A DNA stretch of 64,000 nt from Branchiostoma floridae. Taxonomy: Eukaryota > Chordata > Leptocardii > Amphioxiformes > Branchiostomatidae. Positions within the stretch are counted from its first letter, which is position 1. Every line of letters starts with the position of its first letter. Shown one piece after another: positions 1 to 64,000 of the stretch. The notes beneath the pieces are model-generated. The model saw only the letters and a program-made list of their open reading frames with translations. It was not told where the DNA came from and made no database searches. Location of the stretch: contig NC_049991.1 of NCBI RefSeq assembly GCF_000003815.2, positions 5,712,882 through 5,776,881 on the forward strand. Direction: 5' to 3'. The position numbers and the translations under genes are program-made.

Positions 1-1720
1 TAATTAACTCTCGCTCTCCCCAGACCGCTGGCACCTGGCACCTGTGGGCTCTGGGGTCACGGGAGTTCACGGGAGAAGGCCGAAAGAAAACCAATTTCCC
101 CTCAGAAAAGTGCAGAAATTAATAATTTGAAATTGGTTCATGCCAAAAATTTTACTTGGATCATTTTACCAACTATCTAATGCCTATCTACACCAAATTT
201 AAGGTCATTCCATTGTAATTCAATGGTACAGGGGGCCAAAATATACCGTTGTGGTCAAAACGTGACCTTTAAACTTCAATAAAATCATTTTAGAGGCAGA
301 TATGAAAAAAATGAGAAAAAAGCACCTCGGTATTGACCCACTCTACTCTTGTGCCAAATTTCAGGTCATTCGGTCCCGGAACGACGGAGATGATTCGATT
401 TGAAGATTTGACAGGAGAAAGAAAGAAAGAAAGAAACGTTACGAATACAATATATTTCACCATACCATATATGGTATGGCTGAAATATAAATAGGACTTT
501 GACATAATCACTGAAGTCCCAAAAAATGGATTTTTAAAAAAGCCCCCCTCAATGCAAGAATGGACTCTTCCAGCACACCCATGTAAAATTGCAAATTAGA
601 CCAGTCCAAAAATAACCCTACTGAAAGACTTTGACAAACTAGAAGTCACCAAAGTCCAAAATATGAATTTCAAAAAAATCCCCCCTCCGTGTGAGAATAG
701 ACTCTTCCAGCACACTTTCTGTAAAATTGCGAAATAGACCTGTCCAATAATACACCCACTGAAAGACTTCACCAGTCCAAGGATGAATTTAAAAAAAATG
801 AACCCCTCCGTGTAAGAATGGACTCTTCCAGATGACACCTGGCTTGCTGATTGGCTGCCACCTCCCCCTTTTTAGGATATAGATTCAGGCTAAGTGATTG
901 GTTACCTATCTAATTAGATTAAATTACATAGATGCCAGTAGGTGCAATCTGCAGCTGGGGGTCAACGACCTTAAGGTCATTGACCCCTCTGGCTATTGGA
1001 AAATGACCCAAAAAATCACCAAATATATCATTTTGAAGTAGTTTATGACAAAAATTGTACATGTGTCATTTGAATAAATATCTACTGCACCCTTTTACCA
1101 AAACTTAGGTCATTTGGTTTTAAAACCAGAGCACCAGAGCCAAAAGTGTACGTTTTTGGTCATAAAATGGCCAAATAATCGCAAAATTAAGCATTTTGTT
1201 GTACAGTCTGCCTCAAGTGTTATTGAATCCATGTGCGCATATGTCTAGGGCACTCCTATACTAAATTTCAGGTCATCCGGTTCTAAAACCAAGGTACAGG
1301 AGCCAAAAGTGTCCTTTTTTGGTAAAAAAATGATCAAAAAATCGCAAAAATAAGCATTTCCTTATACTGTACACCAAAACTGATATTGAATCTATATGGG
1401 GGACTTATCAAGGCACATCTGTGCCAAATTTCAGCTCATTCGGTTATAATACCAGGGTACAGGGGGCCCAAATATACAGTTTTGGTCTTAAGATGACCAA
1501 AAAACCTTAATAAAATCATTTAAGAGACAGATATGGAAAAAATGAAAAAAACGCCCGAGGGTATTGGCCCACTCTACCCTTGTGCCAAATTTCAAGTCAT
1601 TCGGTTGAGGAACAACGGAGATACCGTGTTCTGAAGATTTGACAGGAGAAAGAAAGAAACATTACGAATACAATATATTTCACCATACCTATGGTATGGC
1701 TGAAATATAATTACATTTTG
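1..1720. repeat. Composite of degenerate dispersed and tandem repeats
   Basis: No gene is visible. About 310 bp at 150-490 recurs in direct orientation at 1400-1712. Both copies end in a short GAAA run followed by a near-palindrome (ATTTCACCATACC...GGTATGGCTGAAATAT). Between them are two degenerate tandem arrays: three units of about 123-136 bp at 545-840, marked by GAATGGACTCTTCCAG, and units of about 170 bp at 1085-1520, marked by CAAATTTCAGGTCATTCGG. The family was not identified; the two long copies suggest a dispersed mobile element with internal repeats. Confidence 0.7.
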
Positions 1721-2334
1721 TATTTTGTTACAGATCATGGATCAAAGTTGGGAAAACCAAGACAACTCTCCGAGGGACTAATTAGTAGTACGTACAACTT
1801 GCTTGATAATGGTTTTCCCTCATATTTCTGATACTTATTTTCTTCAACACTCTTTGTTCTTTCTGGTATTATCTGCTCATACTTATGTGCCCACTGTATC
1901 GAACATAGTATCATGGCGAATACTACAACAATATGAAAATATTCATGGTAACAAACAGATGAAGTGGCACAAATAGTCGCACAGGAGAAAGCCGTCAAAA
2001 ACCCCATCTTCATATTCCCTTTTTATCATTATCAATCCAGATCCATAGAAGTTTATGTCTCTCGACCAATGTCTTTGTATGATGTTAATGTCCAATTTAT
2101 GCAAAAATATGCCCCAAATAGAGAATAGATAATAAAAAAGCAGAAACTACGTGCTACAAGTCCAAAATCATGCAACTAGTTAAGTAGGTACATATTAATA
2201 TAGGAATGTATGATATGATGATATAGATATGATAATATAGAAATGCATGTGTTAACAGAGAATAACAAAAGAATACGGATACATTGTTTACTATAACTGC
2301 TTATTTGGATACATGTGATAACATACAGACGTCA

Positions 2335-2621
2335 CTAAAATTGTGATCCATATTTTCTTCTTTTCATTTCCTTCATGTATTCTTTGTTCTTTTCTTCCTG
2401 CAGTAAGCCTAAGCCTTGGTAAGATTGTCGATCATGATCATTCAACTGGCATATCAAGCGGCAAAACTCACCTTATAGTGTTGTGGCGCTCTGCCAAAGT
2501 GCAACGTCTTTGGCCGTGTTCGTTCTTCTGAACCCTCTACCGGACCGAGCGGAGAGTTCTGGGCGGCGCAAATGCACCCTAGCGCCGCCAACATCATGAC
2601 CAGAGGTCGGGGCCTCACCAT
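2335..2621 (-). CDS. Small two-exon gene, 70-aa protein with signal peptide, function unknown
   Basis: Coding exons are 2621-2472 (50 codons, phase 0) and 2397-2335 (20 codons plus TAG). The donor CTATAAG|GTGAGT and acceptor TTACTGCAG are both good consensus, and the frame is open across the junction. The start ATG sits in a favourable context (CAACATGG). The N-terminus has basic residues (MVRPRPL) and then a hydrophobic stretch VMMLAALGCICAA, as in a signal peptide or mitochondrial anchor. The rest is short and charged, ending in a lysine/arginine-rich segment EEKNKEYMKEMKRRKYGSQF that could form an amphipathic helix. I do not recognise the family. It could be a secreted peptide precursor or a small single-pass membrane protein. 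Gene structure is moderately supported; function is unknown. Confidence 0.5.
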
Positions 2622-2799
2622 GTTGACGTTCTGCCACAGAATCTTCTGAAGTTGATTAAATCCTGAAAGATTTGAAGAGAATTTCACACCACTCTGTCAT
2701 GCTCATGTAGAATTAATCCGTCAGTGTTAAAAACGATCACCTGAAGTATTCAAACACGATCCAATCTCTTTACTTCTGGGCATCCATCACTCTTCTTCA

Positions 2800-2995
2800 A
2801 AGTCACTGGAATGAACTGGCAGAAACAATACAAGTACATCTTACTAGAAAAAACAGATGAACATGAGACGCTGGAGAAAAGTGATAGATGTCACTCGACA
2901 CGGTCGGAAGTAAATCTCCGTGTTTTTCCAGCTGTAGAGATTGAACTATTTGAATATTGTTTACCTGGATGTCCAACCTTTCAATCGTGTCGCCC
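2800..2995. repeat. Dispersed repeat fragment, possibly a Penelope-like element end
   Basis: The block containing GATGTCACTCGACACGGTCG and a following TAAATCTCCGTGTTTTTCCAG recurs in similar form at about 56340-56420 inside an E4F1 intron. Phrases of this kind occur near the ends of Penelope-like retroelements in marine invertebrates; that assignment is inference from memory. No reverse transcriptase ORF is attached. Confidence 0.4.
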
Positions 2996-3007
2996 AAAGT
3001 AGTTCAG

Positions 3008-3255
3008 GTGGACTCTCACTGCCTCATTGCACTTGGGGCACCGGTGCGGCACTGCGGGGTTCGTTTACTGCGCACTGCTTTGTTATTTTTGCGATTTCTT
3101 ATAATTTAGATATTGCGTAATACGTAAAAGTACGACTTAGAAGACAACAAAATTCACAAAACGTAAGAAAATTTGTTCTTTATCTCTGATATTCGTTGAG
3201 TCATCTACGAACCCCGCAGTGCCGCACCGGTGCCCCACGTGCAGTGAGAGTCCAC
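3008..3255. mobile_element. Short inverted-repeat element (MITE-like), 248 bp
   Basis: The outer ends GTGGACTCTCACTGC and GCAGTGAGAGTCCAC are exact reverse complements. The inverted match continues inward for about 50 bp with small differences (GGGGCACCGGTGCGGCACTG on the left). There is no coding capacity. No clear target-site duplication was found. Confidence 0.75.
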
Positions 3256-3572
3256 ATTAAGAAGGATCGCCATTAGGATCTATTCTTTGATTGTACGAAG
3301 ATCTTAATCTAATTGCTAAGTAGCACTTGGATTAGAATCTTTGTACATCCACTTCGGCCACTGCTGTATGATTATATACACATTTCTTGACTATATCACA
3401 ATGTGTTTAAGTGTCAGTAGTACAGATAGTGTCGAAGATTGTAGTACTTAATAGTACTTACTGCATGTAATGATAAGTCCCTAAATGTCTCTCTTAAGTC
3501 TCTCACGTGCTTCTTTCTTATTTGTGTGGGCGATGTGACTTCAAGCAATAGTTGGTGAAAAAGGTAGCACAG

Positions 3573-4085
3573 AGCTGACAAAGCCATATGCAAATATACC
3601 CCGCGCTTTAAAAGCTTTTAAAAGATTCTATCCTTTTTTTAGGTTAATTTCATAGATAATACACTGTGGCATTAGGACGACTCAGACATATATTCAACCG
3701 CACAGGTAAAAGCCAAGGAAAACTATTGTATTTTCGTGTTTTAGGCCATGTTGAGTTTCCTATATGGTTGACATCCTCTGGGAACTCCAAAGCAATGCGG
3801 GTGTGTTCGAATGATTTCAGTAAGCAATGTTTGGCTGGTAGACAGAGCCAAATCAGCTGACAAAGCCATACCTGAAAATATCTAACACGCTAAAGGCTTT
3901 TAAAAGATTCCACCTTGTTATTTTTAGATTTAAGTGATAGATAAGGCATTGTGACATTCTGAATACCCAGACATACCTAACCGCAGGAGGAAAACTATTT
4001 TGTTTACGAATAGGCAATGTTGATATTAATATATGGATGGCATCTTCTGGGAACTCGAAAGTAATGCGGGTGTGCTTGGACAAAA
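3573..4085. repeat. Tandem duplication, two diverged copies of about 282 bp
   Basis: AGCTGACAAAGCCATA begins one copy at 3573 and another at 3855. Both copies continue through CTTTTAAAAGATTC and end near a stretch reading AATGCGGGTGTG. No long ORF is shared between the copies, so they look non-coding. The preceding 3256-3572 shows nothing I can name. Confidence 0.7.
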
Positions 4086-5603
4086 ATGTTGCCGTTATTC
4101 TGAATTTCTAAGTGGTCAGGAAGGTTGAAAAATGACAAGACACACAGAGTATGGTATACCAAATAACAGAGTCTTCATTCTTGTTCTTCTTCTTTAACTG
4201 GAATTGACTTTGGCATTTTATTAAATCAGCATGCATTTTCCGTTATTTGATTGGCAATCTATTGCACACATTTGGTCAATTTACAGCTGGTTTGTGCCAT
4301 TTATAGTAAGGTTGGTTTTTTTAAGGGGGGGGGGGCGAAAATTGATGATAGCGAGGATACCATCCATATATTAAAAGCAATTTTGCCTTACAGCCCCGAA
4401 AAGAATATGATCGGTAATTAGAGATGTTCTTCTTCTTTTAGATATCTATCTTAGCTATCTGTGGGTGTCGAAGCGGAAGCGTTGTACAACTTTATAACAC
4501 TGCCCTACCTGATCATGAAAACAACAAAGACTAAAAAATTCTCGGCAATCTTCACAACGTAGTTGGTCCTATCATTGATTTAAACATTCTACCTGAATCT
4601 GCTCGTACCTACCTGCGACTAAGGGGTAGTATCACAGCTAGGAAACTAACAGAAAAATCCTAAACTTGACCCAAACACATATTGTAGACACAAAATGGTT
4701 TCAACTGAATGACCCAACAAATCCTTCAATATTTACAACTCAACTTCCAAACCTAAACTTATTTGTTGTTGTCATTGTCATTGTTTTGTTCAATTGTTAG
4801 GTCTTTGATTTCAGAGGTGATGTTGGTACTAGCAATTTTCTAGATTGCATCTGACTCCTGTGTCCTGTAGATTATTTCGTTGATTGCTAAAAGAAAAAGC
4901 CTAATGCTGTTACGAAGAGGCTAGCCCTGGTAACAGCATAAAATGTTAACAATGCAAGTGCTTACAAAACTTCGTGAGAACCTTAGACACTGTTTCTCCA
5001 GCAATGTTCATGGTATACGTAGGTATGCACCTGACATATTTCACTTATAGATCTCTGGTCATGTCAAGATGCGATATCACGTTCTTAAGAACGGGCCACC
5101 TAAACCAATTTAGATTAGTGCAACTTTTGTCAAGCCGTTATTTCATCAATTTTCAAGCACATCAATTAATATTTTGCTTCCTTTGCCAAATATCTTGATA
5201 GTCATGTTGTGGTGTTAACTGTCGGATTGTCATATCAAAGAGATTCATTGTGTAACTCTACCAATGTCTTTATGAGAAGTTTGTACAATGCATGAAAACC
5301 GGATTGTAACAAGGACAAATCCTACGTTTGTCTCCTGATACATAGAAAAATGTGTTAACGCAACAGGAAACCATTACATTGAGTAAAAGTGGTGCTTCAA
5401 ATATCCACAATGACCGTCCAAAGAATTGGGATCGACTGCATGGTCGCATGCAAAATTTGTGATTGCTATTGAGCTTTGCAAAATTGCCTTTATGTGTTTA
5501 AGAAATAGCTTGCAGGAATTTTCTATGATCCATTTGTGATGAAAAAGATGTCCTAGGAAGATTGTGATTGGTTGGACAATGTGTAAGAAGTAAGAAGCAT
5601 ACC
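4086..5603. other. No gene recognised
   Basis: AT-rich DNA with only short ORFs lacking recognisable domains or paired splice signals. A poly-G run lies near 4325. I see no support for a gene here. Confidence 0.5.
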
Positions 5604-5985
5604 CAAGTTCAGATATTCCAAGTAATAAGTCCAAAGCCTTGTGGTAAAAGGACGTCCATTCATTTATACGTACCAATCCATGTCTTAATCCATACTCCAG
5701 GCGACGCTATCTTTGACCAAAAATCACTAAATACTTACTAAAATAGATGGAACATATCGGTTTTTTTGTAGATCTAGATCTCAAAAAACTAAAGTTCAGA
5801 TATTCCAAGTAATAAGTCTAAAGCCTTGTGGTAAAAGGACGTCCATTCATTCATACGTAACAACCCATGTCTTAATCCACGCTCAAGGCGACTCTATCTT
5901 TGCCCAAAAAATCACTAAATACTTGGTAAAATCGATGAAACAAAGCGGTTTTCATTGTAGATCTTGATCTCGAAAATTAAAAAAG
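5604..5985. repeat. Tandem duplication, two copies of 187 bp
   Basis: AAGTTCAGATATTCCAAGTA starts at 5605 and again at 5792. The copies share about 90% identity by eye and end in a GATCT-rich segment. No coding function is apparent. The following 5986-7300 contains no recognisable gene. Confidence 0.8.
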
Positions 5986-7303
5986 GCTGAACAGGAAATT
6001 TGCCATCTAAAAGAAAGGCACACTATTCCCTGAAAATTGAAGAGTAGGATATTTTTTTTTGCTTCTAATTTCATAAAATCATCCGTAAAAGCCTTAGAAG
6101 TTATCACATGGACTAACTTATCAATTTTGTGTATGAAATAGATATTATAGTCATAACGATGTATAGAAAACGACAATATGTGTTTGTATAGTGCCTAAAA
6201 AGGTAGATAAGACTTACCGGATCGTTGAGAACTGGATGTCGCCGACAGCCTGAGAAAGTGTGGCACTCACACATGGGCACAGCTGCTTTTCTGGTTCATT
6301 CCCAAGTGTCCTATCTCTATATGTATGCACAAAAGACGTTCCCACCCGCGCATGGCGCGCCGCTCTTCACCGGAACTTCAAAACATGCGGGCTTATCTTT
6401 GATTGCCGCCAGCAGAATCGGTTCTTAATGGTGATATGGTCTTGTCATCTTTGCCTAAGGCCTAGGGGCGAAAAGCTCTGTGAGGGTCAAATTTTCAATG
6501 AAGGTGATAAAAGTGTTTTATGAACAATTGCTAACTAAATATGATCTTTTGATGACGACCCCCGAGATTGTCAGCGATTGTTAGAAATAATTTGTCCCAG
6601 AAGACAGTACGTGCCACAAAGCTTGGCCACAATGGAGCTACTTCTTTGAATGTGTAGTTTTTTTTCTTACGTTTGGTTCTGTGCTTATTTCAGTTCTGCT
6701 TGGTTCTTCTTATAACTGCTAAAACTAGACTACTTTGGTTCATTTCAGTCATTGCGAATGCCAAGGCATACTGTAAGGGTAGCTAAAGGCATTATGAAGG
6801 CAGTATGGAGTGTGCTCGAAGACATTCTTTAGGTAGTATGGAATTGTAACAGAAAACACAGTATGGAAAGGCAGCCGAGGACATTTGGAGAGTCCCAGGA
6901 GATGTCACACTGCAACAGAATAACTCATGCAAATTGTCATGACATCATAGCGACGTCATCAATAGTTCAAAGTAAATTCAAATGCCTTTCTAATAATTAT
7001 TCACATTTATTGGATACTTAGTTATAGTTGTGACATGGCGGGGCCTGAAAAAATTAAAGTCGTTTCTTTTGCAAGACAGACAAAAACACATCCTCCTCCC
7101 CAACGGCTAGCTAACTGCCTATTTGGGCCCTATATATGCCCTGCTGTCTAGCGGCCCACCAGCAGTTACTGTGAGCGTCGCCACAAACCAGCTGTTAGCC
7201 AAACAGAGAATAGGCCTTTCTTGGGCTTTCCGTTTACGAAAGCCATCTCGCAAATGCCGCTGGGAAGCTATCAGCCAATCATGTGACGTATTACATAGCT
7301 CCA

Positions 7304-7471
7304 TCCTCCTACGCTCGATCCCCATCAAACGGCTGACTGTCCATATAAGGGTAAGCTCATTAATATTTTTAAGCAGGGCGGTCAGTAACTGATCTGAGTG
7401 CACTAGACAGCACAGGTGACCACAAAAAGTTTCGACACGACTGTGGTCCCTCTGCGTAGGAGAATGCAAAA
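7304..7471. mobile_element. Probable MITE with CTCCTACGC ends
   Basis: The left end CATCCTCCTACGC and the right end GCGTAGGAGAATG are inverted matches (12 of 13). The same terminal motif bounds a 92-bp element at 21538-21629, so the two probably belong to one family. No coding capacity. Confidence 0.45.
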
Positions 7472-7892
7472 ACATAGCCTGAAATGATTATGATTTCCAT
7501 AGAGTACAGCACCAATTACATGTAGAAGGTGAGGCTATAATAATAATATTGTCATCGAAACCGCGGCTCTTCATATTGAGAAAACGTGAATCAGCCGTTT
7601 GCATCTGGTAATTGACAAAATTGTAGGTACAGGTTTGACGGCTTTTGTACAGATTGAAAATACATCATATTGTACATGCGTGTGACTATCAACAGCTCCA
7701 TCAAAACGCCTACACTTTGCCATAATTCTGTCGTTCTAACTTACTTTTGAGTATGTTTGCTTTCTAGTATTACCGGAAATACTAAATAATACTAATAAAG
7801 TAGTCCCTTTGAGAAAGACTAGTACTAGTTTTGAATTCCACTTCCAAGAAAGATATCAACGAAATCACGCGTTCAGATAACTTAATCGGAAT

Positions 7893-8352
7893 GTGGGACC
7901 GCGTAGCGCAGTGGGACCGTGTTCGGCCCGTGAACGAGAGGTCGCGGGTTTGAATCCGGCTGTCGTGTTACCGATCTTGTGCCCTTGGGAAAGGCACTTT
8001 ACGCGACTTTCCTCACTTTACTCAGGTGAAAATGAGTACCTAGCTCTGGCTTGGGCCGTCCCTCGGATAGGACGTTAAATGGAGGTCCCATGTCTGGGGA
8101 GAGCCATACCCCAGGCACGTTACAGAACCCGCCACACGTGCAATGGTGCGCGCGGTGTGAGTGGTTCAAAACCTACGGTACCTTGGCCGCACTTAGGGCA
8201 ATTACTGTCGTATTGAGGTCACCTGAGTGGCGCCGAATGACAGCTCGCTCCAGACCCTTGTGATTTAGCCCCGCCTATTGTAAGCTGCTCGCAATTCAGC
8301 CCCTGGCTGCAAAGAGTGAGTAGTCGGCCCTCCCAATAACAATAACAGGAAT
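7893..8352 (+). mobile_element. tRNA-derived SINE
   Basis: The 5' part contains RNA polymerase III promoter boxes in tRNA-like spacing: an A-box-like TAGCGCAGTGGG and a B-box-like GGGTTTGAATCC. This is followed by a non-tRNA body with CTTGTGCCCTTGGGAAAGGC and a tail of AAT repeats near 8335. Related bodies occur at 53340-53470 and 57690-57898, as expected for a dispersed SINE. Transposition would rely on reverse transcriptase from a LINE elsewhere in the genome. Confidence 0.75.
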
Positions 8353-9904
8353 AAACTGTCAAAATAATGAGCAACGTTTACGTTTTTGCAAAATGCGCCT
8401 GCATAGTAGTTAGAGGTTTGTCGGCTCTTGTGCGGATCAAAAATACACCATGTCGTGACAAACTACATCCTTTGGGATAATAAACATGGCTACAGTGACG
8501 TAATAGCAATATCAGAGCTTATTTGTGACGTGAATGTGTTTGGACCAGACCTTAAAGAAAGAACGCCACAAAAAACGACCTACTTAATCCGAATCTTAAG
8601 TTTTTGTTGTATCACGAAGCATATAAGAATGCGATGACGCAAACTTAACTTCGATCCTACTTTTGTGGAAAAAAACTTATCACAACACAAATCTGGAGAT
8701 GAAGACTTTGTTTTTCTACTTTATTTGTAGAGTTTGTGTTCAGAGGATTAGACGTTTTTCTATCATACAAGACAATATAGATATCAAATTGTGGAAGTCC
8801 TTCTTTTTCATATCCTTATATTCCAAAATTCTTATTTTAACCCAAAATTTTATTACAACATCTAAACGTTTTATATCCTGATATAACACTCTTTAGTTCT
8901 CTGTAAATCTGATCTTTTGTTACTGGGGTAGGAGATCCGACATGCACTCATACCGACTTTTGTTACACATAATTTAATTTTTACTTGTTGTTAGTATTAT
9001 TTATATCTTCCTTAATTTTGTATTTCGCTTAGTTCAGTTATGTCTAAGTCTTTGTACACATGTATAGTGGTGGCGTGAATATAAGTTTCCAACTTGAGTA
9101 CGCCATCACTATGTCTGTCTTTTATGTCTTATCTGCCTGAAAAAAAAAAAAGATGACTTTGCAGTGGGATTTCAGTGCACCATATCGAACATTCCTGGCT
9201 CTAAAAACTAAGTTTGACCGAAATGGACTTTGGGGAAAAGGAGCAGCTAAAAAAGTGCTTAGTTTTCCGCCTTTGTACAGCTTGTGTTCACAGTACTAGT
9301 AGCCTTTCTACGGTACAAGACAATATACATTAAAAAGATGATTTTGGAAAGGGATTTCAGTGCGCCATATCCCTTTTTCCAAGAACTCATTCATTCCTGG
9401 CCCCGCTGTGTTGCTGTGGGGTGTCACAGATGTAAGTGGATATTACCATCTTAACGCTTAAGCTCTACAGCAAACCATATCCCTCTCTACACTATCAGTT
9501 TACCATTTCATGTCGCGTCGACCAAGGCCATGAAGCAGGAATTCACAGTTATGTAGCTATTAGTACCCTGACGTCAATAAGGCAACATAGGCAACTTCAC
9601 TTGCATATCCACGAAATTGCGGCTCTGGTCGCTCCCTAACCTTGAGGTGTTAAGTGTCGGTAATAATAAACTCTCCACCTTCCTTCCTGGTGTGGCTAAT
9701 TGCAAGGGCACAAACAATAAAAAAGGTAACAACTAGCGATTCTCTATATCTATCTAATGTTCCTACTTATATAAAGTTCCAATTTTCATGAAAAATTTAG
9801 AATTATTGTGACCGAAGTATTCATTTTCTTAAACTAGTTCAAGCGCATTACAAACATGATTTAAAAACTCTCGGCGACTTGAGATAGACTTTACATATTC
9901 TTCT
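8353..9904. other. No gene recognised; short degenerate repeats
   Basis: A motif around CAAGACAATATA and the phrase GGGATTTCAGTGC recur within 8714-9370, suggesting old local duplication. ORFs are short and have no recognisable domains or splice context. Confidence 0.4.
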
Positions 9905-10215
9905 TCTTTAAGGGGTTTGATTTCTTCTTTGGAGGCACTGGCTGATGAAAAGTCTTGTGATTTTATTCCACACCGACGACCGTCAAATCTACTACTCGAT
10001 GTGCAGTGGGTTCTGTGTTTTAGTGAATATCTGTTTTTGCAGGTCTTCTAGCTGGCGAAACCTAGGTAATATTATTTCAATTGTTTTGAGAAGCCGAGTT
10101 AAAAATGAAATATATTTCATCTGTTCAGAATATTTTCATGGTCTATCCTGAAGTGACGGCTTTTCACAACGCCCCATTTCTATCTCTAGTGGTTGAGCAC
10201 TGATTCTTATCTCAC
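9905..10215. repeat. Dispersed repeat, copy 1 (partner at 17395-17710)
   Basis: Shares GGAGGCACTGGCTGATGAAA near its start and a TTTCTATCTCTAGTGG-type block near its end with 17395-17710, in the same order and orientation. No ORF is conserved between copies. Confidence 0.55.
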
Positions 10216-12114
10216 AGTCATTGGACCCATTGTCAAAATCATTCTGGTATAAATGAATAACTGATGTTTTCAAATTAGATATAATTGGTATATCCTTCAA
10301 TTTAGTTTGTAAAGGTGCTTTCCCGGGAGGAGTTCTTCCTTAAGCAAGGGTTCTTAAAGCTAGGGAAATTTCTCTGGGGAGTCCATCACCATTTGGAAAG
10401 AAGACCTAGGAAAATAAATGACGTATTTTTCAGCTCTATTTTTGGATAAGGTCCTTAAATACGTTAGGGTCAGTAGGTAGGGGTTCTTTTTTTCATATTT
10501 CAGCCGGACTGATTCATCAAGTACAAATGCATCATGACACTGGTATGTTTAACATCATAGTTAATAACACAGATACACATCGCAACGTTGTACTCGCACA
10601 AGTTAAGTAGTTTCAACTTGATACCTTTAAGCAAAGACGACGTGCATTATTTACTACGCATAAAAACTGCCCAATTCCCAAATCTGTTAACAGAGGAAGT
10701 CTATAAGAAAATTTGAAAAAAAATTGGTTTCTTCTTTTTAATTTTCATGACCCTTGTCGTGGTTGATCCTACCCCCCTCTCCTGCCAGGGCTAGGGTTGG
10801 CAGGTTTTTTGCTTGGTTTGGTCGGGTAACAGAATTCAAAACATTTTTTCCACGGCCTATTGATATAGATTACCCTAGTACGTATAGGTAGACCAGCATT
10901 CGTAACAATTGTATTATGATGGAAGATTAGTCCAAAGGTAGACAAAATGCTGGCGAAATTCTGAAGTTATGTCAATAATTGTAATAATAATATCGTGTGT
11001 ATTTCAACGATTATCTCGATCTGTATGCTTTTTTTCAGTGGTGGTGGACTGCCATAGAGGTCGGCGTTGCGATTTTCCACCCAACATCTGCTTGGAGATT
11101 ACAATCTTAAAGGCCACTAGTATGTTGACCCCAAAATTGAAAACATCCTTGAGAACTAAAACATCATGTGATAAGTACAAACCTTTTTTCAGCATATTTG
11201 CACCATTATTTTCGTACTTCTGGTACCTGTAAACTATGCAAAAGAAAGTTGTACAAGGCCTGTTGAGTTTCTGAAACCATCTCACTCTCACTAGACACTC
11301 CTGTTTGAAACAAAAAACGCACTGTACGCTGGTTTGGATGTTGTCCAAATGTTACATAATGGGCCTTTAACACTCCAAATGGCGCATCGATCATAGCAGC
11401 AGCAACCATCAATCTAGACTAAACTGGATTCGTACAGTAAAGATAGTTCCTAGGCATTTTCTAGATAACAACGATTTCGACGCCGATGAAGGTATTTCCA
11501 TTTACAAGATGATACGGCCTCTTTCAGATTGTTATCATTTTCATACTTGGATATGGCAGAAATCGAAACGATAAGAAGTAAAAATAGACAACTGATGACC
11601 ACATTGATACACCATTGCAATCAGACACAACTAGATAGCTTTTATTCACCTTGCTAGATGTATCGTTCTACAACGTTAACATCGCTGTGATGTATGTCTT
11701 AATCTTTTTCACTATCAAACGCTGATCTTTCCGCTATAGTACGGTGTGGATAACAAAAGAAAAACACACGTATGATCGAAAGCTAAATGAATGTCCTATG
11801 TGCCACCACTAAAGCTTGAGAATGGAATAGTCCTCCTAATTTCGAGTTCTTATTACCTCCGTGAAAATTGAGTTTATGTGACCAGTTGGTTTGTCTGTCT
11901 GTCTTAGTGTATAGTCTTAGTGAGTGTCTTCAGTAATGTTGATGTTTAATACAAGATGGTGGAAATGGTGTAGTGGGATACTTGGGGAATCAAAAGCCTG
12001 GTATGGCTCTGGTCCAATGTTGTAGACAGACAGGAAGTTATTACGCACGAGTGGATTATGGATTGGTGACTGTATCTGTATCTGTATCAATATAGCCGGT
12101 ATAACCGCCCTTAG
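10216..12114. other. No gene recognised
   Basis: Only short ORFs without domains. A solitary CTGCTTGGAGATT near 11090 resembles the terminus of the inverted-repeat family seen at 18211, 22491, 28183 and 60925, but no partner end was found. Confidence 0.4.
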
Positions 12115-12180
12115 CTTCGGCGTAACACACCAGCTTCTCAGGCAAGCGGCGCGGCAGCAGCTGGTTATATTACACCGAAG
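12115..12180. repeat. Short palindromic element
   Basis: CTTCGGCGTAACACACCAGC pairs with a terminal segment that reads CTTCGGTGTAATATAACCAG on the other strand, giving a 66-bp imperfect foldback. Confidence 0.55.
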
Positions 12181-12327
12181 GACCCGTCACACCTAACTTT
12201 TGCACATCAATCTGCACGCAAGCGTTCTTTGAAACTATTCAGAGAAGATGTCCCTACTGTGCTTGGTGATAACAAATTCCACTCTACGATAGTTCTGGGA
12301 AAATACGAATTTTTAAACACATCAATC

Positions 12328-12427
12328 NNNNNNNNNNNNNNNNNNNNNNNNNNNNNNNNNNNNNNNNNNNNNNNNNNNNNNNNNNNNNNNNNNNNNNNNN
12401 NNNNNNNNNNNNNNNNNNNNNNNNNNN
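12328..12427. other. Assembly gap of 100 N
   Basis: Exactly 100 unknown bases, the conventional placeholder for a gap of unknown length. The sequence immediately to its right is one arm of an inverted repeat, a likely cause of the break. Confidence 0.99.
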
Positions 12428-12671
12428 GTCACCGGAACGTACTGCGCCTGCGCGAAAAGTGTAGACATGCTAAACCTTGCTAAACCCCCGGTTTACTAAA
12501 GGGCCGCATTTAAGAAAGTACGTGCGTATATAAGGGTCAAATCCCGTGTACGTTTTACATGAAACCATGTCTCTAACATATACTGTACAACAAGCGGGAT
12601 TTCAATGCAACGTTGACCAAACCAAGCCCCAAACCACCAGGGTTCGCGCAGGCGCAGTACGTTCCGGTGAC
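12428..12671. mobile_element. Inverted-repeat element abutting the gap
   Basis: GTCACCGGAACGTACTGCGC at the gap edge is the reverse complement of the sequence ending at 12671. The element may extend into the gap. No coding capacity. Confidence 0.6.
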
Positions 12672-13340
12672 GTGCTCCCATTTAGAGTTTGGCACAATTA
12701 TGTTCAGCCAATCGGATAAGGCTGTCGTTTGTCTACGCGCTGATTGGCGTCTGTCCAGTTTTGGACTGAGCCGAATAAGCAGGAGGCTGTCCCATAGGTA
12801 TGGATGTTGTCGGTCCGGGTCTTCCACCAACACTGCCTTTCTTGAAATGCTAGGTAAGAAAAGAAAAGTTTGGATCTTGTCAAAGATTACCACAATAAGC
12901 TATTTGTCAGGTTTTGTGTTAACTATGATTGTAACGTGTTACAGAGAGGGCAAAAAATAGAGCATTCAAGGAAAACACAGAAGTGTTAACATTATCTTCT
13001 TAAGTTTTGTTTTCTTCCCTGTGCTTTCTGTTTAAGAACAGAAGTCACAGTTTCCTTACAAATCTATAAACGACTTCTGATTTCCTTAGGTTTAAAGTTA
13101 TTGAATGAGAGCTGCTGATGAAATTAAATTACTGCTACTACATTGGCGCCATTAACTGATTCTCTGTATGAACTGCACATGTGTGTCGGTGCCTTCATGG
13201 TCTATAAATTGCAAATATTTCCTGTTTTTGTCTCATGGGTCTTCAACGTTGACCTATTACCCACAATACATTACAGTACGAAATCACGGATCAAACCGTG
13301 AACCAGCTATTTAACGCATTCAATAAGCTCCTTCCTACTT

Positions 13341-13518
13341 TTGAGTACGCATGCGCAGCAACAGGAATTGTGGGTAATATGTCAAAGTGGAAGGTCTCTA
13401 AATTGTAAGTCTTGAACAGTTTTAATTTCCATAGCACTGTTCAGACGGGTTTTGTCTCAGGGGCCTTCATCTTGCACTCATTACCCACAATCCCTGTTAC
13501 CACGCGTGCGTTTCTCAA
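13341..13518. mobile_element. MITE at the 3' end of the downstream CUB/LDLa gene
   Basis: The arms begin TTGAGTACGCATGCGCAG on the left and, read from the other strand, TTGAGAAACGCACGCG on the right. Both continue into ATTGTGGGTAAT. The right terminus (CTCAA) covers the TGA stop of the neighbouring minus-strand gene at 13515-13517. A related half-copy lies at 14917-15000 and a related element at 19345-19550; another similar arm is at about 13249. Confidence 0.6.
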
Positions 13519-16500
13519 ATGTTTAAATCACTATGAAGACAAGTGGTCTCAGAAATCACCTTGACTGCGAAGTAAGCAGCCACCCCAGTGAAAATAAGGA
13601 AGGCGACAGTCCCGATGATGATCCCGGTCAGCGCCCACATGGTCATTCCGAGTTCCGGAATCCATTCTGATTCCGGTTCCGGTTCAGATTCCGGTTCTGC
13701 TTCCGGTTCAGATTCCGGTTCCCCTTCCGGTTCCGCTTCAGCGCTGTCGGATACGTCTTCTCCTTCAGCTGGAATATGAATAAGAAATGGCGTCAAAAGA
13801 TCGTTATGCTTCAGATGTTTGTCGTCATCAAGGAAATCTCTACTCTATGTCTTTCCTTTCCTTTACGTTGAACTTCTCTCAACGCATTTGCACAAACCAA
13901 GATATACGGGTTGCACATATATGATGACTATATGTGTCCCGTATCTTTACGGGCTTAGGATCTTCGGGAAGTGAATCTGCAGCAACAGTACAGATTAGGC
14001 CAAATTTTACTGATCTAATTGATAGATCAGCTAAGGGGGTGCAGAAGAGGCACAGAATAGGTCAGATTTTACTGATCTGATTGATAGATCAGCTAAGGGG
14101 GTGCGGAAGAAACGCAGAATAGGTCAAGTTTTACTACTCTGATAGATAGATCGGCTAAGGGGGGTTGAATTGGCAATAACTTTCTAGCAGGACAAGGGTT
14201 ACAATTTTCCCAATCTTTTTAGACGGATCGGATACGTTTTTCAATTCATTGGAAGTTCCTGGCAATTGTTGCAACTAATTGATTTACAATGAAATCTGTA
14301 CTACTATGATGACATGTACTACCAATTGCGTCCGCCAGGTGGTAGTGAGAGCTTTGTTTACTCTAATAATTTGTTTTTCTCAGAAGGGCTACCAAGTACA
14401 CTGAAGGGGCAGAAAACGAGTCCGAAACTTGCCTTCACAACCGTCGGGTTCATCCACACCGCCTGGACAGTTACAGTATCCGTCCTGACGTAACTCAGAC
14501 CGGATACACTTCCCGTCATCACACCGGAAGTCGTCACTCTCCCGACATACATCACCTGTAGATATACATAATTGGCCAAATTTTTGTCAAAAAACTTTCG
14601 GTTAAACATTCGAAAGCAGGAACGTTGCTTAGTTATACAGAAGGTCAAAAAATGTTGACACTTGGAGATAAGACATATCACGAACTTTTTGTTATATTTT
14701 CAGTTTTCACTGTCAAGTACCTGCGGAGTCGTAGAACATCGTGTACTTGATCCTTAAATCGCCGCTCGCAGAGTCACCCGAAGTCAGCCGAAGAGTGACG
14801 AAGTTTGTCGAAGTGGTGACGTCTAGACCTTCCTGTTCGCTCCCGCATACCGATGCCAGTAGGTCACCAGAAGCTATATTCATAAGTATACATAATGAAT
14901 AAGCGGCTTTGTGATTCCAACTGCGCATGTGCAGCGATATGGATTGTGGGTAATATGTCAAAGGTGAATGCCCCCATGTTGTAAACAGTTCTTGTTTAGA
15001 CCATGCTTGATACATGTCCAGTAATGTTTTGTTTATGTCTTAAGGGCCTTGACAATACATTTTGCTGTGCATGCACATTTCGAACCACGGACGTACCGGA
15101 CAGGCTTGTCGCTACGACATCAAAAGATTTTGATTCTTTTCTTGTGCTGTATTACATCAGAATGGCTCCCACATGATTTAATTTCTAGCATTTTTGATAT
15201 TTGAAAATATTCCACCGTCCAAATACAGAGCGCACTTCATTTTATTTTTATTCTACGCGTGCACTTTGGACTTCTTCTTTCTTTCCATTCTGTACCTTTT
15301 AATATAGCGTCCTCTCTATTAGCACCTCTGCATTAGGTCTAGAAACTGAACTGCAAGAAATTAGTTTGCATGATTTACTTGCAAGTTACCGCTAAAATGC
15401 AAAAGAAAAGGACCTTCTTAATGGAAGAATTGCTAGCTTTTTCTGACAAAAATGTTGAGAAATAAGAACCTTGTTCGCCATCGTAGATCCGTAGCTCCTG
15501 GTCATCACAGGAGTCATCAGGTCCCATGTCAAGGGTCACGAAGTGAAGCAGGAATTTCTTGCCTGATGCTCCAGTGAATGTCACGGTACAGTCCTGTCCG
15601 GGGTCGTACGAGTAGGATACATACCCAGCCTCGGTGTCACCCAACTCAACAGTACCGCCACATTCCATGGAAACTTTAGAGGAGAGGATATATATAAAAT
15701 CTATATCTATAGATATATTAGATATTTAGAGGATGATGATAAACGCACAAAGCTCTTCATTTTTTCCCCGCTTGCTCAAAGAATTTGATATTTTCCGTTC
15801 GATGGATAAATTTAAATACACTCTGGGAGGTAATAACCCCTAGTGTGCAAAAATAGGAAAATATATCACAGAATGTATGTTTATTTGTTTGTTTGTACCT
15901 TAGAAACAGAAAAAAACACGCTATTCATATGTATGAATATTCATAAATTTAGCAATGCATTCGTATACACTTGTCTGTTTATATGTAATATGTAGTTGTA
16001 ATCGACTTTATGAAAGCCGCTGTACTTTTCTTGTGTCAATACAAATTATACATAACACCGTTTTTCATACAAAACTAGCCGAAGGACAATACAGTGTTTG
16101 TTTGCTGTTTTTGTTAGAAAAAACCCAACTTTATTTCCATTCGTTGCTTCTTGTTTCTGGACTTTGAAGTTAAATCCGGATTCCACCAATAGATGAATAC
16201 CTATTAGTTTAATATCAAAATACCTCAAGCTTGTACATTTTTATGTCTCGTGAATTTTGACAGATAGTAATGAATGTACGCGTTGCTTTCAATTCTGTCA
16301 TATTCTATTTTTACGGTAAGGCATCATATGCAAGCAAATCAATAAACAGAAGGAAAACAAAATGCGTCACTTCAACAAGACACCGAATTCTCCTGACACT
16401 AAAAACCTAACGTGGTGCAATGAATATAACATACTCATCTGCACACCTCCAGAACTCTTACGAGTGATAACGACCAAAACAAACAAGAACTTTGCTGAAC

Positions 16501-16670
16501 TTTCTGAGCGATATCCACATTACCTGCCAACTGATAAGACTATTTGAAAGATAACATTACTCACAGGTCTGGTAACGATCTCCGTGCGTCATAGGGGGCA
16601 AAACAGTCAGCATCGCGACCACGCAATAAAATCCCCACTGCCACCGACGAATCCTTAAGCTTTCCCCCAT
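13515..16670 (-). CDS. CUB-LDLa single-pass membrane protein, downstream paralogue (279 aa)
   Basis: Five coding exons: 16670-16565, 15673-15470, 14873-14721, 14555-14433 and 13768-13515. All four introns are phase 1 and all junctions keep frame. The protein has an N-terminal signal peptide (hydrophobic [16 protein letters not shown]), a CUB domain over exons 2-3 (ECGGT, then RIYDG, ending in [11 protein letters not shown]) and an LDL-receptor class A module with six cysteines and the acidic [10 protein letters not shown] motif in exon 4. Exon 5 encodes an acidic Glu/Pro/Ser repeat stalk, a membrane helix (about [20 protein letters not shown]) and a 16-18-residue tail. It should be a type I plasma-membrane protein with an extracellular adhesion or receptor head; no ligand can be inferred. 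The intron after exon 4 starts GC, not GT (GAAG|GCAAGT). An in-frame upstream ATG exists at 16787, but 16670 gives the clean signal peptide and a better context. Confidence 0.8.
13990..14165. repeat. Minisatellite, three units of about 62 bp
   Basis: The unit is marked by TTTTACTGATCT followed by GATAGATCAGCTAAGGGGG. Copies start near 14004, 14067 and 14129. It lies within the last intron of the CUB/LDLa gene. Confidence 0.75.
14917..15000. mobile_element. MITE half-copy in an intron
   Basis: Contains GCGCATGTGCAGCGATATGG and then ATTGTGGGTAATATGTCAAA, matching one arm of the elements at 13341 and 19345. The opposite arm is absent. It sits 44 bp downstream of the exon 3 acceptor on the intron side of the minus-strand gene. 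Confidence 0.5.
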
Positions 16671-16787
16671 GGCTACTTTTACCGTAATGCTCGTCACACA
16701 AACAGTTAAGATATCTATCGCAGAGGTTTTAACGATCAAATACGTCCAACTTTTCTGCCTGTTAGTTACTCCAGCAGAGCATCCCAT

Positions 16788-18210
16788 TCAAGTGGAGGTA
16801 AAGGTCCCTTTGATGTAGAATTAAACGACGCTGCCACCCCTATATCTTGACGTACATTGGACCGGTCTGCTATGGGAGTATAAATCAGGCCAGGTTGTGC
16901 CATTTTAGATTTAGGTGTGGTTAGCGTTTATCCGCGGTCTTTGAAGTTAGGGTTACGGTATGGGATCCAATATCCCGCTTTCAGGTGGTGGCCGGATCGA
17001 CAACAATGGCTCAAGGGCTCTCCATGGCGGCTGTAGTTTCAAAGAGCACTCGACTAAACCCTTACGGACCCTCACCTCACGAACTCCTGTTGTGTGAAGG
17101 TCGTGTTGTGTGTCAACAGAAGGGAAACTTTGGAAATGTTGATATTTTGACATGTTTACGTGTTGTTGTGACGTGGTGGTACCGGGTAACACGGATATAT
17201 AAAGGGCGTGTCCTGCCTAGTGTAGGAATTACAAGGACGACACTAGAGAAAGTCAATGAGGACCATTCAAACCGGATTTTCAGTTGTATTTACAGTAACT
17301 TTTTTTTGCAAATTGATTGCATGGGAACAAGCAATTAAAGGGTAACAAGTGTTTCAAACATCTACATGCATTTAACGTTTCTACATACATTACTAGGGAT
17401 TTGACTTATTTTTTGGAGGCAGTGGCTGATGAAAAGCCCCACGTTTTTAATGATTAGTGAGTTTTACGTTCCTAGTAGAAATGTGTTTTTGAAAGCCTTT
17501 TAGATGGTGAAAGTTCAAAAATAATGTTCAATCGTACATGTTTCGAAAAGCTTCCCCCTTCATCCTCATTCGGAGGTTATTTACAAAAAGGCATTTTATC
17601 TTCCACTGCATCCGTTGCACATTATCTGAACAGTCTCTCCTGAACTGACAGTTCTCGAAACGTCACTTCTCTATCTCTAGTGGATGATCAATGATTTTTA
17701 TCAAAAGCATAAGGAGTATCTCTGATAACGACAATTTCAATAGCTTGATAAGGTCTAACAGGGTCACGGGTTTTAGATAGCATCCGCTATCTTTCACCTG
17801 AGAATAAGTCAGTGATAAAAGATGGGGAATGCATCTGAAACGTTTGACCCCTTCATAGATTTTATCAAGGTGTTGGAATTATTTTGTATAATGTGGCATT
17901 TCACTTGGAAATCTAACCTTTAGATTAATCATCGTATCTATGATACGCGATATATCCCAGGTTTGACAGAAAAAAATGTAAACTTTCGAAAACTTTTGAA
18001 ATGTGGTATCTTACTTGGAACTCTACCCTATGAATTAATCATTTTATCTTTGATAGTACGTGATATATGCCAGATGCAGAACAAAACGCTAAAAGTTACA
18101 AAAACTTCCTTCTCGAGGTAATAGTTGAGATTGTTGGCAATAACATTGGAAACATGAAAATGGTTCGGTGTTTGTATGCAGATATGACAGAAAGAATGAA
18201 TCAATGAATT
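16788..18210. other. Upstream flank of the CUB/LDLa gene; dispersed repeat at 17395-17710
   Basis: This should contain the promoter of the minus-strand gene ending at 13515, but I see no convincing core-promoter element. 17395-17710 is the second copy of the dispersed repeat at 9905-10215 (GGAGGCAGTGGCTGATGAAA). No other gene was recognised. Confidence 0.4.
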
Positions 18211-18729
18211 CCTAGGCTAATCTCCAAGCAGATTCCTCCGGTGGCATAAAATTGTAACATAAGCTTTGGAAGGACTTCAGCCGTTAGAGGGGTAAAATTG
18301 GTCACCGCGAGATATATACAAGTAACAACTAGTCAATATAGTATTATTTGTGTACAACTGATTTCATATGTCGACACGCTGTCTTCGTGCGCTGTGATGC
18401 GGTCTACTCTTGACTAGCGATTTCGGGGGGAAGCCTCCTGCTGTGAACTGGCGCGGATCGCCGCGATTGTCCCAGATACTGGCTCGGAAAGGTTGTTAAA
18501 TGATAATCCCGGCCAAATTTAGCCAATTTTCACGTTGGAGGTAAGTGGGAACTAGGAGGAGTACAAACACGTTTCTGAAAAGATCGCCCCTCCCAGTGCC
18601 TTTGAGCGGTTGAGTCCTGCGGTAGATTCCTCGGCAGCCAATTTTACTCCTCTGTCGGCTAAACTCCTTCCCCAGCTTATGTTACTGTTTTATGCCACCA
18701 GATGAATCTGCTTGGAGAGTAGTCCTAGG
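18211..18729. mobile_element. 519-bp inverted-repeat element, CTCCAAGCAGA family
   Basis: The arms read inward from CCTAGGCTAATCTCCAAGCA on the left and, from the other strand, CCTAGGACTACTCTCCAAGC on the right. Both continue into GGTGGCATAAAA and GTAACATAAGC, an arm of over 50 bp. Relatives with the same core terminus are at 22491, 28183 and 60925. No transposase is present. Confidence 0.75.
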
Positions 18730-19208
18730 CCATGATTCATGAAAACAACGGAACTTTTCAAATCCCCTTTCGTATAGTCTGAGCCTTCCCATGACTTTTC
18801 TTCCGACCACTCTGCAACCAACTGGGTCGGGAGTATCCTGGAATCCGTTCACTATTCTGATCGCATCAAGTTGCAAGCAGAATATGAGTTCCCGACTTTT
18901 TTTTTTACAATTTACGGTCGGTTGTTGTTGACGACTTTGAAGATAAAGATATACTAGTAGGCAATCTATCCGACAAACTCCCAACCACAGAAGACTTGCT
19001 CTCGATTTGCTTCCAACCATGAAGAAGGTCGAGAGGCCATGGTCGGCGTTCTGACTGATTTTTGACTCAGCTCCAAGCAGATGTCTGACGCTGCCATACC
19101 ATGTTCGTCTAATAGGAACTTCGTATATCACGTGTTTATATTTACAAAAGTAGAACTGTAAATAGTTCTATTTGAATGAACCTGAAATATATCCTCACGA
19201 TGGTCTCA

Positions 19209-19267
<59 letters not shown>

Positions 19268-19344
19268 ATACATATATTTACGTTCAAAATGTTTGAACAC
19301 TTTTTTGGCTGAAGTCTGCTCCTCTGGCCAATGGTTTACAATAT
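18730..19344. other. Intergenic, with an AT microsatellite at 19210-19267
   Basis: A nearly pure TA run of about 55 bp lies at 19210-19267. An ORF of about 149 codons on the minus strand covers most of the rest, but it overlaps the MITE end, has no domain I recognise and was not called as a gene. Confidence 0.6.
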
Positions 19345-19550
19345 GCATGCGCTGCAAAGGCATTGTGGGTAGCATGTCAAAGTTGAAAGGGTAACATGTC
19401 AAAGTTGCCTTGAAACATAAAAAAAACACGTCTGTACATGTATCAACCATCAAGCGTGGCATTGACAGGAACTGTTTACAATAGAGTTTATTTAAATTTA
19501 GACCCCTTTGACACATTGCCCACAATGCATTTCTCTGAGCATGTGCAGTT
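19345..19550. mobile_element. MITE just downstream of the upstream CUB/LDLa gene
   Basis: GCATGCGCTGCAAAGGCATT and a following TGTGGGTAGCATGTCAAAG form an inverted match with the segment ending GAGCATGTGCAGTTT. Its right edge is 48 bp from the stop codon of the minus-strand gene at 19598. A canonical AATAAA on the minus strand (19487-19492) lies within it and may serve as that gene's polyadenylation signal. Confidence 0.6.
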
Positions 19551-19597
19551 TAAATCGCGTACTGGCTTATTCTGTAGGCACTGTCTATATCACAAAG

Positions 19598-22500
19598 TTA
19601 TACTGTTTCCAACAAACTGTTTTCGACTACCTCCTGCCCTACGTTAACAGAGTGCGTCCCTGTCCCTCCAACCATTTCCGAAGAAACCCTTGGTTTGTTA
19701 CATTGTTTGCAGGCCACCCCCGCCAATACAATAGCGATCAGTCCCCCAATACATATCCCCGCGATGTCTGCACCGCTGAGATGGATCACGAATTTTCCCG
19801 TTGTGTTCGGGTCTTCGGCATTCTCCGCGTCTTCGTTCGTCCTATCGTCGTCATCTGTAAAGAGAGTGTGACAAGATATTAGACAAAATTATTGGCAGCT
19901 GTGGGGAAAAATACTAAGCTACTTTGCAAAACTCTGTTTTACATGATGCGATCTTTTCGACCTTTAATATTATATATCAGCAAGTAACAGTCATCTCATT
20001 TCATATCTGCCCCTCAATCTAAATATTTCACCGTTGGGACACTAAAGAAGGTCTGGCAACCAATTGTTTTCTTATATGTTTCACTTAGGGGCGTGCCTGT
20101 CAATTCTCTGCTATCATACTCCTATCTTTTCCATTGCTTACTCATTTTTCTTCCATCCTGGACGGTTCAAGGATCTTCAAGTAACACAATCTTAAGAGTT
20201 AAATGTTTATCTTTTTTTGTGTGCACAGAATCTCGGTACAAAAAAAAACACGTAAACCATCTTACCATTTGTGTCTTGATTCTGCCCGTTGGAACCGGCC
20301 TCTTCCAGTAAAGCTGTAAGAAAGGACAGCTTATATTTGAATTGTATCAACTATAAAGAACGAAACGACCGATTTATATCGTAGGCCTTCAAAAATACTT
20401 TTAGTCATAGAAACAAGAACTTTTACATGCGCACCCCACATAACACCTACCCGTGCCATCCTCGTCTTCTCCATCCGGGCAATTCTCGTGCCCATCATTC
20501 ACCAGGTCTCCCGGCATGCACCTGCCATCCGCGCATGTGCTGTAGTTACCATTCGTTGGACAAGAACCTGCAAATGAGTATGTTGGAAAAGTTACATTCA
20601 TAAGTGAGTTTTAATAGCAAATTCTTGACCAAAGGGTCCATTGTTACATGAAACAGTGTATATAAAAAAACTGCAAGATAACAAGGGGAACAAGAGACTA
20701 TTTTCATAAAAACAGCCAGTCTACGGAATACTGTATATGCTTCAGTGAGGTTTGTCTTCTTTTTTCTCAGCCGTGGGGATATTATATATAATGCCCTTGG
20801 GTTTTCACCGCTTCCATTTATTGATCAATAAATAGTTTTGATAAACTAAAGAACGAAAGTGCGGGAATTTGGAAATATTGGTGATAACTTTATAGAATAA
20901 ACGCCTTCTGAATCACGACAGTAGTTACTTTTATCCACGGGGGTACCTATATACGTTGTTTAAAAACAGGACATTTCGAGCAATTCGTGTCTCCAAGTCG
21001 ACGGACATTGATTTCAAACTGCAATGTTTTGAAAATGCCAATTGCAGGCTGATATGACAACGCATATAGGCTTCCCAATGGTTAGTGAACATATTGCCGC
21101 TTGATATAGCAGCGAATATTGGTTACCCCGCGAATAAAGGTCAACAAGCGTTACACGTGTAGTAGCTAATCTGACTGACCTCCCACAGAGTCCACAAAGA
21201 TGCTGTACAGGATTCTAAAACTGCCGTTCCCGCTGTTGTCTGACGTCATCACTAACACCAACTGTTGTCCGCTGGACAGAACCTCCGGTGGTACGTCACT
21301 GCCGCAAACCGTCGCCAGGACCACGCCCTCCTGGAACGTGCCGTCGTAAATGGACAGAGAGTCGATGCACCGTCTGCTGTTGGTGGACTCGATGTTCAAA
21401 TCCAGAAATTTGAGAGAAATGCGACTGTTTTCGAGCTCACTGATAACCTAGGGATTCAAAAACAAAACTTCTTACCCTTTGTCCATAGGCAAAGTATGGT
21501 ATCATCAAGGAGGTTAACTTTAATAGAAACATTCGAAATTCTCCTACGCAGACATCCAACGGCGCTAGCAAAACCGACAAGTGGCGGTTTGATTTGCTAG
21601 CGCAGTTTGATGTTTCTGCGTAGGAGAATGGTTAATAAGAACCTCCCTGTTGGCAACTATGGATTTAAGGCTACCCCACTAGTGTCAACTAGTACAAGAA
21701 CTATATTTAACTCAATGAAGATTCAACATCCAGATAATGATATGTGTCAGATAGCAGTTACCACTCAGCTAGCAACTGGATATACTTCGAGAAACTTGTA
21801 CAACTTTAAAATGGCGTACGGAACCTCCCGAGCAGCCCTCGTATTAAACCTCTGCTTCGCCTATTGAGTCAGTGAAGTCAAGCTTGCCTAAGCTAGATGT
21901 TTCTGACTTAGGAAGAAGAGATGCTGCTACAGTTATCGCTATGGACCGCTCTTCATCTTCACGATGGTAACATCAGGCCCTACAGAGCTTGATTAAAAGA
22001 AAACGTATACAGCAATCCCGCAACTTGGAGGGTGGCCTCAGACGAATTTATAGGGGGCGGGCAATCAGAAATTCTTATTAGAGGGGGGCAGTCAGAAAAT
22101 CTTAGAGGGGGGCAATTAGCCCAACTTATAGAAAGTTGGACAATCAGGCAAACTTTTTTTTAGACGGGACAATCAGGCAAACCTAGAGGGAGGCATTCTG
22201 GCAAACTTAGGCGACCATAGGAACTTCTAAAGACGAAAGTCAAGCAAACTTGGCAATCAGCTGCAGGTAAACATATAGGGGCAATCAGAAAAACTGGGGG
22301 GGGGGGGGGGCAATCAGACAACCTTTAATGCGTCAAGACCAACGCACAAAGTATAATGAATAACGTAGATGAACTGCAGGCAATTATAGGAGACAGCCTA
22401 ATCGCATCGGCAACAGTTGTAATAAGGCAGATATCGATACAGAAGGAAATTTCAAATGCAGAAATCCCACTAACAAGGTAAAAACGTTTACTCTCCAAGC

Positions 22501-23251
22501 AGAGGTTGTTGGTGGTGGTGGTGGGGTGAAGGGAATCGTGACCTTTTTCCCCTCATATCCCGTATTTTTCGACCACTGCTTTGGTGGTGAGGCTGGTCGA
22601 AAAATACGGCATATATAAGGAAAAGGTCACGTTTTTCCCCACCAACCTCTGCTTGGAGAGCAAACAAAACGTTTACAGGGGACACTTGTGACCCCCCCCC
22701 CCCAAAAAAAAGGTTGAGGCGAAGGAGTTGTCCTATACATCAAAGACTTATCTCGATTCAGTGACAGTGGATCTCTTCAAGTATAAATCCACAAGCAGTG
22801 TCTGGACTGAAATTGAAGCGAAACAGAGAAATATATGGTTTCTATGTCGCCAAATCCATCTGAAGAGAGCGGCTAAGAATTGCGATGTAGCATTGAAGTG
22901 GTTGGTTCACAAATAACATAATTTGATCGTCATGCATGGTTCCAACTGTAGTACCTGTGTCAATGGTTAGTTGTGGGGTGGGCCGACTACTCTCTCTTCG
23001 CAGCCAGAAGCTTACAGTATGCAGGGCTACGTATTCCTGTATGACTATGAGCCGATACGTTGGAAATGCTTGAATTCGGCAAAATTTGAAAGGTCTATAT
23101 TATATTCTGACGTATACACTGTGTAATTTTTGTGAGGGACTTACTCTGACTTGACAGTTGACTGACGGCCAGTACTCAAACCGGATGAAACCGGCCAGGT
23201 GAACCCTGGGTGCCACATCGGTGGGTAGGGAACACCAGGTGAACATGTCAA
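19598..23251 (-). CDS. CUB-LDLa single-pass membrane protein, upstream paralogue, 5' end not found
   Basis: Recognised exons: 23251-23145, 21447-21180, 20567-20451, 20313-20266 and 19854-19598, encoding 264 residues plus a split first codon. Introns are phase 0 inside the CUB domain and phase 1 elsewhere. The CUB domain reads from about GFIRFEYWPSVNCQVR, across the phase-0 junction into VISELENSRISLKFLDLNIE, then SLSIYDG and SFRILYSIFVDS. The following LDLa-like module (SCPTNGNYSTC, DGRCMPGD, NCPDGEDE) has only four of the usual six cysteines. A 16-codon linker exon, an acidic stalk, a membrane helix (IAGICIGGLIAIVLAGVAC) and a tail of about 38 residues ending LLETV follow. Order and phase mirror the gene at 13515-16670, so the two are tandem duplicates. 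The signal-peptide exon was not found upstream; the first listed exon starts inside a 77-bp tandem array and its acceptor is the nearest frame-consistent one. Confidence 0.72.
20921..21154. mobile_element. MITE, GTAACGCTAGTTCACC family, intronic
   Basis: The arms are variants of GTAACGCTAGTTCACCTTTA followed by TCCGCGGGGTAACCTATATC, seen also at 29925, 33804 and 35491. It ends 26 bp downstream of the donor of exon 21447-21180 of the minus-strand gene. Confidence 0.55.
21538..21629. mobile_element. 92-bp foldback MITE
   Basis: ATTCTCCTACGCAGACATC pairs with GATGTTTCTGCGTAGGAGAAT, and GCGCTAGCAAA with TTTGCTAGCGC inside. It is almost entirely a hairpin and lies about 90 bp upstream of the 21447 acceptor of the minus-strand gene. 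Confidence 0.75.
22050..22315. repeat. Degenerate minisatellite of about 30 bp units
   Basis: Variants of GGGGGGCAATCAGAAAAACT recur at irregular spacing, with a long G run near 22300. It lies in the large CUB intron. Confidence 0.6.
22491..22660. mobile_element. MITE, CTCCAAGCAGAGGTT family, 170 bp
   Basis: The ends CTCTCCAAGCAGAGGTTG and CAACCTCTGCTTGGAGAG are exact reverse complements. AAAACGTTTA occurs on both sides (22481 and about 22666). No coding capacity. Confidence 0.75.
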
Positions 23252-23656
23252 CTGTGGAAAACAGGGGAACATTTGGTGAACCCTGGGTGCTACATCGGTG
23301 GGTAGGGAACACCAGGTGAACATGTCAACTGTGGAAAACTGAAACATTTGGTGAACCCTGGGTGCCACATCGGTGGGTAGGGAACACCAGGTGAACATGT
23401 CAACTGTGGAAAACAGGGGAACATTTGGTGAACCCTGGGTGCCACATCGGTGGGTAGGGAACACCAGGTGAACATGTCAACTGTGGAAAACAGGGGAACA
23501 TTTGGTGAACCCTGGGTGCCACATCGGTGGGTAGGGAACACCAAGTGAACATGTCAACTGTGGAAAACAGGGGAACATTTGGTGAACCCTGGGTGCCACA
23601 TCGGTGGGTAGGGAACACCAGGTGAACATGTCAACTGTGGAAAACAGGGAAGCATT
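23190..23656. repeat. Six-copy 77-bp tandem array overlapping a CUB exon
   Basis: GAACCCTGGG starts at 23201, 23278, 23353, 23430, 23507 and 23584, giving periods of 77, 75, 77, 77 and 77. Copies are nearly identical. On the minus strand most units contain a polypyrimidine-AG acceptor (CCTGTTTTCCACAG), and the last unit runs directly into the CUB exon ending at 23145. A 77-bp step changes the frame, so only selected acceptors could be used in frame. Confidence 0.9.
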
Positions 23657-23688
23657 AGTATACTAGCTAGCTATAGCCTCTACCAGGC

Positions 23689-23833
23689 TCTGTGGATCGT
23701 TGGTCAAATAGTAAAAATAGGACACATAGAGGGACCCGTGTTCCAGGGTTGCGTACTCCTCTGGCCGACCGATTCCAGACTATTCCCTCTATTTGTCCAA
23801 TTTCTACTATTTGACCAACGATCCGCGGAGTCT
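23689..23833. mobile_element. 145-bp MITE
   Basis: The arms CTGTGGATCGTTGGTCAAAT and, on the other strand, CTCCGCGGATCGTTGGTCAA continue as inverted matches through AGGACAcATAGAGGGA. No ORF of significance. Confidence 0.75.
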
Positions 23834-24876
23834 AGAAGGAGCAGTTGTGTACGACTTCTGGTGATTAAGATGACTATTGTCTTCCATTGGATCAATAGAG
23901 AAAAAATTCTACTGTAAAGAAATAGGAGACTTCGCCAACTCGACTGGTTCTTGAGTACTGAAATGCTAATGTCCAATACGTCTCATTGCCATAGGGTCGA
24001 AATCTCTCCCCCTCCTCTCTCTCAGTCTATACAGACTAAGAAAACAAAAACAAACAAACAAACAAACAGACAAACAAACATATGGAGCAAATCTTTGCCG
24101 CGCACTCTACCAATATATGTACATGTACGAATAAGAAAACACTTGAAACGCTTACTTGTTGAATATCTAACCACCATAGCCTGGGCTGCTTTGGAACACA
24201 ATACAACTAAAAATCCAGTCACCCAAATATTCATGTCGAACGTTGCATATTTAGGCTGTGAATTCGAAGAAACAACAATACTGTTCTGACAATACGTGTA
24301 CCACAACCACCATCTCTACATCTTCTGTTTCAATGCTTCGAAGTTACTAAGCTAGAAATAGTCAAGTGTTTTCTCTTGTATTTAGCAACAGGGTCATAAC
24401 AGGGTTACGGGTAGTCTTGAAAATAACCTTCTTTTTTGTAAGGTTCAAGAAAGAATGTTGGAACTTTCTTAAGGGTTATGATCGCATCGTTACCTGTAGT
24501 TGACACACCTGTTGGAAAGTGGTTCCAGCAGCTTAAGTCGGGAACCTTTATCCCCGATATAGCGTGTTTTAAGAGGCTTAAGGGTTGAGTGTAACGGTTG
24601 TAAGCTGACAACTTGGAGGTTGAAACGGGTAAATGGTTTTCATTAGTGACGCTTTGTCGCATTTGGGATTTGAGAGGGTGATTAGGGATTAACTGTCGGC
24701 ATTGGCGTTGCTGTGAAAGACCTCTGTTCGCAAAACCTAACATGCAAAGGCAAGCGTGAAAGTTTATATTTCGGCTACCAAAGTGTCATCAGGTGAAAAG
24801 CACTAGGATGGCAAGATTCCTTAGAGGCGGCGCACACGAACTTTCAGCACCCTCCCCACTATCCAGCTGACCCCAA

Positions 24877-24997
24877 TAGCCTGGTATCCAGACGTATTTA
24901 ATATAGCTCCTGAGTCTCTTTATTTTTTGCCCTTTTGGAAATAATGAGGGGGCAGAAGAGACTCGGGAGTTATAGGTGACGTCTGGATACCAGGCTA
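24877..24997. mobile_element. 121-bp MITE, TAGCCTGGTATCCAGAC ends
   Basis: TAGCCTGGTATCCAGACGT is inverted at the right end. Internally CTCCTGAGTCTCT pairs with AGAGACTCGGGAG. A solitary related end (CCTGGTATCCAGAGAAC) is near 26450. Confidence 0.75.
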
Positions 24998-25761
24998 CAC
25001 CCAGGGAAGGTTAACTTAAATGTGTATTCTCCAAACAGATATCCGGGGACTACTACTTACTAGAAATCGTATCGGTTTCTGATACACCCGTAAGGCTAAC
25101 GTTACATTTCTAAATCGGGATTCGGCCGATCGAGCTGTTTGTTGAAACGAAAAATAGAAACGCACACGTAAAAATATATACAAACAGTGCCCACGATTAT
25201 TCTCTTTACGTCGTGTGTAGTTCGGTGTCTTTTATATCTTGCATTTCTTTCCGAAAGCTTCCCGGCCTGGCTCCGTTTTGGAAATGTGACGTAGGCCGCA
25301 CCAAACATGCAGAAAATCGACCGACCGCCTAGTCTGTGAGCTTTATCTTAAATGCTTAGGCAATAAAACGTCCGTTTTTCTCTTGATCTTCGCGCGATTT
25401 TAAGAGATTTGCCCATGATCGTAAGTTCCTAAGCCCGGGCCGCCCAATATTGTATGAAGGGGATAGAATTTCAGGAGAAAAATACGATGAGTCTCTAGCT
25501 CTGCTGGTGACCTTTGAAATTCGACGACTTTGAAGTTGGGCTGTATTTGTTGATACTCCTCTGTTTGACAGGAGCATCAAACAGGACCCAAACAGTCTTT
25601 CACACCCCACTCCCAATTGACACAACATGACGCGGAAAGTTTGTTTGTTTGAAAGTCAGATATAGAGTCACTGGCCACACATATTGACATATTATTGTCA
25701 AAACATGTTTAACGTTATATATTCTATAAAAAATTTTATCCTACGCTTGACTAAAATATTC
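24998..25761. other. No protein gene recognised
   Basis: Only short ORFs on the minus strand. I looked here for the missing signal-peptide exon of the upstream CUB gene and found no start with a convincing hydrophobic segment and a phase-1 donor. Confidence 0.35.
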
Positions 25762-25832
25762 TGCATCGGCCGGGAATCGAACCCGGGCCTCCCGCGTGGC
25801 AGGCGAGAATTCTACCACTGAACCACCGATGC
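25762..25832 (-). tRNA. tRNA-Gly (anticodon GCC)
   Basis: The minus strand reads as a complete 71-nt cytosolic tRNA-Gly. The acceptor stem GCATCGG pairs with CCGATGC and the discriminator base is A. The A box (TGGTTCAGTGG) and B box (GGTTCGATTCC) are intact, and the anticodon loop CTGCCACG places GCC at 25800-25798. No intron is present. A run of T residues on the minus strand (25756-25753) just downstream fits a polymerase III terminator. It decodes GGC and GGT glycine codons. Confidence 0.97.
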
Positions 25833-26725
25833 TGTGTTAACATTCGGTCCCAACATGGGAAAATTGAATAAAAACAGGTGTTACTGTTAGTTTACTCGCA
25901 GCGATCTAGATCTGCAAATCTAAATTGAATCGCTAAGAGGCGCTTCCGTGCAGGTAAGGCTTATACAATGTAACATAGGGTGAAGATCTTTGATGGTAAG
26001 GACTCTGAGTCATAAAGATTAAACATTGAAGAATACAATGTTGAATTTATTGATTGTTGATGTAATCTACTAAAAAGATCTTGGTGTTACCACAAGGAAA
26101 TCAACTCCAATTGAACTTATTGAAGGGATCCTCAGATAATGTTTCACGGAGAACACTTCTCTTAGAGTTGAGGACGAATTTTTGATAGAATAACGTTCAA
26201 TTTCTTATTCGTGCCCTCTTCACGAAATACCGCGAGATATGATCGAGTACGGTGATATGATAGATCATGATATGATAATATCATAACAGACTGAGAGAAA
26301 AAAATTTGAGTTTGATTTCTCAACAGATGTAACCTTATATGACACAATGAGTGACAACTTTTAACAACATTTGTAGGAAACTGTGGTAGTCGACCACTCT
26401 TACGAGTAAGATGTGTCGTAAGGTTCAGTTTCAGTCCATTTTCTGATACCCTGGTATCCAGAGAACAGCGCACGCGGCTACGGTTCTTTCCCGGGCCGCT
26501 AGCAACATAGCATTGCCGAGTAGTAGTACTTTGTCAGTCTTTGGCGGAATTTCTTATGTTTATGTACTTCCATACGCATTGTCCTATATTCAAATTGCAG
26601 GGATAACGATAACATATGTCAATCAATATTTACGATCACCGGGTCCAAAAGACATGTCTTGCCGTGTACAGTTTGCATAGTGACCGCTAGTCGGCGCTTC
26701 TACTCCACTTCACGGAAGGTGGGAG
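25833..26725. other. Intergenic between tRNA-Gly and SIRT7
   Basis: No gene recognised. The right part should hold the SIRT7 promoter; I see no TATA box near the start codon. Confidence 0.4.
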
Positions 26726-26732
26726 GAGCAAC

Positions 26733-26747
26733 AACAACATGGCGGAA
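26733..26747. promoter_or_regulatory. YY1-like motif over the SIRT7 start codon
   Basis: AACATGGCGG includes the initiator ATG and matches, on the minus strand, the CCGCCATGTT core bound by YY1. Such sites commonly lie at or just after transcription starts of TATA-less housekeeping genes. Occupancy is inference. Confidence 0.35.
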
Positions 26748-29700
26748 CCTCAGGGATCGGAAGAGACAAGCTCCAGGGAAGCTCGGAAGATTGCCCAGAA
26801 ATGCCAGCTTCTCGTGAAGGCAGAGACTCGTGCACGGAAGAAAAAGGTTCGAAGAGAATTCTGAAATTGCTTAGATATTATTATCTTCGTTCGATTCCTA
26901 GGATTTGCTGGAAAACGGCGGCGGTTTCGAGTATAACATGTTTTACCCCCCGAGGCGAGACCACGTTTTGCTTCTGTATTTTACGCTATGCATGTTTCTT
27001 AGCCTCCAAATTGGCCTCATGTACAAATTCTGCATAAAAACATAGCAATGAAAATACATTTCTGTCGTTATTTTCTTCCAGATCTCGGAAATCCTGAAGA
27101 AACCAGAGGAAGTCAGAACCCAGGAAGAGGTGCAGATTTTACAACAGTCGCCAGAGGTCGTTGCTGACATGCAGAAGAGAGCTCGTCGGAGAGACAAACT
27201 GAAAGAGCAATTGAAAGAGGTCCATGTCTATTTTCGTAGTTCACTAGTTCACGCATAAGCAAAAAGTTGTAATTTCAACGGAGAGCATATTGTTGAACAT
27301 TATTACTAAAATTTCGGCATAATTTGTTATGCATTTTTTTTCATTATGGCACCTTGCACAAATATCCCTACGTATACGTTGTATTTCATTTTCGCTATCA
27401 ACATTTCCAGGTAGAAGACCCTCCCGAACTTCTGTATAAAAAGTCATGTGAGCTGTCCACAGCTGTACTACAGGCGAGGCATCTGGTGGTGTATACTGGA
27501 GCTGGCATCAGTACGGTTAGTTATCACTAACTTATGAACTAGTTAACTAGTTAGTTAACCTGTACATGTGAGCTGTCCACAGCTGTACTACAGACCAGAC
27601 ATCTGGTGGTGTATACTGGAGCTGGCATCAGTACGGTTAGTTATCACTAACTTATGAACTAGTTAACTAGTTAGTTAACCTGTACATGTGAGCTGTCCAC
27701 AGCTGTACTGCAGGCCAGACATCTGGTGGTGTATACTGGAGCTGGCATCAGTACGGTTAGTTATCACTAACTTATCAACTTACTAGCCAACTAGTTAGTT
27801 AACCTGTACAAGATAAGTCATGTGAGCTGGCCACAGCTGTACTACAGGCAAAGCATCTGGTGGTGTATACTGAAGCAGGCAACAGTACGGCTAGATATCA
27901 CTAACTTATCAACTAGTTAACTAGTTAGTTGACCTGTACAGTCAGATGTGTGAGCTGGCCACAGCTGTATGACAGACAAAACAACACTTGGCTTGACTAG
28001 AAAAAATACAAATTGTTTTGATAAGTGATATGATAAGTTAATGATTGGTTAGTTAACCTATAAAGTAAGTACGTGAGATGGCCATACCTATTTCACAATT
28101 CCGAATTTTGAGATATAACATTTTTCCTCTGAAGGCGGCATCATAAAATTTCAAAACAATGTGTCCTTTGGTTATTCAACCTTAATCTCCAAGCAGATCC
28201 ACGGTGGCATACTAATATAGTATCAAACCCATGGTGCCCGTTTGACTACCTTTGGCCGGCTATACACCTTGGCTAACTTTGATACTATCTTATACTATCT
28301 ATCTATCTGCTTGGAGATTGATTCAACCTGTGTGGTAAGTTAATATCAACCATAAATCCATAGACTACCGCTGTCAGAGATGTAAACCTTATTTCCTCTT
28401 TCCAGGCCGCCTCCATCCCTGACTACAGAGGTCCCAATGGTGTGTGGACAATGTTACAGCAGGGGAGACCTGTAGAGTATGTACTCACCCTCTTCTATAT
28501 CACATGAACTGTCCCCTTATTATAATATACTATCAAAACATCCAAGCAGTTCAAACATAGATATTCCATCTCCATAACATGTTTGTACGAAAGTTGTGTG
28601 AAAGCAAAAATTTTGCCATACAAATCTTTGGTATAATTTGGCCAAGACAGCATGTACAGAAAGCTTGCTTTTTTTGTATTATACATTGCACAACCATTAT
28701 GTATGTATATATGTATCTATTGGTATGACTGTTCAGCACACACAGTCAGATCACTGCCCAACTAGCCTGTGGCTATTACAAAGGGCTAGTCCTGCTGACA
28801 GAGACAAGACTGTACAAATGGAATTTGACATAGACAGAATAACAATTAATAACAATATTCTAATAACATAAAAACTATAAAACTGTAAGAACATACAAAT
28901 GGTCTGAAATACACGTAGTGTATACAGTGAAATAATAAGAGCGACTTATTCCTGTGTTGATCATATATTTCCTTTGTTTCAGAACCAGAAGTCTAACCGA
29001 TGCCCAGCCTACAGTTACACACATGGCGCTGGCCAGGCTACATCAGGAAGGTTATGTGAGTAGATAATCTCTCAACATATTCTTTAAATTCAGACTTACT
29101 TGTAAGACCAGGGCTGTCTACAGGGCCCATCCCTCTGTCTCTGGATTTACTTGTTGAGAAATTTCACCCCATCCATCCAAAACTTAATGGAAAAAAAAAG
29201 TTATGAAAACATATAGCAAAAATTTAGCAACAAAAATCAGCAATATTGGCTCCTATTAAAACAGTGGGTGGGACAGAAAAATATTTTAAGCTGGAGACAT
29301 CCCTTTATAAATATGCTGATGTTGTTAAGCTGTCCTTTCCAAGATTATGTTTGTGACTACTGGAATGTCTATCTTCCCCCATTCAGGTGAAATATGTGGT
29401 GTCGCAGAACTGCGATGGTTTGCACCTGCGGAGTGGGTTACCCAGGAACGCTTTCTCCGAGGTCCATGGGAACATGTATATTGAGGTAACATGAATGCAA
29501 ACATACATGTAGTGAATACACCATAAGAAATAATGTCATATTGGCTTGAAATTAATATTTGGGAATCACCAAGCAGCTGCATATGATTTTGGAAACGGTC
29601 AAACAACAGCCGTTATCTTTCGTCAGTAACACAGAAAAGATCTGTCTTCAGCTCCTTTGCATATCATTTCATATTAGGTTTTTATCATTTCATAGTTGTG

Positions 29701-32700
29701 ATATAAAACCTGCACTCCAACAAGATCTTTTCAGCGTCTCTCAGTCTGAAAAAAGATAACGGATGTTATGTTATCTGAGACGTATGAACGTTTCCAAAAT
29801 CATATCCAGTTGCTTGAGTAATTGCTATTTGGCATATTTTATTACTTAGAAGTCTAACCTTCATCGACACATATCTGGGAATATTATCTAAAAAGCTGAT
29901 TTTTGCATTACTCTACTGGTACTGGGGGCAACGGTAGTTCACCTTTATCTGCGGGGTAACATACCTTTATCCGTTGCATTTAAAATTGGAGTATTCAGGG
30001 CAGGGCTCTAGCCAGCTCGAAATTTTTTTCCGTCAGCCAATTCCCATTGTCGCGAAAACACTCTTCCATGAGTTAGAAAGACTGAACTGAGACCTTGAAA
30101 AATGGGTTTTTAATGAGATTATCGTATGCTAAAGGCGCCGACACACTTTGTCAACAATAATAACAATAGCAAAACAAACGGTGTGTGGCTTTTATGGCCG
30201 TGGACGGCGTCCCCAAGCCGCCTGTAGCTTCCATCAAGGATTTTTGTCCGTCAAGGTTGACGGATTGGTTTTAAAATTTTTCTGTCACACACAGCAATTG
30301 ACAGAAAAACGGACGCTGGCTAGAGCCCTGATTCAGGGATATAAACTCGACAACGGTTGGTCCAGACTGGAATGCTATCAAAATATTATAACTTGAAACC
30401 AACGGCCGTCGACCGGATGTCCCTAACTACCTCATTTTTAAAATCAACGGATATAGGTTACCATGTGGATAAAGGTCAACTACCGTTACAAACTTGTATC
30501 AAACACATCACAAACAGGGCTCGAAATACTACCTGCTTATGCAGGTTAGTGCAGGTAACATTGGAGCTGTGCAGGTATTTCTGGTGTCTATCTGCACCTA
30601 ACCTGCACTGGTCCATGTACTGGGTTTTGTACTTAAAATAAATGTCCAATGATGTAGGTTTATATGGATTGTTATTAGCTGCATTGACTGTTATCACGTA
30701 TTATGTATAAAAGAAAAAATAGCAATGGTTCCTGAAGAATTTTAGTATGATCCATACCTCCTATATTCAGAGTGGTGCAGGTAAAGATTGTCTGGTGCAG
30801 GTAACTTTCAATGTTACCTGCACCAGTGCAGGTATGCAGAAAAAATTATTTCGAGCCCTGACAAAGCAAATCCATCTCTTTCTGTAGGTGTGCGCAGAGT
30901 GTGATCCCGAGACAGAGTACATCAGGTTATTTGATGTAACGGAACGGACGTCGTTACACAGACACGTGACTGACCGTAACTGTCACTCCTGCGGCGAGCC
31001 ACTCAGGGACAGTATCGTGCACTTCGGCGAGCGGAGCTGTCTGGAGAGTCCGCACAATTGGGAGGACGCCATGGACCACGCCAAAAAAGCAGACACCATT
31101 TTGTGCCTTGGGTCCAGTTTAAAGGTATTGGTAATATGATGAAAAAATCTTTAAGATATTTGCCAGCAAATGCAGGTTATGACGTTCCCCGTTCTACAAA
31201 ACTGATGTTCTGAGTATATCCTGATTAGAAATTGTGGACTGTGAATTCTTGTACTTTTTGGGGACCTAATTTTACATCAGAAAGGAAAGGAGGTTTTGTG
31301 GCCTTATAAGTCCTCAGTTGAAACATTTCTGATACATTGGGATTCATTGTCACAGCATATTTGCAGTCTCATGAGTTTGCAAGGGATATGTTACGGAAAA
31401 TGAGAAAAAACACTGCAGACATTTCAAGATATACCACATGTAATGTTTCTTGATCCCTTGCCCGATATTGAATAGTGTTAGATTTGTCATTCCTGTCTAG
31501 CAGAATGAACATGAAAGATTTTTACTGACAGGTGCATTTTTTCCCTGTCAGGTGCTAAAGAGATACAGCTGTCTGTGGGGTATGACTAGGGTGTTACACA
31601 AGAGACCCAAACTCTTCATCGTTAACCTACAGTGGACACCTAAGGATGACAACGCTACACTGAAGATCAATGGTAAGAACTGTGTCTGTCCCCAATCTTA
31701 AAGACCATTACAATATGTTCAAGGTAACATTTTCCTAAAAGGGGCAAAACATATGCTTCACCCAATGCTCTAACTATGCACTGACATATTACGTCGTTGA
31801 ATGATAGACATCCAGGTAAAAAGATGCAGCAAATAGCAATTAGTTAGTTAGCTAGTTGAGTTCAGTTTATTCAGAAAAAAATTAGCATCGCAGTCAGTAA
31901 AAAACAAACTGAAATTACTCAGGAAACTGGATATGATTTTGGAAATGGTCAGATCCACTACCTTTCGTCAATCTCGGCATCAATGACAAAAGGTAATGGA
32001 TGCTACCTGAAACACCTGACCATTTCCAAAATTATAACCAGTTGCTTGAGTAATTGCTATTTGGCATGCACCCCTCTGCCAAGGGAAAACATTCTCTGAC
32101 AGTGACAAGCATGATATTCAGATTGAAGAGGGTTGCTACTAGGTCACATGTGGCCACAGTTGTCAGCTATGACATGTCTGACAGTAATTTTTCCCCTCAA
32201 GAATCATTTTAAGATTACTCCAGAAAGGGGGATCAACATCACCCTCCTGCTCTCTCTCTGTCCACTCCCTCATACTGTTAAGCTGATCTCCTTCTCCCTC
32301 TTAGCTTAGGGATATATGACAAATAAACACACTGACACACACATAGTCCCAGGTGTGTATTCACTGAACCTCTGCATTCCAGACTGGACTGTTCCATTTG
32401 TGAGGGGGGGTAGGCTATTCTAATCTAAGTAAACTAACACATGCCTCATGCCATTTTCTTTTCTTCCTGGTGTACCTTTGAATATTGATGACAAAACCAG
32501 AAGTATGGAATCATGTGTTGTATGTTTCTCTGTGTCCAGGAAAGTGTGATGAACTCATGGTTCTCCTGATGAAGAAACTTGGACTGGAAATCCCCGTATA
32601 CAGAAGGTAGGATTGATTTATCTTGATATGAGAAAATAAATATGTCTAGTAGTTATGTTTAACATGCAAGGTCAAGGATCTGAAGTAGGCAGCTGACACC

Positions 32701-33143
32701 ATGTGATGTATGATTGCAGAATGTAGTAAGTGGCAGGACAGAGCTGGAGAGAATATGTTTGAGTATAAGAGCAATATTTTGTCGGACTATACCATTACAT
32801 TTAGAAGATAAACGGAGAAGAATTCATTGTTTTTGTTTGTTTCATCTTTATTTACAGAGAGAACGATCCCATCTTCAAGTTGGCGATACCGCTGCTACCC
32901 GATGAACACGGTAGCTTCAGCACGTGTCAGCTGACCCTACCGACGGACGCTACCTCACTCACGACACAGCACAACTCTGACTCACCCACGTGCAATGGCG
33001 AAGAGAAAAATACAGACCAAAAAGATAATTCCTCCTACAAACCGGGCTGGTTTGGCAAGGGTTGTGCCAAAAGAAGAAACAGTGCAGCTAAGAGGAGGAA
33101 ATCTAACACTGCCACTTCTACCTCTGTCAAACTTTCTGACTAG
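26739..33143 (+). CDS. SIRT7: NAD-dependent protein deacylase sirtuin-7, complete (434 aa)
   Basis: Ten coding exons: 26739-26846, 27082-27219, 27411-27515, 28406-28476, 28983-29055, 29387-29485, 30888-31124, 31552-31672, 32540-32606 and 32858-33143. All junctions have GT-AG and agree in phase. The product is a class IV sirtuin that removes acyl groups from histone and other lysines using NAD+; vertebrate SIRT7 is nuclear and nucleolar. Visible motifs are GAGIST (112-117), [10 protein letters not shown] (122-131), SQNCDGLH (171-178), the catalytic His192 in VHGNMY, and zinc ligands Cys200, Cys203, Cys230 and Cys233 with the same spacing as human SIRT7. GSSLK and [11 protein letters not shown] follow. 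The helical charged N-terminus and basic C-terminal tail ([16 protein letters not shown]) are also SIRT7-like. Human SIRT7 is 400 aa. Exon 3 is followed by a tandem array of its own partial copies. A possible AATAAA is at 33722. Confidence 0.95.
27446..28000 (+). repeat. Tandem array of partial SIRT7 exon 3 copies
   Basis: AGCTGTCC/AGCTGGCC starts at 27451 (the real exon), 27571, 27691, 27825 and 27953, giving steps of 120, 120, 134 and 128 bp. Each of the first three units contains the exon 3' part encoding [12 protein letters not shown], the donor ACG|GTTAGT and about 50 bp of intron (AACTAGTTAACTAGTTAG). The second and third copies keep the reading frame and donor and are almost identical to the exon; later copies decay. 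Acceptor-like CTGTACTACAG lies inside the copies. Confidence 0.9.
28183..28320. mobile_element. MITE, CTCCAAGCAGAT family, in SIRT7 intron 3
   Basis: AATCTCCAAGCAGATC and ATCTGCTTGGAGATT are inverted ends. ATTCAACC occurs just outside both ends (28174 and 28321), a possible target-site duplication with small offsets. No coding capacity. Confidence 0.7.
29565..29850. repeat. Dispersed foldback repeat in SIRT7 intron 6
   Basis: GCATATGATTTTGGAAACGG near the left and CGTTTCCAAAATCATATCCA near the right are inverted. The right part continues GTTGCTTGAGTAATTGCTAT. The same family is at 31915-32070 and, split by another insertion, at 40735-41290. Confidence 0.6.
29925..30514. mobile_element. GTAACGCTAGTTCACC-family MITE split by a hAT-like element
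   Basis: The left arm (GTAGTTCACCTTTATCTGCG) and right arm (GGATAAAGGTCAACTACCGT) are inverted and flank the element at 30001-30330. The inner insertion has an exact 8-bp duplication, so the order of events is clear. Confidence 0.65.
30001..30330. mobile_element. Non-autonomous hAT-like element, 330 bp, with exact 8-bp TSD
   Basis: Ends CAGGGCTCTAGCCAGC and GCTGGC TAGAGCCCTG are inverted. The flanks ATTCAGGG at 29993-30000 and 30331-30338 are identical, the 8-bp duplication typical of hAT transposons. Sister copies are at 52123-52457 and 54220-54572. No transposase. Confidence 0.88.
30515..30860. mobile_element. hAT-like MITE, CAGGGCTCGAAATA ends, beside SIRT7 exon 7
   Basis: CAGGGCTCGAAATA and TATTTCGAGCCCTG are inverted ends, and the interior is rich in ACCTGCACC/GGTGCAGGT. 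The right end is 27 bp upstream of exon 7. Diverged relatives occur at 41582, 42755 and 56818. No clear TSD. Confidence 0.7.
31915..32070. repeat. Foldback repeat in SIRT7 intron 8
   Basis: CTGGATATGATTTTGGAAAT and its inverted partner near 32015-32045 bound a short segment. Same family as 29565-29850. Confidence 0.6.
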
Positions 33144-35490
33144 ACCTCAAACTTGTTAATCTCTGACTGATTGAAGAATTCTTTGCAATTTTATAGATTT
33201 TCCACCATACACAGGTTCTCTGATAAAACTAGTTTGTATTGCTGAGATGAAATTTTACCATTTTTTTCCAAAAGCATTACTTGCAACTTGGGAAAAAGAG
33301 ACCTCTTCAGTCTTTGACACAAAGAACTTCATTTGCAGTTGTATTTTAATGGTAGCCTTTTTGCTGCATTTTTAAGAATTACGGAACTTTTTAATGGAAA
33401 CGTTTTCTGTGCTTACTGTGCATACATTTCACTTTTTTTAGGTTCAGATTTAGATCTAGAACCAGGGCAGGTTTATTATAGAGTTTAATCTGAAGATTAT
33501 CACGAAAGCTAAATGTTTTTGTCTACCCAAAGTAACTTTTAAGATCAGTAAACCATAGTACATTTATCTTAGACCAACAGTGCCAAATTAGTACATTTTA
33601 AAACTCCTGGTCTCCTGTTATTGGTTCAAGAACTTACAGAAGAAATTTTACTCGAAACACACAAAAGCTGCCTACCAAAGTACTGATTATGTTCAATACG
33701 CAGTATTTATTGGTGCTGAGAAATAAACAACACTGTTTTTCAACAATTTCTTACAACAGAAATTATGCAACGATTGTGTAACACACATGTCATCATCAGG
33801 GAACTAACGCTAGGTCACCTTTATCCATTAGGTAACCTATATCCGTTGTTTTTAACAACAGGGTATTTGGGGATATCACGTTAATGAACATTAGTTTCAA
33901 ATTGCATTATTTTCAGGATTTTACAGTAATTTAAAACTATCACCCACCGACTTGATGTGCCTAAATACACTGCTTTTAAAAAGCAACGGATATAGGTTAC
34001 CCAACGGATAGAGGTGAACTAGCGTTACACTACAGTTCACATACCCATAGAATTGGGACTTTTTGAAGCTCTAAACTTGATTGTGGTAGGATTTAAAATA
34101 TTCTGAAATATTTGGAGAGTAATACAGTTTCTATTGATGAAATACATGTGGTGTTGTTGCTATGTTATCATTAGGAAAAGACCGTTTTCACAATGTAAAC
34201 ATGGGGGAGGGCAAAGTTGTTTACATGCAAAATTTTGACACATTGATTGCGTTTAAGGTAAGGTAAGGATTGCGTTTCTTTGTAGTATCATAGCGGGATA
34301 GGCCATTGTGTTTCAATTATCGGCAATTCACAAGTTTTTACAGACAAAGGCCAGGGCAAACAATTTGTAAAATCCACGCCACTCGGCCAAAAAGTAGCAA
34401 GTTTGGGGCAAAATTACCAGGGAAAACTTGGGGAAACATAAGAAGAAATTGCAACTTTGAAAATCAACAGCCTGGCGGGCGGACAAGGACAGCCTGGCGG
34501 GCCGCCACTCAATCATTCTTTACGGAGATCCCTGCCAATTTTACAACTTACCTCTGTGTCCTGTTACATGCTGTGTAAAACACTATGAGTTTTAGGGGAA
34601 AGAACAGAACCATGCAATTGTCATGACAATGCCTTCAACTCAACATCTCAGGTTTTACAGACTATTAGTCTCTAAACATCAGTCAAGTGTTTAATTAACC
34701 TATTCACTGGAATATGATGAACTTGTAAATGTTACTGATTTTGAAAGCAGCACAATTCAGCATATGCTGTAAGGCATGTTACATGTGTTTGCAGTTTTCA
34801 ACAAAACTTTTACTTGAAATGTCTGGGTGTTTTAAATTCTGAAACTCTTATGTTACATTTACTAATTTAAGTGTTGTTAAAACATTTTGTACCATCTTTT
34901 GCATCAAATGTTGGAACTATGGAATTTGTTGATATCGTAACTGAAATTAGACTTGATCTTGAAATGTGTTTTTCAAATCTTGAGTTATTAGATTGATTTT
35001 AGAGGGGAAAAAATAGATTTTGATCTTTCTAGTAAAATAACGTTGCACCAGAGAAGCTGTTACAATATAACTCTTCCTAATAGTATTTGTTGTTTTACCT
35101 ACCCTGTGTTTTTGGTGTTGAGTTTCTCACCAAATATTTGTTTTATTGTAGCCTCCTTGCAGACATCTCGAAGGGCTAGTGTTTATTTTGGGGGGTGCTC
35201 CTCGAAGTCTGCAAAGGAGGCTATATGATCTCACTGCACTGTTCAATTCACTATGTTGATGTTTTAGAAAACCAGTTTGTTACACTCGATATAACTGTTG
35301 CACACTTAATTCTTTCAAGAATGTTTAATTTAATTTATTTTATTTCTGTTGTATTTCTATGTTTAATATATTCTGTGATTTCTGGGTATGCTGCTTGCAG
35401 TTGGTATTCATTAAAAGGTTCATTCATTTCAATCCTAACATGTAAGGGTCAGTTTGAAAAATATATTTTACCATTTTCTTTCAAAAACTC
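33144..35490. other. SIRT7 3' flank with two MITEs
   Basis: 33144 to about 33727 is the probable SIRT7 3' UTR, with AATAAA at 33722-33727. 33804-34027 is a MITE of the GTAACGCTAGTTCACC family (arms with ACCTATATCCGTTGTTTTTA). 35149-35223 is a 75-bp foldback with TAGCCTCCTTGCAGAC ends. No further gene recognised. Confidence 0.6.
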
Positions 35491-36788
35491 AAACGCTAGT
35501 TCACTTTTATCTGTGAGGTAACGGGAGGGGGCCATACTTCGACAGCCGTTCTAGGTAGATGCGCATGGCTTTTGTCATTGTACATTTTACAGTGAACTCA
35601 TCAAAAACAAGTTAAGATCTTGTATACATCCATAGAACTGTAATTAAAGCTTTACAGATATATATTACATTTAACGGTAGCGTTCCGCACTGTACTTTGA
35701 CAGCGCACGAAACTTACGGCAGGTTTTCGGCTTGCGTCCTAGCAGAACGTTCCAACACAAAAAAGGGGTCCAAACTCCGACATAGTAACAACCAGACAAT
35801 CGCCGTGCATTTTTAAGCATCTTATGCAAATAGAATAGCACTAAAAGTTTTCATTACTATTTATTTGTACCAAATATGTGTCATATTTTGTATAACGCGA
35901 CTTATTCAAATACGGTGCGTTGAAACGTTTACCTCTCATGGTGAGACCAACTTGCCGCAAAACGGCGGCGCAGTGTTTACGTCGGACTGTGATAGCATAG
36001 TTTATTTTTCGCTTTTCGGCTTCCTTGATTGCCTTTTCACCCTGTCTTCTGGCAGCAGCAATGGCTACATGATTTTTAGTCGGTAGGGATCGATTTTTCT
36101 TGAATGTTTGTCCGCTCTATGGATGGGTTGACTAAGTTCATCGTGTTGAGCATCGCTCGCCCGCCGGCGTGCGTGATAGTAAAATGGCGGGGCCCCGACT
36201 GCGTGAACATTGTGGCATCATTTAGCTCCGTTTATCCAACCCAGTTAAAGGCAAGATAGAACACAGGTATTATTTTTCGGAAGTCTAATAAACATCATTT
36301 CTATGTGTGGTGGTATTTTTTCACATGTCGTATTTTACGAAGAATAATTCAAGAGTTTCCCGAGCCATGGTCTCCATACGTTCGCTCGTCAACTTGCACG
36401 GAAGGCGTCAAACTTGTGCAAGTTTTTCAATCGTTATCTGTGGGGCTTACTAACTTCGACACATACCCCGACTTTGTAGTTATTTACAACAAGGTTTAGG
36501 CTACAGCTAGTTGTACTTCTTGCGTGCAGGCATCTATGCATTTCTCCGTAACAATGATTTTAAAAACCTGTCGAAGTTTGGACCCCTGTCGAAGTATGGC
36601 CCCCTCCCGTTAACCTATATCCGTCATTTTAAAACTAGAGGGGATACCAAGTCGGCGAAAGTTGGTTCCAAAGGGCTATATTTTGAAGATACAGATTGGT
36701 TTGTAGTTTGAAACCACTGCATTGATATCCATGAATAATCATGATACGGATATAGGTTACCCCGCGGATAAAGGTGAACTAGCGTTAC
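35491..36788. mobile_element. Nested inverted-repeat elements
   Basis: The outer arms are AACGCTAGTTCACTTTTATC (35491) and GATAAAGGTGAACTAGCGTT (to 36787). Inside, at 35520-36612, a second element has 25-bp inverted ends starting AACGGGAGGGGGCCATACTT. The inner element splits the outer family's GGTAACCTATATCC motif. Neither has a transposase ORF. Confidence 0.7.
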
Positions 36789-37256
36789 CTATTATATCAC
36801 CCCTCCCTGGAAACATTGTTGTGTGTATATTGTTATTACCATGGGTGTTTTTTAATGGTATCATTATTGTCTATCGAATTTCAAAGATTGCTTGCACAAT
36901 ATGTGCAACTTATAATTACTAATAAGTAATATGATAAGTTTATGATAAACTTTGTTGTCTTCAATGGATCTAAAACTCTGGGATTAAAATGGTTTTCTTT
37001 CTTTCAGAAAGTTTGTGTATCCTTCTTTGAAATTCACAGCGTTGGTGTCAAGTGTAATCCTTATAACGTAATAATAGATTGAAAATCTGACTTCTAAAAC
37101 CACATCGCTTTCATCAAGGATGTTATTGGTTTCATACAATGCAATGTTTATGAAGCCCCCTTGCTGCTGTTATACACTGAATCACTAGGCGGCGCTCCTG
37201 ATTAATGTGCGCTGTGGAGCTGCGCGTTGAGCGTCCGTTTGGCGGCAAGTCGTAAT

Positions 37257-37271
37257 CACCGCCATCTTGTC
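37257..37271. promoter_or_regulatory. YY1-like motif upstream of the E4F1 start
   Basis: CACCGCCATCTTGTC contains the GCCATCTTG core of YY1 sites, 28 bp before the initiator ATG at 37299 in GC-rich sequence. Function is inference. Confidence 0.35.
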
Positions 37272-37298
37272 TTCACGTCGTTCTCCCTTGTTTGCGGC

Positions 37299-40200
37299 AT
37301 GAGCGCCCAAACTTCCGCAGAAGCGGCGGATTCAAGCTCCACAACAAACGCCAACTCAACACGAGATGGTAAGGAACGTTTTAGGATCACTATCGTGCAA
37401 TTTACAGTCGTGGATCGTTAGAGAATGGTGCTTGTACGCCCTCGAGCTCCGCGGTCATACAGCGACAGGAGGTGGTGATTTTTTTTGGCAAGGAGGTCGC
37501 AATCGGCGAAGTGGCGGGCTTTTCAAAAATGTTCAGAAGTAAAAGTTTGCTCGTCCTAGCGCTTTTCATGCAGTAGACACACTTGTCGGTGTTGATCTAA
37601 AAAGTTTGATAAAATGTAACCCGATTAGATGGCTATTCAGTGTGTTATCAAACTGAGGTGGGGAGGGGAGAACTTTTCCGGGTTTTCGGAAAACCATGTC
37701 CAGTCCGGACAGCGGAAAACACCGTCCAGTCTGGAAAGAGGGTCTGCATGGGATATATAGTTGTTATACAACAACATTCTTTTAATCTTATGCACAGAAA
37801 CAAGTTATAGTGTGACACAATGACATACAAAACTGAAAGATTATCCATCATTGTTTCTTTCAAGATAATTAGCAAGTTGCACACAAGCTGTTTTTTTTTT
37901 CAATGCTTTCATTTTCACTTTACCATTTTGTTTAAAACCTCCACCACCAGTCATACTAGGGCACCTCACTCCCTGGGTGTAATGTCCCTCAAAGTTCTTG
38001 GCCCAGTATTGAATAGGTGTAGATGTAGATTTACATGTAACAATTGTACCTTTAGCAGGTAACACCAGTGGAGCCATTGACAGCCACAGATGTGGCACAT
38101 GTGGGCAGGAGTTTCGGGGCCTACCAGAGTTCCTCCAACACAAGCTCAACACAGTGGCCTGTCGTGACTCCGAGCTCAGCGATTGGTGGGAACAACAGAA
38201 GAAGACCCTGCTAGCACAGGGACAGGACGCTACGGAAAAGACACAAGATGAAAGTAGTGGAGATGCTGTCCATTCTGAGGCAAGCACGGGGCCGGGAGAT
38301 ACCACTGATGACATGGAAGAGGGGGAGGTCCGTGCAGGGACTAAAGAGAGAGGAGACGCGATGCCAGGACAGGGTAGGTTTCTTTCAGCGATTGTGATTT
38401 CATTTACTGTATTATTAAAGCTAATACGTAATATTTGGACAATACAAAAAGTAGATTGTCCTGCCATTTCTTTACATAGTAAGCTAAATCTACCCTTTAG
38501 CATTGAATACCAAGGCTCAGTGAGAGAAGTTACAACATCAGTGCATCATACAAACATGTCTACAAACTGTGATCTTCCTACATGGACCTCCATGCTTCGT
38601 AACGAAACATCCATATACACCACAAATGTAGTATTTTTCAAATTTTCTTCTGACGTTAAAAAGAGGTGTATTATGGAAACAATAGACTTCAGAAACTTTA
38701 AAGGGAGGACTGCGATACAAAAGTACTAACACACACAGTCAAGTAAATGTGTCTTATATCTCTTTACTATAGCTCCGTCCTCAGAGGATGACCCGTCTGA
38801 CATACCTCAGGGTTCTGTAACGTCTGTGGATGGGAGGAGGTCAGCAAGGCATGCTGCTAGGCAAGGTAGGTTCATTCATCCATCTAGCCATCCATCCTTT
38901 CATTTATCCATCCCATTATCCATTCATTCCTTTCATCCATCCATCCATCCATCCAACCTTCCCTTTATAACCATTCAACTCTTTCCTCCATCCTTTCATC
39001 CATTCATCCATTTTCCGTCTTCTCCATTCATCCAATCTTCCCTCCATCTTACCTTCCATCCCTCCCTCTATCCATCCATCCATTCATCCATCCATCCCTT
39101 CATCCATCCATCCCTTTACCTTTCCATTCCTTTATCCATCCTTTCTTCCCTTTATCCATCCAACCATACTTTCCTTTCCTCCATCCTTTTATCCATCAAT
39201 CCATTCAGCCATTTTCCATCTTCTCCATTCATTCAATCTTCCCTTCATCTTACCTTCCATCCCTCCCTCTATACATCCATCCATTCATCCATCCATCTCT
39301 TCATCCATCCTTTCTTCACTTTATCCATCCAACCATACTTTCCTTTCCTCCATCCTTTTATCCATCAATCCATTCAGCCATTTTCCATCCTCTCCATTCA
39401 TCCAATCTTCCCTCCATCTTACCTTCCATCCATCCATCCATCCATCCCTTCATCCATCCCTCATCCAATAATCCATTCTTCCATCTTTCCCTCCTTCACC
39501 ATCCATCCCCTCCTCCAACAATCCATTCATTCATTCTTCCATCTTCTCCATTCACCCCTCCATCCATCCGTCACTTCTATCCATTCATTCAACCAACCTT
39601 CCCTCCATCTATCCCTTCATCCAACAATACATCAAGCCATTCTTCCACCCATTATCCATCCATTCCTTTCATCCATCCATCCATCCTTCCCTTTATATCC
39701 ATTCAACTCTTTCCTCCACCCTTTCATCCATTAATCCATTCAGCCATTTTCCATCTTCTCCATTCATCTAATGTTCCCTCCATCTTACCTTCCATTCCTC
39801 CCTCTATCCATCCATCCATCTACCCACCCATCCATCCACCTATTAATTCAGAGCTTTCTTTTGTTTCCTTAGCACTGGAGGCTTCAAAGAAGCCCGCTGG
39901 AACATCCTTGGATGAAGACGATAGGCCGTTGACCTCCAAGACGAACACATGTGCCATCTGTTCTAAACACTTCCAGAACTCCTACTACCTGCACAAACAT
40001 GAGCTGAGCCACAAGGAGGGCAAGACTGTGGAGTGTAACAAGTCAGTACTATTAGTACTACATGTAGTTACTAGTATCCATTATCCATCAACCAGTACTC
40101 AAACAACAGGAGCTGATTTGCATCATTTGCATCAACCTTGTCCTGGCATTGTCTTCCTTTTGTTTCCAATTGGACTACATATACGTAATTTGTGGACACA

Positions 40201-43200
40201 AGATGTAAATAAGAAGGTGAAGAGTTTATCTCTCGAATATCTACCGTCATTTTGCTCAAAATTACGAAATCAACATAATTTTTTCCGGCATACAAGCGGA
40301 GTTGTGTTTGTCTTTGTTGTGGTTCATTTAGTTATTCCCACGGCAGTGCGAGTCAAGCGTATTTTTCTACATGTTCGTTTAGCCACCGACTTAAAAAAGT
40401 TTTTATTAGATTTATTACCGCACGTAAATTGTATAATATCGGAACATATAATCATGTAAAGCTTGTAACTGGAATCTGTGCGATCTTTTGCTGGTTATTT
40501 AGTCAATTAGTGATGTTATAGATTCAAACAGTTGACATTCCATTCGTTCAAAACGAATAAGTGACCCAACTTCGGACTGTTGGATACTTCCGACTATTGC
40601 ATAAAATGCGCTGACAAATGAGCTATCCAAATAAGCGGATTCCACTGTACTTAAAACTAATTCATCTCCCTTACCTGATATCAAGTCATACTTAGGCACT
40701 AAAACTATAAAACCTGCTCTTCAAGTGATCTGCTCAGTGTCACTGAAGATAGTGGAATGATGCTACCTGAAACGCCTGACCATTTACAAAATCATATCCA
40801 ATGGCTTGAGTAGTGGTGCGTACCTGAACTCATATTCAGGTTCAGGTCCGGATTCAGGTTCAGGTCCGGACTTTAAGTCATCATTGCATATTATGTGCAC
40901 TAGAAATTTTTCTTTTTTTCAGGGGAGGGGGTGCATATAAAATTGCATGTTAGCATTAATGGAAATGCAATGTAAAAAAATACATGCAAATTATAAATTA
41001 TCCTGTATACAGCCAGTGTAAACACAATGTTTTTTGTCTTTTTCCAGTGCAAATTTCACTGTCTATGGAAGGTTTTAGATGGTTTAGAAAAAAAAAAGGA
41101 ATACAAGTGACAGATAGCTTGTTGTTGCAAGTCCGGACTTGGCTCCGGACATTTAGGTTTTTTTTGGACTTGGACCTAAACATTTTTAGGTCCAATTCCA
41201 AGTCCGGGCTTTAGGTACGCACCACTAGGCTTGAGTAACTGCTTTTTGTTGTATCTTATTACCTGAATGTCTAACCTTCATCAGCAAAGTGCACTAGTTA
41301 CGCTGACCTCTCAATCTCTTGTCTGTTCAAAACAGATGTTAAGGAAGGAAGATCTAGTCCTTATGATTGATGTTAATACATACATTGTATACTGTATTGT
41401 GAGTACCTGTAGAATTGACCCATCATTATCTATATATCCTACCTTTGTGTCCAGGTGTAACAAGTTCTTCAGACGACCGTCAGACTTGCGTGCACATCAG
41501 CGCAGTCACAGGAGTACCCGGCCGTTTTCATGTGAAGTGTGCGGCAAATCCTTTAAACAGGTCTGTTAGGGCTATATTCAACAGGGCTCAAAATACTGGG
41601 TGTATATGCTTTTTTTGTGTACCCGAAATTGGAGCTGTGCACCAAAGTTTTAACTGTAGGTTCACCTACACTTGCATAGGGTTACATGTACATGAAGGTT
41701 CTATTTTACCCTGGTATACAGCATATTCTTGAAGTTATATGTATGTGCCAGAAAAAAAGGGTAAAACTTGTTAATATTACATGTACTTGTTTAAGATTCT
41801 GATGTGAGCTATAGAATTTCATATGCAAGTTCTACACCCCAATTTTTTTTCTGCACCTGAATTTTTGGATGCCCCAATATTGCACCTATTTCTTAAAGGG
41901 GGATTCCACTCATGAAACGGGTATTTTTCCCATATATATTACACTCTTCGGAATACAAATGCACCCGACTTTTGACTAAATCACCACGACTGACTTTTCG
42001 ACCAAACACTGTTCTAAACCTATGAACCCCCATACGGGACCGCTTCCAATTCTCGGCTTTGACCTGACGTCACGGGTTTTCCAAATATGGGCATCCGCAC
42101 AGATCAAAACACGAAGCAGACGACAAAGTGTCATGGCGGACTCAGGCGGCCGTGGCTCAGACTAGTTCGACCCAGACGACATTATGCCATACGCATATGA
42201 GCCTGAACGTGATTCTGGAGAGTCGGAGAGTAGCGATGAGAACAATCAGCCTGCAGAAGCCTTTGCTGGAACCGCCACGCAACCAGGGGCGGCATGGGAT
42301 GGCCGGGATTACGAGACGGAGGGTTGCATGCATGCTAGCGCCAAGAAGCATATGGTGCAGATGCGATGACTACAACTGCAGCCTACAGTGTGTGACTGTG
42401 AGTGTATGTGTTGCCACGACCTTCGTGAGCTGACAGATCCCGTGGACCACAGCAACCCCAATCACGGCGGTATGGGTGTCGGGAGCGGCCGTAGCCAGCT
42501 GAAATGCGTCAAGCTACACGAGGAATTCCATCCCGTCTCATGAGGTCTGCACTGAAAACTGCACTTATATTATCTACAGTGACAAAATGACTTGGACTGG
42601 AAGATGTCAGGGAGCCATTGAGAAATAGGTAAATGTAGATTTTGTGTTTCTGTTACATTTATTTTGCACGATCTGTGTGTGGGGTCGCACGATGGTGAGC
42701 TTACGGAAACATAGCCACATGTGGTCGAATTTGTGACCTGTATATAAATCTATTAGCAGGACTCGAAATACTGTTTTTTTGTATACCTGCACTGGTGCAT
42801 TTAACATTGAAAATTACCTGCACCAGACAAATTTTACCTGCACCATTCTGAACTTAGTAAGTATGAATCATACTAAAAAATTTTCAGGAACCTTTTTTCA
42901 CTACAGTATATTACCTGATATGTTGTGCACCTAAAAGTTTTTAAACCTCGTTTCCGGTACTTTTTGTGTGAAGAAATTGACAGTTTTGTGATAACTTGTG
43001 CCACCAATTTAGTGTGAAAAGTTGGAAATTTTTGGAGGGGGGCTGTTAGGGCAATACCAAGATCTGAAAATAACCTGATTGAAACAAAATGGCAAGCAGT
43101 GTACTTGTTGCAATCTTTTAATACCAAAAAAATATAACATTACAATTTACATGCATTTTTGTTTCTCCCAGAATCTTACAACTGTCAGCGTACAGACAGT

Positions 43201-46200
43201 TTTCGTGCTGGGTCCACAAGAATCATCTTGGGAGATCAGTGCGGTGCATGGTTCCAGCCTGTGCAGTCACCAAAATAAGACAGACCTATCCCTCTAAAGA
43301 TGAGACTAATTAGGACATTTTCCTAGTAAGATATTTCGCCACCACATGTTCAATTGCTAAATTGATCTGACGTTAAACCAGAGAGTGATCTATAAATCTG
43401 TATTCTACTAACTTTTTACTGTTAGGGTTATCCATTCTTGTTAAGCTTGGGGTTAGAATTAGAATTAGGGTGAGGCTTTACTGCTAAAATAAAACAATCT
43501 TGATAACAGTGTTACACAGTTTCCACATTATTTGCACTATAACAGGTGCATTCAACCAAATGCAGACATCTATCTACCTCACCTGTATAAATTTATCTAC
43601 CTATCCATGCTTTATACAACAGGCCAAATAGAAACCTTGAACATATTAAGTATCCTTATTTTCATATTCCTTTGAACTAGATATACAGCAAGAAAGACAT
43701 GTATATTATATCAATATACAATTACATTTCTGTGTAATTTTCAAAAATAGGCAGGGAAAACTTTGGTGGACACACATATATTGACAATGTTGTAAAACAG
43801 CATTTGTTTCTGACATATGTAGGCAGGATATTTATGAATAAAATGATCCACTGGATATACAATGGGAACTTGTCCTTATTAACATAATAATATAGCCTGT
43901 CATATAAAATCAGTATATCAGGATCTACCTGGATTTAACCTGAAGTATATGGGCTACTGCCAACATGTTCGAGTTGCATGTTCATGAATTAATATTTATA
44001 TTTTCACATTTCTTGTGTCTTAGAGAAATAGCAGCAGCAGTTTTGAAACGTTCAAAACAGAAACTACATGTAGTTTTGTCATATAAAGCATGTATGCTAT
44101 AAAAAACAACAAAAATGAGAAAACATGACCATGAAAACAGTAGAGTTCCAAACAAGACTTATTTACTAGCCTGTAAACCTTGAACGGTACTGTGCAATTG
44201 CAGTTTTATTGTCTGGCCTGGAAAGTCAGGCTTTTGGAGCACATAGCCACCATAAAACTCCCGACGCCTGTGTATGACAGCCTTCAACACCTTTCTTTTT
44301 GAAAGTGCAGTCCTGTTTCTTCTCATAGATGTTTTTGACCACATAGTCTCCTAGCCTCTTACTGTAGTCCAACCGCTGCCTTAGGTCAACTGCAAAGAAT
44401 ATATTCTGAAGTCAACAATGTTCTTGTGATTAAGATATTCATTGATGACAAAATAATACTAGGCCACATTTGCATCTATGTTAAAAATGACAATCATGAA
44501 TAACAAGAGAGGCTGAAATTTACAAACTCCATATCCCTTTCCATGCAAAAACTGACTCTTCCATGTCAACCTTTTGCTGAAATCGACCATACATGAACTA
44601 TTAGTATGATCTTAGTATTACAAGTTATACAACATCACCCAACTCCAAGATGGCTTTTCTGAATATAACATCCATCAAGCATGCAAGCAAGCAAGAATGG
44701 CTTCTGGGCTGCCTACAAAAGAATATATCACTTATAACAGTGCTTAGCACATTTCTGCACCCAATATATATTAGTACTGTACTGACTATTAATAATTCTT
44801 AAATCGGATATTTGAAAGGTTTTAAATATAGATTTACACTGGCTACTATACAGTATAGTAGCCACATATTCTTTTACATGCCAAAACAGAGAACATTTCT
44901 TATATTAATTTCAGAGTCACTCCCAGGAAAGAAGCAATTATAAGCTTGTCATCAGATTAGATTTTGCATGCACTACAAAATCTGTTAGTGCAATAAATAT
45001 TTTGGTTTGACTTTGAGGTATACCAGTGCCTAGTCCATTAGCCCAAATCATACACTTCTGTCAATCTTTTTTACCAGAACAAGTAATCTTACCAAACATA
45101 TCATGTCCCTTGACAAATCCAGTGTTGTCATTTTAAGAAATAAATATACATACATGTAAGTAGGCACATGAGGACACTTTTCTACTAGTAATGAAATTAA
45201 AAATTAATTACCTTTTGACTTGGGCTTTTCCTCGACCACGTCCTTCTCTTTTCTATCAAACAAAAACAGAAGTGGCAGTTATGCACCAGTTCATGCATAA
45301 TTTTAAAGACATGGAACTCTATGAGTACTATGACATTATTTGCATGCTATGGAATTCTGCAAATCCTGCACTTCCGGTGGTGTCTGCTATCTTAGCCAAC
45401 CTTGGGAACAATTTCTTGTAAATTGTACAACTACAGGCAGTCGAGTGACTACCAGACATTTTGGAATGTACACAAAAAGTTTGAAGACCGTAGTTTTTGG
45501 GGATACAGAGATGTTAGCACTTGAATACAATGTAAAAGTTTGGTAATCGTATGTCAACAAAATTATGGCGTGGCCGCGAACACTTCTGAATGCAAGGCCG
45601 ATTTTGGGGCCCGATTTCTCGTAAACGGTACAACTACGAGCTTAACAAAAGCAGTCGAGTCACTATCAAACATTTAGAAATGCACACAAAAAGTTTGAAG
45701 ACCTTAGCTTTTCAGGATGCAGAGATATTAGCACTGTAGTAAACTAGGTCATCACATGTCAACAAGAAATGGCGTCGCTAGCCGAAAACACTCTGAATGC
45801 AAGGTCAATTTCAGGCCCAATTTCTCGTAAACGGTATAACTACAAATTTAACGAAAGCAGTCGTGTTACTATCAAACAGTTAAGGAATGTACACAAAACG
45901 TTTGAAGACCTTAGCTTTCCGGGATGCAGAGATATTAGCACTGTAGTGAGAGCTGAAAGTAGTCGCTTGTCGCCATACACGTGCATGTGACGTATGTCAA
46001 AACAAAAAATGGATAGCCTCAATACCAGACTGACTACGCTGGTTTCATAAGGAGAATAATTTGCCAAAGGCAAGGGTTTGCTACCAGAGAGGTTGGTCGG
46101 CCGTGGAGGGGAAATGTGAATCTAATCGTGGACTGACTCGCTTGGCCAATTCCCGATTTTTTTCCCGAATTGTACGATCCACGCAACCCCGTAGCAAGGC

Positions 46201-49200
46201 CTGGTGGAGGCTAAAAATGACGCCGCTAACAGTAAACACGCTACTTTCCTGGTCAGTTTCGGGCCCAATATCTCGGTACGCTGAGTGAGTGAGAGCAAAC
46301 CGAAAACGGTAAAATTACTATCGGACATTTAGGAAGGTACACAAAAAGTCTGATGCTCAGCGTACCTCGGAATACAGAAATTTGGCAACTTTTTACGGAC
46401 CATTCTGCTATCTAAAAATGACTATCTACATATTGGTAGATCGCTACAGAATGGCCCGCAAATAATGATTGGAACGCGTTTGCCTACCAGTTCTGATAGA
46501 GGTTGTGCACACATATTTAGTCTAGCCAAAAAAGCATCCTGAGCATCTAACATCGAAATTTATGCCAGTACCAACCTTTTCAACTGGAAGAGTCCTTGGC
46601 GGCTTCGTCGATCCAGCCCGTCCGTAACACACCATGCGCATTGAATTCTGGGATTGTTGGTAAGGGACCAGCGGGGAATTCAAGAAGTCGATCGCTATAA
46701 TGCACGCCCTGCGTTCAGGCTTCAACTCATGGTACATTTGACAAAACAAACTTGATTCAAGCATAACAATTTATTCTCTGATGATTTATGATACCCGCTT
46801 CTGGAGTGGAATGCCCCTTTAAAATGAATATCAAGCCCTGTTTGAGACTTCCATGTGTGGCTATGTATGACTGTTACAATTTGCCCCCCTAAAATTAAAA
46901 AAGTATTTTTTCTAAGGCATTTTGGATGATCAATTTTGATATATTTTGCCTTTGCCAGAAATAAGTATTTTGCTTTTTAGTTGCTTTTCTACTGAGGTTT
47001 TCACACACTTTTTGTTTTTATTATCAGCAACAAGTACTGAGAGCCCATCTGAAGACTCATGCAGACAAGAGAGAATTTAAGTGTTCTAGGTGTGGAGACG
47101 AGTTTAAGACAAAAGGGTCGCTGAAGAGGCACGAGCGTAGGCACACAGGTGATAAGACAATATTATCAATAACATTATGATGACTATTATTATTGACAGT
47201 CTCTCATACGGAGCATTAACCCCGGAGTGCGGACTATACAATATGCCTTGGGGAGGCTCTGCTATACTGGGCTGAGGTTGCCATTTTTGTGGTTATGGTC
47301 TCTAACCAGCTGTCAGCCAATCAAAGGATCAGATTTATCTTTCAACATCTAGGCAATTCTCTGATTGGCTGACAACTGGTTAGAAGCCATGTCCACAAAA
47401 TGGTTGTTGCCAGCCCAGTTTAGCTAAGTCCTCCAAGGTGTATTGTAGATTTAGCAGGTGAGGCTCTGCAAGGGAGAATGAGGATTGTAGTACTACATTA
47501 ATGCAGAATTTTTTCTATTGTATATGCATTCTGCTATGATTAAAGCAGAAGCCAGTGTATTGTATCTTTACCTGCATGTATGCAGGTATGGTTTTGATGC
47601 TGGTGGGAACTTTTCGGTAGCCGGGGATGTAGGGCGCTGTATCTCGTGAACGGATGGTGCGAGCACGACGATTTTTGGTACGTGGGTTGGGGGTGGTAGC
47701 CTAACACTCAGGTTTGATTTTGGGCCTCCTGGCGTTTGAACTTGACATTGCAGGTGGCATTTTTGGTGTTTTTGGGGCACTTTTGGCGCTGTGTGTCCGG
47801 AACGATACGCGCGATTGCGACGATTTTTGGTGCATGGGTGGGGGGTTGTTGCCTGTTGCCTAGGATTGACTTTGGGCCTTGTCGCGCTTGAACTTGACCC
47901 AGCAGGTCGAATTTTGTGTCCGGGAGGGGTGTTTCCGGAGTTATATCTTCTGAACGGCTGGTGCTGGCACGATGATATTTGGCACATGTGTCGGCGGTGG
48001 CTGAATAATGCTCAATTTTGATTTTGGCGCCCTTGGTGCTTGAACTTGACATTTTAGGTTACCTTTTGTGCGGGCACGGGGCGTGCGCTGTATCTCCGGA
48101 ACGCAAGGTACCATTGTGTTGCTATTTGGTACGTGAGTTGTTTGTGGTGTCCTGGTGGTCAGGTTTGATTTTGGGCCTCCTAGTGCTTGAACTTGATACT
48201 GTATAGGTTGACCCTGTTTTTGTGTGGTTGGGGCATCCTCCCAATATCTGCTTGGTTTTAAAAACAGATTATGGTTGGGTGTAGAACCATCATCTGGCCT
48301 GGGCCACCTTCAATGTATCAGGTTACTTAGTGGCACTGACAGTTTGCCAGATGACGGGAGTGTACAAGATTATATATCTGTTGGTCAGGTATAATTGGAG
48401 TTTGCTTATTACTCTTTGTGGTGTTTCTAGAGCTGTATAGTACTGAGTTTTAAGTTTCGGTACAAGTTCCTTTACCCTGTTGGCAATCATGGTTGAACTT
48501 GAACTTAAACAGAAGAAGATGCAATTTTCTAATGTGGAGGAGAACTGTATAGAGTGTGGGCATAAGAGAAAGGTATGTGTATGATTTGTCCTGTGTTTCT
48601 TTTTGTTTCTTTGGTAATGCCATTTCCATACTGTATACAGGTAATTTGTTGTTTTGGGCTAGTCATATTCGTTTGGTTTTTGGGCCTGCTTAATCTATGG
48701 TAGGGAACAGGCAGGGTTAAGTGGTGGAGGCTTAGCTTTGTTCTGTTTTAAATTCAGTATCGTTTGTTGCATTTTGTCGCGGCAAATATATGATGAAATT
48801 CCCCTTCTAAGCAACTGCTCATTGGTTTGCGGGGATGTTTGCTGGGTGTTTGCTCTGACTACAACAGCTTCTGAACTTTTCAAAGCTTCCATTGCCAGCA
48901 GCTTGCCATCTATAAATGGGAATGACAAGGACATTTTTCATAGTAAATTATGCTGTTAAATTTGGCTTAGATACTACAGGAGATTTAGGTTTGGGTTGGA
49001 TGGATTGAATGAAAATATCATACCACCCTGGGGACTAACTGTTGCTGCTGCATGGGGGCTACCACTATTCATATTGTCTAATGTCTATGGAACTACAGAT
49101 AAAAGTATCATTGGTCAAATTATGCAAGTAACATTCCGATGTCAAGTGAATAACACCCCAGAAATAAATCTTTAATGAATATCATTGGAAGAACACAAAC

Positions 49201-52200
49201 CAAGGAGACTTAGCAGCTGCATTAGGTCAGTACATTGAAATAGGAAGATATTAGTATATCATGTGACAGAGTAACTACATGTGCATGGGCCATCTGAGAC
49301 AAAAAAAGGTAGCGTCTCAACAACTTCAAAGTACTGTGGTTGGTTACATACTTAAGAAATCCAAAATAAGTAATGTTCATCCATGTCCAAACTTACAAAT
49401 TCAGAAAATGGAATTTCAGACTTTTGCATGGTGCACACTCGGGTAAGTTACGGCCTGTGATTCGATGAAGCTTGCCGAGGAGTGAAAAAGGGCGCGGTCC
49501 CTCAAGGTTACCAGGGCGATGGAACCGAACATGAAATTCGAACCACTACGTGTCCGCAGTTGACTCCGCTTGACCACAACGTTGCAGAACGGTCCAATGT
49601 CATAATGTAACGATACATTGCGAAAACAGTAACTCACTATGTATGGGGCACACTCACCACTTTTGGTAAAACGTCCAAATGCAAACCGTATTAGATATGG
49701 ATGAAGAATGTATCAAATATTGACATAATTCGATGCCTATGACAAAAAGAGGCCCCCGCGGAAGCCGCATAATGGTACCGTCCGAGCCCCGTTCGATCGA
49801 ACGGCCGAACCCTTGGGTTGTGAAATGGCGGGAAAACGACAGCGGCGCTGGCAGCGGTTCTGAAGGACCGTTACCATCGCATTTACGGGCTTCGTCCTCG
49901 GTGACAACAGTACTTTTGCTGACAATATCGACAAATTCGTATTTATCATCCCTTTTAAAAGAAATTTATCCATCGCTATTTGGTTTCATCATGAAAGGAC
50001 TTCCTCTAGAGCGGATTATTGACAAAAATTAGAAAAAAACCTCCATTTTACCTATTTTTCACCCCAAAAAAGTTATGATGAATTAATATACAACAAAATA
50101 GCGACGGAGAAACTAAATATACTTGAGTTTATCTGTCATCCTGTGAAATATGAGGGTCCAGAACGTTGTCTCCACCGAGGACAGGGCACATGAAATGAAC
50201 CTAATATTTTTTAACCAAAATGTGTGTTTTTTAACCCCAAAATCTATCATATCAACATAATTTGTCCGGGGTTTTATTTCAGTTAATTACTACTAGCACC
50301 TTGTGAAATTTCATTGCAATACGACCATGCTATCGAATTTTACAAGCATGTACCCATTTTACCATGTATACCGCAGTGTCACATGCCGTAATTGACCAGA
50401 GCAACCAACAGGGTAAAAAGCTCATTTTTCCAACCACGTACCACAGACAAAAAGGCAAAAATACACAATAGGTCTACAGAAACCCAATACATTTCATGCA
50501 GGCCTGAGGTCTACGAACTCTTGTTTCAGTCTGTTGGGTTGTTGTGAATTTTGGTGTAACACACTCACATAAACTTTGGACTTGTATCTATACTATATAG
50601 TCTGTCTGCTCTGTTGTTACATTTGTTGAATGCTAGCACGTTTCACGACCTCCCCAGGTGAAAGGCCTTATAAGTGTAACAAATGTGGCCGTGGGTTCTC
50701 GGAGTCCGGCGCCCTGCTACGGCACCACAAAGCGCTCATCTCGTGCACAGACAAGGCGAAAACGTCCAACTTCAGCCAGGTCAGGATTCGCCCCGTTGAC
50801 AACTTCGACGCATCAGAGACTCTTACGCATCACATGACCAGGAGCAGAACAAGGAATGCTGGGAATGTGGCAGCAGAGGATCCTGGGATGGGAGCAGAGG
50901 ATTCTGGGATGGCAGAAGAGGATGCTGGGATGGCAGCAGGGGATGATGGGAATGGAGAAGCAGGGGATGATGGGATGGAAGAGGCTGAGCCTGTTGCTGT
51001 AGAGCTAGGGATGACCTCTGTTGAAGGTCATCTAGAGGGGGTACAAGTTGAGGAAGCTACCACTGCTGCAGAGGGGGAGGAGCCCCTGGACAGTGTTGAG
51101 GAAGGTAAGATAGGCTCCAGGTAGTTACAAGATGCTTTTATAATTCTTTAAGTGGCCAGATTGTAACTGATACAGAAAAAATTGAATGGAGAGGATAGCA
51201 ATGAAAATAGCAACGCTGTCAGGCCTCAAAATTAACTTTTATCCCTATCGTCCCTGAAGTCTCAGAAAACTGAATTCCAAGTTCTGAAGTAAACTTGAAT
51301 TGTCCAAAATCTTTTTGCAAAAAAAAAAGGCTATAGCTAGTACCTGTCATGTCTCTGGGAGTATGCCTTAGGAAGAGATTAACAAGTTCAGGATTGTATT
51401 CACCATGTGCCTACAGACAGGGAAATTTACAATGTACTGGAATTTTCCCAAAGCGCATATCCAACTGTTAATTTCACTTCTGATCCTTTCTGATCTGTTC
51501 TTGCCTACATCTACTATGTGACCTTACAAATTAAGTAACAATACAACTCTAATGATAAACACATCACTACTATTTTTGTACAGGGGACAGTGAAGAGAAT
51601 GAGCAACCCAGCCCTCAGGAGTTACCTAACCAGTGTCGTGTGTGTAAGGTGGTCCTCACAAACAGTCACAACCTGAAACTGCACCTGCTAGCCGCGCATC
51701 TACAGGTTGGTTTGTTTGTTTAGGATATTCTATGGATCACATCCTGCTCAGACACAATTCAAGATTCTAGATCTAGATTTTCAAAATAAACATCATAAAC
51801 GTTGTAAGAAAAGTTGAAGCGATAGAACATGCTTTTACAGCCATCAATTTTTTTTCTGTATTCCAGATCTAGAGGTACAGTTGCAGATTTACCCATAGCT
51901 GTATATTCTGCATCAAAATGAAACGTATTTCCAACAGTCAAAAATTGTTACCCACGTTTTTCACTGTCCAACTCCAGTCTTTGTCAAGGAATGCACAATC
52001 CACTGCTTCTGTGACATCACGTTATGCAGATAAAACAAGTTACTCGGTAAGCAGTGGATCATATTAAGTAAATTGCAGAAAGCGCGAATACTCCATGTTG
52101 TACAAAATAAATTCTGTGTACGCAGGGCTCTAGCCAGCTCGATTTTTTTTTCCGTCAGCCAATTCCAATCGTTGTGAAAACCGCGAAAATTAATTTCTCC

Positions 52201-55200
52201 TTTGACACTACATAGTAGTAAATGTTGCAATTGAGACCTTGAAAAAAGGGTTTTAATGAGTTTATCGTATGAAAGGGCGCCGACACACATTGTCAGCAAT
52301 CATAACAATAGCAAAACAAACAGTGTGTGGCTATTACGGCTGTGGACAGCGTCCCCAAGCCGCCTGTCAAGGTTGACGGATTGCTTTAAAAATTTTTCCG
52401 TCAGAGGCAGCAAATTTCCGTCAATTGACAGAAAAACGGACGCTGGCTAGAGCCCTGTATGTACGTAATCGTGTGCGTATGTTCCAGGATACGCCGTTCC
52501 GCTGTGGTTTGTGCGCGTTTTGCACGGGGGAGCGGTCGGACCTGCAGAAGCACATGTTGATGAAGCACCGGCGGCACCTGGGGGAGGGGCAGTACCTGGA
52601 CGTGGTGCAGGTGGACGGGCAGGGAAACATCCGGCCACTCCCCAGGCCGCATGACAAGCGCATGCCGGAGATGACCGCTGGGGGGACGGAGGAGGTAGCC
52701 TGAGAAGCCTGAGTTCTAGACTAATTTAGCTTGTAAATATTGGGGGTAGCAATAGTTGTAGGGGTGCAGGTGGACGGGCAGGGAAACATCCGGCCACTCC
52801 CCAGGCCACACGACAAGCGCATGCCGGAGATGACTGCTGGGGGCACAGAGGAGGTAGCCTGAGTAGCCTGAGTTCTAGACTTGTTTATCTTGTGTATAGT
52901 GGTGGTAGCAATAGTTGTAGGGGTGCAGGTGGACGGGCAGGGAAACATCCGGCCACCCCCCAGGCCTCACGACAAGCGCATGCCGGAAATGACCGCTGGG
53001 GGCACAGAGGAGGTAACCAGAGTATTCAACTTGTCTGGCTTGTCTGTAGTGAGGTTAGCAATAGTTGTAGTAACTTCATTAGCTTTATAAGGCTAGATCA
53101 TAGGTTACATGGACAGGAATCGGGGTACAAGATTTTTTCACAGTGTAGGGGGCATATTAGCGTGGCAAAGCCACATGGCAAGCGATGCAGGCATTAGATT
53201 TGTAGGAGGGTCTGGCATGGGGGCATCTCCCTTTGAAAAGTTTCTAACTCTCAGAAACTCTATTTCTTGCATTTTGAGGGCCATTTTGTTTGTAAACAAC
53301 AAAAACCCCATACGCTGGTTGAAACATAGATTAGGTGCCCAGATACATGTAGTGTTGCGTAATCGGCAGTGCCTTGGTCTCAGGCCCAAGAGGTCCCTGG
53401 TTCGAAACCTGCCATGTCACCTATCTTGTGCCCTTGAGAAATGCACTTTCCCCACTTCACCTAACAATAAACCTAACTATAAACCTCACTATAATCCTTA
53501 CAATAAACCTAACAGTGATTCGTAGGAGCTTTCATTTATAGACCAATTGTAGGGCAAGGTAATGGCAAAATTGATCCCCTTGAATTTGTGAAGAAATCTC
53601 CTGACAATTTTTTCCTCAATGACATCAGGAAACAGCGGCGGATCTGCTTGGAGAGGCGATGGCTAACTCTGGGATCTCCTCAGATGAGACAGAGATGGTG
53701 GATGCTGCCATCAACACAGAGGAGACCTCCCTTGATGGGGGTGGGAACCCTGCAGCAAGCGCCGCCTTGGAACAACTGTTGGAACTGCAGCATATGACAG
53801 AGACTACAAGCCAGGTATGCTATAGTATAGAATAGGTATTGTAGGTTTGACATACTGGTAGTAATGTACAATGTACATAATGTAATAGGACAGTGAATCC
53901 CATTCAGAATGTCTATAAGATTCACCAATAATGCAACTATGTATTTCAAGCTACATTTAGACACTTTTTGATGAAAAGATTTTGATTTGTTACCCCCATG
54001 AGATGTGAAGGAATTGTTTAAGGTGTTTCTGTCAGTCTGTGTTTGCTTCGAGATATTTGTGGTGAGAATAACTTCATGTGGATGGATTGTAATGATTGTA
54101 AATGATATCTTTGGTACATGGATAGGGTTGGAAAAAGTCAAGGTCAATTTTTGGCCCCCTAGTGTGTTACAATGATACTGCAACAGAACTTCTGCTTATT
54201 TGTATCTTTTGTCCTAGACCAGGGCTCTAGCCAGCGTCCGTTTTTCCGTCAATTGACGGAAATTTGCTGCGTGTGACGGAAAAATTTTTAAACCAATCCA
54301 TCAACTTTGACGGACAAAAATCTGATAAAAGCTCCTTGGTGGAAGCTACAGGCTGCTTGAGGACGCCGTCCACAGCCGTAAAAGCCACACACTGTTTGTT
54401 TTGCTATTGTTATGATTGTTGACAATGTGTGTCGGTGCCCTTTCGCATACGATAATCTCATTATAACCCGTTTTTCAAGGTCTCTGTTCAGTCTCTCTAA
54501 CTCCTGGAATAGTGTTTTCGCAACAATGGGAATTGGCTGGCGGAAAAAAATGTCGAGCTGGCTAGAGCCCTGTCCTAGACATGCCATGGTCTTGTTGTTT
54601 CTATTCTAGCCTCCTGTACACAGCCGTAGAACCCTGCACAAGTGTCCACATGAAGGCTGCAACCGTAGTTTCCGGGGGTCCAGCTATCTCAAACTCCATC
54701 TAAGGTCCCATTCAGGTAAGGATATTACTTATTTTCTTAGTGCATTAGAGAAATTTGTACAAGTTCAAATCTATGGAAAGGAGTAGAATTTCCAAAATTT
54801 CTGAAATATTTGTGGAAGAAATAGGAGTTATCAAAGATCTCATTCCTACATAAAATAATTTTTGTGAATTTCTTGATGAGTGCCATAACCCTATCTAGGG
54901 CTGGGTATCGGTACAGCGTACCGGTACAAAACCGGTTTTTCTTATTGGACCGGTCCAGAAAAAACGGACCTGAAAAAAATAGGTAGACCGGATGTTGGAC
55001 CGATTAGAAAATTAACAGATTATTTTATCAAGCATTCACACGTTTTGGCGCTTGCAGGTGGAAGAAAATAACAAGAGTGAAGTAGAGTTTCTAGTAATTT
55101 CTACAAAGTTTTACAGCCAATCGTACAGGCGCAGTTAGCATTGTAGGATTTTAAAACGCCAGTGTAAGTCTAATACTCCACTGAACAGATTATTTATAGT

Positions 55201-58200
55201 GAAATGTGCCATTGGTATGAGTCATACTGAATAAGGTCCAGGTTCAGGTCTGGACCTGGACCTGATCCTCTGGACCTGAACCGGACCTGGACCTGAATTT
55301 TCTGTACCGGTACCCACCCATAACCCTTATCCATTAGGGGCCAGGGTACTGGTACAGAAAATTCACGTACAGATCCAGTTCAGGTCCAGGGATCAGGTCC
55401 TTAACTCCTTGTGGTAGCGGCCACATCTTTGACATGTGTCCATACTAGGGACTGAAAATTTGGTGAATGACTGAAAGTGGACAGCTTGAGACCGTTTGAC
55501 TGTGGAAATTTGGTAACAATTACTATAAACTTTACTCTACTTTCTTCTTGTTATTCTATTGGACCAGTAAGTCTTCAAACATGTGAATGCCTGCCGATAT
55601 AACCTATTCATTTTCTAATTGGTCCCAAATCTGGTCCACTGATTTTTATTAGGTCTGTTTTTTTGGACCAGTTCATCAAGAAAAAACATTTTTTTTAAAT
55701 TAGTGATCCTCCACTATCCTTCAGTGCCAGCTATACATGTATCTCTTCCCGTAAAGGGTCATTCGTCAGATGCTAATCTTTTGAACTTGTGCATGTTTTA
55801 TTTGATGGTTATCTGTGGAAAGTGTTACACTCAACAAATGACCCTCCTTGACCTTTGCAGGAGAGCGCCCATTCAAGTGCAGTATGTGCGATGGACACTT
55901 TGTTTCCCGCGACTCCCTGAAGCGACACATTGTGTCACACACGGACGAACGGAGGTACAAGTGCGGGGAGTGCGGAAAGCTGTACAAGCGTATCTCCCAC
56001 GTGAAGGAACATCTACGTGTTCACTGTCCGGACAAGCCCTTCCAATGTCCCCACTGTAAAAAACATTACAAGACTCAGGTGAGAAACTCTTCTTTTGAAA
56101 CATTTATTAAGACATCAGGTAATCTCTACTCTACTTCACTCTAGTTTATTATTAACCGGTAACCCCATAACGTGTGAGCGCCTTCCGATATAATCTGTTC
56201 ATTTTCTAACTGGTCCATTATCAGGTCTACTGAATTTTTTTTGGTTTCCTTTTTTCAGCCCAATCCAACAAGAAAATACAATTTTGTGCCGGTACCTGTA
56301 TTCTGTATTGAACTGTTTTGCCCGTTCATTCTAGTGACGCTCAAGAAGAGAGATGGATGTCACTCGAAACGTCTTAAGTAAATCTCCGTTTCTTCTCCAG
56401 TTGTAGACATCGAACTGTTTTTAATTAAATCTTCAGATTCTTTTGAAAGAATAGCCCGCACCATTGTATGTGGTTTGAATTATATTCCTCTTCTGTTATA
56501 GAGCTCACTTAGAGTCCACCTACGAACCCATGACAACGCCATGCCATTTTCCTGCGAGTTCTGCGATCGAAGCTTTCGCGAGAAGGCGTCGCTGGTCCGC
56601 CACCTGAGGACACACACGGGAGAAAAGCCCTTCAAGTGTACGAGGTGCAACAGGGGGTTTGCTGAACATGGAACACTCAGGAGGCACCTGAGAGCAAAGG
56701 GTTTGTACATGTGGATGATATTGTAAACTAACATCACAGTTTTTCTGCATTGTAGTCAGTTCTTGTCACCATACATGTATTTGTTCATGGTTTCTGAAGA
56801 ATAGATACAGAACATTGGGGCTTGAAATATATGGGCGTGTGCACTGTTGTGCTCCCAAATCGGAGTTGTGAAAGTTTTGACTGTTGGTACACTGGTGCAC
56901 CTACATATTTGTGTTCCTACACATTACATAAGATTTATGCCACGTATACAGCATATTTTTGACATTTTAGTAGTAGTAGTATCTACATGTAATATTTGAT
57001 TATACTGCTGCGTGGGTCCCTGACACATTTTGCACAACGTGTCCAAGCAGCTCTGTCCAGCTTCACACTGGCAAGGCCACACTCTTTAATACTCTTCTTA
57101 ACACACTCCTTCCAGTGCTAGATTTCCTTGATCTACCCTTGTAGTATTGTATTAATGTTACATGTTTAAGATTTGGAAACTAGCTACAAGATTTCAGATT
57201 GAAACCCTGAAGCACGACAGTGCATCAAAATAGTTTACATTATCTTTACCAGTGTACCTATTCCCCAAAATTGATTAAAGCCCTTGAAATTGAACACTAT
57301 GAAATGAAGTAGACACTTGACAAAGAAATTATTATAGGCAAAGTTGATGTGAAATGTTACACTGGATTTATAGGTGGATGTCGGATAGATGCAGCAGAGG
57401 AGGTCCCCACAGTGTTGGTAGAGTTTTCCTCCATGGTGGCGGATACTCAATCTTACATCATTCAGGGCTCGGAACACGGGCAAGATGGCAGCTCAGATGG
57501 ACAGACTCAACAGACTATACAGGTGTCACATCTACTCATCTCAGACTTTGAAAAAGTTCACTTTGTTGTATGCGTTTTGAAAAGATTGAATAGTCCTGCC
57601 GACAACGCCATTATTAGGTTCGAAATCAAATTCACAAACACACGATCTAGGTACAGTCCATTTTATTCTTCAGGGCATTCTGGGCATTTTGGTGGTGTTG
57701 AACGGCTAGACTGGAAACCAGAACATAGCAAGGTCGTAGGTTTCGATTCCGGGAATTCTTCCAAGGCATTGTGCCCTTAATTTGGAAAAGCACTTAACAT
57801 GACTTTCTCCACTCCATCCTGACTGTTGTAAAATTGGGCACCTGACTGTGGCTTGGGAGTCTAGATTGAAGGCGGTGGAAGGAAAGGGATGGGCTCCACC
57901 TTCCAGAACACCTTTCTCATGCGACGGCCATGATACATCTAAAACGAGTTCAATGTGGCAAACAAAAGACTGATTAGCATTTCAGCCAATGATAACCTGC
58001 CAATTAGGAATTAGTGACCAATAAGTGAATGGCTGCAAATCCATCAAAAATTTGCATTATTATGTTTTTGTTTTGCATCTCTTACGGGACTATGAGATCA
58101 GTCTACACTAGTGCATAACACTACTTGTAATATTTATTATTCTATCTTGTATTATAAAAAATTGTGTGGTTTGGGGGAAAACTAAATGGGACCTGATTTC

Positions 58201-59621
58201 AGAAATAAGTTTTGTCTGTTTGCCTCATTGACCTCATCTTCGATCTGTCATGGCCGCCGCGTGAGAAAGGTGTATACCATGCCCTAGCTGCACAGTACAC
58301 TAGATAACAACCTATTTTATCTTTGACCCCAAGAAAAGTCATTTGGCTATCTTTACATTTACATGTAACTCTGCTTTTTTCGATACTAATCATATCTCCC
58401 GTGCAACTTGCTGACTAGCTGACATGGTTTAATTTATTCACGGTTGCCTTGGCAATGATTAGAGTTCCTAATTGTGATTGGTCCATTGTTGTAGGTGATG
58501 GGAGGTGTGACCAATGACCAGATAGTGGAGGCCCTGAGAATGGCCCAGGCCAGTGGGGAAGTCCAGGAGGTCCAGGTCCAACAGGTGAGAACTTGACTGT
58601 GTTGATGTTCACTTTGAAGCCTACAAATCCTAACAGCTGTGACAAACTTTTAATATGCAGTTACAGTAGAGTTTAGTATGTGTGCATGGTTCGAAATACC
58701 AGGTAGCCCAGTTACAGCGTGCAACTGCACTTGGTTTGGCAACGTCAGATTGCGTAGTAAGCTAACCAGTTTCGAGGCTAAGACTGCAAGTGTGTGCATC
58801 TGTGTGTGCAAGCAGCCTGTTGTTGTGTGCACGTGATTCATAATCAAGGTTCCAACACCAAATCATGTTTCAGGATAAAGACTGGAACTTATTGACTGAG
58901 GTATCATACTGACTTTCAAATTGAAGAGCTTTCTTTTAAGTTACCACCCTGATGTTCTTTAATCTCTCACTGGTTTCCAGCCGCCCGGCATTGCTTTTCC
59001 ATTGAATGTTCATGGGCAAACTACCTTTTGGTTCACCATTGATGCCCACTGGGCAGACTGCCTATAAAAATTATTTAGAACCTTGACCCTCTTTGCGTAA
59101 CTCCATAATTCTTAGAGAAAAAAAATATCTAAATGGTTGCTTCACTTTGCTAAAGGTTAAAGGCTGTCTTTCTTTAAAATGTCTACATTTGTTTATTCTG
59201 AAGCTATATTGACTTGCTTCTTGTTAATGGTTCAATGTTTAAACTGATTGTGTTGCACAATCCCACCCAGGGGGAAGCCATGGATATATCGGATCAGCAC
59301 GGGGCCTCTGTTGTCGTAACCAGCGAGGTTGTTCACATCGACCCCTCCGTTATCATGAGTACGTCCTCCGCCACTGACCTCCACAACCTCCCAGCAACAG
59401 CAGAGATGGTGCCACAGGTCACGGTGTCAGAGGTCATGGGTCAAGATGGAGGTCAGGTCACAGTAGCAGAGGTCATGGGTCATGCTGAAGGTCTGGACCA
59501 GGAAGTCACCACTGTTGGGGACTCAGCCAGTGGGATGGTCAACATGGTCAAGCTGGCCCCTACTGTGGACGATAGCAACATGCAGACAGACATAGAGACA
59601 GTCGTAGTGGAAATGCATTGA
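37299..59621 (+). CDS. E4F1: E4F1-type zinc-finger transcription factor / ubiquitin ligase, complete (982 aa)
   Basis: Sixteen exons: 37299-37368, 38059-38373, 38773-38865, 39873-40041, 41455-41560, 47028-47148, 50658-51104, 51584-51705, 52488-52694, 53629-53814, 54610-54715, 55861-56078, 56502-56700, 57374-57522, 58495-58584 and 59271-59621. Phases agree throughout. Residues 35-58 ([20 protein letters not shown]) match the N-terminal C2HC module of vertebrate E4F1, the region tied to its atypical E3 activity. Further fingers lie at about 186-320 (five, ending in the C2HC-type [10 protein letters not shown]), 457 and 486, and 617-785 (six). Exon 13 ends [16 protein letters not shown] and exon 14 has [18 protein letters not shown], both E4F1 signatures. 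In vertebrates E4F1 binds DNA and acts on p53 and metabolic genes. It is longer than human E4F1 (about 784 aa), partly through an acidic repeat in exon 7. Exon 9 is partly duplicated in the following intron. The start ATG was chosen as the first in frame, with a phase-1 donor after GAT G. Confidence 0.93.
38868..39850. repeat. About 1 kb of CATC/CATT microsatellite in E4F1 intron 3
   Basis: Almost continuous variants of CCATCCATC, CCATTCATC and CTTCCCTCC. A long open frame across it is a by-product of the 4-bp repeat lacking stop codons. Longer internal periodicity is present: a block with TTTTCCATCTTCTCCATTCA recurs. Confidence 0.95.
40735..41290. mobile_element. Dispersed repeat split by a hAT-like element (40811-41227) with 8-bp TSD
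   Basis: The inner 417-bp element has ends TAGTGGTGCGTACC and GGTACGCACCACTA and is flanked on both sides by GGCTTGAG (40803-40810 and 41228-41235), an exact 8-bp duplication. Its interior consists largely of AGGTCCGGA-like repeats. The interrupted host sequence is the TTGCTTGAGTAA family seen at 29565 and 31915. Confidence 0.88.
42184..42630 (+). pseudogene. Decayed cysteine-rich ORF, weakly like the P2X7 ballast domain
   Basis: An acidic start ([20 protein letters not shown]) is followed, after frame changes, by WCRCDDYNC, then [15 protein letters not shown], then [14 protein letters not shown]. The order of Cys-pair motifs and a C-x-x-H-x-x-F segment recalls the zinc-binding cytoplasmic ballast domain of P2X7, which occurs in many stand-alone invertebrate proteins. 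At least two frameshifts or stops break it. The match is by eye and weak; another zinc-binding transposon protein is possible. Confidence 0.3.
45370..46400. repeat. Degenerate tandem repeat of about 210 bp
   Basis: ACACAAAAAGTTTGAAGACC-type blocks occur near 45470, 45685 and 45892, with a diverged one near 46338. Units also share CCAATTTCTCGTAAACGGTA. About four copies lie inside the TTAA-flanked element. Confidence 0.75.
47232..47448. mobile_element. Foldback element with arms of about 100 bp
   Basis: CTATACAATATGCCTTGGGG at the left and CTCCAAGGTGTATTGTAG at the right are inverted, as are AACCAGCTGTCAGCCAATCA and its partner TGATTGGCTGACAACTGGTT. Most of the element is stem. It lies in E4F1 intron 6, 83 bp after exon 6. 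Confidence 0.7.
47590..48230. repeat. Four-copy tandem repeat, about 150 bp period
   Basis: CTTGACATT-type blocks occur at 47741, 47893, 48045 and 48192 (steps 152, 152, 147). Units share TTTGATTTTGGGCCTCCT and a phrase like GTATCTCCGGAACG. It lies in E4F1 intron 6. A single related unit is near 54000-54180. Confidence 0.8.
48231..50640. other. Rest of E4F1 intron 6, unclassified
   Basis: At 48490-48573 a short frame ([20 protein letters not shown]) ends at a GTATGT donor-like site, but no partner exon was found. 49430-49960 is GC-richer than its surroundings with ORFs on both strands and no recognisable domain. It may be an uncharacterised mobile element or regulatory island. Confidence 0.3.
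52123..52457. mobile_element. hAT-like MITE just upstream of E4F1 exon 9
   Basis: Same ends as 30001-30330 (CAGGGCTCTAGCCAGC). The flanks TGTGTACG and TATGTACG match at 7 of 8 bases. The right end is 30 bp before the exon 9 start, so the branch point of that intron probably lies in or at the edge of the element. Confidence 0.85.
52695..53012 (+). repeat. Two in-frame copies of the E4F1 exon 9 3' end
   Basis: GTGGACGGGCAGGGAAACAT starts in exon 9 at 52611 and again at 52770 and 52929, an exact 159-bp period. Copies at 52770-52853 and 52929-53012 each encode 28 codons ([20 protein letters not shown] and onward to GGTEE), are preceded by GGGGTGCAG and followed by GAG|GTAGCC or GAG|GTAACC. Length 84 and phase 0 at both ends would keep the E4F1 frame if spliced in. 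The preceding sequence is a poor polypyrimidine tract, so use as exons is uncertain. Confidence 0.85.
53136..53330. repeat. Dispersed repeat, relative of 60391-60573
   Basis: GGGGGCATCTCCCTTTGAAA and the AACTCTATTTCTTGCATTTT block parallel the GGGGCATGCTTCCCC and CGCCATTTCCTGCATTTTGA blocks at 60391-60573. Non-coding. Confidence 0.5.
53340..53470 (+). mobile_element. tRNA-derived SINE, fragment
   Basis: A-box-like TGCGTAATCGGCAGTG, B-box-like GGTTCGAAACC, and the CTTGTGCCCTTGAGAAATGC body shared with 7893. The 3' body is missing; instead ACCTAACAATAAACC-like short repeats follow. Confidence 0.65.
54220..54572. mobile_element. hAT-like MITE with exact 8-bp TSD, E4F1 intron 10
   Basis: CAGGGCTCTAGCCAGCG and the inverted end GAGCTGGCTAGAGCCCTG bound the element. 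TCCTAGAC occurs on both sides (54212-54219 and 54573-54580). It lies in the opposite orientation to the copy at 52123. Right edge 37 bp before exon 11. Confidence 0.88.
54898..55330. mobile_element. MITE with GGGCTGGGTATCGGTAC ends
   Basis: The left end GGGCTGGGTATCGGTACAG and right end CTGTACCGGTACCCACCC are inverted. The flanks CATAACCCTATC and CATAACCCTTATC are direct repeats. The interior contains CCTGGACCTGA-like repeats. Confidence 0.6.
57690..57898 (+). mobile_element. tRNA-derived SINE, diverged
   Basis: A tRNA-like head with B-box-like GGTTTCGATTCC is followed by CATTGTGCCCTTAATTTGG and CACTTAACATGACTTTCTCC, matching the 7893 SINE body. A MITE begins at 57908. Confidence 0.55.
57908..58276. 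mobile_element. MITE, TATACACCTTTCTCACGCGG family, copy 1
   Basis: The ends ACACCTTTCTCATGCGACGG and CCGCCGCGTGAGAAAGGTGT are inverted. The whole element is about 90% identical by eye to 61384-61782. Intronic in E4F1 (intron 14). Confidence 0.8.
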
Positions 59622-60924
59622 AAACTTTACTTTGCCTGTGTTGCATTTCCTGCGGCTTTCAGATCTACATACTAGCAAGTTGTAATTGTAATCATTCTGA
59701 ATGTTTGTTTTTTCAAAGCTTTTTTAAAAAAAAACTTTGGGGGAAGACTGGGCAAAACTGTGTGAGAGCTTCTTGCTAAAGAGAATCTTTGTCATGCTAC
59801 TTTTGGTAGACGATAACTGAATAAGACCATAGCATTTTTTTTGTAGAAGCCTATAGTTCATGACGATACAATACAGATTGCAAGACGTTTTATTATTGAA
59901 AATGTGTTTTTTAGAATAATGGCGAAAATGCATGTAACAAGAATTTTTGTGTGGCTATTTCTTCTCATGTTATCAAGGATAGGGAACAGCTAAGTTAGTG
60001 TAGCAAACAGTGAAGGTTAAATAGCAATATGCATGTCAGAAGAAAATAGAGTAGAAGAAAGTTAGCCCTCTAATACCGATTTTCATGTACATATCTGCAA
60101 GATGGGGAAAGCCTAAAAATCACACAGACGATATTGTAGAAAACATCTCAACACACATCTCATAGCCATCTATTACTATTTTGATGATAACTGTATGATG
60201 TACGATATGTAATAACTGTAAACATGGAGATATTTGAACACCAAACATTGAGTTGCCGTTAGATATGCATGTAAGATTAAGTGTCTTCTGAGGAATTCTT
60301 CTAAAGAGTTCTTCTCAGAACTATCAATGATGTCAAAGTCAGTTGGCATCTGCTGTCCGCTCGCGTTCCCATCCGCTCCTTGGACATGCCCGTAGCCAGG
60401 ATTTTGGTTGGGGGGTTCTTTTTAATACCTGTGGGACCATTGAGCGCAGCAGGCACGAGACTCAATCCTAGGGTTGGGGGGTGTCGGGGGCATGCTTCCC
60501 CGGAAAAATTTGAAATCTTGACCCTCTGAAACGCCATTTCCTGCATTTTGACGGGCAAATTTCGCTGGCTACGTTTAATGACACTAACCAGGCTTTTGGC
60601 AGTCTTTGAGGTGAGGGTGACTCCCCCAACGTATTTTCATGTCCGAAAAAGCAGACCTTTGAGCGTGAGTGTGGGTTCTTCCGAATTCGACCGCCATCCC
60701 AACCCCCTCCCCTGCTACCCTGCTACCGTCATGTTGGCTACCACCCTCTATACCTCCCTGTATTTGATGAAAGAATTCACAAGTAAACTTCAGGGCCTCG
60801 GAAATAGAAATGAAATAAAATACATCATAATGCCTCCATAGAGAACCACTTTAAGTTTTTTTTTTACCATCCTATTTGAGAAAAGAAAAGAAATATTTAT
60901 AACTGAATCATCGCTCAGATATTA
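59622..60924. other. E4F1 3' flank with a small repeat element
   Basis: Probably 3' UTR in its first part; the first clear AATAAA is at 60814-60819. 60391-60573 is a dispersed element bounded by CGTAGCCAG and CTGGCTACG, related to 53136-53330. No other gene recognised. Confidence 0.5.
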
Positions 60925-61083
60925 CTCTCCAATCAGAGGTTCGGGTTTTGGTATGTTTTAGGTGTTCTGTTGTTCTCTATATTTTGTGCCGTTTTGGTCC
61001 AGTCCACTTACCAATAGAAAGCCCAACAAAAACGCTTTTAAGGCGTTAAAAACAACTAGCCGACCCAAACCTCTGCTTGGGGA
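60925..61083. mobile_element. MITE, CTCCAAGCAGAGGTT family
   Basis: CTCTCCAATCAGAGGTTCGG and, from the right, TCCCCAAGCAGAGGTTTGGG are inverted ends; the family is shared with 22491-22660. Non-coding. Confidence 0.65.
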
Positions 61084-61383
61084 TCAGAGTACGGAATACT
61101 AGAACGGAACATTTGGCGACAGTCACCCCGCGACCCCTAGCCCTGGCGGACATGCAAAGAACGGCAGCGGGCAACGCAATCAGCAAAGCACAATTTCTAG
61201 CGTTTGACGTAGTCATTAGCGTGAAATTGCGTTTCTGCAGTAACACAGTTATGTTTGAGGGGTATACAGGTGAAGTGTTGTACACAGGTGAAGACTAATG
61301 AGGGAGTGGCATCCAGGTGTGCGAATGCAGACAATGGATATTAGAAGTGACAAGCTGAGACCTTCATTCGAGGTTGCCACTGC

Positions 61384-61782
61384 TATACACCTTTCTCACG
61401 CGGCGGCCATGACAGATCTAAAACGAGTTCAATGTGGCAAACAAAAGGCTGTCCATCATAATTATCAGTTCGACCAATGGTAGCCTGCCAATTAGGAAAT
61501 CGACCAATAAGTGAATGGCTGCATATTCGTTAAAAATTTGCATTATTATGTTTTTATTTTGCATCTCTTAATGGACTGTGGGGTCAGTCTACACTACTCT
61601 AAATTGCTACATTTTTCGGTGCATAACACTTCTTGTAATATTTATTATTCCATCTTATATCATGAAAATTTGTGTGGTTTGGGGGAAAACTAAATGGGAC
61701 CTGATTTTAGAAATAAGTTTTGTCTTTGCCTCATTGACCTCTTCTTGGATCTATCATGGCCGCCGCGTGAGAAAGGGGTATA
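61384..61782. mobile_element. MITE, TATACACCTTTCTCACGCGG family, copy 2
   Basis: Inverted ends TATACACCTTTCTCACGCGG and CCGCGTGAGAAAGGGGTATA. The interior matches 57908-58276 through AATTTGCATTATTATG and GTGTGGTTTGGGGGAAAACT. No transposase. Confidence 0.82.
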
Positions 61783-61842
61783 CATACATTTTTTGCCGTG
61801 TCTTCTTTTTGTCGGCAAGTGGCTGTAACAGACGCGTTCAGG

Positions 61843-62334
61843 ATGGCAGAAGAGGAGAACTTGGAAGCTAGGATTGAAAGGGCTATTCACCTCAACAACC
61901 GAGCCGTACTAAATGCCGTATCGGAGATGATGTACAGAAAAATGGATGATTTGAAAAGAGCACATGAGTCTACAGCACAGGAGCAGCTGGCAGAGATAAA
62001 GAAGATGTGTGGCGCCAAGGAGATGCACACCTTCAAGCGGAAAGGGAATAAGGAGTAATACAAGTTCACTCAGAGCCTGGAAGAGAAAATGACGGAAGCT
62101 AAGAAGCTGCTGGTGGCAGGAAAAGTGGACAAAGATGTGGACGCGAGTTACAAGAAGGTGAGCAGTTGATCGCTTATCGTCAGAAAATCATTCTTTTGGG
62201 CGACAAATCAGAAAATGGGTAGTCTATGGTCCAAGAATACACAAAAAATGATCTCGCATGCGAGATGATACAGATGATGAAAAGCGCATCGCTAAAGCAG
62301 AATACAGAGCTAACAAGAAGAAGATTAAGAGATG
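61843..62334 (+). pseudogene. Broken retroelement gag-like ORF (DIRS/Ngaro-type)
   Basis: An open frame from ATG 61843 encodes an acidic helical N-terminus and then TFKRKGNKE, stopping at 62058. The same frame resumes as YKFTQSLEEKMTEAKKLLVA, and after another stop as LIAYRQKIILLGDKSENG. After a frameshift it ends in DDEKRIAKAEYRANKKKIKR. I know this motif order (KRKGN-EEQYKFN, LADKSENGW, DDEKRIAKAEYRA) from the first ORF of tyrosine-recombinase retrotransposons in marine invertebrates; the assignment is from memory. Several stops and one frameshift make it non-functional. No recombinase or reverse transcriptase follows. Confidence 0.5.
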
Positions 62335-63102
62335 AAAAGCCGAAAATTGATAAAAGCTCCTTGGTTAGCGCTACTTGAACCCCCACTGTTACAGTTAGAT
62401 TGATGTTGTGCTGTACGTTTAACAGTGTGGTACGGATGTGTTATGTGTTGTGTTATCCAAAAAAAGCTGTCGTATTATGTGTGATGTAACGCCAACAGCT
62501 GGCGTCGTGATTTTCCTGTGGATACGTACAAGAATGTGTTTTACATTTTGGCAGTAAGGTACGTTAGTAAGTAAGTTTTTGGTATATTTGCTGTATGAAC
62601 ACACACACAACAAAAGACAACACAACCGACATAGAAACCATAATTACGCCAGAGTATAATGTATGTTACCTACGGTCATTTGTTTGCCGTACGTTTATTT
62701 GGGTCAGTCTCTAGTACGTAGTTTGTTTTTGCTTTACAGGATTAAATGTTACGTTAGCCTATTTCTCACACTTCTAGCAACTTTAAAGGCTTTATGGGAA
62801 GGGGGCGGTGTTGGGGTCTTATTCGGCATATTGAGGTCGTAGAACACAGTATTTATGGGCGACCCCCGTGGAACAAAAGTAAGTCGGGCACAAAATAGTA
62901 CGTCGCAGTTCTTAAAAATGCCATAGAAATTTTCATGTGCACGTCAGCGAGTCGGAAACTGTGGTCGAAAGTAGAAGAAAACGTAAATTTTGAGGCTGTA
63001 TGACTTGAGTTAAAATGTTTGTTTGGCTGGGTAGCTGGTAGAATTTCGCGCACTGTTCCCGCTACTTCGGTGTGTCGGCTGCAATATAGTGAACTCCGCT
63101 GG
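62335..63102. other. No gene recognised
   Basis: Short ORFs only. No splice-paired coding segment or inverted-repeat element was identified. Confidence 0.4.
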
Positions 63103-64000
63103 GGGTCCTTTTTGAAAACACCGCATGTCACGGTTCCGGGTAGGGTGATGACTTCAGACTACGATTGTAGCTTAGGCTTCAAGTTCCGGCCTGGCACACT
63201 TGGTATGGTTGGAAAGGTTGTTTAGTGAGGAATTGAAAGATGAAAACCGCAAAATATTCGAATACTTCATTCTCGAGTTATTCTTGAGCATACGGACCCT
63301 CTTTAGGCGAAACCGCTAGCTCCTTTTTGGAAACACCGCCTGTCACGGCACCGGGTAGGCTGATGACTGAAGACTGCGATTGTAGCTTAGGCTTCAAGTT
63401 CCGGCCTGGCACACTTGGTATGGTTGGAAGGTTGCATAGTGAGGAATCGAAAGATGAAAACCGCAAAATATTCGAATACTTCATTCTCGAGATATTCTTG
63501 AGCATACCGACCGTCTTTAGGCGCAACCGCTAGCTCCTTTTTGGAAATACCGCCTGTCGCGGCACCGGGGAGAGTGATGACTTAAGACTGACATTGCAGC
63601 TTAGGCTTCAAGTTCCGGCCTGGCACACTTGGTATGGTTGGAAAGGTTGCATAGTGAGGAATTATAAGATAAAACCCGCAAAATATTCGGATACTTCGTT
63701 TTCGAGATACTCTTGAGTGAGTAAACGGACCCTGTTTAGGCGCAACCGCTAGCTCCTTTTTGGAAACACCGCCTGTCACGGCAACGGGTAGGGTGATGAC
63801 TTAAGACTGAGATTGCAGCTTAGGCTTCAAGTTCCGGCCTGGCACACTTGGTATGGTTGGAAAGGTTGCATAGTGAGGAATTATAAGATAAAAACCGCAA
63901 AATATTCGGATACTTCGTTTTCGAGATACTCTTGAGTGAGTATACGGAGCCTGTCTAGGCGCAACCGCTAGCTCCTTTTCGGAAACACCGCCTGTCACGG
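63103..64000. repeat. Satellite-like tandem array, about 215-bp units, running off the window
   Basis: CTGGCACACTTGGTATGGTT starts at 63191, 63406, 63620 and 63839 (steps 215, 214, 219), and a fifth unit begins at the window end. Units share CACCGCCTGTCACGG, GGGTGATGACTT and AACCGCTAGCTCCTTTT. Similar ORFs on both strands are by-products. Array length beyond 64000 is unknown. Confidence 0.92.

Follow-up and report, generated by a model that had tools for sequence, protein, structure and literature searches.

The 3' part of exon 3 of the SIRT7 gene of Branchiostoma floridae is repeated in tandem into the intron that follows, together with the splice donor and the beginning of that intron. The array belongs to the known class of amphioxus mirages, minisatellites that span an exon-intron boundary. 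It is quite probable that its copies have exchanged sequence with the working exon and are removed with intron 3, the protein made being a normal SIRT7. The array lies in a stretch of 64,000 nucleotides (the window), C13:5712882-5776881 of an assembly of 513,431,437 bp, and the positions given are those of the window unless another sequence is named.

The array and its kin

The SIRT7 frame of 434 codons is complete and needs no extra copy of the end of exon 3; its top match in the PDB is sirtuin-7 (9gmk_K, E = 1.4e-140). The 3' end of exon 3 encodes the NAD-binding TGAGIST segment. The repeat unit is made up of this 3' part, the donor GTTAGT and 44 bp of intron. TRF gives 4.0 copies of a 120-bp unit at 27445-27940 (score 740), and self-BLAST gives E = 2e-154 at offset 120, far beyond chance. 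An earlier note, written from the letters of the sequence, was thus right that a tandem array exists. A search with the 555-bp stretch of the array had one match at E <= 0.001 in the 513-Mb assembly, the window itself.

Table 1. Features of the SIRT7 gene, its array and a second mirage in the window
Feature	Position	Strand	Remarks
SIRT7 gene	26739..33143	+	10 coding exons, 434 aa; exon ends hand-set at GT/AG, frame matching sirtuin-7
SIRT7 exons 1-5	26739-26846, 27082-27219, 27411-27515, 28406-28476, 28983-29055	+	
SIRT7 exons 6-10	29387-29485, 30888-31124, 31552-31672, 32540-32606, 32858-33143	+	
SIRT7 exon 3	27411..27515	+	encodes VEDPP...; donor GTTAGT at 27516
Copy 1	27432..27559	+	3' part of the working exon and 44 bp of intron; ancestral 128-bp unit, bounded by CTGTA
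Copy 2	27560..27679	+	120 bp; exonic part open, with A to T as its one residue change; intact donor GTTAGT (27636)
Copy 3	27680..27803	+	exonic part open, three changes, all synonymous; donor GTTAGT at 27756
Copy 4	27804..27933	+	older; GAG motif gone, and GCTAGA (27890) where the donor was
Copy 5	27934..28056	+	decayed; exonic part with a stop and gaps; GCC (Ala) and AAA (Lys) retained
Possible sixth copy	28057..28180	+	marginal; just the first ~40 bp
CTACAG, supposed cryptic acceptor	27468..27473 (exon), 27588-27593 (copy 2), 27842-27847 (copy 4); CTGCAG 27708-27713 (copy 3)	+	poor acceptors
Second mirage	52604..53024	+	3' end of a C2H2 zinc-finger exon (52488-52694), donor and start of intron; 159-bp unit, 2.6 copies

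How many copies are there, and of what? The earlier note read a segment of exon 3, with its donor, as repeated four to five times. Three extra copies are clear (copies 2 to 4, at the unit starts of Table 1), and copy 5 is decayed yet significant (0/1000 shuffles against copy 4), but the remnant taken as a sixth is marginal (5/1000 against copy 4, 54/1000 against copy 5). What is repeated is the 3' part of the exon, from 27432 or 27445 onward, and no extra copy therefore has the true acceptor that lies before 27411. The exact step of 120 bp described for the first two extra copies separates copy 1 from 2 and copy 2 from 3 but no others; the two steps that follow are 134 and 128 bp. The older steps, unlike 120 bp here and 159 bp in the second mirage, are not multiples of three, and a frame-keeping unit was dropped as a sign of coding use.

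Copies 1 and 2 are identical at 66 of 69 exonic and all 44 intronic bases. Over the 113 aligned positions, identity to copy 1 is 110 for copy 2, 100 for copy 3 and 103 for copy 4 (each at least 62/113). The GT donor, said to be repeated downstream with the GAGIST motif, is intact in copies 2 and 3; copy 4 has TEAGNST for TGAGIST and GC for the donor GT, and copy 5 has no donor. Copies 2 and 3 stay open in their exonic part, but stops follow after the donor (VSYH*).

Tandem repeats across exon-intron boundaries of amphioxus genes, with units of 10-160 bp, have been called mirages and offered as a route to new introns (PMC3087553). Those in print concern Adh3, globins, TnC and PGBD5, and in the accounts given in PMC3087553 and PMC3902484 they are side remarks on single genes. 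The SIRT7 unit spans the boundary and, at 120-134 bp, lies within the range of lengths. Many of its repeats, but not all, carry splice signals, and there is a concerted cluster, copies 1-3 being alike and copies 4-6 divergent. A strict reading leaves the edge copies out of such a cluster, and here SIRT7 is an exception, as its edge copy is the exon and is not left out. Searches of the open-access amphioxus literature, by title and abstract, listed no SIRT7 mirage.

The globin mirages BflGb6 and BflGb9, as described in PMC3087553, resemble the SIRT7 array in being tandem duplications over a boundary whose copies carry splice signals, and in having inner copies in concerted evolution and divergent edge copies. 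BflGb9 duplicates the 3' boundary of an exon, as SIRT7 does, but with a 157-bp unit instead of 120 bp. SIRT7 differs from the globins (PMC3087553) in that its copies adjoining the exon are the homogenised ones, with decay increasing in one direction only, into the intron. The PGBD5 mirage also spans a boundary; it has 60- and 108-bp units and a copy number that varies between assemblies (PMC3902484). Repeats of TnC likewise span the boundary (cited in PMC3902484), whereas the Adh3 mirage differs in its units of 10-72 bp and in the somatic instability reported for it (cited in PMC3087553 and PMC3902484).

The window holds a second mirage, in a zinc-finger gene that we take to be E4F1-like. Donor GT is present in all three copies, and the open frames neighbouring the array match C2H2 zinc fingers (Pfam). 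This mirage is apparently new. Open frames of the zinc-finger gene also contain 21-bp and 39-bp tandem repeats (50868-50978 and 59415-59493), with periods that are multiples of three.

Nine exon loci from a globin search of the same assembly served as a positive control. In one of them, L016, the 3' boundary of the exon is duplicated over 157 bp as in the published BflGb9, and another, L020, has tandem copies of 150-158 bp at the exon 5' boundary as in BflGb6, with lengths of 154-158 bp for the three copies before the exon; the match in each case is one of side and unit length. At a further globin locus, L019 (1731-1947), a repeat of ~100-116 bp comes after the exon end; its first bases are the donor GTAAGTCC, and it contains hardly any exon. 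A kinase exon, L050 (C19:9613497-9613910), is a two-sided mirage (1182-1550 and 1819-2398): a 147-bp array before the exon repeats the acceptor and the first 16 codons, and after the exon come two copies of the last 26 codons with the donor. It was the one locus with a mirage among 30 in the kinase search, a count that gives no rate, since the matches of that search were mostly long single exons. The window adds two mirages (SIRT7 and the zinc-finger gene), and the same assembly adds the two-sided kinase exon.

Splicing of the array

Could the copies be spliced into the message? The earlier note saw CTACAG in frame inside each copy and proposed that it might serve as an acceptor for a 14-codon cassette. 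The exon has this word, as do copies 2 and 4; its place is taken by CTGCAG in copy 3 and by TGACAG in copy 5. Acceptors were scored with a model trained on the nine acceptors of SIRT7 only, a small set, each left out in turn. The true acceptors then score 0.2 to 12.0, and the CTACAG or CTGCAG sites in copies 1-4 range from -10.7 to -8.0, which is the 37th-50th percentile of 212 background intronic AGs. Pyrimidines number 10 of 17 at the candidate sites and 12-15 at the true ones. The donors are another matter: copies 1-3 have the same nine bases at this site, and the donors of copies 2 and 3 score like the real one (4.46). Joined to the true acceptor, the donor of copy 2 or 3 adds VSYH and then an in-frame stop. 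Except perhaps for rare use, the proposed cassette finds no support in the acceptors or in the stops.

Tandem exons that are mutually exclusive have an acceptor and a donor in every copy. SIRT7 also repeats exon segments, but by the score built on nine acceptors its copies carry no usable acceptor. A comparison with the potato RdRp gene is also of use, as there a duplication over the intron-exon boundary inherited splice signals, like that of SIRT7, and made a new intron (PMC4974935). SIRT7 needs no new intron; no copy is kept as an exon across one with an open frame, and the extended reading meets stops.

As the real acceptor is missing from each unit, exon 3 is most likely recognised by the spliceosome between the acceptor at 27410 and the first donor (27515). 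As judged from the sequence, this donor would probably win and the array be ignored by splicing, and all copies would then be excised with intron 3 to give the normal SIRT7 protein. Intron 2 of SIRT7 is 191 nt long and intron 3 890 nt, the limit between short and long introns being 250 nt. Human minigenes whose two donors were identical and whose flanking introns measured 365 nt used the upstream donor alone (PMC9225289). Human donors matched in strength showed a strengthened upstream preference in the class with a short upstream and a long downstream intron, while without strength matching all four architecture classes favoured the downstream donor (PMC9225289). A natural gene with tandem identical donors, where functional protein comes only from the first of three, is a ready test of exon definition.

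Two other outcomes of splicing are to be weighed. Copies 2 and 3 might be alternative or added cassette exons, and SIRT7 would then have isoforms in which the NAD-binding loop is doubled or swapped. Their exonic parts are open and in phase 0, their donors are intact with scores like that of the real one, and the unit contains a branch-like CTAAC (CACTAAC, 27525-27531). The candidate acceptors, however, lie at or below the median of the background AGs and are poor in pyrimidines, donor and motif are gone in copy 4, and the changes in SIRT7 itself show no clear constraint (5/10 synonymous), so that such exons are highly improbable. A second GAGIST loop, if inserted, would probably not fold as a sirtuin. 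Less improbable, though still poorly favoured, is unproductive splicing, in which some transcripts would use the donor of copy 2 or 3, gain VSYH* and be degraded, the length of the array tuning the SIRT7 level. Identical donors followed by in-frame stops are what this scheme asks for, and the zinc-finger mirage has the same design, with a stop three codons into the intron. But the human exon-definition data favour the first donor (PMC9225289), and regular splicing is not disturbed by mirages according to the Adh3 data and globin RT-PCR presented in PMC3087553. Removal of the whole array with intron 3 is the preferred reading.

The donor GTTAGT and the word ACTAAC form a short hairpin (27516-27531) in copies 1-3 that is broken in copy 4 (z-scores for copies 1-4: -1.6, -1.6, -2.9 and 0.1). 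It was considered as a selector of the donor and rejected; being common to the true donor and the two others, it cannot choose between them.

Age of the copies and probable exchange with the exon

How did the copies originate? CTGTA occurs in exon 3 (27432) and again where the intronic part of each unit ends. The first tandem duplication may have joined intron to exon, probably at this shared CTGTA, to give the 128-bp unit. The left end of copies 1, 4 and 5 is longer (CTGTA and a few A-rich bases before CATGTG or a similar word), and copies 2 and 3 begin with CTGTACATGTG, i.e. the exon sequence minus TAAAAAGT. Copy 2 thus has no TAAAAAGT, which exon 3 has. In the simplest history, eight bases would have been lost on the line leading to copies 2 and 3. 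Later unequal exchange would have made, lost and homogenised copies near the exon, and copies deeper in the intron would have escaped exchange and decayed.

Two codons date the copies. Copies 4, 5 and 6 have GCC (Ala) where exon 3 and copies 2 and 3 have TCC (Ser), and copies 4 and 5 have a Lys codon where exon 3 and copies 2 and 3 have Arg. At these two places the PDB sirtuin-7 has Ala and Lys, and sirtuin-6 Ala and Ser. The distal copies share Ala and Lys with sirtuin-7 and so left the exon before those changes, the near copies after. By this comparison of residues, copy age rises into the intron, and the older copies keep residues that the present exon has lost.

A recent local expansion or exchange, also suggested earlier, agrees with the 110/113 identity of copies 1 and 2 and with the mosaic of copy 2, which equals copy 3 at 27476 and 27479 and copy 1 from 27536 onward. 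The mosaic is of the kind that unequal exchange of copy 1 with its neighbour could leave, and two changes private to the exon would explain it equally. It is based on two sites before the switch and, after it, on one informative site and changes private to copy 3.

Do the differences between copies and exon bear the mark of coding? Six arrays in five genes were examined: SIRT7, the zinc-finger gene, the globins L016 and L020, and both sides of the L050 kinase exon. L019 was excluded, as its repeat begins at the donor with almost no exon inside. Between copy and exon, 41 of 64 exonic differences are synonymous, an excess that is uneven over the arrays (SIRT7 5/10, zinc-finger 7/8, L016 9/12, L020 11/21, L050 acceptor side 3/3, L050 donor side 6/10). 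The probability of such a count is 2e-9 against 0.28, 1e-5 against 0.37 and 1e-3 against 0.44, with events counted per site, which are non-independent and fall in part on the branch of the working exon. The value 0.28 is the unconstrained expectation, computed for two of the exons, as 0.28-0.33 for SIRT7 and 0.23-0.27 for the zinc-finger exon; 0.37 and 0.44 come from our own algebra for one constrained and one or two free branches. Nothing was dropped for misalignment from the full count: changes in the first L020 copy where its end is frameshifted, and in the three opening codons of one L050 donor copy, are included and add nonsynonymous events. If exon-private sites (where all copies agree against the exon) are set aside, 32/55 are synonymous and the excess is weak (P = 0.024 against 0.44). 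An earlier hand count over copies 1-3 and z1-z3, without copy 4, gave 10/12 and is superseded by the count of 41/64.

The copies seem, from these substitution counts, to have passed through the coding position or exchanged with it, perhaps as the exon of another haplotype or by being overwritten from the exon. It is proposed that the near copies owe their open frames to a recent past as the working exon, or to overwriting from it, and not to translation in their present place. Alternatively, all copies may go back to one origin and be decaying neutrally, without any exchange with the exon. Copy 4, without donor and motif, and the SIRT7 counts (5/10 synonymous) would fit such a static duplication, but the pooled synonymous excess over six arrays and the position of the youngest copies next to the exon speak against it, and it is considered unlikely. 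An array created in assembly, or by collapsed heterozygosity, is more doubtful by far. The copy number of the PGBD5 mirage does differ between assemblies (PMC3902484), and the SIRT7 count may for that reason be haplotype-specific. Each SIRT7 copy, however, has private changes, the distal copies decay in order, the array lies inside a 22.4-Mb contig, and published mirages recur in the same assembly.

With exchange as the preferred reading, a further step may be tentatively put forward, though it has less than even chances of being right. Mirage copies might constitute a reservoir in the intron, coding sequence being repeatedly replaced from the neighbouring intron and archived into it, and the distal copies would then be dated fossils of the exon. 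The synonymous bias and the retained older residues are possibly new, and they give a simple, testable account of mirage evolution.

Tandem repeats and exon boundaries

Are exon boundaries targeted by these repeats? Strong local copies are found at 2 of 24 exon boundaries (18 of SIRT7 and 6 of the zinc-finger gene, whose other boundaries, not placed, are outside the 24). Circular shifts of 10 of the 11 TRF rows with a period >=30 reach two in 701 of 1730 cases, with a mean of 1.5, and the binomial P is 0.46. Targeting to exon boundaries thus goes unsupported, as random placement yields as many. Tandem repeats of this kind make up 6.5% of the window, as compared with 1,690 of 100,000 bases in ten arbitrary 10-kb stretches of the same contig. 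Since boundaries are struck no more than at random, a high density of minisatellites and the tolerance of splicing are enough to explain mirages.

Other repeats lie elsewhere in the window. A 77-bp unit is present in 6.0 copies with 96% matches at 23198-23656, between the observed genes. A 219-bp unit with 4.1 copies (63106-64000) reaches the end of the window and has inside it an open frame without a Pfam match. A run of ~100 N is located at ~12330-12430.
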